NCBI RefSeq assembly: GCF_000293885.2
Contig: NZ_CP010945.1
Location: 2,810,001-2,874,000, forward strand
Direction of reading: 5' to 3'
Length of the DNA: 64,000 bases
Source: Pseudomonas fluorescens NCIMB 11764
GTDB taxonomy: Bacteria; Pseudomonadota; Gammaproteobacteria; Pseudomonadales; Pseudomonadaceae
Under the pieces are notes generated by a model that was not told the DNA's origin, did no database searches, and saw nothing but the letters and a program-made list of their open reading frames with translations. The translations under genes were made by a program, and so were the position numbers. The first letter of the stretch is position 1, and each line of letters starts with the position of its first letter. This document shows, piece after piece, positions 1-64,000 of this stretch.

Positions 1-119
1 AAATAATTCTTTGGGCATGCTGCTAGTCAGTTCCTGCCCCCCTCAATGTGAAGACGCGAGCGAAAGCTCTGTCTGTCATTGTCCATCTAGCTTGTCCTCA
101 AGCTAGCAGCGGACTCGTT
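1..119. other. Upstream exon flank of the group II intron
   Basis: No gene is recognised in these 119 bases. A perfect 7-bp hairpin (CTAGCTT at 87-93, AAGCTAG at 100-106, 6-nt loop) sits 13 nt before the intron 5' end. It could be a transcription terminator remnant or part of the insertion target. The gene to which this flank belonged lies left of the window. Confidence 0.4.
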
Positions 120-765
120 GTGCGACCAACGATAGCCTAGGAAGACATGCGTCACTGGTAACGGTGAGGTGTGAAGCTCTTCTCACAATGTAGTCCCCGT
201 CAGGGTGTGCTTTTGCCGCGAGGCAAAGCATAGATGCTCGGAGCAGTGCCGGGTTGAGACGCTAGGCTGGTTGGCATGGGTAACGTAAGTGAACTGCTGA
301 TAAACGCCGTGATTATAAACAAGCCAAAACTGCTGTCAGGCTTGAGCCAAAAGGCACGTGGTCGGATACCTCTGTAGAGGCTTGAGGTACGTCGTCATAG
401 GACCATCGGTGAAAAGGCAGACCCTAAACCAATCGTGTGACAGGCAGGGAACGTGGTAAGCCCGTATGGCTGCCCTTCGGGCAGGTGAACCGTAAGGTGA
501 GCTGTTGGCGGTGCGGGTATGGGATCGCAGAGAAAGCGAAAGCTGGGCTGTAATGGCTCGGATAGGGGTTGGGACATTACCCCACGGGAAACCGGGCAGA
601 CTTCTGCGTGGTCTTTCGTCGCATGAACTCTGAGTAAACCTGTCTCAATGTACGTAGAGGTCCAGCTGTAACGGACCTTTTATTAATCTAGCCCTGACGG
701 GAGCGTCCATTCCCGTCAGGGGATGCGTACGTCTTTCGCTTGGGGAAACTTGAGAGGAAGGCAGC

Positions 766-2463
766 ATGTTAGAACATAGCCAAATGGCCGTGTCTGCGCC
801 TTCCGGCGCTCCGCAGCACTGGCATGACATCGATTGGTGGCGTGTCCAGCGGAATGTCCGGGCGATGCAGATACGGATTGCGAAGGCTTGTCGGGAAGGC
901 AACTGGCGCAGGGTGAAAACCCTGCAGCGGATGCTGACCCGCTCTCGCTCGGCCAGATACTTGGCCGTACGGCGAGTCACTGAAAACCAGGGTAAGCGCA
1001 CGGCGGGAGTCGACCGCGTGCTCTGGGATACACCCGATGCCAAATGGAAGGCGGCAAATGGGTTGAAGCGCCATGGATATAAGCCGCGGCCTTTACGACG
1101 TGTGTTTATTCCGAAGTCAAATGGAAAGGAGCGTCCTCTGGGCATTCCAACCATGACGGACAGGGCTATGCAGGCGCTGTATCTGCTGGCTCTGGCGCCT
1201 ATTGCAGAAACCACGGGTGATCCAAATAGCTACGGCTTCAGGATCGAACGCTCTACGGCGGATGCGATGGGGCAGCTGTTCGTTTGCCTATCCAAAAAGG
1301 TTTCGGCCCAATGGGTTTTGGAGGCGGACATCAAAGGCTGTTTTGACCATATCAATCATGACTGGCTAATCGCCAACGTCCCAACGGACAAAGTGGTTCT
1401 CCGGAAATGGTTGAAAACTGGTGTGATTCATAAAGGCCAGCTACAGGCAACGGATGCCGGTACGCCACAGGGCGGGATTATCTCGCCCACCATGGCAAAT
1501 TTGGTGCTGGATGGGCTGGAGTCACAACTCAAGCTGTACTGGGGGGTGACAAAGGCCAAGAAGCTGAAAATCAATGTGGTGCGTTATGCGGATGACTTTG
1601 TGATAACTGGAACCTCGCGAGAGGTGCTGGAAACTGAAGTCAGACCTTGGGTAGAGCAATTCCTCGCGACGCGTGGATTGCAGTTGTCACCCGAGAAAAC
1701 CCATGTCATCCATATAGAAGAAGGCTTCGACTTCCTTGGTTGGAATTTCCGCAAGTTCGATGGGAAGCTTCTGATCAAACCGAGCAAGAAGAACGTCAAG
1801 GCGTTCTACTGCAAAGTGAAGGAGGTCATCAGCACCAACAAGACGGTGACGCAAGACTATCTGATAGGTCTGCTTAATCCGATCTTGAAAGGCTGGGCGT
1901 TGTATCACCAGCCAGTAGTCGCCAAGCAGGCGTATAGCCGCATGGATAACCAAATATTCCATGCTTTATGGCGTTGGGCAAAACGGCGGCACCCTAACAA
2001 ATCGCTGGAGTGGATCAGGAAGAAGTATTTCCAAAGTCACGAAAGTAAAAACTGGGTGTTCTCCACCGTTGTGCTGGAAGAAAGCGGGACAAAACGGACG
2101 ATCGCGTTGTATTCGCTAGCGGATACGCCGATTGAGAGGCACAAGAAGGTGAGTGGGGAGTACAACCCCTTCGATCCCTCAATGGAAGAAATGGGTGAGA
2201 AGCTGCGTATGGCGCGGATGCTGAACAAGCTGAAGTACCGCAAGCAGATTTTGAGCCTATTCCAGAGCCAAAAAGGAGTGTGTCTGCTGTGCAAGGAACC
2301 GATTAACAAGGAGACGGGATGGCATGACCATCACATCGTTCATCGCTCCCAAGGCGGTGGAGACACCTTGGATAACCGAGTACTATTGCATCCAGTTTGT
2401 CACCAACAGCTTCATAGCCGTGGATTGACAGTGAACAAGCCGGCTCCGCGAGGAGCTTACTAA
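766..2463 (+). CDS. ltrA: Group II intron reverse transcriptase/maturase with HNH domain
   Basis: 565 residues, encoded inside the intron. The order is an N-terminal RT-associated domain, the RT palm and fingers with PQGG and the catalytic YADD box (residues 274-277), a maturase/thumb region (about 340-440) and a C-terminal HNH endonuclease domain (about 500-550) with CLLC and CHQQLHS zinc-knuckle elements and a DHH core. The protein assists splicing of its own intron and copies it into DNA after target cleavage. No frameshift or stop is seen, so it is probably active. The HNH domain suggests that it does not depend only on replication-fork insertion. The start ATG is preceded by GAGAGGAAGG at a usable distance. 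Confidence 0.95.
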   Translation: MLEHSQMAVSAPSGAPQHWHDIDWWRVQRNVRAMQIRIAKACREGNWRRVKTLQRMLTRSRSARYLAVRRVTENQGKRTAGVDRVLWDTPDAKWKAANGLKRHGYKPRPLRRVFIPKSNGKERPLGIPTMTDRAMQALYLLALAPIAETTGDPNSYGFRIERSTADAMGQLFVCLSKKVSAQWVLEADIKGCFDHINHDWLIANVPTDKVVLRKWLKTGVIHKGQLQATDAGTPQGGIISPTMANLVLDGLESQLKLYWGVTKAKKLKINVVRYADDFVITGTSREVLETEVRPWVEQFLATRGLQLSPEKTHVIHIEEGFDFLGWNFRKFDGKLLIKPSKKNVKAFYCKVKEVISTNKTVTQDYLIGLLNPILKGWALYHQPVVAKQAYSRMDNQIFHALWRWAKRRHPNKSLEWIRKKYFQSHESKNWVFSTVVLEESGTKRTIALYSLADTPIERHKKVSGEYNPFDPSMEEMGEKLRMARMLNKLKYRKQILSLFQSQKGVCLLCKEPINKETGWHDHHIVHRSQGGGDTLDNRVLLHPVCHQQLHSRGLTVNKPAPRGAY

Positions 2464-2469
2464 AGACTT

Positions 2470-2544
2470 GAGCCGTATGCGCTGAAAGGCGCACGTACGG
2501 TTCTTAGGGGGAGGCAGGCCAGTAATGGTCTGTCTCCACCCGAC
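2470..2544 (+). ncRNA. Group II intron domains V and VI
   Basis: Domain V is a 34-nt hairpin at 2470-2503 with the AGC triad near its 5' side and a GAAA tetraloop. It holds the catalytic metal-binding core. The next hairpin (GGGGGAGGCAGGCC pairing with GGTCTGTCTCC around an AGTAAT loop) is domain VI, which carries the branch-point adenosine. The 3' splice site is placed after CCCGAC at 2544. Confidence 0.85.
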
Positions 2545-2558
2545 TTGCCTGCCTTGCC

Positions 2559-3056
2559 ATGGACACCATGACCGAGAACGACTATCTGATCGCCTGGGGC
2601 CTCTACGCCTTCGCCGCTTTAGGCTGCCTGTTGGTGTGGATGCGCATGACCCGCTGGATGTGGCGCTGGCTGCGGGAGCCGTTGCGACTGCTGGTCGCCG
2701 TGTTGCTGTTCAGTCCGACGATCATCGATCCGGTGAAGGAAAAGGTCGCCCCGGCCATCGCCATCACCGCCCTGGACCTCGCGTTCAAGGTTGGCAACAA
2801 CGCCTGGCGGGCGGTCTCCGACCTGCTCATGTACGGCATGATCGCCTTCGGCCTTTATCTGGTGCTCGTCGCGATCCGCTTCCCGATCGAACGCGCCGCC
2901 AAGGCGCGCAAGGAACGGACGGCGGCTGCCAAGGCTGCGGCCAAGGCCGACGATCCTGAAGACGATCATCCTTTCGGCGGTGCCGGTGATGACCGTTATG
3001 GTCGCCCGCCGGTCCCGAGCAACCCTCAGCGTATGCGCGTAGAACCGCGTTTGTAA
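2559..3056 (+). CDS. Small membrane protein of unknown function
   Basis: 165 residues. A first hydrophobic segment covers about residues 8-30, a second hydrophobic stretch about 42-53, and a third about 92-110 (LMYGMIAFGLYLVLVAI). The tail is charged and cytoplasm-like, with a run of Ala and Lys and then an acidic DDPEDDHPFGG stretch. I do not recognise a characterised family; similar short proteins seem common in Pseudomonas. Two in-frame ATGs (2559 and 2568) are possible, and neither has a good Shine-Dalgarno site because the group II intron ends 14 nt upstream at 2544. Expression therefore probably depends on transcripts that read through, and splice out, the intron. Confidence 0.7.
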   Translation: MDTMTENDYLIAWGLYAFAALGCLLVWMRMTRWMWRWLREPLRLLVAVLLFSPTIIDPVKEKVAPAIAITALDLAFKVGNNAWRAVSDLLMYGMIAFGLYLVLVAIRFPIERAAKARKERTAAAKAAAKADDPEDDHPFGGAGDDRYGRPPVPSNPQRMRVEPRL

Positions 3057-3086
3057 CCTTGCCCCTGCCTTACAGAGAGTCCGAAC

Positions 3087-3863
3087 ATGTGTGAGTTATT
3101 GGGCATGAGCGCCAATGTGCCGACCGATATCGTGTTCAGCTTCACCGGTCTGATGCAGCGCGGCGGTCGTACCGGTCCGCACCGTGACGGTTGGGGCATC
3201 GCGTTCTATGAGGGCCGTGGCCTGCGGCTGTTCCAGGATCCGGCGGCCAGCAGTGAGTCGGAAGTTGCTAATCTGGTGCAGCGCTATCCGATCAAGAGCG
3301 AAGTGGTGATCGGGCACATCCGCCAGGCCAATGTCGGCAAGGTCTGCCTGTCCAACACTCATCCGTTCGTGCGCGAACTGTGGGGGCGCAACTGGTGTTT
3401 CGCCCACAACGGCCAGCTCGCGGATTTTCAACCCATCACAAGCTTTTACCGCCCGGTCGGCGATACCGACAGTGAAGCGGCCTTTTGTGATTTGCTCAAT
3501 CGTGTGCGCGCAGCGTTTCCGGAACCGGTAGAGATCGAAGCGCTTTTGCCCGATCTGGTGGCCGCCTGCGCCGAATACCGCGGCAAGGGTGTGTTCAATT
3601 GCCTGCTCAGCGATGGCGATTGGCTCTTCTGTTACTGCTCGACCAAACTGGCGCAGATTACCCGTCGTGCACCGTTCGGCCCGGCGCGCTTGAAAGATGT
3701 CGACGTGATCGTCGACTTCCAGGCCGAAACCACGCCCAACGATGTGGTCACGGTGATCGCCACCGAACCCCTGACCGAAAACGAAACCTGGACCCGCTAC
3801 GAACCGGGCCAATGGAGCCTGTGGCGACGCGGTGAATGCGTCAGCCAGGGCAAGACCGAATAA
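3087..3863 (+). CDS. yafJ: Class II glutamine amidotransferase (YafJ-like)
   Basis: 258 residues. The protein begins Met-Cys-Glu-Leu-Leu-Gly; after removal of Met the N-terminal Cys2 is the expected Ntn-type nucleophile. The glutaminase signature continues with [12 protein letters not shown] (about 31-42), GHIRQAN (about 75-81) and the FAHNGQL box near residue 110. The fold should release ammonia from glutamine, but no synthetase domain is attached and the acceptor is unknown for this family. RBS GAGAG lies upstream. The next gene starts 12 nt after its stop, so the two are probably cotranscribed. Confidence 0.88.
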
Positions 3864-3874
3864 AGGACGCTCAC

Positions 3875-4417
3875 ATGTTGCTCAGTTATCTACGGCTGGT
3901 GTTGTTCGCGGCGGGCCTGTTGATCGGTGTCCAGGTGCCGGGGTTCATCAACGATTACGCCAAGCGGGTCGAGGCCCACCTGATCGAGGCACAGACCGGT
4001 CTTAGCGGCTTTCAGGGCACCGCCAATCAATTCTTCAAGGGCGACATGCAGGCCCTGGTCGCCCATTACCGCGCCAGCGAAGACCCGATCTTTCGCAGCG
4101 ATGCCGACAGCCTGAGCAACCTGCTCACCCGTCAGCTGGCCCTCGATAAACAATTCCAGGCCATGCAAGGCCCGTGGTACATCCGTTTCCTGCAGGTTGT
4201 ACTGGCCGCCGACCCGGACATCCGCAAGGAAACCTGGAACGGCTACAGCTACCAGATCCTGCTGACGCCAGAAGCGATGATCTGGGGCATGAGTGGCGCG
4301 TTGCTGTTGTCGTTCGGGATTGAATGCCTGTTCAGGCTGATCGATTGGGTGGTGCTGGGCGGCAAGCGCCTGCGCCAGAGCCGGCCGATTGAAGAGCGGG
4401 ATTTGCGCGGGTTGTAA
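3875..4417 (+). CDS. DUF2937 family inner-membrane protein
   Basis: 180 residues from the ATG at 3875, chosen because AAAGGA lies 8-13 nt upstream and because the protein then starts with a hydrophobic segment (residues 4-20). A long amphipathic middle part follows, probably periplasmic, then a second membrane segment near 140-160 and a basic tail. This layout fits the DUF2937 family of two-pass proteins of unknown role. It lies directly behind the amidotransferase and ends before a REP pair that separates it from the convergent VWA gene. Confidence 0.75.
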   Translation: MLLSYLRLVLFAAGLLIGVQVPGFINDYAKRVEAHLIEAQTGLSGFQGTANQFFKGDMQALVAHYRASEDPIFRSDADSLSNLLTRQLALDKQFQAMQGPWYIRFLQVVLAADPDIRKETWNGYSYQILLTPEAMIWGMSGALLLSFGIECLFRLIDWVVLGGKRLRQSRPIEERDLRGL

Positions 4418-4435
4418 GAGGGGCCATGCGAACCC

Positions 4436-4530
4436 TGTGGCGAGGGAGCTTGCTCCCGCTCGGCTGCGAAGCAGCCGCCAAGCTTTTGGGGCGCTGCGCG
4501 ACCCAGCGGGAGCAAGCTCCCTCGCCACAA
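4436..4530. repeat. REP pair between convergent genes
   Basis: TGTGGCGAGGGAGCTTGCTC at the left is repeated inverted as GAGCAAGCTCCCTCGCCACA at the right, about 50 bp apart, with an inner GGCTGCGAAGCAGCC hairpin. This is a REP doublet as scattered through Pseudomonas genomes. It lies between two convergent genes and could stop transcription from both sides. Confidence 0.9.
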
Positions 4531-4540
4531 GTTCGGTGTG

Positions 4541-5719
4541 CTATTTGGAAAGAAACCGCATCCCTTCTTCAAGCCCCCGCAACGTCAGCGGGTACATCTG
4601 GTCATCAATCAAATCCCGCACGATATTGGTCGACGACGTATAGCCCCACGTATCTTTCGGATACGGGTTAATCCAGATGAGCTTCTTGTACTTTTCCTTG
4701 AACCGCTGCATCCACACGTAACCGGCTTCTTCGTTCCAGTGCTCGACGCTGCCGCCGGCCTGGGTGATTTCATAGGGCGCCATGGCGGCGTCACCGATGA
4801 AGATCACTTTGTAGTCGGCGCCGTACTTGTGCAACAAGTCCTGGGTCGAGGTGCGTTCGGAGGTGCGGCGCATGTTGTTCTTCCACACCGACTCGTAAAT
4901 GAAGTTGTGGAAGTAGAAGTACTCAAGATGCTTGAACTCGGTCTTGCAGGCCGAGAACAACTCTTCGCAGATCTTCACGTGGGCATCCATCGAGCCGCCG
5001 ATGTCGAACAGCAGCAACAGCTTGACGGTGTTGCGCCGCTCCGGCCGCATCTGGATGTTCAGCAACCCGGCATCTTTCGCGGTGTGATCGATGGTGCCAT
5101 CGATGTCGAGCTCTTCCGCCGCACCCTGACGGGCAAATTTACGCAGCCGGCGCAGGGCAACCTTGATGTTGCGCGTGCCCAGTTCCACCGAATCGTCGAG
5201 GTTTTTGTACTCGCGCTGATCCCAGACCTTGGCTGCCTTGCCCTGGCGCTTGCCGGCATCACCGACCCGAATGCCTTCCGGGTTGAACCCGCCGGAGCCG
5301 AACGGGCTGGTGCCGCCGGTGCCGATCCACTTGTTGCCGCCGGCGTGGCGTTCTTTCTGTTCTTCGAGGCGTTTCTTGAACTCTTCGATCAGCTTGTCCA
5401 GGCCGCCGAGGGACTGGATCGCCGCCCGCTCTTCGTCGGTCAGCGAGCGCTCGAATTCCTTGCGCAACCAGTCTTCGGGAATCAAGGCCTGAAGGTGATC
5501 GTCGAGTTTTTCCAGGCCATTGAAGTAAGCACCGAAGGCCCGGTCGAACTTGTCGAAATGCTTTTCGTCCTTCACCAGAATCGTCCGGGACAGGTAGTAG
5601 AACTCGTCCATGTCGGCGAAGGTCACGCGCTGTTTCAGCGCGTTGATCAGATCCAGCAGCTCGCGCACCGAGACCGGCACCTTGGCTGCGCGCATTTCAT
5701 TGAACAGGTTGAGCAGCAT
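4541..5719 (-). CDS. VWA domain protein (CoxE-like), partner of MoxR ATPase
   Basis: 392 residues. The N-terminal 200 residues are mostly helical and charged; the C-terminal half is a von Willebrand A fold with the metal site as DIGGSMD (about 246-252). The usual MIDAS is DxSxS; here the first Ser is Gly, which as far as I recall is seen in this CoxE-like branch. The gene starts 12 nt after the MoxR-type ATPase gene on the same strand, so they form an operon. By analogy with MoxR/VWA pairs they probably act together as a metal- or protein-maturation chaperone; the client is unknown. Confidence 0.85.
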   Translation of the reverse strand: MLLNLFNEMRAAKVPVSVRELLDLINALKQRVTFADMDEFYYLSRTILVKDEKHFDKFDRAFGAYFNGLEKLDDHLQALIPEDWLRKEFERSLTDEERAAIQSLGGLDKLIEEFKKRLEEQKERHAGGNKWIGTGGTSPFGSGGFNPEGIRVGDAGKRQGKAAKVWDQREYKNLDDSVELGTRNIKVALRRLRKFARQGAAEELDIDGTIDHTAKDAGLLNIQMRPERRNTVKLLLLFDIGGSMDAHVKICEELFSACKTEFKHLEYFYFHNFIYESVWKNNMRRTSERTSTQDLLHKYGADYKVIFIGDAAMAPYEITQAGGSVEHWNEEAGYVWMQRFKEKYKKLIWINPYPKDTWGYTSSTNIVRDLIDDQMYPLTLRGLEEGMRFLSK

Positions 5720-5731
5720 GGCATCAGCCTC

Positions 5732-6577
5732 TTAGCGGGTGCCGCGACGGCTCATGAACGCCAGACGCTCAAGCAGTTGCACGTCCTGTTCGTTCTTGAC
5801 CAAAGCACCGGCCAACGGCGGGATGGCCTTGGTCGGATCGCGTTCGCGCAGCACGGCCTCGCCGATATTGTCGGCCATCAGCAGCTTCAGCCAGTCCACC
5901 AGTTCGGAGGTCGATGGCTTTTTCTTCAGGCCCGGCACCTTGCGCACGTCGAAGAACACGTCCAGCGCTTCGCTGACCAGGTCCTTCTTGATGTCCGGAT
6001 AGTGCACATCGACGATCCGCTGCATCGTGACGCGATCCGGGAAGGCGATGTAGTGGAAGAAGCAGCGGCGCAGGAAGGCGTCAGGCAGCTCTTTTTCGTT
6101 GTTGGAGGTAATGATGATGATCGGGCGCTTCTTGGCCTTGATGGTCTCGTCGATCTCGTAAACATAGAACTCCATCTTGTCGAGTTCTTGCAGCAGGTCG
6201 TTCGGGAACTCGATGTCGGCCTTGTCGATTTCGTCGATCAGCAGGATCACCCGCTCTTCAGACTCGAAAGCCTCCCAGAGCTTGCCCTTTTTCAGGTAAT
6301 TACGAACGTCGTGAACCTTTTCCGTGCCCAGCTGCGAATCGCGCAGGCGGCTGACCGCGTCGTACTCGTACAGGCCTTGATGCGCCTTGGTCGTGGATTT
6401 GATGTGCCAGGTGATCAGCCTGGCGCCGAAGGACTCGGCCAGTTGCTCGGCCAACATGGTCTTGCCGGTGCCCGGCTCGCCCTTGACCAGCAGCGGGCGC
6501 TCCAGGGTGATGGCGGCGTTGACCGCCAGCTTCAGGTCATCGGTGGCGACGTAGGCCTGGGTGCCTTCGAACTTCAT
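5732..6577 (-). CDS. MoxR-type AAA+ ATPase
   Basis: 281 residues. Walker A GEPGTGKT (residues 33-40), Walker B LLIDEID (near 111-117), sensor 1 around IITSNNEKELPDAFLRR with the arginine finger. This is a MoxR/CbbQ-like AAA+ protein that forms hexameric rings and remodels a partner. The co-oriented VWA gene 12 nt downstream is the likely partner. The start ATG is preceded by GAGGATTAGCAG. Confidence 0.9.
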   Translation of the reverse strand: MKFEGTQAYVATDDLKLAVNAAITLERPLLVKGEPGTGKTMLAEQLAESFGARLITWHIKSTTKAHQGLYEYDAVSRLRDSQLGTEKVHDVRNYLKKGKLWEAFESEERVILLIDEIDKADIEFPNDLLQELDKMEFYVYEIDETIKAKKRPIIIITSNNEKELPDAFLRRCFFHYIAFPDRVTMQRIVDVHYPDIKKDLVSEALDVFFDVRKVPGLKKKPSTSELVDWLKLLMADNIGEAVLRERDPTKAIPPLAGALVKNEQDVQLLERLAFMSRRGTR

Positions 6578-6719
6578 CTGCTAATCCTCGAACGGTAACG
6601 CCGACCTGACGGGGCAGGGCGGGGCGCAATAATTGTAGTACCCGACTATAACGCGCTGCCCGGTCGACTGTGAACGCAGACGGCTTATTCAGTCTCTGAA
6701 TGGGGCGTCACATCTTGAC

Positions 6720-7796
6720 TCAGTCCGCTTCCGGCTTCGGCCGTTCATACCGGGCATTGAAGGCCTGGACAAAACCATTACGCAAAATCTGCAAAAACGC
6801 CTGGAACGCGCTGATGTCTTGCCTATGAACGTTGCCGCTCAGTTCCACACGCGTGGCAAACTGGTTTTTGCCCTGGTTTTTCAGCACGGTTTCGGAGCCG
6901 CCGACTATGGCCTCCCAAATGGACCGGAACAGCCCTTTGTCCTTGTTTTCTACGTCCTGCTGCCAATTGAAAACGTCAACATCCTTCAGGAGCGGTTTGA
7001 TGTAGCCGGTCAATTGGGCCTTTTTCGCTTGCGCTTCAATCACCACATCACCGTGCCCGGCATTGAAATCGAACTTGCCATAGGCCGAGGCGAAGTCGTT
7101 CATGCGTTTGAGTTCAATGTCCCTGGCGCGCAGGCGGAACTGGAAGTCTTCGAAATTGCTCAGCGGATCGAAGGTCGCGGTGGTTTCCAACGGGGCGTGC
7201 CCCAGCAGCAGCGCTTTGCCGTCGAAGCGTGCGTCGCGCTTGCCTTCCTTGTCGACGACGTTGGTCAGGTTGTAAATGCTGGCGTTGACCTGGGTCGCGT
7301 TCATGTTCACGGGAGGCTTGGAGTTGAAATTTCTGAAGCTGATCTTGCCATCGAAGATACGTACTTCGTCCAGGGTGATCGGTGCCAGTTTGCTCAATTG
7401 CGCGCGCCAGTCGGTGCCCTGGCCGGTCTGCGAGTTTTGCTTGTTGGCGCCGCCATCGACGAAGTTCACCTCGGGGTTGAAGAACTGCACCTTGGCCACC
7501 ACCGCATGGTCGTACAGGAGCGAGTGCCAGCTCACGGCAAGGTCGATCAACGGCGCATTGACGAAGGGCACCGGGACCTTGCCATCGACCTTGACGATTT
7601 TCAGCCCGTTGATTTTGTAGGCGCCGCGCCACAGTGCCAGGTCAACGTCGGTGATCTGTCCACGGTAGTCGCCCATGTCGGCGAGCTTGTCATTCAGGTA
7701 GTCACGCACCATGTAGGGCAGGGCCACATGCAAGGCAATCAGTAGCACAACGAGGCCGACGAGGATCCACAAGGGCCAGCTGTATCGACGTTTCAT
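6720..7796 (-). CDS. DUF748 domain protein, membrane anchored
   Basis: 358 residues from the ATG at 7796, chosen over the upstream ATG because GGAG lies about 8 nt before it and because residues 7-28 then form a clean N-terminal membrane anchor (WPLWILVGLVVLLIALHVAL). The rest is periplasmic with AsmA/DUF748-like beta-rich repeats, including LALWRGAYKINGLKI and ISFRNFNSKPPVNMN. Such proteins are linked to envelope lipid transport or outer-membrane integrity, but no precise role follows from the sequence. It stands alone between moxR and cysK. Confidence 0.75.
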   Translation of the reverse strand: MKRRYSWPLWILVGLVVLLIALHVALPYMVRDYLNDKLADMGDYRGQITDVDLALWRGAYKINGLKIVKVDGKVPVPFVNAPLIDLAVSWHSLLYDHAVVAKVQFFNPEVNFVDGGANKQNSQTGQGTDWRAQLSKLAPITLDEVRIFDGKISFRNFNSKPPVNMNATQVNASIYNLTNVVDKEGKRDARFDGKALLLGHAPLETTATFDPLSNFEDFQFRLRARDIELKRMNDFASAYGKFDFNAGHGDVVIEAQAKKAQLTGYIKPLLKDVDVFNWQQDVENKDKGLFRSIWEAIVGGSETVLKNQGKNQFATRVELSGNVHRQDISAFQAFLQILRNGFVQAFNARYERPKPEAD

Positions 7797-7923
7797 GATG
7801 GCAAATCTCCGGCGATGTAAGACCATTGACTGCGGTGGTCACCGGACGTTCGACCCGACTGGACGACCACGGGCAACAGGCATACCGTGAAGGGCTAATT
7901 CAACGCTGCATAAGGACCCAGCC

Positions 7924-8898
<975 letters not shown>

Positions 8899-8934
8899 AC
8901 GTTGCCAAAGCCGTGATTATTTGATCGTGGGGTG

Positions 8935-8958
8935 GGGGGTTGATTCAGATCAGCCCCC
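8935..8958 (+). terminator. GC-rich hairpin after cysK
   Basis: GGGGGTTGAT and ATCAGCCCCC pair around a TCAG loop. The T-run is missing, so a termination role is plausible but unproven. The other bases up to 9118 contain no gene that I can see, only AT-richer sequence that may carry the lpxO promoter. Confidence 0.45.
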
Positions 8959-9118
8959 GTTCAGGAACGCTATGGTAAGAAGTGCTTTATTGCATAATTC
9001 TTAACAGTGAATGTTGAGTTAGACGGGTTTTTCCCGTGGCCGGTAATGTTTATCATGGCCGGCTGCAACGTCGGGTAAATGGCGTTGTGCAGAGTTGTTT
9101 TTTCTCAAGGAGTTGTTG

Positions 9119-10057
9119 ATGACCTTTTCCTTTGCCGCGAAGGCGTCGCTGTTGCTGCTGTTCCTGGGCAGTACTCTTTATGTGCATTTGCGCGGCAAGG
9201 CGCGTTTGCCGGCCTTGCGTCAGTTCGTCAACCACTCCGCGCTCTTCGCGCCTTATAACGCCTTGATGTACCTGTTCTCCAGCGTGCCGTCCAAACCTTA
9301 TCTGGACCGCAGCAAGTTCCCGGAGCTGGATGTGCTCAAGGACAACTGGGAAGTCATCCGCGACGAAGCGATGCACCTGTTCGATGAGGGTTACATTCGC
9401 GCCGCCGAGAAAAATAACGACGCCGGTTTTGGTTCGTTCTTCAAGAAAGGCTGGAAGCGCTTCTACCTCAAGTGGTACGACAAACCCCTGCCATCGGCCG
9501 AAGCGCTGTGTCCGAAAACCGTGGCCCTGGTCAGCAGTATTCCCAACGTCAAAGGCGCCATGTTCGCGCTACTGCCGGGCGGCAGCCACCTCAACCCGCA
9601 CCGCGATCCGTTTGCCGGTTCCTTGCGTTATCACCTGGGCCTGTCGACCCCGAACTCCGATGATTGCCGCATTTTCGTCGACGGTCAGGTGTATGCCTGG
9701 CGCGACGGTGAAGATGTGATGTTCGATGAGACGTATGTGCACTGGGTGAAGAACGAAACCGAGAAAACCCGGGTCATTTTGTTCTGCGACATCGAACGTC
9801 CGCTGAGCAACCGCGTCATGACCCGCCTCAACCGTTGGGTCAGTGGCTTGCTCGGTCGCGCAACGGCGCCGCAGAATCTCGACGACGAACGGGTTGGCGG
9901 AATCAACAAGGCTTACGCCTGGAGCAAGAAGTCCAGTGACAGGGTCAGCGGTGTGGTCAAGCAGTGGAAGCGTCGCAACCCCAAGGCTTACCGCGTGTTG
10001 CGGCCGGTGTTGGCGGTGGTGGTGTTGACGTTGTTGGGGTATTGGTTGTTTGGGTGA
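9119..10057 (+). CDS. lpxO: LpxO-type lipid A dioxygenase
   Basis: 312 residues from the ATG at 9119 (AAGGAG at 9107-9112). An N-terminal membrane segment (about 5-22) is followed by an aspartyl/asparaginyl beta-hydroxylase fold. The Fe(II)/2-oxoglutarate site is visible as HRDPF (His and Asp) and the later VHWVKN histidine, with an arginine in KTRVILF for 2-oxoglutarate. A second membrane helix ends the protein (LAVVVLTLLGYWLF). LpxO adds a 2-hydroxyl group to lipid A acyl chains at the inner membrane. The family also has related envelope hydroxylases, so the substrate is inferred. Confidence 0.87.
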   Translation: MTFSFAAKASLLLLFLGSTLYVHLRGKARLPALRQFVNHSALFAPYNALMYLFSSVPSKPYLDRSKFPELDVLKDNWEVIRDEAMHLFDEGYIRAAEKNNDAGFGSFFKKGWKRFYLKWYDKPLPSAEALCPKTVALVSSIPNVKGAMFALLPGGSHLNPHRDPFAGSLRYHLGLSTPNSDDCRIFVDGQVYAWRDGEDVMFDETYVHWVKNETEKTRVILFCDIERPLSNRVMTRLNRWVSGLLGRATAPQNLDDERVGGINKAYAWSKKSSDRVSGVVKQWKRRNPKAYRVLRPVLAVVVLTLLGYWLFG

Positions 10058-10074
10058 TTCCGGGCAAGAAATGA

Positions 10075-10102
10075 AAAACCGCTCATTGAAGCGGTTTTTT
10101 TT
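10075..10102 (+). terminator. Rho-independent terminator after lpxO
   Basis: AAAACCGCT (10075-10083) pairs with AGCGGTTTT (10090-10098), and the T-run continues to 10102. It is a compact, perfect stem directly after the lpxO stop. Confidence 0.9.
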
Positions 10103-10185
10103 CGCCGATTTAATGGTCGCCCGACATTTCTCTCGAAGGTAGTTTCGGCGCGACAGCTTTCGTTACTGGCCCTTTGTCCAAGTCA

Positions 10186-10215
10186 TTGCAATCCGGGTCG
10201 CCCGCTGGTTATAGT
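10186..10215 (+). promoter_or_regulatory. Putative sigma-70 promoter for the leader ORF
   Basis: TTGCAA (10186-10191) and TATAGT (10210-10215) are 18 bp apart, and the next ORF start is 53 nt downstream. Transcription would begin near 10222 and cover the small ORF, the hairpin at 10472-10512 and the DMT gene. Confidence 0.55.
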
Positions 10216-10268
10216 CGGCGCTCGGTGTTATCCAACCCACCGTCCACTTCATCAAAAAAGATCAGCCC

Positions 10269-10433
10269 ATGCCTGCATCCCTCATCAACGCGGTAGTCGA
10301 TTCAGCGGTCAACGCTGGCGTCGTGCCGTGCGGGAATCAGCAGCCTGCGCAGATCAGTCATTACCCCCCACCTGTCCGTAGCACGCCGGTGTACGCAGTC
10401 GTATCACCGCCGGGCGTTGGCGTTTCGGGCTGA
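10269..10433 (+). CDS. 54-residue leader-like small ORF
   Basis: ATG at 10269, TGA at 10431-10433. The peptide begins MPASLINAVVDSAVNAG and contains HYPPPVRSTPVYAVVSPP, rich in proline with a PPP stretch. I believe that similar short ORFs occur in other Pseudomonas genomes, but I cannot verify this. It lies between a putative promoter and a terminator hairpin that ends 21 nt before the DMT gene, the arrangement of a leader peptide in attenuation; PPP is a known ribosome-stalling sequence. No close Shine-Dalgarno consensus is present (AAAAAAGATCAGCCC). It may instead be a small structural or regulatory protein. Confidence 0.5.
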   Translation: MPASLINAVVDSAVNAGVVPCGNQQPAQISHYPPPVRSTPVYAVVSPPGVGVSG

Positions 10434-10471
10434 TCAGTTTCTATCTAGTTGCTGTTACCCGCGCCTGCCTG

Positions 10472-10512
10472 AAAAAGCTACTGGATTTCAGCTTCGGCTG
10501 AGTTGGCTTTTT
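10472..10512 (+). terminator. Terminator/attenuator hairpin before the DMT gene
   Basis: AAAAAGC (10472-10478) pairs with GCTTTTT (10506-10512). Inside is a CAGC-TTCG-GCTG tetraloop hairpin. The structure ends only 21 nt before the next start codon. This leaves no room for a normal promoter, so the downstream gene must be expressed by read-through. Confidence 0.75.
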
Positions 10513-10533
10513 GCCTGACTACAGGTGGTCTTC

Positions 10534-11397
10534 ATGTTTGTCCTTTCGAAAAAATCCGCGCTCGCGGCGGCGTCCACGAGCCTGTTCGTTCTGCTGTGGA
10601 GCAGCGGGGCGATCTTCTCCAAATGGGGCCTGGCCCATGCGTCACCCTTCGCTTTTCTGCTGATCCGCTTTGCTATCGCTCTGTGTGGGTTGGTACTGCT
10701 GGTGCCGTTGCTCAAGTTGAAACGGCCCAAGGGCGGTAAGCCGATGTTGTATGCGATGGCCACGGGCGTGGTGTTGCTGGGGGCTTATCAGATTTTCTAT
10801 CTGCTGGCCCTGGACCTGAAAGTCACGCCGGGTGTGATGGCCACAATCATGGGCGTGCAGCCGATTCTCACGGTAGTGATCATGGAGCGGCAGCGTTCAG
10901 CCAGCCGAATGTTCGGGCTGACCCTGGGCCTGGTCGGTCTGGTCATGGTGGTTTACCAGGGCATCGGTCTGGCGGGTATGTCGCTGGCGGGGATGCTCTT
11001 CGGTTTGCTGGCGTTGGCGAGCATGACGTTCGGTTCGATCATGCAGAAGCGCATTACCGATAATCCCCTCGGCACGTTGCCGGTGCAGTACCTCGCGGGG
11101 TTGTTGCTGTGCGGGATCTTTGTGCCGTTCCAGCCGTTTCATTTCGAACACAGCAGCGGTTTTATCGTGCCGGTGTTGTGGATGGGGCTGGTGGTGTCGG
11201 TGCTGGCGACGCTGTTGCTTTATCGGCTTATCGCTCGGGGTAATTTGGTGAACGTCACCAGTTTGTTTTACCTGGTGCCGGCGGTGACCGCGGTGATGGA
11301 TTACCTGTTTTTCGGCAACAGACTGGCGGGGTTGAGCATGCTTGGGATGGTGCTGATTATTGTTGGTTTGGGGTTTGTGTTTCGTAAGACAGGGTGA
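10534..11397 (+). CDS. EamA/DMT superfamily transporter
   Basis: 287 residues, ten predicted membrane helices in two EamA repeats (first about 10-135, second about 150-285). It is a cytoplasmic-membrane exporter of small metabolites such as amino acids or purines; the substrate cannot be told. Start at 10534 with AGGTGG about 10 nt before it. It follows directly on the leader ORF and hairpin, so its expression is probably controlled by premature termination. No convergent terminator is seen before the repeat region that follows. Confidence 0.85.
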   Translation: MFVLSKKSALAAASTSLFVLLWSSGAIFSKWGLAHASPFAFLLIRFAIALCGLVLLVPLLKLKRPKGGKPMLYAMATGVVLLGAYQIFYLLALDLKVTPGVMATIMGVQPILTVVIMERQRSASRMFGLTLGLVGLVMVVYQGIGLAGMSLAGMLFGLLALASMTFGSIMQKRITDNPLGTLPVQYLAGLLLCGIFVPFQPFHFEHSSGFIVPVLWMGLVVSVLATLLLYRLIARGNLVNVTSLFYLVPAVTAVMDYLFFGNRLAGLSMLGMVLIIVGLGFVFRKTG

Positions 11398-11802
11398 CGC
11401 GGTTGGGAACCTATCCGTTTCTGCGGTAATGGCTTCTGGCGGTTTCGCTTTTACAGCGAGTCACTTGGAAAAGCCCCGAGTGAACAACCTACAGAGAGAT
11501 CACAGCTAGCCTGCTAGCGATGGACTTCAACGATAACGCGTGCTGTCTGAATGAACGTGTTGTCCGGACTTCCATCGCTAGCAGGCTAGCTCCCACAGGG
11601 GGGGCGGGGGACATGACATTGGTGTTCCGCGTCGATGATCCTGACGGACTTCAGGCAGGCTCTCAGGTCGCCTCGCCTTGGCTTTTGATCTTGATCTGCC
11701 CCGTCGGAAGGCCGTACGTCAGGGGCGTCAGGGCGGAACCAATAGTCGCCGTTACTCAAGAAACGGATATACACCAAAAAACCAGACCTCCATCCGGCCC
11801 TG
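11398..11802. other. Gene-free stretch with repeats
   Basis: I see no gene here. The stretch holds a REP-like inverted repeat (11504-11591), then a fragment of a dispersed Pseudomonas repeat (about 11690-11790). The fragment includes CCGTTACTCAAGAAACGG and ends AACGGATATACACCAAAAAA. A short ORF-like reading through it is not supported by codon usage. Confidence 0.7.
11504..11591. repeat. 21-bp perfect inverted repeat (REP-like)
   Basis: AGCTAGCCTGCTAGCGATGG(A) at 11504-11524 is exactly complementary to 11571-11591, with a 46-nt spacer. The outer part matches the Pseudomonas intergenic palindromes with CTAGCAGGCTAGCTCCCAC. Confidence 0.85.
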
Positions 11803-12744
11803 TTACTTGGTCAACGCATGCTCCGCCCGCACCGAATTCATAAACGCCTGCATCGCCGACGATTGAATTCGATGACGCCGGGTAATCAACCCATACGGCG
11901 GCAGCCGCGCTTCAAACTTGATCGGCAACACCGCCAGCAAATCCCGCCCCGGATAATCCTCGACCACCGACACCGGCGTAACGCCAAGCATGTCAGTCTG
12001 CTGGATCAACGAGAGCAAGGTCATGATCGAGGTGGTTTCAACGATGCTGCTGGGAATGTCGACCCGTGCATTGTGGAACACCTGATTGATGATCGCGCGC
12101 ATCGGGCTCGGTTGCTGTTGCAGCACCCAGGTCATGTTCTGCAATTCCGCCCAGCTCAGGTGTTTCTCCTGCGCCAACGGATTCTGCGCGCCGGCAATGA
12201 CGCACAACGCCTCTTCGCCGAGGCTGTCGAACAGCAGTTCTTCGGCCCTCGCACCGGCCGGAATCCGCCCCAGCACGATGTCGAGTTGATCCTGCAGCAG
12301 TGCCTGTACCAACACGTCACTGGTATCGACCTGAATGCTCATCGACAACCGTGGATGGCTTTGCTTCAAGGTGGCGATGGTGCGGGTCAACAACCCCGAG
12401 GCCAACGCCGGAATCGCGCCGACGGCGACCCGCCCGAGGTTGCCGGATTCCAGTGCGACCAGTTCTTCACGCATGCCGCTGAGTTCGGCAAACACCATGC
12501 GCGCGTAGTAGATGACGGTTTCCCCGAATGGGGTCGAGCGCATGCCACGGGGCAGGCGTTCGAACAGCTCGACGCCGAGCAAGTCCTCGGCCTCGTGGAG
12601 CATCTTGGTCGCTGCCGGTTGGGTCATGCCGATGTGATCGGCAGCCCGGCGCAATGAGCCGAATTCCTGCAATGCCAGCATCAACCGCAATTGGCGCAGA
12701 CGCAGTCGACTGTGGATTACATTGGCATCAGGAATTCGGGTCAT
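11803..12744 (-). CDS. LysR-family regulator of the sugar-acid cluster
   Basis: 313 residues from the ATG at 12744, which places the helix-turn-helix at about residues 20-65 (LRLMLALQEFGSLRRAADHI, then TQPAATKML). The C-terminal substrate-binding domain (about 95-300) contains the AVGAIPALASG start of domain I. The gene begins 69 nt after the tctA-like stop on the same strand, so it may be the last gene of the tctCBA operon. It is the obvious regulator of the catabolic cluster; the inducer is probably the acid sugar or an intermediate. Its likely boxes are the ATA-N9-TAT elements at 16063 and 16191. Confidence 0.88.
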   Translation of the reverse strand: MTRIPDANVIHSRLRLRQLRLMLALQEFGSLRRAADHIGMTQPAATKMLHEAEDLLGVELFERLPRGMRSTPFGETVIYYARMVFAELSGMREELVALESGNLGRVAVGAIPALASGLLTRTIATLKQSHPRLSMSIQVDTSDVLVQALLQDQLDIVLGRIPAGARAEELLFDSLGEEALCVIAGAQNPLAQEKHLSWAELQNMTWVLQQQPSPMRAIINQVFHNARVDIPSSIVETTSIMTLLSLIQQTDMLGVTPVSVVEDYPGRDLLAVLPIKFEARLPPYGLITRRHRIQSSAMQAFMNSVRAEHALTK

Positions 12745-12813
12745 GGGCCGCGCTCGCAGAAAAGACTGCGGCAAGCCTGACAACAAATGTCAGGCGTTGC
12801 CAGCATTGCTGTG

Positions 12814-14343
12814 TCACAGCACCGATTTGGTCTTGGCGACGGTCGGTTTGCGCAGGCCCGTCAGGGCGCCCAGTGCCTTGGAAATCAGCGGCCAGAACAG
12901 CATCAGCAGCGCTGCCGTGGTCAGGCAACCCACCAACGGGTTGGACCAGAAAATCCCCAACTGCCCGTCAGAAAACAGCATCGATTGACGGAACGCATCT
13001 TCAGCCTTGTCCCCTAGCACCGCGGCCAATACCAGTGGTGCAATCGGGTAACCGAGCTTCTTGAACAGGTAACCCAGCGCGCCGAAGCCCAGCATCAGCA
13101 CCACGTCGAAGAACGAGTTGTGCACCGAGTACGCACCGATGGCGCAGACCATGATGATGATTGGCGCAATGATCGAGAACGGAATGCGCAGGATCGAGGC
13201 GAACAGCGGCACGGTGGCCAACACCACAATCAGACTCACCACGTTGCCCAGGTACATGCTCGCAATCAGGCCCCAGACAAAATCGTGTTGCTCGACAAAC
13301 AGCGTCGGGCCAGGGTGCAAGCCCCAGATCATCAACCCGCCGAGCATCACTGCCGCCGTGGCGGAACCGGGAATCCCGAGGGTCAGCATCGGCAGCAGGG
13401 CGCTGGTGCCGGCGGCGTGGTCAGCGGTTTCCGGGGCGATCACGCCTTCGAGTTCACCCTTGCCGAAGTTCTCGCGATTCTTCGAGAAACGCCGCGCCAG
13501 GCTGTAGCTCATGAACGAGGCCGCCGTCGGGCCGCCGGGCGTGATGCCCATCCAGCAACCGACCAGGGTGCTGCGCACGATCGTCCACCAGTAACGCGGC
13601 AACTTGGCCCAGGTGCGCAGAATTACCATCGGCGTAATGCGTGCATGTTCGCCACGGAACACCAGGCCTTCCTCGACGGTGCAGAGGATCTCGCCGATAC
13701 CGAACAGCCCGATGACTGCCACTTCAAAACTGATCCCGGTCATCAGGATCGGCTGGTCGAAGGTCAGGCGCAGGTTGCCGGACACGGTGTCCATGCCAAC
13801 CGCTGCCATGGCGAAACCGATCATCATCGCCACCACGGTTTTCAGTGGTGGGTTCTTGCTCATGCCGATGAAGGTGCAGAACGCCAACAGGTACACCGCA
13901 AAGAACTCCGGTGAGCTGAACGACATGGCAAATGCGGCGATCTTGGTCGACAGGAAGGTCAGCAACAACACCCCGGCCAGTGCGCCGATCAATGCCGAGC
14001 TGAACGCCGCTGTCAGGGCTTCGGCGGCGCGGCCTTCGCGGGCCATCGGGTAGCCGTCAAACGTCGTCGCCACCGATGAGGGTTCGCCGGGTATGTTGAA
14101 CAGGATCGAGGTGATCGAGCCGCTAAACAGCGCGCCCCAATACATGCACGACAGCAGGATGATCGCCGACACCGGCGACATGGTGAACGTCAGCGGCAGC
14201 AGCAACGCCACGCCATTGGGGGCGCCGAGGCCGGGCAATACGCCGACCAGAATGCCCAGCAGCACGCCGATCACCATCAGGCCGATATGGCCCGGGGTCA
14301 GGATCAGGTTCATGCCTTGCAGCAGGGAATCGAACTCACTCAT
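12814..14343 (-). CDS. tctA: Tripartite tricarboxylate-type transporter, large permease (TctA)
   Basis: 509 residues from the ATG at 14343, which overlaps the preceding stop as ATGA. Many membrane helices are present, with the TctA signatures GLMVIGVLLGILVGVLPGLGAPNG near the start and GITPGGPTAASFMSY and GIPGSATAAV later. It forms the transport channel of a binding-protein-dependent secondary importer driven by an ion gradient. With TctB and the periplasmic TctC it should take up a carboxylate, here most simply an aldonate, given the neighbouring genes. Confidence 0.9.
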   Translation of the reverse strand: MSEFDSLLQGMNLILTPGHIGLMVIGVLLGILVGVLPGLGAPNGVALLLPLTFTMSPVSAIILLSCMYWGALFSGSITSILFNIPGEPSSVATTFDGYPMAREGRAAEALTAAFSSALIGALAGVLLLTFLSTKIAAFAMSFSSPEFFAVYLLAFCTFIGMSKNPPLKTVVAMMIGFAMAAVGMDTVSGNLRLTFDQPILMTGISFEVAVIGLFGIGEILCTVEEGLVFRGEHARITPMVILRTWAKLPRYWWTIVRSTLVGCWMGITPGGPTAASFMSYSLARRFSKNRENFGKGELEGVIAPETADHAAGTSALLPMLTLGIPGSATAAVMLGGLMIWGLHPGPTLFVEQHDFVWGLIASMYLGNVVSLIVVLATVPLFASILRIPFSIIAPIIIMVCAIGAYSVHNSFFDVVLMLGFGALGYLFKKLGYPIAPLVLAAVLGDKAEDAFRQSMLFSDGQLGIFWSNPLVGCLTTAALLMLFWPLISKALGALTGLRKPTVAKTKSVL

Positions 14344-14873
14344 TTGAAATTTCTCCCGGCCAGGGCAATCCAGTCGCCCATCGGACCGGCATCCAGCGGG
14401 ACCTTGAACCACAGCGCGAAAATCAGGTAACTGGCAAGCACCGCGCCGAGGGATACGCTGGCGATCATCAATTTGCCGTAAGGCTTGGTGCGGACCTTGT
14501 CACGCCACATGAACCAGGCGATGAAACAGGCTGACGCCACATAGATGCCGGTGAACGGCATGGCGCCAACGAACAGCGCAATCGGAATGAACACTGACAG
14601 CACCTGTTTGAACGCGCTGCGGCTGACGAATGAAAGGCTCAGGGCTTTCCAGCGCACCATCGTCCATACGCCGTTGGCCACGCTCGCGGCGCTCAGCATC
14701 AGGCCGATGTAGAAGGGGAAATAACCCGGCTCAGGGCCGGAATCGCCCCAGCCGATACCTTGTTCGACACTGCCGAACATCACCACCACGCCGATCAGCG
14801 CGGTGAAGACAGCCAGGCCGAGTTCGACCCAGCGGGTACCGACCAGCGCCGGTGAATCCGAAGAATGGGACAT
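14340..14873 (-). CDS. tctB: Tripartite tricarboxylate-type transporter, small permease (TctB)
   Basis: 177 residues from the ATG at 14873 (GGAGGTGTCTTC upstream on the minus strand). Four hydrophobic segments lie near residues 15-33, 50-68, 85-115 and 130-150, as usual for TctB. The stop overlaps the tctA start by the ATGA arrangement, implying translational coupling. The upstream tctC gene ends 52 nt before it. Confidence 0.87.
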   Translation of the reverse strand: MSHSSDSPALVGTRWVELGLAVFTALIGVVVMFGSVEQGIGWGDSGPEPGYFPFYIGLMLSAASVANGVWTMVRWKALSLSFVSRSAFKQVLSVFIPIALFVGAMPFTGIYVASACFIAWFMWRDKVRTKPYGKLMIASVSLGAVLASYLIFALWFKVPLDAGPMGDWIALAGRNFK

Positions 14874-14925
14874 GAAGACACCTCCAGAGGTGACGGCCGT
14901 GCGCAGGCGGACGGCCGTCGGCAAC

Positions 14926-15942
14926 TCAGTTTTTCAGCCAGCCGGCTTCTTTGAACACCGGGGTGACGCGGGCGGTGTCTTTCTCAATGTAGGCAGTCAG
15001 CGGCTCGCCTTCGAGGAAGGTCGGCACCAGCGCGTTCTGCTTGACGTAGGCCTTGAACTCCGGGGTCTCGGTGACTTTACGCATCAGTTCGACATAGAAC
15101 GCCCGCTGCTCGGCGGTGACTTCGCCGGGCATGAACACCGTGCGCGGGAAGCGATACTGATCTATGCCCAGGCCTTGCTCGTGGCAGGTCGGCACATCGG
15201 CCCAGGATTTTTCGCCGGCGACCTTGTCGGTATAGCTCATGCGCTCCTTGCTGAACACGCAGAGTGGCTCGACCTGATCACCGCGCCATTGGCTGATGCT
15301 TTCGCTGGGGTTGTTGACGTTGGCGGCGATGTGTTTGCCGGCCAGTTGGGTCGCGGCTTCACTGCCGCTCTTGAACGGGATGTACACCAGTTTGCTGTTG
15401 TTGGTCTGGTTCAGCAGCAGGGTCAGGGTCTGGTCGACATCCTTGGACTGGCTGCCGCCCATGCGCAGTTTAGACGGATCAGCCTTGGCAGCTTCGTAGA
15501 AGCCTTTGGCGTCTTTCCAGGGGGCATCCTTGTAACTCCAGAGGATAAAGTCGTCCTCGGCCACGGCCGCCACGGGAGTCAGCTCCTGCCATTGATAACC
15601 GAGCTTGGACACCAGTGGCAGCAGGTAAATGTTGTTGGTGCCAATCACCAGTTTTTCCGGATCGCCCTTGTTCATTTTCAGGTCGAGGAAGGCTTCGGCA
15701 CCATTGCCGCCACCCTTGTTGAGGACGATGGTATTCACATCGAGAAACTTGTGGGTGGTGATGATCGACTGGATCAGGCGGCCGAGTTGATCGGTGCCGC
15801 CACCAGGGCCGCCAGCGACGACGATTTCGACGTTCTTGTCCGGTTGCCAGGCGGCGTGAGCGAGAGTGGGAAGGGTTCCGGCGGCGATCAGCGTGCAGCC
15901 AAGAAACAGACGGGATGTGCGACGGAGGAATGCATTTCGCAT
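14926..15942 (-). CDS. tctC: TctC-type periplasmic substrate-binding protein
   Basis: 338 residues from the ATG at 15942, with a typical signal peptide (Arg-rich start, hydrophobic LFLGCTLIAAGTLPTLAHA, cleavage after AHA near 31). The mature part begins WQPDKNVEIVVAGGPGGGTD, the BugT/TctC signature for carboxylate binding. It is the high-affinity receptor of the tctAB importer and the first gene of the operon, divergent from the MFS gene across a 379-bp regulatory region. Confidence 0.9.
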   Translation of the reverse strand: MRNAFLRRTSRLFLGCTLIAAGTLPTLAHAAWQPDKNVEIVVAGGPGGGTDQLGRLIQSIITTHKFLDVNTIVLNKGGGNGAEAFLDLKMNKGDPEKLVIGTNNIYLLPLVSKLGYQWQELTPVAAVAEDDFILWSYKDAPWKDAKGFYEAAKADPSKLRMGGSQSKDVDQTLTLLLNQTNNSKLVYIPFKSGSEAATQLAGKHIAANVNNPSESISQWRGDQVEPLCVFSKERMSYTDKVAGEKSWADVPTCHEQGLGIDQYRFPRTVFMPGEVTAEQRAFYVELMRKVTETPEFKAYVKQNALVPTFLEGEPLTAYIEKDTARVTPVFKEAGWLKN

Positions 15943-16321
15943 GATGGAAGGCCTCGTTTTTGTAGTTGTTATGAGTGACTTGTCGGTGTTCAAAAGCTGC
16001 AAGCCTGGCCTGAGTGTGGGAAGCCTCCGTCCTCGCGTCTAGTCAAAACAATACATACACCGATAGCCTGCGGTTATAGGTCTGAAGGGCCAATATCGCC
16101 ATGATCGCCAAGGCCGTTGCACCAGAGCGGTTTGATAGGAAAGTCAGGCAGGTACTGCCCATTGAAAGCCCGCTGAAAGCATGGCGTGACATAACCCGAG
16201 GCTATCGCCGTATTTCAAGTTTTGATTAGACGGTTATCACTGGGCCTTCGATAGTGCTCACCAACGCCGCCTGAAGCGGCAATGCTGCATCTCACAAAAA
16301 TAATAAATCGAGGTACGCACC
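15943..16321. promoter_or_regulatory. Divergent promoter region with LysR-type boxes
   Basis: This 379-bp stretch without a gene separates tctC from the MFS gene. It contains two imperfect palindromes of the LysR type ATA-N9-TAT: ATAGCCTGCGGTTAT (16063-16077) and ATAACCCGAGGCTAT (16191-16205). They are inverted copies of each other over 17 bp with two mismatches. A further half-site GGTTAT lies at 16232. They are 128 bp apart, allowing one regulator to control both directions. Confidence 0.65.
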
Positions 16322-17662
16322 ATGGCTCGTCCCAGTGCTTCCCTGCAGCTGCCCGGCGCAGTTGCCCAGCCTGTCGCAGCGGCCACTCCGCTGACCGGCA
16401 CGAACAAGGCCAGCAGTGTGCGCTGGCGGATCTTCGCGATCATCTTCGCGCTGACCATGGTCAACCTGATCGATCGGGTGTCGCTGTCGATAGCGATGCC
16501 AACCATCGCCCATGAATTTTCCCTGTCGCCGAGCATGCAAGGGCTGATCCTCAGCAGCTTCTTCTGGGCTTATGCATTGCTGCAGATTCCTGGCGGCTGG
16601 ATGATCGATCGCTTCGGGCCGCATCGGGTCATCAGTTGGTCCACCGGGTTGTGGGGCACGTTTCAAGTGCTGGCGGCGTTCGCCACCGGCGGGTTGTCGT
16701 TACTGTTCGCCCGGGTTGCGCTGGGCGCTGCCGAGGCGCCGTTGTTCCCTTCGGGCGGCAAGCTGATTTCCCTGTGGCTGGCGCCGAGCGAGCGCAGTCG
16801 CGGCGCGGTGCTGATGGACAGTGGCAGCCCGTTGGGCGTGGCGCTCGGCGGGTTGATCATTGCCTACCTGATTGCTTCGCTGGACTCCTGGCGCCTGGCA
16901 TTCGTGATCGCCGGTATCGCGACGCTGGTACTGGCCTGGCTGGCGCGGCGTTATCTGCGCGATGACCCGGCCAGTCACCCGCAAGTGAATGCCGAAGAAC
17001 TGGAGAAGATCAACGCCGGGCGCGCGACGCCTGCTGCCGAAGCGGCGCGAGTGCCGGTCAAGGGCCTCGGCATCGCCGCCCGTTCCCTGAGTGGTTTGCT
17101 CATCGGACGCGCCAGTTGGGCGATGGTGTATTTCGGGTTGCTGACCTGGGGCCCCAGTTATCTGGCGCAGGCCCGAGGCTTCGATATCAAAGGCATTGGC
17201 GCGGCGACGTTCGTGATTTTCGTCTGCGGCGCGCTGGGTTCGTTGACCGGTGGTTTCCTCTGCGACGGGTTGATCCGCAAAGGCGTCAGTCGCGGTGTCG
17301 CGGTCAAGAGCCTGCTGGCATTTTCCGGTGTGATCGCCCTCGGCGCGTTCCTGTTGCTGCCGACCCTGACTGACCCGTTTGCCGCCGTGGCGCTGTTGGC
17401 CATGACTGCGTTTTTCCTGATGTGGGGCAGCCTCTACTGGAGCTTCCCGGCATTGCTGGCGGCACCGGCACGGGTCGGGTTGATTGGCGGGGTGATGAAC
17501 ATGGCCGGCAGCACTGGCGGGATTGCAGTCCCGATCCTGGTCGGCGTGATCCTGCAAATGGCCGGTGGCTTTGCGCCGGTGCTGGGGTTCTTCGCCGCCT
17601 GTTCGGCCGTCTTCGTGCTGGCCACATTGTTCATCAGTCTCGACGAGGTGCGGCATGACTAA
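16322..17662 (+). CDS. MFS transporter, anion:cation symporter type (sugar acid)
   Basis: 446 residues with twelve membrane helices. The MFS loop between helices 2 and 3 reads GGWMIDRFGPHRVI, the pattern of the anion:cation symporter (ACS) family that includes glucarate, galactonate and tartrate carriers. The N-terminal 35 residues are polar and cytoplasmic. RBS GAGGT lies upstream of 16322. It overlaps the next gene by 8 bp, so it leads the catabolic operon. Together with tctCBA the cluster has two independent importers. Confidence 0.88.
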   Translation: MARPSASLQLPGAVAQPVAAATPLTGTNKASSVRWRIFAIIFALTMVNLIDRVSLSIAMPTIAHEFSLSPSMQGLILSSFFWAYALLQIPGGWMIDRFGPHRVISWSTGLWGTFQVLAAFATGGLSLLFARVALGAAEAPLFPSGGKLISLWLAPSERSRGAVLMDSGSPLGVALGGLIIAYLIASLDSWRLAFVIAGIATLVLAWLARRYLRDDPASHPQVNAEELEKINAGRATPAAEAARVPVKGLGIAARSLSGLLIGRASWAMVYFGLLTWGPSYLAQARGFDIKGIGAATFVIFVCGALGSLTGGFLCDGLIRKGVSRGVAVKSLLAFSGVIALGAFLLLPTLTDPFAAVALLAMTAFFLMWGSLYWSFPALLAAPARVGLIGGVMNMAGSTGGIAVPILVGVILQMAGGFAPVLGFFAACSAVFVLATLFISLDEVRHD

Positions 17663-18611
17663 GGTGTATGACGGTCCGATCATCGACGCCCATCACCACT
17701 TCTGGGATCCGACGATCAATCACCATCCATGGCTCGCACCCGAAGCCGACATCCCGTTTCGCTACGGCGATTACAGCGCGATCAAGCGGCGCTATTTTCC
17801 CGATGACTACTTCGCCGATGCCGGCTCGCATAACGTCGTGCAAACGGTGTACATCGAGACCGAATGGGACCCGCAAGACCCGATCGGCGAAACCCGCTTC
17901 ATCGAAAGTCTGGCCGCGCGTTACGGCGTCCCCAATGCCATCGTCGCCCAGGCCTGGCTGGATCATCCGGATGCTATCGCGGTGCTTACCGAACAGGCGA
18001 GTTTCAAGGGGGTACGCAGCGTGCGCCACAAACCCGGCGGACCGACCTCGACCGCACAGGTCGGGCATCTGCGCAGCCTGATGAGCGATGAACATTGGCG
18101 GCGCAGTTACGCCGCGCTGCAAGGGTTGGGGCTGCATTTCGATTTGCAGACACCCTGGTGGAACCTGTTCGAAGCCGAGCGGCTGGCCCGGGACTTTCCC
18201 GGCACCACCCTGATTCTCAACCACGCCGGTTTGCCCAATGACCGCAGTGCCGAAGGCCTGGCCGGCTGGCGTCTGGCAATGGCGCGGCTGGCCGAGTGGC
18301 CGAACGTGCAGGTGAAGATTTCCGGCCTGGGCGTGGCGGGGCGGGCATGGCGTGCAAAGGACAACGCGTGGATCGTGCGCGAAGTGATCGCCATGTTCGG
18401 CACCCATCGAGTGATGTTCGCCAGCAACTTCCCCGTGGACAGCCTGTGCGGCTCGTTCGACGACATCTACAGCGGTTTCAAATCCATCGTTGCTGACCTG
18501 CCTGGCGCCGATCAGCAGCGACTGTTCTACGGCAACGCGCAGCGGGTCTATCGCTGCGAGCCTTGCGCCATTGACCGGACACGGCCCGAACCCTTGAGGA
18601 GTGAAGCATGA
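17655..18611 (+). CDS. Amidohydrolase, COG3618-type lactonase candidate
   Basis: 318 residues from the ATG at 17655, inside the end of the MFS gene (RBS GAGGTG). The TIM-barrel metal motif IDAHHHFWDP is at residues 10-19, with later H and D ligands in LNHAGLP and ASNFPVDSL. This family includes L-rhamnono- and L-fucono-lactonases. In this cluster the natural role would be opening a sugar lactone to the acid that the dehydratase uses. The substrate is inferred only from the neighbours. The stop overlaps the pdxA-like start by 4 bp. Confidence 0.85.
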   Translation: MTKVYDGPIIDAHHHFWDPTINHHPWLAPEADIPFRYGDYSAIKRRYFPDDYFADAGSHNVVQTVYIETEWDPQDPIGETRFIESLAARYGVPNAIVAQAWLDHPDAIAVLTEQASFKGVRSVRHKPGGPTSTAQVGHLRSLMSDEHWRRSYAALQGLGLHFDLQTPWWNLFEAERLARDFPGTTLILNHAGLPNDRSAEGLAGWRLAMARLAEWPNVQVKISGLGVAGRAWRAKDNAWIVREVIAMFGTHRVMFASNFPVDSLCGSFDDIYSGFKSIVADLPGADQQRLFYGNAQRVYRCEPCAIDRTRPEPLRSEA

Positions 18612-19612
18612 ACAAGACAACCATCGCCATGGTCCTGGGCGACCCGGCCGGCATCGGCCCGGAACTGATCGCACGCCTGCTCGCGGAACCTCAGGTCCGC
18701 AGCCAGGCCAACGTGATCCTGATTGCCGACGAGGCGGAAATGCGTCGCGGCATGCGCATCGCCGGGGTGGAGTTTCCTTACCGTCGTGTGGAGTCGTTGG
18801 AGCAGCTGTCGTTTGTCGATGACACGCCGCTGTTCTATGACTTTCGCGGCGACACCCTCGGTGAATTCCCGCGCAGCGAAGCCAGTGTCATTGGCGGTCG
18901 CTACAGCCTCGACACCTTGGAAAAAGCCCTGCGCCTGACTGAGGCCGGCATCACCGATGCCATTCTGTTCGGGCCACTGAACAAGACCTCGCTGCACATG
19001 GCCGGCATGGCCCACAACGATGAGCTGCACTGGTTCGCCGAACTGCTGGATTTCCATGGGCCGTTCTGCGAGTTCAACGTGCTCGACAATCTATGGACGT
19101 CTCGAGTGACGTCCCACGTGGCACTGGCCGAGGTGCCGGGCATGTTGACTCAAGCGCGGGTGGTGGAAGCGATCCAGCTGATCGACACCGCGCTCAAGCG
19201 CAATGGCCTGGAAAAGCCGCGCATCGGCGTCTGTGGCTTGAACCCCCACAACGGCGACAACGGCTCGTTCGGGCGCGAAGAACTCGACATCATCGGGCCG
19301 GCGGTGCGCTCGGCTCAAACGTTGGGGATTGCGGCAGAAGGTCCGTACCCGGGCGACACGATTTTCCTCAAGGTTCAAGGGGATGCCAGCGCCTTCGACG
19401 CGGTGGTGACCATGTACCACGACCAGGGACAGATCGCGATCAAGTTGATGGGCTTCTCCCGTGGGGTGACGGTGCAGGGCGGCTTGCCGATTCCGATTAC
19501 CACGCCGGCCCACGGCACCGCGTTTGATATCTCGGGCCAGGGCAAGGCCAACGTCGGCGCGATCCGCCAGGCCTTCGAGATCGCGTGCCGGATGGGCGGC
19601 AACACCTACTGA
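18608..19612 (+). CDS. PdxA-family dehydrogenase (PdxA2 type)
   Basis: 334 residues. The PdxA signature GDPAGIGPEL is at residues 11-20, metal-binding residues in YHDQGQIAIK near 273-282, and TPAHGTAFDISG near 300. PdxA makes 3-amino-2-oxopropyl phosphate for vitamin B6, but copies in sugar-acid clusters act on phosphorylated threonate or erythronate and usually sit beside a DUF1537 kinase. No such kinase is found here, so the substrate is open. ATG at 18608 overlaps the previous stop (ATGA), and AGGAG precedes it. Confidence 0.85.
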   Translation: MNKTTIAMVLGDPAGIGPELIARLLAEPQVRSQANVILIADEAEMRRGMRIAGVEFPYRRVESLEQLSFVDDTPLFYDFRGDTLGEFPRSEASVIGGRYSLDTLEKALRLTEAGITDAILFGPLNKTSLHMAGMAHNDELHWFAELLDFHGPFCEFNVLDNLWTSRVTSHVALAEVPGMLTQARVVEAIQLIDTALKRNGLEKPRIGVCGLNPHNGDNGSFGREELDIIGPAVRSAQTLGIAAEGPYPGDTIFLKVQGDASAFDAVVTMYHDQGQIAIKLMGFSRGVTVQGGLPIPITTPAHGTAFDISGQGKANVGAIRQAFEIACRMGGNTY

Positions 19613-19629
19613 CTCACCGCAATACCCCT

Positions 19630-19726
19630 GTGGGAGCGCGCCTGCTCGCGATGACGGCATGACAGACACCCTTGAAGTGACTGTCAGATCGCAATCGCGA
19701 GCAGGCTCGCTCCCACCTTTTTTTTG
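19630..19726 (+). terminator. REP doublet ending in a T-run
   Basis: GTGGGAGCG..CCTGCTCGCGAT (19630-19652) pairs with ATCGCGAGCAGG..CGCTCCCAC (19694-19716), followed by nine T residues. The REP element thus forms a terminator between the pdxA-like gene and the dehydratase gene, splitting the catabolic genes into two transcripts. Confidence 0.7.
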
Positions 19727-19735
19727 TGATGGCTG

Positions 19736-19810
19736 ATAACCCGATCTAACGGATATCCGCTTTTTCCTATCACCCCAGGTTATCGACGGATGTGCATAAG
19801 TGATTATCCG
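19736..19810 (+). promoter_or_regulatory. Operator-like elements before the dehydratase gene
   Basis: Within the 317 bp between pdxA2 and the dehydratase lie ATAACC (19736-19741) and GGTTAT (19778-19783), half-sites shared with the divergent promoter region. Also present are a perfect palindrome CGGATATCCG (19750-19759) and the dyad CGGAT-N14-ATCCG (19787-19810). These suggest a regulated second promoter of the cluster. Exact promoter boxes could not be fixed. Confidence 0.45.
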
Positions 19811-19929
19811 CCGCCCCCAAGCGCTGGCTAAAGTCGCTCCATCGAATGACCAGCGCCGATCACCCGAACGGCTCTGCGCACACGACTCAAACAACTACAA
19901 AAAGCCGGCAGCGCAAGGAATCCGTACCC

Positions 19930-21105
19930 ATGAAAATCAAAGCAATCCGTACCCGCGTTTTCGAGTGGAAAGGTAAAGTCGTCCCGCCTCAAGCGCACTT
20001 CTGCACCAACGCCAGCGACATCCTGTTCGAGCGCGGTGACGCCATGGGCTCGTTCCGTTTCCACGGCTGGCTGGTGGTGGAAGTCGAGACCGACACCGGT
20101 CTCGTCGGCATCGGTAACTGTGCGCTGGCGCCACGTGTGGCCAAGGAAATCATCGACACTTACCTGGCGCCGATCGCCATCGGTGAAGACCCGTTCGACA
20201 ACGAATACATCTGGCAGAAGATGTACCGCCAGAGCCACGCCTGGGGCCGCAAAGGCATCGGCATGGCGGCGATCTCGGCGATCGACATCGCGATCTGGGA
20301 CATCATGGGCAAAGCGGTCAACAAGCCAGTGTTCAAGCTGCTTGGCGGGCGGACCAAGGAAAAGATCTGGACCTACGCTTCCAAGCTCTACGCCAACGAC
20401 AACCTCGACCTGTTTCTCGAAGAAGCCCAGGGTTATCTGAACCAGGGTTTCACCGCGCTGAAAATGCGTTTCGGCTACGGCCCGAAAGACGGCCCGGCGG
20501 GCATGCGCAAGAACATTGAACAAGTGCGCGCCCTGCGTGAACTGGCCGGCCCGGACATCGACATCATGCTCGAATGCTACATGGGCTGGACCCTCGAATA
20601 TGCGCGTCGCATGTTGCCGAAACTGGCCGAGTTCGAACCGCGATGGCTGGAAGAGCCGGTGATTGCCGACGACATCGAGGGCTACATCGAGCTGAAAAAA
20701 ATGGGGATCATGCCGATCTCCGGCGGCGAGCATGAGTTCACTTCCTACGGCTTCAAAGACTTGCTCGAACGCCGCGCCGTCGACGTGATCCAGTACGACA
20801 CCAACCGCGTCGGCGGCATCACCGCCGCGCGCAAGATCAACGCCATGGCCGAAGCCTGGTCGGTGCCGGTGATCCCCCACGCCGGGCAGATGCACAACTA
20901 TCACCTGACCATGTCCACCACTGCCTCGCCGATGGCCGAGTTCTTCCCGGTGTTCGATGTCGAGGTCGGCAACGAACTTTTCTATTACGTGTTCAAGGGC
21001 GAGCCGCAACCGGTCAACGGCTACATCCAGCTCGACGACAACACGCCAGGTTTGGGCCTGGAAATCTCCGATGAATATTTGAGCGATTTCAACATCATCG
21101 AGTGA
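19930..21105 (+). CDS. Enolase-superfamily sugar-acid dehydratase (L-lyxonate/L-rhamnonate type)
   Basis: 391 residues from the ATG at 19930. The mandelate-racemase subgroup metal ligands appear as an acid in [17 protein letters not shown] and SGGEHEFT; the Asp of the catalytic dyad is in [10 protein letters not shown] and the His in [25 protein letters not shown] and GGEHEF resemble L-rhamnonate dehydratases. It removes water from an aldonate to give a 2-keto-3-deoxy acid. The gene set matches what I recall of the P. aeruginosa L-lyxonate genes (PA2212-PA2217), so L-lyxonate is the best guess; L-rhamnonate is an alternative. Confidence 0.82.
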
Positions 21106-21134
21106 CCCCAATCCCGACTTTATGGAGGGCCGTC

Positions 21135-22130
21135 ATGCGCCTGATTCAATTTGAAAATTCTGTCGGTGAGCGCCAGGTCGGCGTTGTCGAAGGTTCACAG
21201 GTCCAGGTGCTGAAAGGCACCCGCAGCACCCGTGAACTGGCACTCGCGGCGATCCGCGCCCAACGCAGCCTGCAAGATGAAGTCGCTTCACGCGGCACCG
21301 AGCCTGGCCCGGATTACGCGCAGCTGTTGCAGCAGGGCCAGGTCCTGCCGCCGCTGGACCACGAAGACCCGGCCCATTGCCTGATCAGCGGCACCGGCCT
21401 GACCCATCTGGGCAGCGCCTCGGCACGGGACAAGATGCACCAGCAGGACGGCGCCGTTGAAGCCGGCATGACCGATACCATGCGCATTTTCAAGTGGGGC
21501 CTGGAGGGCGGAAAACCCGCCGCCGGCCAGGTCGGCGCGCAACCGGAATGGTTCTACAAAGGCGACGGCAGCATCGTCGTGCGCCCCGGCGCGGACTTCC
21601 CGGTGCCGCCGTTTGCCGAAGACGCCGGAGAGGAACCTGAGCTGACCGGCCTCTACGTGATCGGCGACGACGGCCTGCCATATCGCGTCGGTTATGCGCT
21701 GGGCAACGAGTTCTCCGACCATGTCATGGAGCGGCGCAATTACCTCTACCTCGCGCACTCGAAATTGCGTTTCTGCGCCTACGGTCCGGAACTGCGCGTC
21801 GGTGAGTTGCCCCGGCATCTGGCGGGCACCAGTCGCATCATCCGCAACGGCGAAACCCTCTGGGAAAAAGAGTTTCTCAGCGGCGAAGACAACATGTGCC
21901 ACAGCCTTGCCAACCTCGAATTCCATCACTTCAAGTACGCGCAGTTTCTGCGGCCCGGCGATGTCCACGTGCATTACTTCGGCACCGCCACACTGTCATT
22001 TGCCGACGGGGTGAAAACCCAACCGGGCGATCGCTTCCAGATCAGCCTCGATGCGTTCGGCGCACCGCTGGAAAACGGCATCGGCGAAAGCGCCCAGCCG
22101 TTGGCCATCGGCCAAGTTCGTTCGCTTTAA
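21135..22130 (+). CDS. AraD1/GguC-type 2-keto-3-deoxy sugar-acid dehydratase
   Basis: 331 residues from the ATG at 21135 (GGAGG at 21124). The C-terminal two thirds have the fumarylacetoacetate-hydrolase fold: YVIGDDGLPYRVGYALGNEFSDH and the later GDVHVHYFGTATLSF. The AraD1/GguC group dehydrates 2-keto-3-deoxy pentonates to ketoglutarate semialdehyde. That is exactly the step needed between the enolase-type dehydratase before it and the aldehyde dehydrogenase after it. It is 29 nt behind the dehydratase. Confidence 0.82.
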   Translation: MRLIQFENSVGERQVGVVEGSQVQVLKGTRSTRELALAAIRAQRSLQDEVASRGTEPGPDYAQLLQQGQVLPPLDHEDPAHCLISGTGLTHLGSASARDKMHQQDGAVEAGMTDTMRIFKWGLEGGKPAAGQVGAQPEWFYKGDGSIVVRPGADFPVPPFAEDAGEEPELTGLYVIGDDGLPYRVGYALGNEFSDHVMERRNYLYLAHSKLRFCAYGPELRVGELPRHLAGTSRIIRNGETLWEKEFLSGEDNMCHSLANLEFHHFKYAQFLRPGDVHVHYFGTATLSFADGVKTQPGDRFQISLDAFGAPLENGIGESAQPLAIGQVRSL

Positions 22131-22173
22131 GCTTTCAACCTCCGGCGCTTGTCAGCCGGCCAAGGAATCACTC

Positions 22174-23754
22174 ATGACCACACTCACAGGACACAACTAC
22201 ATCGGCGGTCGTCGCAGCGCCAACGGTACGTTGCAGCTGCAAAGTCTCGACGCGACCACCGGTGAACCGTTGCCCGGCCGCTTCTTCCAGGCCACTGAAG
22301 CCGAAGTGGATGCCGCCGCCAAAGCCGCCGCCGCGGCGTACCCGGTCTACCGCAACCTGAGTGCGGAAAAACGCGCGACCTTTCTTGACGCCATCGCCGA
22401 TGAAATCGATGCGCTGGGTGATGAGTTCGTCGCCACTGTCTGCCGTGAAACGGCATTGCCGGCCGGTCGTATTCAGGGTGAGCGCGGACGTACCAGCGGT
22501 CAGATGCGTTTGTTCGCCAAAGTCCTGCGGCGCGGCGATTTCTACGGCGCACGGATTGACCGCGCATTGCCGGATCGTCAGCCGTTGCCGCGTCCGGATC
22601 TGCGCCAGTACCGCATCGCCATCGGCCCGGTTGCGGTGTTTGGCGCCAGCAACTTCCCGCTCGCATTCTCGACGGCGGGCGGCGACACCGCCTCGGCGCT
22701 GGCCGCCGGTTGCACGGTGGTGTTCAAGGCGCACAGCGGGCACATGGCGACCGCCGAGTGGGTGGCGGACGCGATCATCCGCGCAGCCGAGCGCACCGAA
22801 ATGCCGGCCGGTGTGTTCAACATGATTTATGGCGGTGGTGTTGGCGAGTGGCTGGTCAAGCACCCGGCGATCCAGGCGGTGGGCTTCACCGGTTCGCTCA
22901 AGGGCGGCAATGCCCTGAGCCACATGGCCGCGACCCGGCCGCAACCGATCCCGGTGTTTGCCGAGATGTCGAGCATCAACCCGGTGTTCCTATTGCCTGA
23001 AGCCCTCAAGGTGCGTGGCGAGCAGATCGCTGCGCAACTCGCCGGTTCGGTGACGCTGGGTTGTGGCCAGTTCTGCACCAATCCGGGTCTGGTCATCGGT
23101 TTGCGCTCGCCGCAGTTCAGCACTTTCCTCGAAACGTTGTGCGCCAGCATGAACCAGCAACCGGCGCAAACCATGCTCAATGCCGGCGCACTCGTCAGCT
23201 ACAGCAAAGGCCTGGGCGAACTGCACGAACATCCGGGACTGACGCACCTGGCGGGCAAACCGCAGCAGGGCAATCAGGCGCAGCCACAGGTGTTCAGGGC
23301 GGATGTCAGCCTGTTGCTCAAGGGCGATGAACTGCTTCAGGAGGAGGTGTTCGGGCCGACCACCATCGTCATTGAAGTCGAAGACCAGGCGCAACTCGCG
23401 GCCGCGCTGCACGGTTTGCGCGGGCAATTGACGGCGACGCTGATCGGCGAGGCCGAGGAGCTGCTGGAATACCGCTGGCTGGCCGAGTCGCTGCAGGAAA
23501 AGGTCGGGCGGATTTTGCTCAATGGCTATCCGACCGGGGTCGAGGTGTGTGAGGCGATGGTGCATGGCGGGCCGTATCCGGCGACGTCGGATTCGCGGGG
23601 CACGTCGGTGGGGACGCTGGCGATTGATCGATTCCTGCGGCCGGTGTGCTTCCAGAATTATCCGGATGCGTTGTTGCCCGAGGCGTTGCAAAACGCGAAT
23701 CCGCTGGGGATTCGGCGGCTGGTGGATGGGGAGGTGAGTCAGTCAGCTTTGTAG
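22174..23754 (+). CDS. 2-oxoglutarate semialdehyde dehydrogenase (type III-like)
   Basis: 526 residues from the ATG at 22174 (AAGGAA before it). Aldehyde dehydrogenase with the catalytic Cys in GCGQFCTNPG (near 309), the base Glu in PVFAEMSS, and the cofactor-binding VFGASNFPLAFSTAGGDTAS. The long form with LAAGCTVVFKAHSGH resembles the ketoglutarate-semialdehyde dehydrogenases of pentonate and hydroxyproline pathways. It would give 2-oxoglutarate with NAD(P)+, the end of the pathway. Last gene of the operon; a hairpin at 23773 follows. Confidence 0.87.
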   Translation: MTTLTGHNYIGGRRSANGTLQLQSLDATTGEPLPGRFFQATEAEVDAAAKAAAAAYPVYRNLSAEKRATFLDAIADEIDALGDEFVATVCRETALPAGRIQGERGRTSGQMRLFAKVLRRGDFYGARIDRALPDRQPLPRPDLRQYRIAIGPVAVFGASNFPLAFSTAGGDTASALAAGCTVVFKAHSGHMATAEWVADAIIRAAERTEMPAGVFNMIYGGGVGEWLVKHPAIQAVGFTGSLKGGNALSHMAATRPQPIPVFAEMSSINPVFLLPEALKVRGEQIAAQLAGSVTLGCGQFCTNPGLVIGLRSPQFSTFLETLCASMNQQPAQTMLNAGALVSYSKGLGELHEHPGLTHLAGKPQQGNQAQPQVFRADVSLLLKGDELLQEEVFGPTTIVIEVEDQAQLAAALHGLRGQLTATLIGEAEELLEYRWLAESLQEKVGRILLNGYPTGVEVCEAMVHGGPYPATSDSRGTSVGTLAIDRFLRPVCFQNYPDALLPEALQNANPLGIRRLVDGEVSQSAL

Positions 23755-23772
23755 TGCCTGAGCAGGCGCCTT

Positions 23773-23788
23773 CGCGGGCAAGCCCGCG
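23773..23788. repeat. Short REP-like hairpin between convergent genes
   Basis: CGCGGGCAAGCCCGCG, a 6-bp perfect stem in the 59-bp gap between the dehydrogenase and the convergent DMT gene. The same core (GCGGGCTTGCCCGC) recurs at 43700. Confidence 0.7.
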
Positions 23789-23813
23789 ATGGCGTCATCA
23801 GCATCACCACAAA

Positions 23814-24722
23814 TCACTTGGCAGCCACCGCCGCAACCTTCTTCACCGAAGTCTTCAACACCAACCACAACGCTGCAGCAATCAAAACTCCGCCATAAAT
23901 GTGCGCCATCGACAGCGGCTCATCCAGCAACAACGCCCCCCATAACACCCCGAACGGCGGAATCAGGAAGGTCGTGGTCATCGACTTTACCGGCCCGACC
24001 GAGCTGAGCAGGCGGAAGTAAATAATGTACGCCAACGCGGTACATACCAGCCCCAACCCCAGCAACGACAGCCAGACACTCCAGCCGCCCCAGCTCGCCG
24101 GCGGCTGGCTGATCACGCTGTAACCGAACAGCGGCAACAGGAATAATGTCGCGCCAAGCATACTGCCCACTGCCGAAAGACGACTGTCGAGACCACCCGC
24201 CTGATCGAGCCAGCGGCGGGCAAGGAAGCCGGCGAAGCCATAACAGGTGGTGGCGAGCAGGCAGGCGAGGGCGCCCATCAGCAGTTGCAGGTCGAACGCC
24301 ACCGGGCCTGCACGGGTCAGGATGCCGACGCCGAACAGACCGAGGAACACCCCGCCCAGCTTGGCGGCGGTGAGTCGTTCACTGAAGAACAGACCGCCAA
24401 TCAATACGCCCATCAATGGCGTGGTGGCGTTGAAGATGGCCGAGTAACCGGCCGGAAGCACCTGGGCCGCCACGGAATAGAGGGTCGCCGGGATCCCGGA
24501 GTTGATCACCCCGAGCAGCATCACCGTTTTCAGCTTGCCCTTGAAATCCCAGCTGATACGCATCAACCCGAGAATCACCAGCAACCCCGCCGCCGCAATC
24601 GACACGCGAAAAAACGCCGTGGGAATCGAGCCGATCACCGGGGCAATGATGCGCATGAACAGGAAACTCGCGCCCCAGATGGCCGCCAGCGACAGTAAAC
24701 GAACGATATCGACAGGGCTCAC
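23814..24722 (-). CDS. EamA/DMT superfamily transporter
   Basis: 302 residues, GTG start at 24722 with AAGGAAGGAGTG just before it on the minus strand. Ten membrane helices in two EamA repeats; the conserved IWGASFLFMR motif is near residue 14-23 and the loop SERLTAAKLGGVFLG before helix 5. Probably an exporter of amino acids or other small metabolites. The C-terminus is basic (KKVAAVAAK), as usual for the cytoplasmic end. Confidence 0.87.
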   Translation of the reverse strand: MSPVDIVRLLSLAAIWGASFLFMRIIAPVIGSIPTAFFRVSIAAAGLLVILGLMRISWDFKGKLKTVMLLGVINSGIPATLYSVAAQVLPAGYSAIFNATTPLMGVLIGGLFFSERLTAAKLGGVFLGLFGVGILTRAGPVAFDLQLLMGALACLLATTCYGFAGFLARRWLDQAGGLDSRLSAVGSMLGATLFLLPLFGYSVISQPPASWGGWSVWLSLLGLGLVCTALAYIIYFRLLSSVGPVKSMTTTFLIPPFGVLWGALLLDEPLSMAHIYGGVLIAAALWLVLKTSVKKVAAVAAK

Positions 24723-24801
24723 GACGCACTCCTTCCTTGATGGGGACGAGAGTGTTGCCGAGAGCCTTGCCTATGGCAACCGAAAAACCGGCACTCAATT
24801 C

Positions 24802-24896
24802 TTGTGGCGAGGGAGCTTGCTCCCGCCGGGCCGCGCAACGGCTCCGCAAACCGGTGAGCGCTGTGCACTCAAGCGCGAGCAAGCCCCCTCGTCACC
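24802..24896. repeat. Degenerate REP pair
   Basis: The left arm is TTGTGGCGAGGGAGCTTGCT; the right arm is a decayed inverted copy (GCGAGCAAGCCCCCTCGTCACC) with several mismatches. It lies between a DMT gene start and the stop of the chemoreceptor gene, which ends 2 bp away. Confidence 0.75.
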
Positions 24897-24897
24897 G

Positions 24898-26523
24898 TTA
24901 TAGTTGAAAGCGAGTGACCAGCCCGTTGAGGTCGACCGCCAGCCGCGACAGTTCCTGGCTGGCGGCGGAAGTCTGGGTGGCACCTGCGGCGGTCTGGGTC
25001 GAGAGGTCGCGAATGTTCACCAGGTTCTGATCGACTTCCCGGGCCACCAGCGCCTGCTGCTCGGCCGCGCTGGCGATGACCAGGTTGCGCTCGTTGATCT
25101 GCGAGATCGACGCGGTGATTTTCTCCAGGGCCTGGCCCGCGCCGTTGGCCCGGCGCAAGGTCTGGCTGGCATGTTCGGCGCTGCTTTGCAACGCGATGAC
25201 CGTGGCCCCGGTACCTTGCTGGATATTGTTGATCATCAGCTCGATTTCTTCGGTGGAGTTCTGAGTGCGTTGCGCCAGCGAACGCACTTCATCGGCCACC
25301 ACCGCAAAGCCGCGTCCTGCTTCACCGGCGCGAGCGGCTTCGATGGCCGCGTTGAGCGCCAGCAGGTTGGTCTGCCCGGCGATTGCGCGAATCACTTCCA
25401 GGACTTTACTGATGTCCTGGGCCTGAACCGCCAACCCCTCGGCCTGTTCCGACGCGCTGAGCACTTCGCTGACCAGTCCCTGAATCGAGTTGATGGTTTC
25501 ACTGACCTGCACGTGCCCGTGCTTGCTGTCCTCGTTCGACGCCTGGGAAGCTTCGGCGCTGGACACGGCGTTTGCGGCGACTTCGTCCACCGCAGTGCTC
25601 ATCTCGGTGACCGCGGTGGCGGCCATCTCGATCTGGTCGTTCTGTTGTTGCAGGCCTCGGGTACTTTCCTCCATCACCGAGCTCATTTCCTCGGCAGCCG
25701 ACGCCAGTTGCCGCGCCGAGTCGCTGATGCCGCGAATGGTGGTGCGCAGGTTGCCTTGCATCTCGTCGAGGGCGTTGAGCAATTGCGCGGCTTCGTCCTT
25801 GCCGCTGATGTCTATCGGTGCGCTGAGGTCGCCCGAGGCAATCCGGCGTGCAACGTTCAGGGCCTGGTTGATCGGCGCGGTGATGCTGCGCGTCAGCAGC
25901 CAGGCCAGGAGCAATGTGGCGAACAGCGCGGCGACGATGATTGCGCCGACGACCCATTGCGCACGCTGGTACATCAACGCGGCTGCGTCCGCGGCGGTAT
26001 CGGCGCCTTGCTGATTGAAACTGATCATCGACTCCAGGGATTTATCCAGCACGCTGCCCTGAGGGGCCAGTTCATTGTTGAGGCGGGCGTAGGCCTGGTC
26101 ATTCTGGCCCGCATCGATCTGCGCGAGGATCTGGTCGAGGATCGCCAGGTACTTGGCCACGGCCGCGTTCAGACTGTCGAGCATCACCCGTTCCTGATCA
26201 CTGGACAGCATCGTCTTGTGGTCATCGAGGCGCTTGAGCAGCTCCTGGCGTTGGGCGCTGAGAATGCCTTTACTCTTTTCCCGCACGGCGCTCTGGCTGT
26301 TGGCGATCAGCCGCAACGATTCGAGACGGAGGGTGGCGATGTTGGCCGCGCTGTCATGGATGCTCTCGATGCTCGGCATCCACGACTCCTCGATGACCGC
26401 CGCACTTTCGCGCAGGGTCGCCATCTGGCCCAGTCCGAACAGCCCGACCACTACCAGAAGACTGGCCAATACGGCAAAACTCAAGCTCGCGCGCAAACCT
26501 ATGCGCATGTTCCTTATCGGCAT
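24898..26523 (-). CDS. Methyl-accepting chemotaxis protein
   Basis: 541 residues. TM1 (about 12-34), a periplasmic four-helix-bundle-like sensor (about 35-187), TM2 (about 190-211), HAMP (about 213-265) and the coiled-coil signalling domain with the conserved hairpin tip [20 protein letters not shown]. The receptor reports ligand binding to CheA/CheW. The helical sensor part resembles the 4HB class, whose ligands are often amino or organic acids; the actual ligand is unknown. An alternative start is Met6 (MRIGLRAS). Confidence 0.92.
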
Positions 26524-26933
26524 CTAAAGTGCTCCTTGGGCATTTTGGGAGGTAGCCCTCGTGGACCGAGGATCTTGTTTTTAGGCGGGTGAGAGCGAGC
26601 TGTATATCAAAGTGCCATCATTTTGGTAAGACCAATCCGCATGCGTTTTTCGATTGGCTGGCTTCAGGGAAAAGCAGAATACCCGGCGTCTGGCGATTGG
26701 CCTGAGCGTGGATTGGATCCGAACGCCTGATAATCAGAGGGCTGTAGGTGAATCGATTAAGTGGAGAGAGGATGACTATCAAGGTTGATTACTGACCGAA
26801 CGGTCAATTAAAAAAAGTCTGAAAAAACTGTGCTCCCGAGTGATTCATTCGTTGTCGGACCGAAATTAGGCTTCTCCTGCACCCGGTTCACTGGCTAAGC
26901 TCAGGCCTTCCGAATTCCCGCAGAGGTCTCACC
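26524..26933. other. Gene-free region with a TetR-like operator
   Basis: 410 bp between the divergently transcribed chemoreceptor and aceK genes. No gene is seen. It holds an AT-rich centre and one perfect palindrome, TGACCGAACGGTCA (26793-26806). The palindrome sits about 130 bp before aceK and about 270 bp before the chemoreceptor start. Confidence 0.7.
26793..26806. promoter_or_regulatory. TetR-type operator candidate
   Basis: TGACCG-AA-CGGTCA, two 6-bp inverted half-sites with a 2-bp spacer. It has the form of operators of TetR-family repressors, but no TetR gene is nearby. It lies in the aceK upstream region. Confidence 0.4.
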
Positions 26934-28652
26934 ATGCCGCAGCAATGGCCAGCCGCCGACATCGCCCGAATGATCCTCGATGGCTTTGACGATTACCGCG
27001 AGCATTTCCGGCAAATCACCGATGGTGCCCGAGCGCGCTTCGAGCAGGCCAAGTGGCAGGAGGCGCAAGTCGCCTCGGCGGCGCGGATCAACCTCTACGA
27101 AGAGAAAGTCAGCGAAACGGTCGAGCGCCTGCACGTCGCGTTCGACGCCGACACGCTGGATGTCAGCTGTTGGCCACTGGTCAAAAGCGCCTACATCAGC
27201 CTGATCGACCTGCGCTTCGACGATGAGCTGTCCGAGACCTGGTACAACTCGATCTTCTGCGGGCTGTTCAGTCATGACCTGATCAGCGACGGCTGCATGT
27301 TCATCCACACCACCCGGCCGAGCCTGCGGCGGGCACGCGCCGCACAGACCCGTACCTACAAGCCCCAGGGCAAGCTGTCCGACATGCTGGCGAGCATTTT
27401 TGCCGACTACCGCTTCAGCGAGGATTACGCCGACCTGGCGGGTGATCTGCATCGTCTCGAAGCGCAACTGCGCGAGAACCTGCCGGACTGGGTGTGCAAA
27501 GACCCGGAACTGAGCGTCGAACTGTTTTCCTCGGTGCTTTACCGCAACAAGGGCGCGTACCTGGTGGGGCGCATCTACACCCGGGACGAGCAGTGGCCGC
27601 TGGTGATTCCGCTGCTGCACCGCGAAGGGCGGGGGATTCAGATCGATGCGTTGATCACCGATGAAGCCGATGTGTCGATCATCTTCTCGTTCACCCGTTC
27701 GTACTTCATGGTCGACGTGCCGGTACCGGCGGAGTTCATCGGTTTCCTGAGGCGCATTCTGCCGGGCAAACACATCGCCGAGTTGTACACCTCGATCGGT
27801 TTCTACAAGCACGGTAAATCCGAGTTCTATCGGGCGCTGATCAACCACCTGGCCAACACCGACGACCAGTTCATCATGGCCCCCGGTGTGCGCGGCATGG
27901 TCATGAGCGTGTTCACCCTGCCGGGGTTCAACACCGTATTCAAAATCATCAAGGACCGTTTCTCACCGTCGAAAAACGTCGACCGCGCGACGGTGATCGA
28001 GAAGTACCGACTGGTTAAAAGTGTCGACCGCGTCGGGCGCATGGCCGATACCCAGGAGTTTGCCGATTTCCGTTTCCCGCTGAGCAAGTTCGACCCGGCG
28101 TGCCTGGAAGAATTGCTGGAGGTGGCCGCGTCCACCGTTTCGTTGGAGGGCGACACGGTGTTGATCCGCCACTGCTGGACCGAGCGGCGGATGACGCCGT
28201 TGAACCTCTACCTGGAAAACGCCAACGAGGCGCAGGTGCGCGAAGCGCTGGAAGATTACGGTCTGGCGATCAAGCAACTGGCGGCGGCGAACATCTTTCC
28301 CGGCGACATGCTGCTGAAAAACTTCGGCGTCACCCGTCACGGTCGCGTGGTGTTTTATGACTACGACGAGATCTGCTTCCTGACCGAAGCCAACTTCCGC
28401 CACATCCCGCAACCGCGCACGCCGGAAGATGAGATGGCGTCCGAACCCTGGTATTCGATCGGGCCGCTGGATGTGTTCCCCGAGGAGTTTCCGCCGTTCC
28501 TGTTCGCCGATTCCGGTCAGCGACGCTTGTTCGATCAGTTGCATGGCGAGTTGTACAACGCCGATTACTGGAAAAGCCTGCAAGAGGCGATTCGGGCGGG
28601 GAAGGTGATTGATGTGTTCCCGTATCGGCGCAAGGGTCTCGATAACGAGTAG
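26934..28652 (+). CDS. aceK: Isocitrate dehydrogenase kinase/phosphatase
   Basis: 572 residues, full length for AceK. It phosphorylates and dephosphorylates isocitrate dehydrogenase and so sets the branch between the TCA cycle and the glyoxylate shunt. The AceK kinase core is recognisable from [22 protein letters not shown] (here [13 protein letters not shown], the P-loop-like segment) and [10 protein letters not shown], where the Asp residues bind metal. RBS AGAGG lies before the start. It is a single gene here, not next to aceA or aceB as in enterobacteria. A REP pair follows. Confidence 0.95.
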
Positions 28653-28671
28653 CCCACCTGAGTGAACACAC

Positions 28672-28804
28672 TGTGGCGAGGGAGCTTGCTCCCGCTGGGT
28701 CGCGAAGCGACCCCAAAACCATTCATCTCGGAGCTTCAGGCAAACCGCGATGACAGGATTACGGCTGCTTCGCAGCCGAACGGGAGCAAGCTCCCTCGCC
28801 ACAA
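28672..28804. repeat. REP pair after aceK
   Basis: TGTGGCGAGGGAGCTTGCTC (28672-28691) and GAGCAAGCTCCCTCGCCACA (ending 28803) flank about 90 bp that contain CGCGAAGCGACCC and GCTGCTTCGCAGC. Same family as 4436-4530; it ends 74 nt before hrpA. Confidence 0.9.
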
Positions 28805-28877
28805 AAGCGCGTCACTCCGCGCCCCAAATCTGCGACAATCCGCCCCCTGCGCCACTAGACGACTTATTGCGTACCTG

Positions 28878-31800
28878 ATGACTGACGAATCGCCTTCCAT
28901 CGACAAACTGCTGAAAAACCTCGATCACGCCATGCTTGCCGACCGCCACCGGCTGCGGCGGCAGTTGCTTGAGCTGCGCAAGAAGCCCGACGAGGCCAAG
29001 CTGGCCCAGTGGGTGACGCGTATGCAGGCGTCCTGTGATCAGGTGCTGGCGCGGCGTGCCAGCCTGCCGGTGATTCGTTACGACGACAGCCTGCCGATCG
29101 CCGCCAAGCGCGACGAAATCAAGGAGGCGTTGCTCAAGCATCAGGTGCTGATCATTGCCGGCGAAACCGGTTCGGGTAAAACCACCCAGTTGCCGAAAAT
29201 CTGCCTGGAAATCGGTCGCGGTCAACATGGCCTGATCGGCCACACCCAACCGCGTCGAATCGCCGCCCGCAGCGTCGCGAGCCGGGTTGCTGAAGAATTG
29301 GCGACGCCGCTGGGTGCGCTGGTCGGCTATCAGGTACGGTTCGAGGATCAGAGCGATTCCAATACCCTGATCAAACTGATGACCGACGGCATCCTGCTGG
29401 CGGAAACACAGAACGACCGTTACCTCGAGCGCTACGACACGATCATCGTCGACGAAGCCCACGAGCGCAGCCTCAACATCGACTTCCTGCTCGGTTACCT
29501 GAAAACCCTGCTGCCCCGTCGTCCGGACCTGAAGGTCATTATCACGTCGGCGACCATCGACCTGGAGCGCTTCTCCAAGCACTTCGACGATGCACCGATT
29601 GTCGAGGTCTCCGGTCGCACCTTCCCGGTGGAAACCTGGTACCGCCCGCTGACCCTGGAACAGGACGAAGAGGGCAACCGCGTCGAAGACGATCTGACCG
29701 TGGACCAGGCGATTCTCGCCACCCTCGACGAAATCGCCGCGTTCGAACGCAGCGAACGCAAGAGCCCTGGCGATGTGCTGGTGTTCCTGCCCGGCGAACG
29801 CGAGATTCGCGACGCCGCCGACATGCTGCGCAAAGCCCAGCTCAAACACACTGAAATCCTGCCGCTGTACGCACGGCTTTCGCCGGCCGAACAGCAGCGG
29901 ATTTTCCAGTCGCACCCGGGGCGTCGCGTGGTCCTGGCGACCAACGTCGCGGAAACTTCGCTGACCGTGCCGGGCATTCGTTACGTGATCGACAGCGGCA
30001 CCGCGCGCATCAGCCGTTACAGCTACCGCGCCAAGGTCCAGCGCCTGCCCATCGAAGCGATTTCCCAGGCCAGCGCCAACCAGCGTAAAGGCCGTTGCGG
30101 GCGGGTCGAACCGGGCATCTGCGTGCGGTTGTTCAGTGAAGAAGATTTCCTCGGTCGCCCCGAATTTACCGACCCGGAAATCCTGCGGACCAACCTCGCG
30201 GCGGTGATTTTGCAGATGCTCCATCTGCGCCTCGGCGAAATCACCGATTTCCCGTTTATCGAGCCGCCGGATGGCAAGGCCATCAGCGACGGGTTCAACC
30301 TGCTGCAAGAACTCTCGGCGGTGGACCGCAACAGCCAGCTCACTCCGCTCGGTCGCCAATTGGCGCGGCTGCCGGTGGACCCGCGCATGGGCCGCATGTT
30401 GCTGGAAGCGGCGAAACTCGGCAGCTTGCAGGAAGTGCTGATCGTCGCCAGCGCCATGTCGATCCAGGACCCGCGCGAACGTCCGCCGGAGCGTCAACAA
30501 GCGGCGGATCAGGCCCACGCCCAATGGAAAGACGTGGACTCGGACTTCGCCGGGCTGGTCAATCTGTGGCGTGGTTTTGAAGAGCAGCGCCAGGCGCTGA
30601 CGGCGAGTCCGCTGCGTAACTGGTGCCGCAAGAACTTCCTGAATTACCTGCGACTGCGCGAGTGGCGCGACTCTCATCGTCAGTTGAGCCTGATTTGCCG
30701 CGACATGCAGTTGAGCCTCAACAAAGAGCCGGCGGATTACCCGAAACTGCACAAAGCCGTGCTGTCCGGATTGCTCAGCCAGATCGGGCAGAAAACCGAG
30801 GACGGCGATTACCTCGGCGCCCGTCAACGGCGCTTCTGGATTCACCCGTCATCGGGTCTCGGCAAGAAGCGTCCGCAATGGCTGATGACCGCCGAACTGG
30901 TGGAAACCACCAAGCTCTACGCGCGCATGGTCGCCAAGATCGACGCCGACTGGATCGAGCCGCTCGCCGGGCACCTGATCAAGAAAAACCACTTCGAACC
31001 CCATTGGGAGAAGAAGCGCGGACAGGTCGTTGCGTTCGAGCAGATCACCTTGTTCGGGCTGATCGTGGTCGGTCGCCGGCCGGTGCATTACGGGCCGGTC
31101 GATCCGGTGGTCTCCCGCGAGTTGTTCATTCGTGAAGGGCTGGTGCGTGGCGAGATTCAGTCAAAGGCCAAATGCCTGACCGCCAACAAACAACTGCTGG
31201 AACAACTCGACGAACTGGAAGCCAAGGCCCGTCGCCGCGACATTCTGGCCGACGAAGAAACCCTGTTCGCCTTCTACGACGCACGGCTGCCGGCGGAGAT
31301 TCATCAGACCGCGACGTTCGACAGCTGGTACCGGGTCAACAGCCAGAAAGATCCGCAGCTGCTGATCATGCGCGAAGAAGACGTGCTGGCCCGCGAGGCC
31401 AGTGAAGTCACCGCCGCACATTACCCGGACACCTTGCACATTGGTGATCTGGAACTGTCATTGAGTTACCACTTCGAACCGAACCATCCGCGTGATGGCG
31501 TGACGCTGCGGGTGCCGGCGCCACTGTTGCCGATGCTGCCGCCGGAGCGTCTGGAGTGGCTGGTGCCGGGTGTGATCGAGGCCAAGTGCATCGCGCTGGT
31601 GCGCAACCTGCCCAAGGCGCTGCGCAAGAATTTCGTGCCGGTGCCGGACTTCGTCAAAGCCGCGTTGCAGCGCATGACCTTTGCCGAGGGCTCGTTGCCT
31701 CAGGCGCTGGGTCGCGAACTGCTGCGCATGACGGGGGCGCGGGTCAGTGATGAAGCCTGGGCCGAAGCGGCGCAGCAAGTCGAAAGCCATTTGCGGATGA

Positions 31801-32789
31801 ACCTGGAAATCGTCGATGGCCAGGGCAAGTTCCTTGGCGAAGGACGGGATCTGGCGGAACTGACCGCACGATTCGCTGAGGCGAGCCAGGCGGCTTTGGC
31901 CGCTCCGCAAACGGCGAAAAGTCAGCAGCCGGTGGAGGCGAAAGTCTTCGCGGCGGTGGCGGAAAAAACCCAACAGAAGATTGCCGGGCTGTCGATGACG
32001 GTGTATCCGGCGCTGGTGGAAGAGGCCGGCACGGTCAAGGAAGGGCGGTTCTCGACGCCGGCCGAAGCCGAGTTCCAGCATCGCCGTGCCTTGCAGCGCT
32101 TGCTCATGCAACAGCTGGCCGAGCCGGCGAAATTCCTGCGCGGCAAGTTGCCGGGGCTGACCGAGTTGGGTTTGATGTACCGCGACATGGGGCGCGTCGA
32201 CAGTCTGGTGGAAGACATTCTGCTGGCCAGTCTCGACAGTTGTATCCTCGACGGCGAAGACCCGCTGCCGCGTGATGGCGCCGGGCTGGCGGCGTTGGCC
32301 GAGCGCAAACGCGGCGGCTGGACCGAGCACGCCGAGCGGCTGGCCAAATTGACGCTGGAGATTCTGAAGCTCTGGCACGGCCTGCAAAAACGCTTCAAGG
32401 GCAAGATCGATCTGGCGCAGGCCGTGGCCCTGAATGACATCAAGCAGCAGCTCAGTCATTTGGTGTATCCGGGTTTTGTCCGCGAAACGCCGATGCAGTG
32501 GCTCAAGGAACTGCCGCGTTACCTGAAAGCCATCGAGCAACGCTTCGAGAAACTCGGGGCGCAGGTGCAGAAGGACCGGGTGTGGAGTGGCGAGTTGTCC
32601 GGTCTCTGGACCCAATACCAGGCCCGCGCCAGCAAACACGCCCAGGAAGGCAAGCGCGATCCGCAGCTTGAGCTGTACCGCTGGTGGCTGGAGGAATACC
32701 GGGTTTCACTGTTTGCCCAACAGTTGGGGACCAAAGTGCCGATATCCGACAAGCGCCTGAACAAACAATGGACCCAGGTCGAACCGTAG
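28878..32789 (+). CDS. hrpA: ATP-dependent RNA helicase HrpA
   Basis: 1303 residues from the ATG at 28878, almost exactly the E. coli length. The longer upstream reading is rejected because it runs through the REP pair. DEAH-box core: Walker A GETGSGKTT (residues 95-103), DEAHERS (near 192), TSAT (motif III) and QRKGRCGRV (motif VI). Helicase-associated, OB-like and DUF3418 C-terminal regions follow. In E. coli HrpA frees stalled ribosomes and affects fimbrial mRNA processing. It is transcribed alone. Confidence 0.95.
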   Translation: MTDESPSIDKLLKNLDHAMLADRHRLRRQLLELRKKPDEAKLAQWVTRMQASCDQVLARRASLPVIRYDDSLPIAAKRDEIKEALLKHQVLIIAGETGSGKTTQLPKICLEIGRGQHGLIGHTQPRRIAARSVASRVAEELATPLGALVGYQVRFEDQSDSNTLIKLMTDGILLAETQNDRYLERYDTIIVDEAHERSLNIDFLLGYLKTLLPRRPDLKVIITSATIDLERFSKHFDDAPIVEVSGRTFPVETWYRPLTLEQDEEGNRVEDDLTVDQAILATLDEIAAFERSERKSPGDVLVFLPGEREIRDAADMLRKAQLKHTEILPLYARLSPAEQQRIFQSHPGRRVVLATNVAETSLTVPGIRYVIDSGTARISRYSYRAKVQRLPIEAISQASANQRKGRCGRVEPGICVRLFSEEDFLGRPEFTDPEILRTNLAAVILQMLHLRLGEITDFPFIEPPDGKAISDGFNLLQELSAVDRNSQLTPLGRQLARLPVDPRMGRMLLEAAKLGSLQEVLIVASAMSIQDPRERPPERQQAADQAHAQWKDVDSDFAGLVNLWRGFEEQRQALTASPLRNWCRKNFLNYLRLREWRDSHRQLSLICRDMQLSLNKEPADYPKLHKAVLSGLLSQIGQKTEDGDYLGARQRRFWIHPSSGLGKKRPQWLMTAELVETTKLYARMVAKIDADWIEPLAGHLIKKNHFEPHWEKKRGQVVAFEQITLFGLIVVGRRPVHYGPVDPVVSRELFIREGLVRGEIQSKAKCLTANKQLLEQLDELEAKARRRDILADEETLFAFYDARLPAEIHQTATFDSWYRVNSQKDPQLLIMREEDVLAREASEVTAAHYPDTLHIGDLELSLSYHFEPNHPRDGVTLRVPAPLLPMLPPERLEWLVPGVIEAKCIALVRNLPKALRKNFVPVPDFVKAALQRMTFAEGSLPQALGRELLRMTGARVSDEAWAEAAQQVESHLRMNLEIVDGQGKFLGEGRDLAELTARFAEASQAALAAPQTAKSQQPVEAKVFAAVAEKTQQKIAGLSMTVYPALVEEAGTVKEGRFSTPAEAEFQHRRALQRLLMQQLAEPAKFLRGKLPGLTELGLMYRDMGRVDSLVEDILLASLDSCILDGEDPLPRDGAGLAALAERKRGGWTEHAERLAKLTLEILKLWHGLQKRFKGKIDLAQAVALNDIKQQLSHLVYPGFVRETPMQWLKELPRYLKAIEQRFEKLGAQVQKDRVWSGELSGLWTQYQARASKHAQEGKRDPQLELYRWWLEEYRVSLFAQQLGTKVPISDKRLNKQWTQVEP

Positions 32790-32808
32790 GCCCTTTGGGA
32801 GAGGACTT

Positions 32809-32943
32809 TGTGGCGAGGGGATTTATCCCCGTTGGGTGGCGAAGCCGCCCTGAAATCAGCGCACTCGATGTATCAGTTACACCGAGTGCGCTGGTTTTGC
32901 GACTGCTTCGCAGCCGAACGGGGATAAATCCCCTCGCCACAAA
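32809..32943. repeat. REP pair, GATTTATCCCC variant, with nested palindrome
   Basis: The outer arms TTGTGGCGAGGGGATTTATC and GATAAATCCCCTCGCCACAA differ from the other REPs by GATTTATCC in place of GAGCTTGCTC. A second perfect 11-bp inverted repeat, CAGCGCACTCG (32857-32867) and CGAGTGCGCTG (32883-32893), is nested inside. The whole could fold as a cruciform and ends hrpA transcription. Confidence 0.9.
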
Positions 32944-33167
32944 AGGCTGACAGAGATACGCCGCTACTTCGCAAAAGGCGCCAAAACCCAACGTTTATGG
33001 CAAACTTCGCGCCTATAAACGCCGGCCCCGCGGTTTTGAGCCTCCACAGGTTCGGGCGGAACGGAATAAAGCGATGCCAGGTTTGATTCCTCTCACGGGA
33101 ACAGACCCTTTGTGTATTGGTACGTCGGTGCCAATGCTTTCTGCCTGAACAGATTAGAGAAACGACC
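32944..33167 (+). promoter_or_regulatory. Upstream region of the FabH-like gene
   Basis: Part of a 378-bp gap (the first part is the REP pair). It contains an inverted repeat CGTTTAT (32992-32998) and ATAAACG (33015-33021) that could be an operator or promoter-proximal site. No ORF is supported. Confidence 0.35.
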
Positions 33168-34289
33168 ATGCATAACGTCGTCATCAGCGGCACCGGCCTG
33201 TACACCCCGGCCAACAGCATTTCCAACGAAGAGCTGGTGCAGTCTTTCAACGCTTACGTCGCGCAGTTCAACGCCGACAACGCCGATGCCATCGCCCGTG
33301 GCGAAATCGAAGCGTTGACCGAGTCCAACGCAGCGTTTATCGAAAAAGCTTCCGGCATCAAAAGCCGCTTCGTCATGGACAAGGACGGCATTCTTGACCC
33401 GCAACGCATGGCGCCACGCCTGCCGGAGCGCTCGAACGACGAGTGGTCGGTCCTCTGCCAGATGGCCATCGGCGCGGCCGAACAAGCCTTGCAGCGCGCC
33501 GGCAAAACCGCCGCCGACATCGACGGCGTGATCGTTGCCTGCTCCAACCTGCAACGCGCGTACCCGGCTATCGCCATCGAAGTCCAGGAAGCGCTGGGCA
33601 TCCAGGGTTTCGGTTTCGACATGAACGTCGCCTGCTCCTCGGCGACTTTCGGTATTCAGGCGGCCGCCAACAGCGTGCAACTGGGCCAGGCCCGGGCCGT
33701 CCTGATGGTCAACCCGGAAGTCTGCACCGGACACCTGAACTTCCGTGACCGCGACAGCCACTTCATCTTCGGCGACGCGGCCACCGCGGTGATCATCGAG
33801 CGCGCCGACCTGGCGACGTCCAAGTATCAGTTCGACGTGGTCAGCACCAAGCTGTTGACCAAGTTCTCCAACAACATCCGCAACAACTTCGGCTTCCTCA
33901 ACCGCGCGGCGGAAGAGGGCATCGGTGCCAGGGACAAACTGTTCGTGCAGGAAGGCCGCAAGGTGTTCAAGGAAGTCTGCCCGATGGTTGCCGAGCTGAT
34001 CGGTGCGCACCTGGAAGAGAACCAGCTCAATGTTGGCGACGTGAAGCGCTTCTGGCTGCACCAGGCCAACCTCAGCATGAACCACTTGATCGTCAGGAAA
34101 CTGCTGGGTCGCGAAGCCACCGAAGAAGAAGCGCCGGTGATTCTCGACACCTACGCCAACACCAGCTCCGCCGGTTCGGTGATTGCGTTTCACAAGAACC
34201 AGGACGATCTGGCCGCCGGTTCGCTGGCCGTGCTCAGCTCGTTTGGCGCCGGTTACTCGATTGGCAGCGTGATTCTGCGCAAGCGCTGA
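33168..34289 (+). CDS. Beta-ketoacyl-ACP synthase III-like protein (PA3286 type)
   Basis: 373 residues from the ATG at 33168. Thiolase fold with the catalytic triad of FabH: Cys156 in NVACSSATF, His in FWLHQANLSMN and Asn in YANTSSAGS. It is longer than FabH because of an inserted segment near residues 25-90. As recalled, the sequence closely matches P. aeruginosa PA3286, which condenses medium-chain acyl-CoA from beta-oxidation with malonyl-ACP and shunts it into fatty-acid synthesis. It is monocistronic, ended by a strong inverted repeat. RBS is weak (AGAGAAACGACC). Confidence 0.9.
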   Translation: MHNVVISGTGLYTPANSISNEELVQSFNAYVAQFNADNADAIARGEIEALTESNAAFIEKASGIKSRFVMDKDGILDPQRMAPRLPERSNDEWSVLCQMAIGAAEQALQRAGKTAADIDGVIVACSNLQRAYPAIAIEVQEALGIQGFGFDMNVACSSATFGIQAAANSVQLGQARAVLMVNPEVCTGHLNFRDRDSHFIFGDAATAVIIERADLATSKYQFDVVSTKLLTKFSNNIRNNFGFLNRAAEEGIGARDKLFVQEGRKVFKEVCPMVAELIGAHLEENQLNVGDVKRFWLHQANLSMNHLIVRKLLGREATEEEAPVILDTYANTSSAGSVIAFHKNQDDLAAGSLAVLSSFGAGYSIGSVILRKR

Positions 34290-34298
34290 GTTCGCTTT

Positions 34299-34378
34299 AA
34301 AAGATCGCAGCCTGCGGCAGCTCCTACTGGGTTACGTAATCCCATGCAGGAGCTGCCGCAGGCTGCGATCTTTTTTTT
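34299..34378. terminator. 27-bp perfect inverted repeat with T-run
   Basis: AAAAGATCGCAGCCTGCGGC (start of the arm 34299-34325) is exactly complementary to 34348-34374, with a 22-nt loop, and T residues follow to 34378. The palindrome GATCGCAGCCTGCGGCAGCTCC is a repeat type common in Pseudomonas. It probably terminates the FabH-like gene; the T/A tracts on both sides allow both directions. Confidence 0.85.
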
Positions 34379-34386
34379 GCACAAAA

Positions 34387-34442
34387 AAACTCGCGTTGCA
34401 GTATCGGACGGATGATGGGGACCGATACTGCAACGCGAGTTT
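34387..34442 (-). terminator. Terminator of the porin gene, 21-bp perfect stem
   Basis: AAACTCGCGTTGCAGTATCG(G) at 34387-34407 pairs exactly with 34422-34442. On the minus strand the stem is followed by a run of T. It is specific to the porin gene and stands back to back with the terminator at 34299. Confidence 0.88.
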
Positions 34443-34486
34443 GTAAAAGCAGTCCGGGCTTCCTTGCCCGGGCCGTGTAGCCGGGA

Positions 34487-35803
34487 TCAGAACTTGGCTT
34501 CGGCATCCAGTTGCAGGGTGTTGATTTTCGAGTCCCGCAGCGTGGCGTTGGTGTAGTCGGAATCAGCCATGAAGTAGGTCGCGCCAAGGGCGAAGTTCTT
34601 GTCGATCTCGTAGCTCACTTTCAACTTGCTGCCGCGCGAACCGGTGAAACCGTTGGCGAAGTCGGAGTCGGTGAAGGCGCCGACCACCGCGTTACGCTGT
34701 ACGTCGCGATAGTTGTAGTCCACGCCGAAGCCGAAGACGTTGGTCTTGACACCGGCCAGCCAGCCCATGTCCTGATCGTTGCTGGCATCGTCGTTGTTGA
34801 CGACTTGACCGTAGATCGACAGCGGCATTGGCAGGCCGCCGATGTCGAGCTGACCAAAGCCTTCGTACAGTTTGAACTGCTCGTTCGCCGTGTTGCCGTT
34901 AATGGCCAGGCGGCAGGTGTTCGCCGCACAGGTGTTGTTGATGTCGTTGTCGTTGTCGTAAGCGTAGAGACTGCCACCCAGGGTCATTTTCAGGTTGTCA
35001 GTGATCGCGAAACGAGCGCCCAACTGGCCTGCGTACAGACGCAGGTCGTGACGGAACTGCTTGCCTTCGCCGTCGACGTTGTCCTTGAGGGTGTAGTGGC
35101 CGGCGCTGCCGAACAGCTCGGTGCTGCCGCCCAACGGGTATTTGTAAGTCAGTGCCAGACCTTCCGGGCTGATGTCGCTATCCCAGATGATGTCGCCCAT
35201 GCTCACCCATTGCTGTGGCATCTTGCCGCCAACGAGGTGCAGGTTCTTGATGGCATCAGGGTGGTAGTCGACGTAACCCTGGTCCAGCCAGATATCCTTC
35301 TTGGTGAAGTTGCCATCCAGGCTCTGGTTGGTGGAACGAGAGTCGTTGTCGCTGCCAGTGGCGATACGGATGCCGGTGTCCACTTGCGGGTTGATTGCCG
35401 TGTAGGCACCCAGGCGGACACGGATACGTTGACGATCCTGGTCGCCGGTGTTCGATACGCCATCGTTCTTGACCGTCTCCTGACGGAAACGCACGTCACC
35501 CTTGAACTGGGTCTTGGCAGCCCACGCCAGCTTCTGGTCGAAGGTGCTCAGTGCTTCGGTTTTCTTCGCGGTGGCCGCGATCTGCTCGTTGGTCTCTTGT
35601 TGAGCCTGACGGGCGATTTGCTGTTCTTTCTGATCCCGGGCCAGTTCGGCTTGCAGTTCGCTGTACTGCGCGTTGGTAATCGAACCGTTAGCCTTCAGCA
35701 TGTCGAGCAGTTTGCCGTCGACTGCGGCGCTGGCCGGAACACTCATGGCCAGCAGCAGGCCGCCACACAGGGCCGCCGCAGTTTTCGTGGAAGCAAGACG
35801 CAT
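34487..35803 (-). CDS. Putative outer-membrane porin
   Basis: 438 residues from the ATG at 35803 (CGGAG before it on the minus strand; the longer upstream reading is rejected). Signal peptide about 1-26 ending VPASAA, then a helical stretch of about 70 residues rich in Gln, Glu and Ala that may form a periplasmic coiled coil. A beta-barrel of about 340 residues with alternating aromatic strands follows and ends in aromatic KF. This fits the putative-porin family (porin_5). A CAANTC pair of cysteines lies in one outer loop. Substrate unknown. It has its own strong terminator. Confidence 0.82.
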   Translation of the reverse strand: MRLASTKTAAALCGGLLLAMSVPASAAVDGKLLDMLKANGSITNAQYSELQAELARDQKEQQIARQAQQETNEQIAATAKKTEALSTFDQKLAWAAKTQFKGDVRFRQETVKNDGVSNTGDQDRQRIRVRLGAYTAINPQVDTGIRIATGSDNDSRSTNQSLDGNFTKKDIWLDQGYVDYHPDAIKNLHLVGGKMPQQWVSMGDIIWDSDISPEGLALTYKYPLGGSTELFGSAGHYTLKDNVDGEGKQFRHDLRLYAGQLGARFAITDNLKMTLGGSLYAYDNDNDINNTCAANTCRLAINGNTANEQFKLYEGFGQLDIGGLPMPLSIYGQVVNNDDASNDQDMGWLAGVKTNVFGFGVDYNYRDVQRNAVVGAFTDSDFANGFTGSRGSKLKVSYEIDKNFALGATYFMADSDYTNATLRDSKINTLQLDAEAKF

Positions 35804-36088
35804 ATCAATCTCCGAAGATGAGAGGGGATGACTGAGCCATCCGGGGCACAACCGGCCGCAAAGGGACGGAAAACAGTGGCCGGGTGCTATAACCCGGCGC
35901 TCTAAAAACAGGCGCCAGTATCGCGATGGTTTATGACAAAGCAGTGGCAATGTGATGGCGTCTCGATGACGATACAAAATCGGAATGAACTTTCTATTCC
36001 GGGCTCTGTCGGCGAATCGCGGGTGTGGATTGCGACGCTATAGGCGATACTCGCGAGGCTTTTACGCCAAGAAGTGGGGAAGGAAGTG
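35804..36088. other. Divergent intergenic region, porin and FemAB-like gene
   Basis: 285 bp without a gene. It holds the promoters of both neighbours; an AT-rich stretch near 35925-36000 is the likely core. I could not assign convincing -35/-10 boxes. Confidence 0.4.
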
Positions 36089-37213
36089 ATGCCGTTGCAA
36101 CGTCTGGAAAGTCTGTCCGATATAGCGCCGCACACCTGGGATGCCCTGGTGCCGGATGATCAGCCGTTTCTGCGTCATGCCTTTCTCAGCGCACTGGAGG
36201 ACAGCGGCAGCGTCGGTCCGCATTCCGGGTGGCAGCCCGAGCATTTACTGCATATGGAAGGTGATCGGTTGATCGCCGCGCTGCCCAGCTACCGCAAATG
36301 GCACTCCTACGGCGAGTACGTGTTCGATCACGCCTGGGCCGATGCATGCGAGCGTGCCGGCATCGACTATTACCCCAAACTGCTGACTGCCGTGCCCTTC
36401 AGCCCGGTCAGCGGCCCGCGTTTGCTGGCCGCCACGGTTGAAGACGGTTTCGAACTGCTGAAGAGTTTGCCCGGCTACCTTGAAATCGAAGAGCTCTCCA
36501 GCGCTCACATCAACTTCACGGACCCGTTCACCGACGCGGCACTGGCCGAACACCCTGGCTGGCTGCAACGCATCGGCTGTCAGTACCACTGGCAGAATCG
36601 CGGATATCGGGATTTTCAGGACTTCCTCGACGTCCTCAGTTCACGCAAACGCAAGCAGATGCGCAAAGAACGCGAGCAGGTGGCGGGGCAGGGCTTCGAA
36701 TTCGAATGGCTGGAAGGCCGGCAACTGGATCAGGCGCAGTGGGATTTCGTTTACGCCTGTTACGCCAACACCTACGCAGTGCGTCGGCAACGACCTTATC
36801 TGACGCGGGAATTTTTCAGCCTGTTGGCCGAACGCATGCCGGAGTCCATTCGCGTGGTGTTGGCCAGACAGGGCTCACGCCCGGTGGCCATGGCCTTCAG
36901 CCTCGTCGGTGGCGACAGTTTTTACGGCCGTTACTGGGGCTGTCTGGCGGAGTTCGACCGGCTGCACTTCGAGACGTGTTTCTATCAAGGCATGGACTAC
37001 GCGATTGCCAACGGCTTTCAGCGTTTCGATGCCGGTGCTCAGGGTGAACACAAATTGATTCGCGGGTTTGAACCGGTGATCACCCATTCCTGGCACTACT
37101 TGCGTCATCCCGGCCTGAAAGCGGCGGTAAAGGACTTCCTGCAGCAGGAACGTCTCGGCGTGCTGGCGTATGCCGAGGAAGCGAGGACCGCCTTGCCTTA
37201 TCGGCAAGGCTGA
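36089..37213 (+). CDS. FemAB-like GNAT-fold protein
   Basis: 374 residues from the ATG at 36089 (GGAAGG before it). Two GNAT-like halves as in the COG3146/FemAB-like group of proteobacteria. Conserved patches are QPFLRHAFLSALEDSGS, SSRKRKQMRKEREQ, GRYWGC and FDAGAQGEHKLIRGFEP. The basic RKRKQMRKER patch is typical and may bind a tRNA or nucleotide. The family is called a peptidoglycan-biosynthesis N-acyltransferase by similarity to Fem transferases, but its substrate is unknown. Monocistronic, convergent with aqpZ. Confidence 0.82.
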   Translation: MPLQRLESLSDIAPHTWDALVPDDQPFLRHAFLSALEDSGSVGPHSGWQPEHLLHMEGDRLIAALPSYRKWHSYGEYVFDHAWADACERAGIDYYPKLLTAVPFSPVSGPRLLAATVEDGFELLKSLPGYLEIEELSSAHINFTDPFTDAALAEHPGWLQRIGCQYHWQNRGYRDFQDFLDVLSSRKRKQMRKEREQVAGQGFEFEWLEGRQLDQAQWDFVYACYANTYAVRRQRPYLTREFFSLLAERMPESIRVVLARQGSRPVAMAFSLVGGDSFYGRYWGCLAEFDRLHFETCFYQGMDYAIANGFQRFDAGAQGEHKLIRGFEPVITHSWHYLRHPGLKAAVKDFLQQERLGVLAYAEEARTALPYRQG

Positions 37214-37229
37214 TCCTTCTCCGTTGGGC

Positions 37230-37925
37230 TCAAGTGCCTTCCTTGCCCAGCCATCGATAGGTCACGCCACCGATCACCGCACCGAGTAGCGGCGCCACCC
37301 AGAACATCCACAATTGCGCGATGGCCCAGCCGCCGACAATCAGTGCCGGGCCGGTGCTGCGGGCCGGGTTGACCGAGGTGTTGGTGATGGGGATCGAGAT
37401 CAGGTGGATCAGCGTCAGGGCCAGGCCGATGGCGATCGGTGCCAGCCCGGCGGGTGCACGTTTATCGGTGGCGCCGAGGATGATCAGCACGAACATCGCC
37501 GTCATCACCAGCTCACAGACAAAGCCTGCGGCCATCGAGTATTTGCCGGGGGAGTGTTCGCCGTAGCCGTTGGAGGCCAGGCCTGCTGAGAGGTCGAAGC
37601 CTTCCTTGCCATTGGCGATGTAGTAGATCAGCGCGGCGGCGATGATCCCGCCGATGACTTGCGCAACGATGTAAGCCGGCAGTTCCCTGGCCGGGAAACG
37701 ACCACCGACGAACAAACCGACTGATACGGCGGGGTTGAGATGGCAACCGGAGATGTGGCCGATGGCGAAGGCCATGGTCAGCACGGTCAGGCCAAACGCG
37801 ATGGCCACACCGAGCACGCCGATTCCCAGCGGAGACGACGCGGCCAGGACCGCACTGCCGCAACCTCCCAACACCAGCCAGAACGTACCTAACAACTCAG
37901 TGACTGAACGTTTGAACAGAGACAT
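37230..37925 (-). CDS. aqpZ: Aquaporin Z
   Basis: 231 residues with six membrane helices and the two half-helix boxes HLNPAVSVG (near 61-69) and [11 protein letters not shown] (near 184-194). The selectivity filter Arg follows the second NPA, and a His lies before the first. This is the pattern of water-selective AqpZ rather than glycerol channels. Start is ATG at 37925; AAGGAAGATCTC precedes it on the minus strand. Confidence 0.95.
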
Positions 37926-38119
37926 GAGATCTTCCTTGATAGGCGAGCTATCGAGTCTGAATCGAGTGACGCATCCTGCGGGTTTACGACAGGTTCATCT
38001 TCAGGACCTTGGGTGAGTACAGCAGGGTTTTTCTGGAATTCCAGTGCGGATGGGGAAAGTGCCAGAGCTTGTGGTTGGTGGGGTATGGCGGTTTATTGGG
38101 TTGGCTTGGGATTGGAGGC

Positions 38120-38145
38120 ATATCCGTTGTTTTGGTAACGGATAT
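38120..38145. repeat. ATATCCGTT/AACGGATAT dispersed repeat
   Basis: Perfect 9-bp inverted repeat with an 8-nt loop, followed by CACCCAACAAAACAGCC. The sequence AACGGATAT(T/A)CACCCAA-type resembles the fragment at 11762. Both are probably remnants of one dispersed Pseudomonas repeat. The rest of the gap (37926-38163) shows no gene. Confidence 0.6.
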
Positions 38146-38163
38146 TCACCCAACAAAACAGCC

Positions 38164-39996
38164 TCAATCGATCCCGACAAACCCCCCAGTCTGATGCTGC
38201 CACAATCGCGCATACAACCCGCCCTGCGCCAGCAGTTCAGCATGGGTCCCCGTCTCGGCAATCTGGCCTTTCTCAAGCACCACCAACCGGTCCATCCGCG
38301 CAATGGTCGAAAGCCGGTGGGCGATGGCAATCACGGTTTTACCCTGCATCAGGGTTTCGAGACTTTCCTGGATCGCCGCTTCAACTTCCGAGTCCAGCGC
38401 GGAGGTGGCTTCGTCCATGATCAGGATCGGCGCATCCTTGAGCAGCACCCGTGCGATGGCGATCCGCTGACGCTGGCCGCCAGAAAGTTTCACCCCGCGC
38501 TCACCCACATGCGCATCAAACCCGGTGCGCCCTTCGGCGTCCGACAGCAACGGAATGAACTCGTCGGCACGGGCTTTGTGCACCGCTTCCCAGAGTTCGG
38601 CGTCGGTGGCATCGGGTTTGCCGTAAAGCAGGTTGTCGCGGATCGATCGATGCAGCAGCGACGTGTCCTGGGTGATCATGCCAATGCGCTCGCGCAGGCT
38701 CTCCTGAGCGACGTCAGCGATGTTCTGGCCGTCGATCAGGATTTGCCCGCCCTGCACGTCATAGAGGCGCAACAGCAGGTTGACCAGGGTCGATTTGCCG
38801 GCGCCGGACGGGCCGATCAAGCCGATTTTCTCACCGGGTTTGATCGTCAGGTTGAGGTCGCCGATGATCCCGCTTTTCTTGCCGTAGTGAAAATCCACGT
38901 GCTCGAAGCGCACTTCACCACGGGTAACGGCCAACGGTTTTGCCGCTTCACGGTCGGTGACGCTGACCGGTTGCGAGATGGTCTGCAAACCGTCCTGGAC
39001 CATGCCGATATTTTCGAAAATGCCGGTGACCACCCACATGATCCAGCCAGACATGTTGACGATCCTGATCACCAGGCCGGTGGCCAGGGCGATGGCGCCA
39101 ACGGTGATCAGCGACTGGGTCCACAGCCACAACGCCAGGCCGGTGGTGGTGACGATCAGCAAGCCGTTCATGCTGGTGATGACCACGTCCATGCTGGTGA
39201 CCACGCGGCCGGCCAGCTGGGCTTTTACGGTCTGTTCTTCGATGGCTTCCTTGGCGTATTGCTGTTCGAAGTTGGTGTGGGCGAACAGCTTCAGCGTGGT
39301 GATGTTGGTATAGCCGTCGACGATCCGCCCCATGAGTTTGGAACGCGCATCCGAAGACACCACGGAGCGTTCTTTCACCCGTGGCACGAAGTAGCAGAGG
39401 GCGCCGATGTAGGCGGCGATCCAGGTCAACAACGGGATCATCAGGCGCCAGTCGGCTTCGGCGAACAGCACCAGTGAACTGATCGCGTAGATCAGCACAT
39501 GCCACAGCGCGTCCACCGCTTGCACGGCCGAATCGCGCAGCGAGTTGCCGGTTTGCATGATGCGTTGGGCGATGCGCCCGGCGAAGTCGTTCTGGAAGAA
39601 ATTCAGGCTCTGCTTGAGCACGTAGCTGTGATTCTGCCAGCGGATCATGCTGGTCATGCTCGGGCTCAGGGTCTGGTGCACCAGCATGTCATGCAAGGCG
39701 AGAAACAGCGGACGCAGAATCAGCGCAACCACTGCCATCCAGGCCAGTTCCACGCCGTGGATCTTGAAGAAGTCGACGTTGGGTGTGCCTTGAGTCAAAT
39801 CGATGATGCGACTCAGGTAGCTGAACAGCGCCACCTCGATCAGCGCACCGAACAGGCCGACGATCAGCAACACCGCAAACATTGGCCAGACTTGCTTCAG
39901 GTAATAGGTATAGAAGGGGAGAACACGATCGGGCGGAGCCGCCGTCGGGGCGTCACGGAATATGTCGATCAGTTTTTCAAAACGGCGATAAAGCAT
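38164..39996 (-). CDS. ABC transporter, fused permease and ATPase
   Basis: 610 residues. The N-terminal six-helix membrane domain (about 30-330) is followed by an ATPase domain with Walker A GPSGAGKST (near 397), Q-loop ITQDTS, signature LSGGQRQR, Walker B ILIMDEATSALD and the H-loop IAHRLST. It is a half-size exporter of the MsbA/multidrug type that should work as a homodimer. The substrate is unknown. The start at 39996 is preceded by CGGGCGGAGAACAA on the minus strand. Confidence 0.92.
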   Translation of the reverse strand: MLYRRFEKLIDIFRDAPTAAPPDRVLPFYTYYLKQVWPMFAVLLIVGLFGALIEVALFSYLSRIIDLTQGTPNVDFFKIHGVELAWMAVVALILRPLFLALHDMLVHQTLSPSMTSMIRWQNHSYVLKQSLNFFQNDFAGRIAQRIMQTGNSLRDSAVQAVDALWHVLIYAISSLVLFAEADWRLMIPLLTWIAAYIGALCYFVPRVKERSVVSSDARSKLMGRIVDGYTNITTLKLFAHTNFEQQYAKEAIEEQTVKAQLAGRVVTSMDVVITSMNGLLIVTTTGLALWLWTQSLITVGAIALATGLVIRIVNMSGWIMWVVTGIFENIGMVQDGLQTISQPVSVTDREAAKPLAVTRGEVRFEHVDFHYGKKSGIIGDLNLTIKPGEKIGLIGPSGAGKSTLVNLLLRLYDVQGGQILIDGQNIADVAQESLRERIGMITQDTSLLHRSIRDNLLYGKPDATDAELWEAVHKARADEFIPLLSDAEGRTGFDAHVGERGVKLSGGQRQRIAIARVLLKDAPILIMDEATSALDSEVEAAIQESLETLMQGKTVIAIAHRLSTIARMDRLVVLEKGQIAETGTHAELLAQGGLYARLWQHQTGGFVGID

Positions 39997-40087
39997 TTGT
40001 TCTCCGCCCGCGTGCGGGCTCTCCTTTAAACGATTTGAACGGCGCCGGATACCGGCGGCCGCTCAACACTCCCTGTGCGTTTTGGAC

Positions 40088-40645
40088 TTAGTCGATGCGC
40101 TTGGCCGACTTGATGAACACAGGATCGGCAGGCACATCTTTCATGCCGCCACGGGTGGTGGTTTGCGAGTTGACGATGACGTCCACGACATCCATGCCTT
40201 TCACGACTTTACCGAAGACAGCATAGCCATCGCCCTGGTCCAGGAAGTCGTTGTCCTTGACGTTGATAAAGAACTGGCTGGTGGCCGAATCCGGCACGGA
40301 GGTACGGGCCATGGACAGCGTGCCACGCACGTTATGCAGGCCGTTTTTGGACTCGTTCTTGATCGGTGCCTTGGTTTCTTTTTGCTGCATTTGTTGGGTG
40401 AAACCACCGCCCTGGACCATAAAGCCCGGAATCACGCGGTGAAAAATCGTGTTGTTGTAGAAACCGCTGTCGACGTACTCAAGAAAGTTCTTGGTACTGA
40501 TCGGCGCCTTGACCGGGTCCAGTTCGATTTCGATCTGACCGTTGGTGGTTTCCAGCAGGACGTGCGGTGCCTTGGCGGGCGTGGCGGCCATCAGGTTGGC
40601 GGCAAACAGAACGGAGCCAGCGACGAGGGCGATTTTTTTCAGCAT
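40088..40645 (-). CDS. ppiA: Periplasmic peptidyl-prolyl isomerase, cyclophilin type
   Basis: 185 residues with a signal peptide ([20 protein letters not shown], cleavage near 20-22). Cyclophilin core: [13 protein letters not shown] (with catalytic Arg), [21 protein letters not shown] and [12 protein letters not shown]. It speeds proline isomerisation of proteins in the periplasm. Its start overlaps the end of the upstream hydrolase gene by 7 bp, so the two are cotranscribed. Confidence 0.93.
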
Positions 40646-41454
40646 GGGTCAGTGATCCTGAGGGTAGTGGTGTCGACTGCAGTGAGAAACTCGAGCAGGG
40701 TTTGGTTGAAGTGTTCGGGTTGATCCAGCGGGGTGGCGTGACGCGAATCGGCGATTACCACCAGCCGCGCATCAGGCAGCAGTTTTACGTAAGTCTCCTT
40801 CAGCGACACCGGTGTGTAGTCACGGTCGGCGCTGACGATGAGGGTTGGACAGGACACTCTGGAAAGTCGTTCCTGAACGCCCCAGCCAACGATCGCGTCG
40901 AAGCTGGCGAGATAAGCATGTTTGTCGTTTTTTGCCCAGCGTTCGGCCATCTTTTGACGCAATTCGGCCTGCTCCGGTTTCGGGAACAGCTTGGCGCCCA
41001 AGGCTTTGCCGATGGCGCCCAGACTGAGCGCGCGCATCAGGCTCCAGCGCTTGAACCACTGCCAATAATCGTCGCGACTGCGCAATTTGACCTCGGGCGC
41101 GCTGTTGACGATGCACAGGCTTTTGAGCAGTTGCGGCTGATCCACCGCCAGTTGAAAGCCGATCATGCCGCCCATCGACAGGCCCACATAATGCGTCGGG
41201 CCAAGGTTCAAATGCTCGATCAAGGCGACCAGGTCGGCGCTGAATCCGGCGATGCTGTAGCGCTCGCGGGGTTTGTCCGAGCGACCGTGGCCGCGCACAT
41301 CCGGCACGATCACTCGGTAGCGGGCGGACAGCGCCGGGATCTGCTTTTCCCAGTCCAAGGTGCTGGAACCCAGCCCGTGGACCAGCAGCAACGGCGTGCC
41401 GTGGCCATATTCCTCGTAGTGCAGGTTGCAACCTTCGTGTTCGAAATAGGCCAT
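40639..41454 (-). CDS. Alpha/beta-fold hydrolase
   Basis: 271 residues. Nucleophile elbow GLSMGGM with Ser near 95, acid in VSADRDYTP and His in [14 protein letters not shown]. The sequence is of the type seen in 3-oxoadipate enol-lactonase-like and other esterases. No pathway partner is nearby, so the substrate is unknown. It lies 14 nt behind the LysR gene on the same strand and overlaps ppiA, giving a lysR-hydrolase-ppiA run. Confidence 0.85.
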
Positions 41455-41468
41455 GGGTTCACTCCGTG

Positions 41469-42392
41469 TCAGGCTTGTTCAGGGGCGGCGAAGGGCGCAT
41501 CCAGCGGCGCGGTGTCGAACGTGCGCAGCAGTTCGATGAGGATCTGTGTCGCCGGGCCCAGCGGTTTGTCCTTGTTCGAATACAGGTAGAAGCTCGGGTT
41601 ACGGCTGCCGCCCTGGTCCAACGGTAGCAGCTTGAGCGTCCCTTCCTTCAGTTCGCGTTCGATCATGTGCCGGGGCAACCAGGCGAAACCCAGCCCGCTG
41701 CCGACAAATGTCGCGGCGGTGGCGAGGCTGCCGACGGTCCAGCGCTGTTCGGCGCCGAGCCAGCCGACATCCCGTGGCTGTTGACGGCCGGAGTCGCGGA
41801 TCACCACTTGCATCTGGCTTTCCAGGTCCTGGAAATTCAGTTCGCGGTTCAGGCGGTGCAGGGCGTGTTCGGGGTGGGCGACGGCGACGAATTCGACGTC
41901 GCTCAATTCCGCGCCCAGGTAACCGGGAATGCTGAAGCCGGTGATTGCCAGATCGGCCACACCTTCGAGCAGGACTTCCTCCACGCCCGACAACACTTCT
42001 TCGCGCAGCCGCACCCGGCAGCCGCGGCTTTGCGGCATGAACGCGGTCAGGGCGCGGACGAGGCGGGCACTCGGGTAGGCTGCGTCGACCACCAGCCGCA
42101 CTTCCGCTTCCCAGCCTTGCTCCATGTGATGCGCCAGGTCTTCCAGTTGGCTGGCCTGTTTCACCAGTTGGCGCGAGCGGCGCAGCAACACGCCGCCGGC
42201 TTCGGTCAGCACGGCTTTGCGGCCGTCGATGCGCAGCAACGGCACACCGAGCTGGTCCTGCATGCGCGCCACGGTGTAGCTGACTGACGATTGCGAGCGG
42301 TGCAGCGCTTCGGCGGCCTGGGCGAAACCGCCGTGGTCGACCACGGCCTGCAGCGTTCGCCATTGATCAAGGGTCACGCGGGGCGCTTTCAT
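41469..42392 (-). CDS. LysR-family regulator
   Basis: 307 residues. N-terminal winged helix-turn-helix (about 5-65): DQWRTLQAVVDHGGFAQAAEALHRSQSSVSYTVARMQ. The effector domain follows. It is divergent from a small secreted protein gene (50 bp away). The azoreductase gene lies beyond that, a common target of LysR regulators. The inducer is unknown. Confidence 0.9.
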   Translation of the reverse strand: MKAPRVTLDQWRTLQAVVDHGGFAQAAEALHRSQSSVSYTVARMQDQLGVPLLRIDGRKAVLTEAGGVLLRRSRQLVKQASQLEDLAHHMEQGWEAEVRLVVDAAYPSARLVRALTAFMPQSRGCRVRLREEVLSGVEEVLLEGVADLAITGFSIPGYLGAELSDVEFVAVAHPEHALHRLNRELNFQDLESQMQVVIRDSGRQQPRDVGWLGAEQRWTVGSLATAATFVGSGLGFAWLPRHMIERELKEGTLKLLPLDQGGSRNPSFYLYSNKDKPLGPATQILIELLRTFDTAPLDAPFAAPEQA

Positions 42393-42441
42393 GTTGAGCT
42401 CCTCTTGTCCTAAGCTGGCAGTCCTTATTGGAGACTGCCGA

Positions 42442-42756
42442 ATGAAAAAATTCTGTTGTGTGGTGTTGGCGATGCTGCCGCTGACTGCCTTTGCTTACCC
42501 GATCGACGTACAAAAACAGTTGAACGGCTTGAGCATCGACTACAACACGTATGACACGGATACCGACATCGCCTCCATTCAGGTGAACAACTACGGCAGC
42601 ACCGATGCAGTCTGTAAGGTGGTTTTCAATAACGGTCCGGAAGCGCCGCGCACCCGCAATATCGAAGTGGCTGCCGGCAAGCACAAAAATGCCACCGCCA
42701 AGTTCAACCGGACCATCATCAAGATGCGCATCAATCTGACCTGCACCCCGAAATAA
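42442..42756 (+). CDS. Small secreted protein of unknown function
   Basis: 104 residues from the ATG at 42442 (GGAGA upstream). Signal peptide of about 18 residues (KKFCCVVLAMLPLTAFA), then a mature protein of about 86 residues with two cysteines (AVCKV and LTCTP) that may form a disulfide in a beta-rich fold. I recognise it only as a conserved hypothetical type. It is divergent from the LysR gene and followed by a REP half-element. Confidence 0.72.
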   Translation: MKKFCCVVLAMLPLTAFAYPIDVQKQLNGLSIDYNTYDTDTDIASIQVNNYGSTDAVCKVVFNNGPEAPRTRNIEVAAGKHKNATAKFNRTIIKMRINLTCTPK

Positions 42757-42769
42757 GCACCAAAATCCT

Positions 42770-42795
42770 GTGGGAGCGAGCCTGCTCCCTCAGGG
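42770..42795. repeat. Single REP-like element
   Basis: TGTGGGAGCGAGCCTGCTCCCTCAGG, a short hairpin (GGGAGC/GCTCCC) of the same family as 44654-44687. Confidence 0.7.
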
Positions 42796-42920
42796 TGTAT
42801 CCAGCTTATAAACGAATTTATTGATGGGTTATAGCAATTATTTGCGCTTTTTCATCGATATGACTCTGTTTAACCTTCACTCCATCGACTTACAGCATTC
42901 TCAGATGGAGCCTACATCCC

Positions 42921-43520
42921 ATGTCCCGCGTTCTGATCATCGAAAGCAGCGCCCGTCAGCAAGACTCGGTGTCCCGTCAACTGACCCAGACCTTCATCAA
43001 CCAGTGGAAAGCCGCCCACCCCAACGATCAGATCACCGTGCGTGACCTGGCCGTCAATCCGGTGCCGCACCTGGACATCAACCTGTTGGGCGGCTGGATG
43101 AAACCCGCCGAGCAGCGCAGCGACATCGAACAGGTTTCCCTGGAGCGCTCCAACCAGTTGACCGATGAATTGCTGGCCGCTGACGTGCTGGTCATGGCCG
43201 CTCCCATGTACAACTTCGCGATCCCGAGCACGCTGAAAGCCTGGCTCGACCACGTGCTGCGTGCCGGCGTGACCTTCAAGTACACCGAGACCGGCCCGCA
43301 AGGCCTGCTCAGTGGCAAGCGCGCTTACGTGTTGACCGCTCGCGGCGGTATCTACGCCGGTAGCACCGCGGATCATCAGGAACCCTACCTGCGCCAGGTC
43401 ATGGGCTTCATCGGCATTCACGACGTGACTTTCATCCACGCCGAAGGCATGAACCTGGGCGGCGACTTCCAGGAGAAGGGACTGAACCAGGCCAACGCCA
43501 AGCTTTCCCAGGTCGCCTGA
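42921..43520 (+). CDS. azoR: FMN-dependent NADH azoreductase
   Basis: 199 residues. Flavodoxin-like fold: phosphate-binding loop SSARQQDSVSR (about 9-19), the FMN-contacting APMYNFAIPSTLKAWLDH (about 95-112) and TARGGIY (near 139-145). AzoR reduces quinones and azo dyes with NADH and protects against thiol stress. Pseudomonads have several copies. The LysR gene at 42392 is the likely regulator. Confidence 0.93.
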   Translation: MSRVLIIESSARQQDSVSRQLTQTFINQWKAAHPNDQITVRDLAVNPVPHLDINLLGGWMKPAEQRSDIEQVSLERSNQLTDELLAADVLVMAAPMYNFAIPSTLKAWLDHVLRAGVTFKYTETGPQGLLSGKRAYVLTARGGIYAGSTADHQEPYLRQVMGFIGIHDVTFIHAEGMNLGGDFQEKGLNQANAKLSQVA

Positions 43521-43626
43521 CCCGTTAATCGCCAGATAATCGCTGGATGGTCTAGTGACCTGGCGCAACCCTTCAAGCCTGTACGCGCATCGACCTCCCT
43601 TTGCACTTGTTGCTCCTGAGTGCTGT

Positions 43627-43665
43627 AGCCCGATTGAACGCTTTAGCGAGATCGGGCTTTTTTTT
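43627..43665 (+). terminator. Rho-independent terminator
   Basis: AGCCCGAT (43627-43634) pairs with ATCGGGCT (43651-43658), followed by T residues to 43665. It lies after azoR. A small REP-like hairpin TGCGGGCTTGCCCGCA follows at 43700-43715. Confidence 0.88.
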
Positions 43666-43784
43666 GTCTGCGGTTTGATGGCGGACACAGATCCCTGTGT
43701 GCGGGCTTGCCCGCAGGTTTATGTGTGTTCTCGCGATCGCCGGCAAAACCCGCTATCGTCGCCGCCATTCAAAACGAGGCGAGC

Positions 43785-44651
43785 ATGGGCTATCTACTTT
43801 TTGTCACGCTGATCCAGGCGTTTTCCTTCAGTCTGATCGGCGAATACCTGGCCGGTCATGTCGACAGTTACTTCGCAGTGCTGGTGCGGGTGTTGCTGGC
43901 GGGTTTGGTGTTTATTCCGCTGACGCGCTGGCGTTCGGTCGAACCGGCGTTCATGCGCGGCATGCTGCTGATCGGCGCGTTGCAGTTTGGCGTGACCTAC
44001 GTCTGCCTGTATCTGAGCTTCCGGGTGCTGACGGTGCCGGAAGTCTTGCTGTTCACCATCCTCACGCCACTGCATGTGACGTTGATTGAAGATGCGCTTA
44101 ACCGGCGTTTCAATCCATGGGCGCTGGTCGCAGCGCTGGTGGCAGTGCTCGGCGCAGCGGTGATCCGCTTTGACCGGATCAACCCGGATTTCTTCATGGG
44201 GTTCCTGCTGCTGCAACTGGCCAACTTCACCTACGCCGCCGGGCAGGTGCTTTATAAGCATCTGGTGGCGCGTCATCCGAGCGATCTGCCGCATTACCGG
44301 CGCTTCGGTTTTTTCTATCTCGGCGCATTGGCGGTGGCGTTGCCGGCCTTTCTGCTGTTCGGCAAACAGAATTTCCTGCCCGAAGCACCGCTGCAATGGG
44401 GCGTGCTGGTGTTCCTCGGCCTGGTCTCGACCGCGTTGGGGTTGTACTGGTGGAACAAGGGCGCGTGCCTGGTGAATGGCGGGACGTTGGCGGTGATGAA
44501 CAACCTGCATGTGCCGGTGGGGTTGCTGATCAATCTGCTGATCTGGAATCAGCATGAGGAGCTGGGGCGCTTGTTTTTGGGTGGTTCGGTGATTTTGATG
44601 GCGGTGTGGATTAGCCGGTTGGGTATACGCCAACCGGCAGTCGCGCACTAA
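43785..44651 (+). CDS. DMT superfamily transporter (carboxylate/amino-acid/amine type)
   Basis: 288 residues from the ATG at 43785 (GAGG before it). Ten hydrophobic helices with the two EamA repeats; LGLYWWNKGACLVNGGTLAVMNN in the second repeat matches the carboxylate/amino acid/amine transporter subgroup. Substrate unknown. It is the last intact gene before the truncated ybdG and ends 3 bp before a REP pair. Confidence 0.85.
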   Translation: MGYLLFVTLIQAFSFSLIGEYLAGHVDSYFAVLVRVLLAGLVFIPLTRWRSVEPAFMRGMLLIGALQFGVTYVCLYLSFRVLTVPEVLLFTILTPLHVTLIEDALNRRFNPWALVAALVAVLGAAVIRFDRINPDFFMGFLLLQLANFTYAAGQVLYKHLVARHPSDLPHYRRFGFFYLGALAVALPAFLLFGKQNFLPEAPLQWGVLVFLGLVSTALGLYWWNKGACLVNGGTLAVMNNLHVPVGLLINLLIWNQHEELGRLFLGGSVILMAVWISRLGIRQPAVAH

Positions 44652-44653
44652 AC

Positions 44654-44687
44654 CCTTGTGGGAGCGAGCAGGCTCGCTCCCACAAGG
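44654..44687. repeat. REP pair, last in the window
   Basis: CCTTGTGGGAGCGAGC and GCTCGCTCCCACAAGG with a 2-nt loop, a perfect 16-bp stem between convergent genes. No further REP element was found to the right of this point. Confidence 0.92.
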
Positions 44688-44699
44688 GGAGACCTGAAG

Positions 44700-45309
44700 T
44701 TACATGACGTGTTTTTCAGGCTCTGGAATGTGGCTGGCGCCCAGCATGGCCGGGAGCAACCCGGCCCTGAGATCCCCGCCACTCGGCTGCTGATAAAGGC
44801 TTAACCCGAACTCCGGCAGCACCGCCAGCAAGTAATCGAAAATATCCCCCTGAATCCGCTCGTAATCCGCCCACGCCGTGGTGCGGGTGAAGCAGTAGAT
44901 TTCCAGCGGAATCCCCTGCGCCGTGGTTTGCATCTGCCGGACCATGCAGGTCATGTTCGGCTGAATCTCCGTGTGGCTCTTCAAATACGCCAGCGCATAG
45001 GCGCGGAAGGTCCCGATGTTGGTCATCCGCCGCCGGTTGGCCGACATGGCCGCGACGTTGCCCTGAGCCTCGTTCCACGCCTTGAGTTCAGCCTGTTTGC
45101 GGCTGATGTAATCGGTCAGCAGATGCACCTGGGACAGCTTCTGCTCTTCATCATCACGGATGAATCGCACACCGCTTGCGTCGATGAACAGGCTGCGTTT
45201 GATCCGTCGCCCACCCGACTGCTGCATGCCGCGCCAGTTCTTGAACGACTCGGACATCAGGCGCCAGGTCGGAATCGAAACGATGGTCTTGTCGAAGTTC
45301 TGCACGCGT
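44700..45309 (-). pseudogene. ybdG: Truncated YbdG-type mechanosensitive channel (C-terminal part)
   Basis: From about 45309 down to the stop the translation (RVQNFDKTIVSIPTWRLMSE, then SFKNWRGM, ESGGR-type QQSGGRRIKRSLFID) matches the C-terminal half of the YbdG/MscM family as I remember it. The intact protein is about 420 residues; only about 200 remain, and the membrane domain and pore helix are gone. The eight residues that precede (MSISIISS, to 45332) do not fit the family and come from the inserted DNA. The break marks the left edge of the accessory island. Confidence 0.82.
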
Positions 45310-45322
45310 GAGCTTATTATTG

Positions 45323-45383
45323 AAATGGACATATCAAATTCATGAAAATCAATTAGTTACAAGAAAACGGTAAGTGTCCATTT
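45323..45383. repeat. Inverted TGTCCATTT motifs at the island edge
   Basis: AAATGGACA (45323-45331) and TGTCCATTT (45375-45383) are exact inverted copies 43 bp apart, a few bases inside the ybdG break. TGT at an element end is usual for transposons of the Tn7/Tn5053 type, so these may be element ends; they could also be a plain hairpin. Confidence 0.45.
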
Positions 45384-45521
45384 TTCTTCGCTAATTTTGA
45401 CAGCTCTCGAGCAGCGGCAACAGCTTCCGCCATATACGCGTTAGGTTGTGGGGATATGCAGGCATGCTAGTGATAGCCTATCCGAGCTTCTCGGCTACAA
45501 TCGGCGCTTGCGGAATACATC

Positions 45522-46073
45522 ATGATCAACCTCCATCGCTTAATCACTAAACTGTTTCCCGACCGCCGTCCTCAACAAGAGAAGAAGCGTGAGCGCGAGT
45601 TCATCCAGGCGGCCAACTCCTTGAAGACCCTCAAGGTGACACCGGAGGGCGGGATGTCCATCGATCCCGAAGAACTCCGAGATCAGATAATCGCCTCACG
45701 TCAGCAGTTGAAGCATCTTGTCCACAAACCAGGAGCGCCTAGGAAACCTTTCGAGGCAGCGACAGGCCTCCTGCTGGAACAGGAAGCGAGTCCCTCCGTA
45801 GAGACGCCAGTGGGTGCCATGGACTGTATCGAGGTGGTGGCTTGGCGTCGGTTGCACAGTGGCGGTGCAGTGCGTTATCTGTGCCTCCAGTCTACGAGTA
45901 CGGGGCGATTCGCTGTCGCGACCGCAAGCCTGTTCTCGGACGGCACGCAAAGTATCCCAACTTGGATCGAAGCCAACACCGCCAAGCACGTCGCCAATGC
46001 CATACAGAACGATCATCTCCGCTGGTTGGCTACTGTGAGCGAGGCGATGGACGCTTGGGATGCACACCTTTGA
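45522..46073 (+). CDS. Hypothetical protein, island gene
   Basis: 183 residues. Not recognised. The first 60 residues are charged and helical (QQEKKREREFIQAAN). The rest looks like a small alpha/beta domain with tryptophans (VVAWRRLHSGGAVRYLCLQS, IPTWIEANTAKHVANAI). No signal peptide or membrane segment. It is convergent with the ATPase gene, 33 bp apart. Confidence 0.65.
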   Translation: MINLHRLITKLFPDRRPQQEKKREREFIQAANSLKTLKVTPEGGMSIDPEELRDQIIASRQQLKHLVHKPGAPRKPFEAATGLLLEQEASPSVETPVGAMDCIEVVAWRRLHSGGAVRYLCLQSTSTGRFAVATASLFSDGTQSIPTWIEANTAKHVANAIQNDHLRWLATVSEAMDAWDAHL

Positions 46074-46106
46074 TTGCCTTGAGGCGAGACTTACCGACGC
46101 TTGGGC

Positions 46107-47684
46107 CTACAACTGCCATGCCTCAATAGTGTTGAAAAGTCTTTCAATCTGAGTTGGCAAGTCGGTTTGTGGGTCATAGCTATGGTTGAAAGTGCTACCC
46201 CCGGCTACGAACTTGTCCGCGATTGTAACTTTTGAATAAGTAGTAATTTGCTTTAGTCTAGCGCCGAAAATCCGATAATGCTTGTCTCGAAAAGCTGCTG
46301 GCAAATAACTTTCAATCGTATAGCCATCAGTCACCCAGCAATATCCTGTCTTCGATTCATGTTCAGCAATGTCTGCCCAAACCTGATATTTCACGCAGTT
46401 TTGGTTAATGCATTCATCAGTGCCGTCAGCTGCGCGCTGAAAGTCTAGATCTCGATCCATAACTACTATGGAGTTCCTGTTTATACTGAATATGTCAATT
46501 AATCCTGGCGTAGCATTTGATGTGAAATGGCCGAGCATAGAGCCGCCGTAAAAAACGAAGGAGAAATCAAGATTCTCCATGGGCATGGATTTACCATGCG
46601 TCGAGCACCAGAGCGAAAGCCAGTGCAAAATGTAGATTCGATCAGACGCCCCTTCGACCCATATCACTCCGTTGGCTTGAAAAACATCGCTTGGTTTTAT
46701 GCCGAGCCCTGACAGAGCCCTTGCAGGTGATGTTAATTCTGATAATGCGTAACCATTTACTTCAAATAGCTTTGTGTCTGGTACAGACCAGCTTGATATG
46801 TCTAGAAGCACAGAAGAGTGCGTAGAGATGAAAAGCTGAAGGTTCTTGCGGGTGACGATTTCAGAAACTCTAGCCATCATGAGTCTCTGAAGCGTTGGAT
46901 GCAGGTGGACTTCAGGCTCCTCGATGACACATATCTGGTCATCCTTAACAGAGTTCAGCCATCCTATTAGTCCAGCAAACGCCCGCCATCCAGACGGCAG
47001 CATCTTTATTGGGATATGGTTGTACTGACCTAAATCATCGTTGAGGTAGACACCTAACGTATTCTTATCAAGAAAGCTAATTGGGTTGGCATGCTTGTAG
47101 GCGTCATCTGCATTTGGAGGCCTTTTATAGTCTACTTGGTCGGGCTGCAATGGGTGCGGCGCGAGTCCCACTAGATGCTTGCCATCATTATTGAGCGCGT
47201 TGATGACTTTGTTAATACAAACTCCGCGCTCGTCGTGTGATGAGCGAAAACTAATTATTGCTTCTAGTTTATCTAAAACCTTTAAAAGTTCTTTGGGAGA
47301 TTTCGACGATTTACTGTAAATGCTTCCCTTGAATAAGTGTCTGTCTTCTCGTGTGGTAACGGCTATGTATGTGCCAAATTCATCAATATCTAGCTTGTTG
47401 AATACTGAAGCTACCCAAGCTCCATTGTCAAAGTAGATGATGGAAGCCGCCACGGTAGTGGATCGCATGTTTTCACGAGCAATCGTTTTTATAATCTCAA
47501 CATCCTTGAGTGCGCGCACCATATCTAGCACAGTTGACTTACCGCCGCCGTTGGGGCCGACGAAAATATTAACCTTTGAAGCTTTGACTTGAGGAACATC
47601 ACGCGGTTTAAGGGAGTTGGTCTGCATGATGTTATTGAGGCAGAGTGTTCGAAGCCCCAACAGACCAAAACTTTTAATATGCAA
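46107..47684 (-). CDS. OLD-type AAA ATPase with TOPRIM-like domain
   Basis: 525 residues. Walker A GPNGGGKST (residues 43-51), Walker B ICVIEEPEVHLHP with the following ISTHSS H-loop, then a C-terminal TOPRIM-like part with the acidic WVEGASDR and VVMDRDLD. This is the layout of overcoming-lysogenization-defect (OLD) nucleases. No helicase gene is beside it, so it would be a class 1, solitary type, which can act in phage defence. The DNA is clearly richer in AT than its neighbours, pointing to separate acquisition. Transcribed alone. Confidence 0.85.
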   Translation of the reverse strand: MHIKSFGLLGLRTLCLNNIMQTNSLKPRDVPQVKASKVNIFVGPNGGGKSTVLDMVRALKDVEIIKTIARENMRSTTVAASIIYFDNGAWVASVFNKLDIDEFGTYIAVTTREDRHLFKGSIYSKSSKSPKELLKVLDKLEAIISFRSSHDERGVCINKVINALNNDGKHLVGLAPHPLQPDQVDYKRPPNADDAYKHANPISFLDKNTLGVYLNDDLGQYNHIPIKMLPSGWRAFAGLIGWLNSVKDDQICVIEEPEVHLHPTLQRLMMARVSEIVTRKNLQLFISTHSSVLLDISSWSVPDTKLFEVNGYALSELTSPARALSGLGIKPSDVFQANGVIWVEGASDRIYILHWLSLWCSTHGKSMPMENLDFSFVFYGGSMLGHFTSNATPGLIDIFSINRNSIVVMDRDLDFQRAADGTDECINQNCVKYQVWADIAEHESKTGYCWVTDGYTIESYLPAAFRDKHYRIFGARLKQITTYSKVTIADKFVAGGSTFNHSYDPQTDLPTQIERLFNTIEAWQL

Positions 47685-47899
47685 GACTGTATTCCTTTAC
47701 TGATTGATTTTGATAGGCGCACTCATTAGGCATCTTCTGAAAATGAGCTCCCGAGCGGTGCAGGCGTCACGCTCGTATTGTACCTAGAGAGACGGAAGGA
47801 GAGGTGCTTGCAGGAGTTGTAGTCGCCGGCACCGGCAGCTTTCACACTGGTGGGCTATCCGCGATATACAGGAAGAAACAGTACGGGCTGTGGTGAGGT

Positions 47900-48106
47900 T
47901 TACTGAAACCAAGGCCCCCAGGTCGGCGGGTTCTCAACGATGTCGATTGAGGTGCTGAGCTCGTCCTGAATGTGTTCAAAAACTCTGTCGAGACTTGGAT
48001 GAGCTTTCGACTCTCGCAGGGCAGTCACTACTTCCAGTAGCTCCCGGCCTTGGGCTACATGCATTTGGATATCGCAATACACGGTGTCATCGCTGTCTCG
48101 TTCCAC
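47900..48106 (-). CDS. Small hypothetical protein
   Basis: 68 residues, GTG start at 48106 with GGAG about 8 nt before it. Acidic, mostly helical, ends TWGPWFQ. Not recognised. It lies 18 nt downstream of the next gene on the same strand and is probably cotranscribed. Confidence 0.55.
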   Translation of the reverse strand: MERDSDDTVYCDIQMHVAQGRELLEVVTALRESKAHPSLDRVFEHIQDELSTSIDIVENPPTWGPWFQ

Positions 48107-48124
48107 GTCTTTTCTCCGTCTGCA

Positions 48125-48532
48125 TCAATCCAGCTTGGGCTTACTTCTGGCAGCTCTGTGTGCCTCGAGGTGCTGCATCTCTGATTCCCAACAAGCCAGG
48201 AATTTACACCAGTCCGCAGCGTAAGGCCCATCTAACAATCTGGTCGACCCGATACTCGCCTGATTGAAGCGCTCCCTCCAGGGCTGGGGGATAGTCTGCT
48301 CCAAAATGATGTCGATTCCGGAGTGGTGATACTGCACGGTGACACAATCCCGAAGCTGGTTGAGCTCAAGTGCCTTGTCAGCATGAGGGGAGTATTTCCG
48401 TTCTTGAAGATCAAGGTTATCAAGGATAGATAAGGCATCGAACGCCTTCAAATCGCCTGGAGATATGTTCGCAAGCATCCACAAAGCCTTTCGTCTCTTG
48501 GCCTCCAGTTCGCGGAGTTCATCGTCGGGCAT
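48125..48532 (-). CDS. Hypothetical protein, island gene
   Basis: 135 residues from the ATG at 48532, chosen because AGAGG precedes it and because the upstream extension runs through a non-coding-looking GC-rich repeat. Helical, charged (ELRELEAKRRKALWMLANIS), with a tryptophan-rich end (WRERFNQ, WCKFLACWESEM). No known family. Forms a short operon with the 68-residue gene. Confidence 0.6.
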   Translation of the reverse strand: MPDDELRELEAKRRKALWMLANISPGDLKAFDALSILDNLDLQERKYSPHADKALELNQLRDCVTVQYHHSGIDIILEQTIPQPWRERFNQASIGSTRLLDGPYAADWCKFLACWESEMQHLEAHRAARSKPKLD

Positions 48533-48544
48533 TTGAGTTACCTC

Positions 48545-48700
48545 TTGTTGGCGTTGATGGCGTGCCGCCTGCGGCGTCAGGCTGCCGTGAATCGAGCCCC
48601 GCCAAGGCGTGTCTCGACCCTGCGGGCTCGCATCCCTCACGCCTGCGCGCTCCGCTTGCTTGGTGTCTGAGCCTCTGTGAAGCATAGATCGCAACGCATC
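48545..48700. repeat. GC-rich interspersed element, copy 1
   Basis: Non-coding-looking stretch with CCCTGCGGGCTCGCATCCCT and CGCGCTCCGCTTGC. The same pattern (GGGCTTCCATCC, then GGCGCTCCGCTTGC) recurs at 57580-57655. Such blocks appear repeatedly in Pseudomonas integrative elements as I recall; function unknown. Confidence 0.45.
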
Positions 48701-48804
48701 CTACCCTCATGATTCGGAGCTCGGCATCGCTATTCGCAGCGTTCTGTTATCGTTCTAAAAGTAATTTAGTCGCTCTTAGTCATCAGCCTTCTGGGGAGCC
48801 GGGA

Positions 48805-49320
48805 ATGGACACAACTCGACGTGTACCAGGCAGAGCCTACCAAAAGGTTCGCGATCCCGAGCGCCTACTCATTGAAGAACGCGCCGAAGCTCTATCCGCT
48901 GCCGGCTACCCGCTGCCAGCTGATGACCCGGCTATGTACGCTGAGCAAAGGCTGAAAGAGGCCAGAGCGGCAGCGCGTTCATCCCAGGTAGGTAGCGTTA
49001 GCGAAAACACTGCGGCTGAGCTCTCCGCAAGAGAGGTATCCCACGTACTTAGGGAGGTGATTTTGGGTCGAAGCGTCATGAGTAAGGTAGGTCATGAATC
49101 GTGGGACGAAATTTATGCCGGCCACTTCCAGATCAATGTAGATGGTTGGGAGATATCGATTTACAACGACTGCGATCAGCTCGACTACTGCGAAAAATGC
49201 ATCAGCCCGGATGGGCGACACTGGTCGTTTGACTCCGGAGATCGCTTTGGCACAGACCCCATTGCACTGCTATCTGTATGGGAGCATCAGATGCTTGAGA
49301 AACTGCTGAAGGCTCTCTAG
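48805..49320 (+). CDS. Hypothetical protein, DUF7693-like
   Basis: 171 residues from the ATG at 48805 (GGAGCCGGGA before it). The first 60 residues are charged and look unfolded. The C-terminal 95 residues (SHVLREVILGRSVMSKVGH, then FQINVDGWEISIYNDCDQLDYC and WSFDSGDRFGTDPIALLS) resemble a compact Pseudomonas domain that I recall as DUF7693. Function unknown. It appears in accessory DNA. Confidence 0.6.
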   Translation: MDTTRRVPGRAYQKVRDPERLLIEERAEALSAAGYPLPADDPAMYAEQRLKEARAAARSSQVGSVSENTAAELSAREVSHVLREVILGRSVMSKVGHESWDEIYAGHFQINVDGWEISIYNDCDQLDYCEKCISPDGRHWSFDSGDRFGTDPIALLSVWEHQMLEKLLKAL

Positions 49321-49395
49321 CGGTCGACTTTTAGTCGGCAACGACGACTGCCGCAGCCGCGCACCTTCTAACACCTACGTCAGCGTACATAGCCT

Positions 49396-50685
49396 CTAGT
49401 AATCATCCCAGTCGTCGTAATGCTCGTCGGACTCTGGCTGACCATCATCGCGCTGCAGGTCTTCAGTTATGAATTTGACACGACAAACCTTATGCCTTAC
49501 CAGCGTGTCAGGCACGTACTCAATCGCAGGCGTCTGCGATGAGGGGCTGCTAAGCAAATCATCTAGGTTCGTGAAAGCAGTTCTAGGCTCGAGTGAAGCC
49601 ACCACGGCATGATTAAAAAGGGTCAGGTTTGTACCTTTCCGCACTTGAGCTGATTCGAACAGCACTCCGTCGAGCGGCGGGTCGAATTGTGTAGCTAGGT
49701 ACTCCGCCATGACTTGTGTAGCTAGGTATTCGTGTTCCTGGTTCGGAAGCACCGGAACGGTAATTTTTGCGTGGAGTGTTTTCAAGAAGATGCGCCTACC
49801 CATTTGCTCTTCGTAGCTGGCTTCAAACGCACTCAACGGCCTCGCTTCGTAGGCTTCATCCAATGCGATGAAATCCAGGACGCGAACGGGTCTTGTGAGT
49901 TTGAATTCTCCGCTTACGACTCGTCCTCCTACTGGCGGGCGAAGCTCGGCAACACAGGTCTTTCGGTCAAAAGCGCCATAAAAAGCGGCCAGCCCTTTAG
50001 GGTTCATTCGGCCAGCACCTGCGGCCTCCTTGGGTGGAGGGCCGAGTTCTGCAGCAGGCTTGCTAATGATCGAGTCGTATTCTGAAGCGGAATCACAGCG
50101 CCTAGCACGAAAGATCTGATCGTCGACAAGCTCTCTGACAACGGACATCAAGCCATTAGGGCTTTTGAAGGATGAGAGCCCTCGAAACAGCCAGTCCAGA
50201 AAATCCTTGGCATGCTGACTAAAAAATCGATTTCCATGCTTCATTTCGTTCTGAAAATTCAGCCATCGAGCTTCTGCTTCCCTTGGTCGAATCACTCTCC
50301 ACTCATAGTTTTCATCATCGCTGTACCTCGCGTCACCTCCTTGCATGATGTCGTAATGGGAGCTTTCGTTGAGGTCGCAGAGAACACGCTCGGCAACCGG
50401 GTCGTCCTCATCCAAACCAAGCAATTCTGCGACATGGAAGATAAGGGGATCGCCAGTCTGCTCTGTTTCAGAGCGTTTTCCGTTGTCATCGTACTGATCG
50501 TATATCGCTCCAGGATGGCAATACTTCTGGAGGACATCGTCGACCATGCTGATCAGGTCTTCGAATGGGATACCCTTACGCCTTTTTAGGCAGAACGAGC
50601 ACTCCGCAGTCACGCCTGTTCGCCTGATCAACCTAATGAGATAGGCTTCGTTCAAGCATTGGTGGCAGATCAGGTCTTTGTCCAT
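49396..50685 (-). CDS. RES-domain protein with N-terminal zinc finger
   Basis: 429 residues. An N-terminal zinc-finger-like part (Cys7, Cys10, Cys29, Cys32) and a helical region (the HEPN/RES N-terminal type) precede a RES domain (about 190-370). The domain has an Arg in QIFRARRC, Glu in FDRKTCVAELRP and Ser in LFESAQVRKG. RES domains degrade NAD+ by phosphorolysis and are best known as toxins. The usual Xre-type antitoxin gene is absent here, so the extended N-terminus may itself sense or restrain. It stands alone between unknown genes. Confidence 0.78.
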   Translation of the reverse strand: MDKDLICHQCLNEAYLIRLIRRTGVTAECSFCLKRRKGIPFEDLISMVDDVLQKYCHPGAIYDQYDDNGKRSETEQTGDPLIFHVAELLGLDEDDPVAERVLCDLNESSHYDIMQGGDARYSDDENYEWRVIRPREAEARWLNFQNEMKHGNRFFSQHAKDFLDWLFRGLSSFKSPNGLMSVVRELVDDQIFRARRCDSASEYDSIISKPAAELGPPPKEAAGAGRMNPKGLAAFYGAFDRKTCVAELRPPVGGRVVSGEFKLTRPVRVLDFIALDEAYEARPLSAFEASYEEQMGRRIFLKTLHAKITVPVLPNQEHEYLATQVMAEYLATQFDPPLDGVLFESAQVRKGTNLTLFNHAVVASLEPRTAFTNLDDLLSSPSSQTPAIEYVPDTLVRHKVCRVKFITEDLQRDDGQPESDEHYDDWDDY

Positions 50686-50830
50686 GGGGCTGTGCCTAGC
50701 AAAGTTCAGATGGCGGTGATTCTAAGTCACCTTAGACGCTGAGCCCGATGGAAACTTGCTGCGTCTTAGTCTTCCGTCTTCAGGGCGCGTCCTGGCAATC
50801 AGATAACGCAACTGCACAGAGACATGTCAC

Positions 50831-51307
50831 ATGAAGCAACCGCTCCTCGATTTCGATCTCAAACGCGTTTCTCGCCAGCACTACATAACTGGCAAGGCCG
50901 CAATCAATTTCCCTCACCCAGGGTGTATCACCGGTGGGTGGCACTTCCTGTCGTACTTTGACCGAGAGGCAGGGGTCGCCAAAGTATCGCTTGCAGGGAT
51001 TCACTACCCAGATACCGACGCCTTTTTTGGTGACACGGGCATCACTGATGTTACCGAGCAGTTGAGGAAGCGCGGCTGGCCCGTAGAGGATAAAAGGCTC
51101 TTTATGGCTGATCACTATAGAGCCGCAACTGACATGATCGTTAAATGGGCGTTGAGCGATTCAACACATTGCAATGTAGAAGTCGCGGAATGGTTTCCTT
51201 CCCCTGAGGCAAGGAATCGGTTGCTTAAGGTGCTTGATCTTGGCAAGCCCCAGCTTTCTGAACTGCACAGGCTGCAAAAAGTGGACGCTTGGCTAAGCTC
51301 GCAATAG
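50831..51307 (+). CDS. Hypothetical protein, island gene
   Basis: 158 residues; not recognised. Contains a beta-rich first half (HYITGKAAINFPHPGCITGGWHFLSYF) and a helical end. The segment PHPGCITGGWHFLSY with HYPDTDAFFGD looks conserved-like and could be a ligand site. No membrane segment. It shares its strand with the SH3-domain gene 48 nt downstream. Confidence 0.55.
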   Translation: MKQPLLDFDLKRVSRQHYITGKAAINFPHPGCITGGWHFLSYFDREAGVAKVSLAGIHYPDTDAFFGDTGITDVTEQLRKRGWPVEDKRLFMADHYRAATDMIVKWALSDSTHCNVEVAEWFPSPEARNRLLKVLDLGKPQLSELHRLQKVDAWLSSQ

Positions 51308-51355
51308 GTGATGACGTCCGGGTGGTCAGGAAGACAGCCGTGTAATACATGCTGA

Positions 51356-51904
51356 ATGAGAGCAATGGATATGCGCAAGAAGTCCCCGTCATGGTTTGTC
51401 CCGCTCCTGATTCTTTTTGCCGTCCTGTGGGCAATGGGGAAGAAAGACACGCCTCCAGCCCCGGTACAGCCACACGCTCTTAGCTCGCCGAATACGCAAG
51501 CGTCGATTTCCCCGGCCTCACCGCCAACCCCGGCTCCTGCTTCCGCAACTGAGCACTTTGTGAGTGCTGATAATCTCAATGTCAGGGATCAACCAGGTGG
51601 AAAGGTCATCTCCAAACTGAGGCGCGGGGAAAAGGTTCAGGTCTTCGAGACGAGGAATGAATGGGCGCGTATCAGCATTGATGGTCAATCTTCGAAATGG
51701 CTTTCGTCCAAGAGTCTATGCAGTGGGCCTGGCTGCTACGTTGTTCCGAAGCCCAGACCGTCGGCCCAGCTTCCACTACCCGCTCGCCAACAGACTCCAG
51801 CTTACGGTTCCTCGTGCCCCTGTTCCTCTGGAAACGTGTGTATAGGGCCTAGGGGTGGTCGATACTGCATTACCTCTGGCGGTAACAAACGGTACGGCGT
51901 TTGA
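51356..51904 (+). CDS. Membrane-anchored SH3b-domain protein
   Basis: 182 residues; the real start may be 51365 or 51371. One N-terminal membrane anchor (WFVPLLILFAVLWAMG) is followed by a Pro/Ala/Ser-rich linker (about 30-62) and a bacterial SH3b domain (about 64-120, with NLNVRDQPGGKVISKL). The cysteine-rich tail (SSCPCSSGNVCIGPRGGRYC) often ends such proteins. SH3b domains bind peptidoglycan or peptides at the envelope. A link to the Gabija-like pair 180 bp downstream is possible but unproven. Confidence 0.72.
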   Translation: MRAMDMRKKSPSWFVPLLILFAVLWAMGKKDTPPAPVQPHALSSPNTQASISPASPPTPAPASATEHFVSADNLNVRDQPGGKVISKLRRGEKVQVFETRNEWARISIDGQSSKWLSSKSLCSGPGCYVVPKPRPSAQLPLPARQQTPAYGSSCPCSSGNVCIGPRGGRYCITSGGNKRYGV

Positions 51905-52087
51905 GCGATTATCTGATGGCGTCTTGCGGGGGATTACACTCTCGTAGGCGCTTTAGCCGGTAAACGAGCCGATCTCTTGACGAGGTTTCGTTGCAGATGG
52001 ATATGTATTGGCTATGAATCCGTAACCACCTGACTCAACAACCATGTGGTTCAACTTCATTTTTGATTTTCCAGCTCAGGGCTAAAC

Positions 52088-53650
52088 ATGCACACCATAC
52101 GGAAAGTGGTAATTCAGAATTTCAAAAAATTCAAAACGCTCACGCTCGATTTTGAGTCTGGGAAGAATGTGCTGATTGGCAACAATGAGGCAGGAAAAAG
52201 CAGCATTTTGCTCGCGCTAGACCTCGCGCTCGGCGGGAGTCGCAACCGCATTGAAGCTCTGGGTGCAGAAACACTGCTCAACAAGGATTCGGTGAACACC
52301 TTCCTCGCAGGGGAGAAGACCCTAGAAAAACTACCTGAGCTGATAGTCGACGTTTTCCTAGAGGAAGGTGACGACGAAGGCCTGTATGGAACCAACAACT
52401 CCCACCAGCGCCAGACTGACGGCGTGCGCATGATCCTTGCGGTGATGGCCGAGTATGGCGAAGCGGTGCAAGCCATCTTGGCTGATGATCAACCGAACTT
52501 CCCGTTCGAATATTACGCGGTGCGGTTTGAAACGTTCGCCTGCAGGCCTTATGCAGCTTTCAACCGACCCATCAAACACATGATGCTAGACGGTTCACGT
52601 ATTGATGGCGACCACGCATCTCGTGAATACACCCGAGCTGTGTACGCTTTCAACGCCCCCGTTGAAGACCGCTATAAGCTTGAAAACCTGTATCGCCAAG
52701 GCAAGCAGGCTTTTACAGGACAACATCTCGCAGCCCTCAACGCTGACCTACCCGCGTATCAGTTTGACGTACGGAGTAGCGTCCGGTCGAACCTGGAAAC
52801 TGACCTAATCATCACGGAAGACAATATTCCGCTTGAGAACCACGGCAAAGGAAGGCAGTGCTTCATCAAGACTGAATTTGCGCTGAGCAAGCACAAGCAA
52901 GGCGGCTTGGATGTAATGCTCTTGGAGGAGCCTGAGAACCACCTCAGCCATTCCTCCATGAAAGCACTTGTCGCCAAGCTAGCGGAGAACGAGAGCACCC
53001 AGCTTTTCATTGCAACCCACAGCAGCCATATCTGCTCAAGGCTTGATCTTCGGCATGCCCTTTTGATCGGCCCGAATGCAGCTGCTGGCTCACTTAAAGC
53101 CCTATCACCTGACACCGCAGAATTCTTCATGAAGGCCCCGGATAACAACGTCCTGGAGTTCGCGCTCTCGAAGAAGGTGATATTGGTTGAAGGTGATGCT
53201 GAATTCATCCTGGTGGAAGAGTTCTATAAGCAATGTACAAATGGGCGCCTACCGCATGTCGATGACGTCCACATAATCTCTATTGGGGGCACCAGCTTCA
53301 AAAGGTACATGGAACTCGCTAACCTGCTCGGAATTCGAGTCGCAGCCATACGAGACAATGACAAGGATTATCAGAAAAACTGCGTAGAAAACTACGTCGA
53401 CTTCGCTTCGGATAATGCCAAAGTCTTTGCCGACAAAGACAATGCCCGTTCAACCTTCGAAATAGGGTTGCACAACGACAACGAGGAAACCTGCAAGACC
53501 GTCTTCGGCCCAGGACGAAAAACCCTCTCCCCCTTGGAATACATGCTGGCAAACAAGGCAGAAGCCGCGTTTGAGCTGCTCAAGGGAAAGCCAGGCGAGC
53601 TCACCGTTCCTGCCTACATCGCGGAGGCAATCCAATGGATAAACGAGTGA
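52088..53650 (+). CDS. OLD-family ATPase-TOPRIM nuclease, GajA-like
   Basis: 520 residues. Walker A GNNEAGKSS (31-39), an ATPase domain interrupted by a long middle region, Walker B VMLLEEPENHLSH with IATHSSH, and a TOPRIM domain with Glu368 (ILVEGDAEF) and Asp423/Asp425 (RDNDKD). It is paired with a UvrD-type helicase gene that overlaps by 16 bp, which is the class 2 OLD / Gabija arrangement. GajA-type proteins nick phage DNA when nucleotide pools fall. Gabija proper has a larger GajB, so this is a variant or relative. Confidence 0.82.
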   Translation: MHTIRKVVIQNFKKFKTLTLDFESGKNVLIGNNEAGKSSILLALDLALGGSRNRIEALGAETLLNKDSVNTFLAGEKTLEKLPELIVDVFLEEGDDEGLYGTNNSHQRQTDGVRMILAVMAEYGEAVQAILADDQPNFPFEYYAVRFETFACRPYAAFNRPIKHMMLDGSRIDGDHASREYTRAVYAFNAPVEDRYKLENLYRQGKQAFTGQHLAALNADLPAYQFDVRSSVRSNLETDLIITEDNIPLENHGKGRQCFIKTEFALSKHKQGGLDVMLLEEPENHLSHSSMKALVAKLAENESTQLFIATHSSHICSRLDLRHALLIGPNAAAGSLKALSPDTAEFFMKAPDNNVLEFALSKKVILVEGDAEFILVEEFYKQCTNGRLPHVDDVHIISIGGTSFKRYMELANLLGIRVAAIRDNDKDYQKNCVENYVDFASDNAKVFADKDNARSTFEIGLHNDNEETCKTVFGPGRKTLSPLEYMLANKAEAAFELLKGKPGELTVPAYIAEAIQWINE

Positions 53651-54669
53651 TGTTCGCTGTGGCAGGTTCAGGGAAGACCACCTTGCTAGTGAAGCGTCTG
53701 AGCCTAGAAAAGCGCGCACTGATAATCACCTACACGGAGAACAACTATCGCCATTTGCGCGATAGCATCATCAAACGGTTTGGCCATGTGCCGAAAAACA
53801 TCAACCTGCTGAGTTATTTCACGTTCCTTTATAGCTTCTGCTATCGCCCTCTGCTGCAAGTGCATATGCAGACGCGGGGAATCAGCTTTCGAGCTCCGCA
53901 CGCCCGTACGCTAAAGCTCAAACGGGACAATATGGCGTATTACGCTACTACAAGCGGCAGCGTTTACCACAATCGCCTCGCAAAGCTCCTAGAGACCGTT
54001 AATGCAATTCCTGACGTGATGGCGCGAATGGAGCGCTTTTACGATGAGTTTTATGTCGACGAAGTTCAAGACCTAGCAGGTCATGATTTCAACCTGCTAA
54101 TGGCATTAGCGAAAGCCAAGGTTGAAATGCTATTTGTAGGTGACTTCTATCAGCATACGTTCGACACCAGTCGTGATGGAAACGTGAACAGCTCGCTACA
54201 CGCTGACATTGGGAAATACGAAAAGCTTTTTCAAAAGGCGGGTGTGACTGTCGACAAGGAGACACTGAGTCGAAGCTGGAGGTGTGGCGTCACCGTATGT
54301 GATTTCATACGTGCACATCTGCAGATTGATATGCAGTCACAGCACACGTATGAAACCGAAATCATTCCTCTGGCCAATCAAGTCGATGCTAACGCCGTGC
54401 ACGCCGATGGCAACGTGGTGAAGCTGTTCTACCAGGAACATTATAAATACGGGTGTCTGTCTAACAACTGGGGTGCCAGTAAAGGTCTGGATCACTACAA
54501 CGATGTATGCGTTGTGCTGGGTACTACTCACTGGAAGGTCTACGAAAAATCCTCGCTTGCCGATCTCCCTCCACAGACAAAAAACAAACTCTATGTTGCC
54601 TTCTCACGGACACGCGGGAGGTTGTATCTGGCGCCCGAAAAACTTTTCAAACGATTTAAAACAGATTAG
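53635..54669 (+). CDS. Minimal UvrD-type SF1 helicase, GajB-like
   Basis: 344 residues. Walker A AVAGSGKTT (8-16), Walker B VDEVQDL (near 141), motif III LFVGDFYQH, motif IV-like RSWRCG, motif V GASKGLDHYNDV and motif VI VAFSRTRGRLY. All core motifs are present, but the length allows little or no 1B/2B accessory domains; GajB as I recall it is about 490 residues. It starts inside the OLD gene (alternative start at 53650 with TGATG coupling), so the two are translated together. Confidence 0.8.
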   Translation: MDKRVMFAVAGSGKTTLLVKRLSLEKRALIITYTENNYRHLRDSIIKRFGHVPKNINLLSYFTFLYSFCYRPLLQVHMQTRGISFRAPHARTLKLKRDNMAYYATTSGSVYHNRLAKLLETVNAIPDVMARMERFYDEFYVDEVQDLAGHDFNLLMALAKAKVEMLFVGDFYQHTFDTSRDGNVNSSLHADIGKYEKLFQKAGVTVDKETLSRSWRCGVTVCDFIRAHLQIDMQSQHTYETEIIPLANQVDANAVHADGNVVKLFYQEHYKYGCLSNNWGASKGLDHYNDVCVVLGTTHWKVYEKSSLADLPPQTKNKLYVAFSRTRGRLYLAPEKLFKRFKTD

Positions 54670-54763
54670 GTCGGAGCCATAGGCGGTGATCTCTGGCCTA
54701 AGATCTTGCCCGGCAAGCATGATCAGCATGAAGGGTAACTGCCTGGCATCACACCTAGCGTGA

Positions 54764-55390
54764 TCAGTCGCCAGGCTTTCCCTGCTCCATCTCCCCAATC
54801 CAGCTATATGTGCCGTTTAGCCAAACGAAGACGCTGTTGAGCACCTCGCGCAAGTGCCGGATGTTGATGTGCGTAACGTCTGGGAGATGGTCTTTACCAC
54901 TATTGGTCGTCGCATACCGAAACGCCATCGAGTCTGGGTCAACGTTGTCCAACTGGCGAATGAACTCGTGAACAGCAGTAGCATTGGCGTCAGAGCGCTC
55001 TAGACCGATGCCCTTGAGCAGATGACGCAACTCCGACCACAGAGGCATCAACGGATGCTTGTCGTAGTTCTTGGGCTCTTTGCCTGTCAGAGCGCGAGCA
55101 CTCTTTAGCATCAGCTTGAACTGCAGCTCCAAGGAGTGGCGGTATAGAAAAAGCAAAGGGTAAATGCCGCTATCCAATGGCACCTGACGATTCGCCATCG
55201 CCTCCACAAGTCCGTCAGCGGCATCTTTGTATGCAAAAGCATAGAGATCGACACGAAAGTGAGACCAGTTCAGCATCGCGTTGTACTGCCAATCTTCACC
55301 CTGGATAAACAGCTGCTGGCCGGAGAAGTCTGCCGGCCACTGGATGGCCTCAAGCTCCGGGTCGAGCATCGGTGGCGATTCCTCATCCAT
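54764..55390 (-). CDS. Hypothetical HEPN-like protein
   Basis: 208 residues. The central helix YPLLFLYRHSLELQFKLML is typical for a helical group related to HEPN proteins in defence islands, and its Arg-His pair lies where catalytic HEPN residues are often found. The C-terminus (HINIRHLREVLNSVFVWLN) is helical too. Convergent with the helicase gene. It could be a toxin-like RNase; evidence is weak. Confidence 0.5.
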   Translation of the reverse strand: MDEESPPMLDPELEAIQWPADFSGQQLFIQGEDWQYNAMLNWSHFRVDLYAFAYKDAADGLVEAMANRQVPLDSGIYPLLFLYRHSLELQFKLMLKSARALTGKEPKNYDKHPLMPLWSELRHLLKGIGLERSDANATAVHEFIRQLDNVDPDSMAFRYATTNSGKDHLPDVTHINIRHLREVLNSVFVWLNGTYSWIGEMEQGKPGD

Positions 55391-55596
55391 ATCGTCTTCT
55401 CACGTTGGCCAGTCCATGGTTCAGAACTTTACGAGTCTGGGTGGACTACCGGCAACCTGTAAGTGGTTTTCTAGCGTGGACTACTGTGCGAGAAAGCGTG
55501 ATCCAAGGCTGAGGTCACATTGTCCTTTTTGCTGGATACTGACATCGAAAAATGGCTCTGATCCATGCTGGGCAGGGTTTGGTGCCTAATTGAGTC
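55391..55596. other. Gene-free spacer with a short direct repeat
   Basis: GTGGACTAC occurs twice, near 55440 and 55479. Otherwise nothing recognised. Confidence 0.4.
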
Positions 55597-56052
55597 TCAA
55601 CCGCCAACGTACCACAGCCGGTTAACTGTGCTCTTGGGCAGTTCTAATTGCCGGCAAACCTCCGCTTGAGAAAGGCCTGCCGCCTTGAGATCGCGCACCG
55701 CTTTGAGTCTTTCTGCGGCAGCGATCCTCTGGGGCGTAGTGAGCTTTTGGGGTTCGGCAGGTAGCTGCTCATCAAGAACACCGAGCTGCATGAGTTCTTT
55801 CATTGTGTCATTCAGAACTGAGCGCGCGGTCTTGCCCTCATCGGCTGCGGCCACCAGTGTGAGAAAGGAGAGTGGCATTAGGCCTAGCGCTTTAGCTAAA
55901 TCGGCACTGAGATCGACGGTAGCCGATGTCGTCGATGCTTCCAAGCGGCTTATGTGTGCTTGATCAGTCTGTTGCTGGAGGTCTGCTTGCGACAACCCAT
56001 GTCGAACCCTCAGCCACTGTAGCGTTGCCGCATATGCCTTCCGCAAAGACAT
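55597..56052 (-). CDS. Transcription regulator with two HTH domains
   Basis: 151 residues from the ATG at 56052. N-terminal XRE-type HTH (about 8-62: LRVRHGLSQADLQQQTDQAHISRLE) and a second HTH at the end (LKAAGLSQAEVCRQLELPKSTVNRLW) of the resolvase/sigma-4 kind. It is divergent from the three small genes at 56210-57510 and probably represses them. Such proteins are frequent in Pseudomonas integrative elements. The 157-bp gap to the next gene should hold the operators. Confidence 0.8.
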   Translation of the reverse strand: MSLRKAYAATLQWLRVRHGLSQADLQQQTDQAHISRLEASTTSATVDLSADLAKALGLMPLSFLTLVAAADEGKTARSVLNDTMKELMQLGVLDEQLPAEPQKLTTPQRIAAAERLKAVRDLKAAGLSQAEVCRQLELPKSTVNRLWYVGG

Positions 56053-56209
56053 CCAGCGCACCTCTCCACAAAAGGAGACGGTATGCCCCGTTTGATGAGT
56101 TCCACACAAATGTATATAGTCATTGCGATGGGACGAAAGATGCGCAACCTTTGCGATCTGTGCGTGCGCAGAGCCCTATTTCCTTTGTCGCCAATAGGAT
56201 CATCAATTT

Positions 56210-56605
56210 ATGACTAATTCTTCTGAGCACGAGCTGCTGCGGGAGGGGGAAATCTCCTCTGCTGGCACGTCGCTGTCTCATGCAGAAGTGGAAGTATTGG
56301 TCGCGGGGCGCTTCGGTCGTAAGCCTTTTTGCACCGTCGAGGACTGGGTCATCTTCCACGTCGACGAATCCCCAGAGTCGCTCGCGAAAGTACGAGCTAC
56401 TGGTCTGGAGCCGATGTTCATGTATGCCCACTGCGTCATCCATGACGGTCATGGCCGGTTTCCGCCAGGGGGCTGGGTGCGCTCGACCCTGTGTAAATCG
56501 TTCGACGGTGTTTGCCTGTTCGAGACGCGAAACACGGTGTACGTGCTCGTGGGAAAAGGGCGCGAGATGACTGCCTCGCTGAAGACAATATTTGGCTTAT
56601 GTTAA
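56210..56605 (+). CDS. Hypothetical protein, DUF6957-like
   Basis: 131 residues. Has an Ala/Ser/Glu-rich start, then VEVLVAGRFGRKPFCTVEDWVIFHVDES and FETRNTVYVLVGKGREMTASL. I recall this as a family of accessory Pseudomonas DNA (DUF6957), function unknown. First of three co-oriented small genes behind the divergent regulator. Confidence 0.6.
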   Translation: MTNSSEHELLREGEISSAGTSLSHAEVEVLVAGRFGRKPFCTVEDWVIFHVDESPESLAKVRATGLEPMFMYAHCVIHDGHGRFPPGGWVRSTLCKSFDGVCLFETRNTVYVLVGKGREMTASLKTIFGLC

Positions 56606-56647
56606 TCGCAGGCGCACTTCGCGGGCCTGCTCAACACGAGATACACG

Positions 56648-57118
56648 ATGTTCAGGATTAGCATGCAAGACCAGGCCGGCCCGGTGGGTATGTTCGGGGA
56701 CGGTCTCGCTCACTTCCACGCCATGTCGCGATCCTTGGTTACTCATTGGTATCACGTCAGTCTCAAGCGCCGGCATGAGGGACGGTTCGTAGCTTATGAA
56801 GAGATGCTGAACGATGAGCCTCGCTTGGTGGAGCTGCTGGTCTCCCAAGACGAGAGCATGGTCATTCAAGATGTCCAGGTCGTTACCCCGGCATGGATGA
56901 ACAAAGGGTCAGGCTGGAAGATGGAAAAGCTGAAATCGCTTTCCATGGGGTTCAACCAAGCAGAAGTGCCGATCTGTGTTCTGCACGTCGAGAGTGGTGA
57001 TGTGTACGTCAATACCCATCAGCGCGACCTCGATGTCGATGCCTTGGTTGGGGTCAGGGAGCTATATCGGCGCAGCGCTGCAACCACCGGCGTAGCCTCA
57101 GCGTCGGAGGCTCTGTAG
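56648..57118 (+). CDS. Hypothetical protein, island gene
   Basis: 156 residues; not recognised. Mixed alpha/beta with HWYHVSLKRRHEGRFVAYEE and VPICVLHVESGDVYVN. No export signal. Lies 42 nt after the DUF6957-like gene and ends 2 bp before the next start, implying coupling. Confidence 0.55.
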   Translation: MFRISMQDQAGPVGMFGDGLAHFHAMSRSLVTHWYHVSLKRRHEGRFVAYEEMLNDEPRLVELLVSQDESMVIQDVQVVTPAWMNKGSGWKMEKLKSLSMGFNQAEVPICVLHVESGDVYVNTHQRDLDVDALVGVRELYRRSAATTGVASASEAL

Positions 57119-57120
57119 CT

Positions 57121-57510
57121 ATGGACGACATCAATACCGTCGCAGTCGATTTACACGAAAAGCGCTACTCGGACTTCGACCTTCTTCGCATCGCCAAAGC
57201 AGTGAATCAAGACTACGACGGGCTGGTCACGGCCTACCTGGTGAATGTCCATATTCATGCGTGCAGTGCTGTTGGTGTGGTGTTCGGTCACATTTGCCCT
57301 GGGCCGTACCAACGATTTGCAGATGGTCGGCTGATTCGGACATCCGACATTCAGTCCGTAACGAAGGAAGGCAGTTTTTGGGTGATCAATACGGTCAACT
57401 CGAAGTACGTCATTGCGACGTTCAGGCGGGACGTCGGACGGCGTAGCTTGCGTGAGTTCATGCGCATAGCGGGAGACAGGTATCTGCCAACGCCGGATCG
57501 CCTCCAGTAG
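57121..57510 (+). CDS. Hypothetical protein, island gene
   Basis: 129 residues; not recognised. The start is 2 bp after the preceding stop. Contains HIHACSAVGVVFGHICPGPYQRFADGRLIRT, a possible small beta-barrel or zinc-free core. Last of the three-gene run. Confidence 0.55.
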   Translation: MDDINTVAVDLHEKRYSDFDLLRIAKAVNQDYDGLVTAYLVNVHIHACSAVGVVFGHICPGPYQRFADGRLIRTSDIQSVTKEGSFWVINTVNSKYVIATFRRDVGRRSLREFMRIAGDRYLPTPDRLQ

Positions 57511-57808
57511 CTCTGAGGTCGTTGTTTTGGGCTTGCCCCGCCTCGGGGATGGCTGTCGTTTACCAATCCCGCTGTTGCGGGACTTGGCCCCTTCGGGCTT
57601 CCATCCTCAAGTCTCCAGCCCTGCTTGGGCCTAGGCGCTCCGCTTGCCATTTCGGACGCCAGCACATGGTGCCTGCTCGATTCCCTAACCGTTGGCCATT
57701 GAATCCGGTCTCCGAGGTTTTGACCGCTTCCTCGGGAGCAGATAGTTATCGGACACTTTCAGCGATATCGTATGCTCGGTTCCCTATGCTTAGCCAAGGA
57801 CGTGTGGC
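57511..57808. repeat. GC-rich interspersed element, copy 2, plus promoter region
   Basis: 298 bp without a gene. 57520-57660 repeats the style of 48545-48700 (CCCCTTCGGGCTTCCATCC and GGCGCTCCGCTTGCC shared). The last 100 bp before 57809 are less GC-rich and probably hold the promoter of the nuclease pair. Confidence 0.5.
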
Positions 57809-58681
57809 ATGCCGAAGATCAAACCACTGGATATGAAGCTAATCGACCTTCTTTTCGAGATGGAAGGGGGTTACGTGTTGGACTTCTCAGACCGCACCAT
57901 GTCCCAGTTCTTCCTCGGAGAGCTGGAGATCGATATTGATGATCCGCTGTTCGCTGCGGATGGCACATCCAAAGCTAGGCGCCTGCGGAGCTTCCTCACG
58001 CTTGCCGATACACCGACTTGCGTGCGAGCGCTCAAAGCACTCTGGCAATATCGTCAGGCTGCGCTGGCCAACCAACGCAAAGATGAACCTGTGGTTAACG
58101 CCGAGGGGCGCTTCCTGACTTTGATTCAAGGCTTGGAGTCCGGCTCATCTGCCGACGTCATCAATGGCGATCCGTTCGCAGCTGTGCGTCAGGTAAATGT
58201 TGATCAGGCGGCTCAGTTGAAGAGGGCCCTGTTGGACATTCATAAGCTCGCTCCTCAAGCACGAGGCTACGCATTCGAGACGTTCCTCCAGCAGCTGTTT
58301 GAGGCATCCAACCTCCAACCTCGCGCACCATTTCGGAATACGGGGGAACAGATAGATGGAAGCTTCCAATGCCGAGGTGACATCTACCTTGTTGAGGCGA
58401 AGTGGGTAGTGAACCCTGTTGGTGCAGGGGAGCTGCACATCTTTCAAGGCAAGATCAGCCAGAAGGCAGCTTGGACACGAGGTGTTTTTATCAGTTACTA
58501 CGGATTCACTGACGTTGGGCTGGAGGCATTCGGGCGCGGCAAGAGCTTGATATGCATTTCGGGAAAAGATATCAACGATGCTTTAGACAAGCACATACCA
58601 TTTGCGGATGTAATCGACCGCAAAGTGCGGGCGGCTGCTGAGACAGGTTCAGTATTCGTACCTTTGGATAAATTGTTCTAA
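57809..58681 (+). CDS. Mrr-like restriction endonuclease
   Basis: 290 residues. N-terminal about 100 residues form a domain with GGYVLDFSDRTMSQFF and TSKARRLRSFL; I recall such a domain at the front of several abortive-infection proteins. The C-terminal half (about 150-270) is a PD-(D/E)XK nuclease of the Mrr kind: YAFETFLQQLFE, Asp183 in EQIDGSF, and Glu196-Ala-Lys198 in YLVEAKW. Mrr-like enzymes cut modified or foreign DNA. The next gene, 37 nt downstream, is a second putative nuclease. Confidence 0.8.
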   Translation: MPKIKPLDMKLIDLLFEMEGGYVLDFSDRTMSQFFLGELEIDIDDPLFAADGTSKARRLRSFLTLADTPTCVRALKALWQYRQAALANQRKDEPVVNAEGRFLTLIQGLESGSSADVINGDPFAAVRQVNVDQAAQLKRALLDIHKLAPQARGYAFETFLQQLFEASNLQPRAPFRNTGEQIDGSFQCRGDIYLVEAKWVVNPVGAGELHIFQGKISQKAAWTRGVFISYYGFTDVGLEAFGRGKSLICISGKDINDALDKHIPFADVIDRKVRAAAETGSVFVPLDKLF

Positions 58682-58718
58682 GCCCATGCGGCAACGCTAA
58701 ATTTCATCAGAGGCTCCA

Positions 58719-59915
58719 ATGTACCTAACCATCATGAAGCCCGAAGTGCTTCAGGACGTTGCATCGCTCGGTCGTGGTCTTTGGATTGTAGAAGGCCCTG
58801 ATGGCCCAGCGCTCGTGGTCAAAGCGGGCAAAGAATTTATCCTCGCCGCACGTGAGAAGCGCGAGCTGAAGTTCTATCTTGCACCATACAAGTCTGATGA
58901 GGCGCAAGGCCTGACGCTGTTGACGGCCTGCTTTGATGATCCGATTAGTCCGCTGACTATTAAAACACCTCTGATGGGTAGCGATCCTTTTACAGAGGGC
59001 CTGAAAAGTCTTCCTGACCGTTTTAGCGTCTGTTTTTTTGATGAACACAATCGCGAACTTCTCAGCAGTACAGCGCACGCTAGCCTTGAAGGGCTCCGAA
59101 AGTATGCAAAGGGTGTCAATCCCTTGGGGAAGGAGCACTGGCATCTCATGATGGAGCAGGCAGATCACTGGTTCAGCTTTACGACTAGGGAAGACGACAG
59201 CCGAGCAGTAACGTTGACGCTCTTGGAGGATCTATTTCCAAGCGACTTCCTGATCACCGACCTCACTCGCCAAGGCTTCCAGGGTTCCAGAGGTTTCTCA
59301 AATACTCACCTTGAGCGACCGGAGCCAGGACACCTACAGGAGCTGGATATCATCTATCTGCTCCAGCGTGCTTACTCGGCGGAGCAAATCATCCATGGGC
59401 CAGTGAAAGTCTCCGATGGGGAAGAGCTGACCGATGCTGTTGTTTTGGGGACGGAGGTCACGCTTTTACTACAGGCCAAGGACAGCCCAAACACAGCTGA
59501 AATGATGGGGACAAAGCTTGAACGAAAGCGTAAGAAGGCCCTGAGTCAGTTGAAAGGAGGCCTATCGCAGCTACGTGGCGCAGTTTCAACTATCGAGCGT
59601 GAGGGAAATCCCGCGCTGCGGCTTGTTGATGGTACTTCCCTCAAAATCGATCTTGCAGCACGCCCCCTTGTAGGAGTCGTGGTGGTAAAAGAGCTGTTTA
59701 GCGACACCTATGAAGAGTACGGGGCCATGATCTTGGATTTCATGGATGATGTAGGTGTTCGTGTGTTGGCATTTGATTACAACGAGTTCGAGGTTATGAC
59801 CAGGCACTGTCCCTCAGAGGAGGCACTCCTTTCGGCATTCTGGCAAATTTCCGAGTGCGCGGTTGAACAGAGGATCTATCCCAGACTTCGCTTCACTGAG
59901 CTTCCCCCACGCTGA
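58719..59915 (+). CDS. Putative PD-(D/E)XK nuclease, partner of the Mrr-like protein
   Basis: 398 residues, family not recognised. Its central part has Asp239 and Gln252-Ala-Lys254 (EVTLLLQAKDSP), the spacing of a PD-(D/E)XK site. A basic helix KLERKRKKALSQLKGGLSQLRG follows, as often seen after the active site in these nucleases. The N-terminal 200 residues are of unknown fold with beta-rich stretches. Same strand as the Mrr-like gene, with a 37-bp gap, so an operon is likely. A shared defence function is inferred. Confidence 0.6.
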   Translation: MYLTIMKPEVLQDVASLGRGLWIVEGPDGPALVVKAGKEFILAAREKRELKFYLAPYKSDEAQGLTLLTACFDDPISPLTIKTPLMGSDPFTEGLKSLPDRFSVCFFDEHNRELLSSTAHASLEGLRKYAKGVNPLGKEHWHLMMEQADHWFSFTTREDDSRAVTLTLLEDLFPSDFLITDLTRQGFQGSRGFSNTHLERPEPGHLQELDIIYLLQRAYSAEQIIHGPVKVSDGEELTDAVVLGTEVTLLLQAKDSPNTAEMMGTKLERKRKKALSQLKGGLSQLRGAVSTIEREGNPALRLVDGTSLKIDLAARPLVGVVVVKELFSDTYEEYGAMILDFMDDVGVRVLAFDYNEFEVMTRHCPSEEALLSAFWQISECAVEQRIYPRLRFTELPPR

Positions 59916-60031
59916 TTCACCACCATTTCCACTCAATGAAGGGTACCCCCGACAATCCCCTAGACTGAACTAGAGGTTTAAACGTCACTTCACCGTCGTA
60001 TAGGTTAGCGATCCGCAACAGTACCCTGGCA

Positions 60032-60475
60032 TCACTGAGCAAACATGCCGGCAATAATCCTGGCGTCGAGCAAGGCGTGGTGAGGCAGCTCTTCACCCTC
60101 GCTAGTCGGAGAAAGCGTCGTCGCATCGGTAGGAAAATTGCGAACGATTCTGGGCCATCGTCCGTCCTCATATACCAGGTCGCAAAAAAGCTCCCAATCG
60201 TACTGAGGGGCATCAGTGACGATCTCGACCTCCTTTTTGAACGACGTCAGAAACCTGAGCAGCGATATCCTGGCTTCAACAATAGGCAATGCGTAGCTCC
60301 CACCCCACAGCTGCGGAAGCACGATTTCCTTTACGAAATCACTGCAGTCTTCTTCTTTCCAAGCATCGAGCAATTCCACGTAGAATTCGCGCCCATCGTC
60401 AGCCACCAGTGCGAGTGATATCAGCTTCGCAGCCGCTGAGAGCTTGGTAAACTCACAATCAAGAAAGACCCTCAC
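60032..60475 (-). CDS. DEDDh-type 3'-5' exoribonuclease (RNase AS-like)
   Basis: 147 residues. Acidic residues in the exonuclease order: Asp and Glu in VFLDCEFT (residues 6 and 8), Asp in DAPQYDWELF, and His-X4-Asp in PHHALLDARI. This is the compact DnaQ-like fold of the Rv2179c/RNase AS group, which trims poly(A) tails in mycobacteria. Divergent from the next gene with 17 bp between starts. Confidence 0.78.
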   Translation of the reverse strand: MRVFLDCEFTKLSAAAKLISLALVADDGREFYVELLDAWKEEDCSDFVKEIVLPQLWGGSYALPIVEARISLLRFLTSFKKEVEIVTDAPQYDWELFCDLVYEDGRWPRIVRNFPTDATTLSPTSEGEELPHHALLDARIIAGMFAQ

Positions 60476-60492
60476 CTTGTTAGAACTCCGTA

Positions 60493-60858
60493 ATGACTAG
60501 GGCTCGCTTGGATATGGCGCAGGAAGGTCAGCTATGGGAAATGGCTCTCGAGCATCTTGGCTCAGACGGACTCCTCCAAGCGGTCATAGAAATGTGGAGC
60601 CGCGCCGCCCCTCCACCCAGACCATTGGTCGAACACCTGTCCACCAATGAGGTGAGTCAGGACGTCTTGAGCATACTGAAAATTGCCCAGCAGCGGGTAG
60701 GTGCCATCGTGCCAGGTCGAACGCCTGATGCAGGCACAGTCACGCTTTACGCTCGTCACGCTAGCAACTTAGTTGATGGGCTCATTACACTGCTGCCAAA
60801 GGTGAAGCTTTCGCAAGCCTTACGAGGCTCTTGTCTTGAAATCGAACTGGGGATTTGA
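60493..60858 (+). CDS. Hypothetical protein, island gene
   Basis: 121 residues, helical, not recognised (GQLWEMALEHLGSDGLLQAVIE). The start is 17 bp from the divergent RNase gene. It leads toward the next gene, whose start is 83 bp beyond its stop. Confidence 0.5.
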   Translation: MTRARLDMAQEGQLWEMALEHLGSDGLLQAVIEMWSRAAPPPRPLVEHLSTNEVSQDVLSILKIAQQRVGAIVPGRTPDAGTVTLYARHASNLVDGLITLLPKVKLSQALRGSCLEIELGI

Positions 60859-60941
60859 CGTCCGCACAGGCTCCACGAATACCAGTCAGCAACAATCCTA
60901 TTAAAACTTGCCCAGCGAAATGCGTCCTTTTGAGATGTTCT

Positions 60942-61277
60942 ATGAGCTCTGATTTAACTGAAGAAGAAATGCGTCATGCCCTTTTCGGCACACCTCAGCC
61001 AGAGGAGCAAGTTTCTACGCCGCTAGTGCCGGAGCCCGTGGAAGAAGTTGTGCTCGCCAAACCGCTGGTCGCTCCAGCAGCGAAGAAGAAAGTGGCAAAA
61101 GCATTTACGCCTAGGCTGAGGGTCACGTTACGTGTTGGAAACGAGTTTGAAGGAAAAATGGTCGAGTTGTTTCACGAGGCCGACACGTTGAGCTCGTTGC
61201 TTGCTGAGCAGGAGGCTGTAAAGGCTGCTAGGAAAAAGTACAAGTACGTGGAAGTGGTATCGGTTAAATCCATGTAA
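60942..61277 (+). CDS. Hypothetical protein, island gene
   Basis: 111 residues from the ATG at 60942. The first 25 residues are acidic (SSDLTEEEMRHALFG), then a Pro/Glu/Val-rich linker and a basic Lys-rich end (APAAKKKVAKAFTPRLRVTLRVGNEFEG). The start at 60855 would add an unlikely Cys-rich extension. Resembles short proteins of Pseudomonas integrative elements; function unknown. Confidence 0.5.
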   Translation: MSSDLTEEEMRHALFGTPQPEEQVSTPLVPEPVEEVVLAKPLVAPAAKKKVAKAFTPRLRVTLRVGNEFEGKMVELFHEADTLSSLLAEQEAVKAARKKYKYVEVVSVKSM

Positions 61278-61394
61278 ACGCGCCAAATGACCTAGTCGTG
61301 CAAAGGGTCGGCCCGTACTTGGATCATTGATTAAACATCTTGCCTAGCCAAAAGGGCCTTCAGATCGCTTGCATGCAGCTGCTCTTGATGCCTC
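61278..61394. other. Spacer before the fluoride riboswitch
   Basis: No gene seen. The 10-bp unit CTCTTGATGC occurs twice in tandem at 61382-61401, overlapping the -35 box of the promoter. Confidence 0.5.
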
Positions 61395-61422
61395 TTGATG
61401 CCATTGGCGCTGATGCTATAGG
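61395..61422 (+). promoter_or_regulatory. Promoter of the fluoride operon
   Basis: TTGATG (61395-61400) and TATAGG (61417-61422) with a 16-bp spacer. The start would be near 61429, immediately before the riboswitch aptamer, as expected if the aptamer opens the transcript. Confidence 0.65.
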
Positions 61423-61430
61423 ATCAGAAC

Positions 61431-61503
61431 AGGAGATGGCATTCCTCCTTTAACCGCCTTAGTGCTGATGATGCCTACGTGAACCCTGGACAGGGTGCGT
61501 AGG
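61431..61503 (+). promoter_or_regulatory. Fluoride riboswitch (crcB motif)
   Basis: The aptamer at 61431-61479 reads AGGAGATGGCATTCCTCC, TTTAACCGCC and GCTGATGATGCCTAC in order, which are the conserved pieces of the crcB motif. A competing stem CCTACG..AACCCT/AGGGT..CGTAGG (61474-61503) overlaps the 3' strand of the aptamer, as an expression platform would. A second hairpin CTGTCCT/AGGACAG (61513-61533) follows. Fluoride binding should raise expression of crcB about 120 nt downstream. Confidence 0.85.
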
Positions 61504-61622
61504 TGTGTCCCCCTGTCCTCCAATTCAGGACAGGCTATGATCTTACCCTTCGAGTTTCCCTTTTCCTTCAGCGCGAGCCGCTTGCCAATTAGTCCACTCA
61601 GATCTGATGAGGAGGACTCTCC

Positions 61623-62006
61623 GTGCTGAAGTCATTAATGGTCATCGCCGTTGGCGCTTCACTTGGAGCCTGGTTGCGCTGGATATTGGGCATGAAACTG
61701 AATGCTCTGTTTCCTACGATTCCTCCAGGTACTGTGGTCGCGAACATGGTTGGGGGCTACATCATCGGCCTGGCCATCGCCTTCTTGGCCGCTTCCCCTA
61801 CCCTCAGTCCAGAGTGGCGTCTCCTGATCATCACGGGTTTCTGTGGTGGGCTTACTACCTTCTCTACATTTTCAGCCGAAACGGTTGCCTTGATTCAGGA
61901 GGGCAGACTGGTCTGGGCGCTTGGCTCAATTTCGTTGCACGTTGCAGGCTCGTTAGCGATGACCGCTGCCGGGCTTCTGTCCTACCAAATGATTGGTACT
62001 CGCTGA
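61623..62006 (+). CDS. crcB: Fluoride exporter CrcB (Fluc)
   Basis: 127 residues, GTG start with AGGAGG about 9 nt before it. Four membrane helices; Fluc signatures [13 protein letters not shown] (about 11-23), [14 protein letters not shown] and [13 protein letters not shown] (about 79-91). It forms a dual-topology dimeric channel that lets fluoride leave the cell. First gene of the riboswitch-controlled operon. Confidence 0.95.
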
Positions 62007-62016
62007 GGAGATAGAA

Positions 62017-62370
62017 ATGAAAGGCTATATGGTCGTTTTCTTCACCCAACAAAACCGTCGTTATCAGGGAAAGATGCTAGGTGAATGGATCGTCGACGTG
62101 GCTAAAGAAATGGGGTTGCGGGGCGCCACGCTCTGCACCGGAATCGAAGGGTTTGGGCACACAGGAAAACTGCATTCATCGCACTTTTTTGAGCTGGCGG
62201 ATCAACCCACGGAAATTCGCTTGGCAATCACGGAAGATGAGGCCGAACGATTGTTCAAACGACTGGACTCTGAGGAAATATCGGTATTTTTCACGAAGAC
62301 GCCAATCGAGATGGGCACTCTTGGACAAACGCCTTCCAGTTCAGCCCCTTCGACAACTTCGGAGCTATGA
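62017..62370 (+). CDS. DUF190 protein
   Basis: 117 residues from the ATG at 62017 (10 bp after the crcB stop, with GAGGA before it). Conserved core [20 protein letters not shown], then [16 protein letters not shown]190 is a small cytosolic family found next to crcB in fluoride operons; its role is unknown and may be PII-like sensing. The stop overlaps the ppa start as ATGA. Confidence 0.88.
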
Positions 62371-62903
62371 ACATGAGCTACACGGACATTCCGGCTGGTA
62401 ACGCGATCCCCGATGACTTCTTCACCGTTATCGAGATTCCTGCAAACCACTCGCCGATTAAGTACGAGGTGGACAAGCCAAGTGGGCAGACCTTTGTCGA
62501 CCGCTTCCTCAGCACGCCGATGTTCTACCCGGCCAACTACGGGTTTATTCCGAACACGCTGAGCGACGATGGTGATCCGCTGGACGTCCTGGTGGTTTGC
62601 CCTTATCCCGTCTCACCTGGCGTTGTCATCCGCAGTCGCCCGGTTGGCGTGATGTACATGACTGACGAAGCCGGAGCGGATGCCAAGGTGATCGCAGTGC
62701 CTCACGAGAAACTTAGTTCAATGTACACCGACGTGAAAGAGTGCTCAGACCTCCCTGCCTTACTCCTCGCACAGATCCAGCACTTCTTCGAAAACTACAA
62801 AGCATTGGAGCCGGGTAAGTGGGTGAAGATGGTGCGTTGGGGGAGCGCGGATGAGGCGCGGGAAGAGATTCGCAAGTCGGTAGCGGCGTATATCCCCAAA
62901 TAG
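62367..62903 (+). CDS. ppa: Inorganic pyrophosphatase, fluoride-operon copy
   Basis: 178 residues, family I pyrophosphatase. The metal site GDPLDVLV (about 71-78) and the catalytic region KYEVDKPSG and [10 protein letters not shown] are clear. Soluble pyrophosphatase is strongly inhibited by fluoride, so an extra copy in a fluoride operon makes sense as a reserve. ATG at 62367 overlaps the DUF190 stop by 4 bp. An alternative start is Met3. Confidence 0.94.
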
Positions 62904-63213
62904 GCTTACTCCAGATTCAAATGCCACTGTCGTAGGATCGCGCTGAGGTGCGTGCATTTATGCTGGGCCTCAGTTGCTTCAATCATCAAATATCCGAGGA
63001 GCCACACGCCTGTAAAGAAGGATCGATGCTCGCTCGCCTAGTGAGGCTATGTGCTTGGAGCGCGCCCCTGCGGTTCATGAGCGAGCCCGTGCCGGGGAAC
63101 ACACTGAAGGCTGATTAAGGCCCGGTGTAAATCGTTACAGGCTATGTGCCCTGCCGCGCTGGTAAACCTCGGATGTTAAAATAATCGCTTTGGATCAAAG
63201 CGCAAGGACACTG
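62904..63213 (+). promoter_or_regulatory. Structured leader before nhaA
   Basis: 310 bp without a gene. GCTCGCTC (63028-63035) pairs with GAGCGAGC (63079-63086), enclosing a smaller GCCTA/TAGGC-type hairpin; then CCGGG and CCCGG (near 63092-63126) can pair around GAAGGCTGATTAAGG. It could be a regulatory RNA controlling nhaA. No known class was matched with confidence. Confidence 0.4.
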
Positions 63214-64000
63214 ATGACTCATAGTAGAGTTCCCGCAGAAACCCCTAGAGCAGCCGCGATTCTGGCTCGCTTCCTATCGTCGGAATCCGCTGGCGGTCTT
63301 GTACTGATGGGCGCAGCACTCGCGGCCCTAATCGTGGCGAACTCGCCTCTCTCGCAAGGTTATTTTGCCGCCTTGCACAGTGTCTGGTTGGGCATGTCTG
63401 TGGAGCATTGGGTCAATGATGGCCTCATGGCCATCTTCTTCCTGATGGTCGGCCTAGAGATCAAAAGAGAGGTTCTGGCAGGTGGGCTTTCCACTTGGGG
63501 CCAGCGCGCCCTGCCGGGGTTTGGTGCTTTAGGTGGCATGGTTGTGCCTGCGCTGATCTACATCGCAATCAACTGGGGTAATTCTGAGACTTTGAAGGGG
63601 TGGGCTATCCCAGCCGCTACCGACATCGCATTCGCCTTGGGTGTCTTGTCGTTGCTGGGGAAGCGAGTCCCTACGTCGCTGAAGGTCTTCCTCGCCGCCT
63701 TGGCGATCATTGACGACCTGGGTGCTGTAGTCATCATTGCCTTTTTCTACACCTCTGGTCTTTCCATGCCGATGTTGCTGGCATCGCTCGCAACCCTGGC
63801 CATTCTGATCGCAATGAATCGATTGGGCGTCAGACGATTGTTCCCGTATCTGCTGGTAGGTGGTGTGCTGTGGTTCTTCGTGCTGCAATCGGGAGTGCAC
63901 GCCACCCTTGCGGGTGTCGCTGTAGCGCTGTGCGTTCCAATGGGTAAGCCTGAAGAGGAAGCCCGGTCTCCACTGCTGTTCCTAGAAGAAAAGCTGCATA
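63214..64000 (+). CDS. nhaA: Na+/H+ antiporter NhaA, N-terminal part, cut by the window edge
   Basis: ATG at 63214 with AAGGA 7-11 nt before it; open to the window end (262 codons). NhaA family: [21 protein letters not shown] near 70-90, [19 protein letters not shown] and the ion site [11 protein letters not shown] (two adjacent Asp, near 167-168). It exchanges sodium for protons. NhaA copies are found in fluoride operons with crcB and ppa, where sodium or proton balance may aid fluoride handling. The C-terminus lies outside. Confidence 0.92.

Follow-up and report, generated by a model that had tools for sequence, protein, structure and literature searches.

Two kinds of described system lie close to the first of the two genes considered here, gene A. 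E. coli Mrr, which carries an N-terminal Mrr_N domain, and MspJI/AspBHI perform modification-dependent restriction, and A differs from them in matching the Mrr_cat domain only, without Mrr_N. An excerpt of PMC3710099 names AbiJ-NTD1 and NTD2 among the fusion partners of MRR-type REase domains; as given there, these fusions resemble A in joining an N-terminal domain shared with Abi_C proteins to a C-terminal Mrr-type nuclease, although no AbiJ-NTD Pfam model matches A at E ≤ 1. For the second gene, B, the closest known systems include Shedu (SduA) and other stand-alone PD-(D/E)XK defence nucleases. The predicted core of B is of the same fold type as the cleavage domains of FokI and BspD6I (Nt.BspD6I / R.BspD6I small subunit), but B has no sequence match to these enzymes and its N-terminal part differs from theirs. 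Gabija (GajAB) lies upstream of A and B as a neighbour made up of separate genes and forms no part of the pair.

The two genes lie in a window, by which we mean the whole 64,000-nucleotide stretch of the Pseudomonas fluorescens NCIMB 11764 genome analysed here, and a preliminary description had proposed that they act together as one system. We think it probable instead that A and B are nuclease effectors that each work as a single gene, independently of one another, and that they came to be neighbours in one lineage of a mobile defence-island block; they would not be halves of one system. Judged by its sequence, A is a further case of the interchangeable sensor-plus-effector architecture of abortive-infection proteins, and its design appears to be already known. 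B, going by its predicted model, is an unnamed PD-(D/E)XK family and the novel part of the locus.

The locus and its surroundings

Gene A (57809-58681, plus strand) is a 290-aa open reading frame followed after 37 bp, on the same strand, by gene B (58719-59915, plus strand, 398 aa). The homologues counted below mark both frames as genuine genes and not chance ORFs. Both frames, their shared direction and their spacing are as the preliminary description had them, and the codons for D183, E196 and K198 of A and for D239, Q252, A253 and K254 of B are where it had placed them. Its remark that the pair is isolated from other genes is roughly right, with the upstream neighbour ending at 57510, 298 bp before A, and a convergent gene (60032-60475, minus strand) lying 116 bp past B. 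This gene encodes a short exoribonuclease-like protein, with an RNase AS match (NF033638) that scores 39 bits where the cut-off is 200, and a Rv2179c-like match likewise below its cut-off. Simple scans of 57400-60200 gave no sigma-70-like hit and a single terminator-like one, on the minus strand beyond B (60164-60141); both counts fall below the shuffle means, so these scans say little. The window genome is a single contig of 6,998,154 bases, in which the A and B profiles match once each. Named relatives assign the window to Pseudomonas.

Gabija lies 3.1 kb upstream of A and B (52088-54669), with GajA of 520 aa and GajB of 344 aa matching their best PADLOC models, of 532 and 369 positions, at E 1.1e-107 and 1.9e-49. 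Beyond it, two minus-strand genes encode a RES-domain protein (49396-50685), which also matches HEPN_RES_NTD1 below threshold, and an ATPase of the AAA_15/AAA_21 kind (46107-47684); both are likely further members of the same island. These three upstream features give the setting of A and B the look of a defence island, in keeping with the defence role proposed earlier, and GajA- or GajB-like genes recur close to relatives of A and B elsewhere.

Two predicted nuclease architectures

In A, a helical N-terminal domain, GYVLDFS (residues 1-110; 57809-58138, plus strand), precedes a nuclease core (residues 130-290; 58196-58678, plus strand). Both proteins had been assigned a PD-(D/E)XK nuclease fold, which for A is borne out by a Pfam match together with a predicted model (pLDDT 82.2, pTM 0.57) and for B by its model. 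The match is to Mrr_cat (PF04471; E 4.8e-6, 27.1 bits against a gathering cut-off of 21), and the same family is matched at E ≤ 1 by every one of the 52 aligned A proteins, which comprise 51 of 120 homologues listed and the window protein; homologues numbered 4029 among 5482 candidates scored. The putative catalytic motif, D183 ... E196-A-K198 (58355-58402, plus strand), is invariant in all 52 rows. As Mrr_cat is the sole Pfam match at E ≤ 1, with no Mrr_N domain found, A does not look like a canonical Mrr restriction enzyme; its N-terminal part is instead one common to Abi_C proteins. That GYVLDFS is shared with abortive-infection proteins, as had been stated, agrees with the fusions listed in the excerpt of PMC3710099 and with four other proteins (L047, L048, L050 and L093) in which an A-like N-terminus is fused to Abi_C (PF14355, E 1.8e-13 to 1.1e-12). 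In Tahibacter aquaticus, a B gene is situated roughly 5.4 kb away from one of these GYVLDFS-Abi_C proteins (L093, 14703-15518). The helical domain would probably be the sensing or regulatory part of A, such that when an invader is sensed the Mrr-type DNase domain would cut DNA.

B had been described as belonging to no recognised family, and this held: it has no match in Pfam, PADLOC or NCBIfam (E ≤ 1), in PHROGs (E ≤ 0.01) or among PDB sequences (E ≤ 1). Homologues at E ≤ 1e-3 numbered 110 among 7997 candidates scored, and a profile found 260 among 7999; 72 of the 110, with the window protein, make up the 73-row alignment used below. NERD is matched at E ≤ 1 by 7 of these 73 relatives (best E 0.0077), the window B itself having no such match. 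The predicted model is confident (pLDDT 91.6) and gives 58719-59915 a nuclease core of the FokI/BspD6I type (residues 195-398; 59301-59912, plus strand), behind an alpha+beta N-terminal domain (residues 1-194; 58719-59300, plus strand) whose K35, K38, D108, R112 and E113 are invariant across the alignment. As a further difference from FokI and BspD6I, no methyltransferase was found among the scanned window neighbours. The N-terminal domain has invariant charged residues of its own and probably serves in sensing, ligand binding or assembly; it would control a FokI-like PD-(D/E)XK DNase with an active site of E208, D239, Q or E at 252, and K254. For both A and B, we infer that cleavage would be metal-dependent, that the target would be phage or plasmid DNA, and that sensing would fall to the N-terminal domain.

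The alignment also bears on whether B cuts at all. In the putative catalytic stretch (E208, D239 and Q252-A-K254; 59340-59480, plus strand), position 252 is Q in 65 of 73 rows, where an acid would be expected, and this counts against B being an active nuclease: B might instead be a catalytically dead PD-(D/E)XK protein with a DNA-binding or regulatory role. We regard this as very unlikely. E208, E236 and K254 are present in 73 of 73 rows and D239 in 72, a strictness of conservation that is hard to explain without catalysis; the remaining eight rows carry E at 252; and active PD-(D/E)XK enzymes with Q at the acid position exist. An active B is the reading we keep, and B is likely a stand-alone defence nuclease. 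More tentatively, B may be the founding member of an undescribed group of anti-phage nucleases that stand alone and occur mainly in Proteobacteria. Its N-terminal domain would then be a sensor of a new type that governs a FokI-like PD-(D/E)XK DNase, and a single gene would be sufficient for activity.

Two variations on the B architecture were seen among its relatives. At three loci (L103, L108 and L116) B is apparently split into a short upstream frame (118-132 aa) and a frame of 279-307 aa, and these are perhaps decayed copies or assembly errors. Two B-like proteins (P0098 and P0108) have a C-terminal extension, which in P0098 matches Crr6 (PF08847, residues 446-524, E 4.8e-7).

Distribution of A and B and the shared block

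If A and B had become one two-gene system in this lineage, one might sense while the other cuts, or their PD-(D/E)XK domains might pair to cut both strands. Such a system would have been new, but the distribution of the two genes speaks against it, and we consider it improbable. We looked for conserved adjacency of A and B as the mark of a two-gene system, the neighbourhood survey having been proposed at the outset as a test of constant pairing, and B homologues usually lie without A, an outcome that the preliminary description had itself named as a refutation. In GTDB genomes, two peptide patterns located 66 B loci, spread over Pseudomonas, other Proteobacteria, two Bacteroidota and two Desulfobacterota bins. 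Three of these loci (L055-L057) have A next to B; at one of the 66 (L074) the simple ORF caller gave no B. Within the genus, a survey of 398 genomes at E ≤ 1e-3 found a B match in 27 and an A match in 26, with both in 4, where 1.8 would be expected by chance (27 x 26 / 398). B matches in 23 of the 27 span at least 390 residues at no less than 30% identity. Full-length A is present in 14 of the 26 genomes matching A, and 10 of these 14 have no B match. By distribution, the two families do without each other. Where B sits on a large contig with no A beside it (28 genomes), a match to A is lacking altogether in 25, and the other three have one full-length match at 49% and two matches to the N-terminal part only. 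On 11 viral-contig and 4 plasmid loci, A was absent near B within the stretches examined. Over at least 80% of its length, A matches 339 plasmid records, and 36 of the 40 matches listed are annotated as restriction endonucleases, which we count in favour of independent effectors.

Where both genes occur in the genus survey (G000, which is the window genome, G005, G309 and G376), they are adjacent in every case and 96-100% identical to those of the window. Taking L056 and L057 as G376 and G309, the pair is known from five genomes: the window genome, G005, Pseudomonas sp. KBW05, P. orientalis and P. syringae PA-6-8C. The gap between A and B is 37-42 bp across the pairs, which, with no plus-strand terminator-like site, makes a single transcript possible and so allows for cooperation in this lineage. 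Moreover, the pair was kept together in five genomes while the block carrying it spread, which we count against independence. The five pairs are nonetheless near-identical, and thus amount to about one event.

A 5.7-kb stretch (55599-61277) is common to all five genomes, at about 89-95% identity to the window in the other four, and holds an HTH gene (minus strand), DUF6957, genes for proteins of 156 and 129 aa, A, B, the RNase AS-like gene (minus strand), and genes for proteins of 121 and 140 aa. In L056 and G005 (L150) the homologous run stops at both block edges, with L150 matching the window again at 45599-46077 and 47895-49312. Homology continues past the block into the window's right flank in KBW05 (L055), and P. 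orientalis (L057) additionally has the Gabija region (52211-55599), with roughly 1.5 kb of other sequence intervening. The components of the block also occur apart. On the P. putida plasmid YC-AE1 (L136), the same set of HTH, DUF6957, 156-aa and 129-aa genes (55597-57510 in the window, HTH on the minus strand) is followed by an A of 83% identity and then by an MvaT gene, with no B. Homology in L139 and L140 covers only A and about 50 bp in front of it (window 57756/57762 to 58659/58662), and in L133 and L064 there is homology the size of B (window 58715/58719 to 59913). L133 shares B only; L064 has, kilobases away, two further separate stretches, around the 140-aa gene and crcB.

A short leader appears to travel with B at some loci. 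The roughly 50 bp before B are 88-96% alike when L060 or L133 is compared with L059, L064 and L065, whereas the next 550 bp upstream (600 bp compared) show no in-register alignment, and L068 has a weaker likeness. Neither L058 nor the window lineage (L055) shares this leader, a point that tells against independence. The simplest account is that genes arriving singly as cargo were brought together in a hotspot block and that this block later spread. Neighbours that spread together in this way can mimic an operon.

Defence genes and mobile elements around B

A defence role for A and B is suggested by their genomic company. From 55 loci we chose 253 genes of 170-1800 aa lying no more than four genes from B. 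A scan of the first 126 of them (loci L058 to L093) matched 222 PADLOC families at E ≤ 1e-10, with at most three proteins per family, against 46 families for 118 of 142 random genes from ten Pseudomonas genomes that were not species-matched. The contrast is rough, since the total of matching proteins is not given and a single protein can hit dozens of sister models. In the control scan, the 25 families listed had one protein each. Ten large neighbours were also hand-picked: seven of them have a defence-protein match at E ≤ 1e-40 (ZacC, GajB twice, HamB, REase_III, PDC-S28 and GajA) and three have no such match. On plasmids, B in one case adjoins a TIR protein, in another lies near a type I RM operon and in a third adjoins a DUF6602 gene. 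Recognised by none of the libraries tried and often near known anti-phage genes, B could go straight into phage assays as a single-gene candidate.

An alternative is that A and B serve plasmid or island biology, such as stability or rivalry between mobile elements, and not phage defence. A matches 1446 plasmid records, 655 of them conjugative and 174 mobilizable. B is found on four plasmids, once beside recombinases, and the DNA directly preceding A is similar to a repeat found on conjugative plasmids of Pseudomonas. We nevertheless hold this reading to be unlikely, as the seven defence matches among the hand-picked neighbours are chromosomal anti-phage genes and Gabija is present in the window, and the two roles can in any case coexist. 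On the P. putida plasmid pZXPA-20-602k (L133), a thymidylate synthase gene and three consecutive tyrosine recombinases lie upstream of B, and at seven other loci (L060-L065 and L067) B is preceded by homologues of the large recombinases and of the thymidylate synthase-sized gene. This unit is likely a mobile element.

The repeat-like DNA upstream of A (57524-57648) is intergenic and resembles a dispersed intergenic plasmid repeat, with 130 occurrences across 49 plasmid records (42 conjugative), mostly of Pseudomonas; the window genome has one copy. As single-stranded DNA its plus strand folds better than shuffled sequences do (z -2.1), and as RNA it does not (z -0.5). It might act in the leading regions of plasmids as a promoter-like element in single-stranded form. 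Three copies of the plasmid repeat lie within a 24-kb stretch of pWW0.
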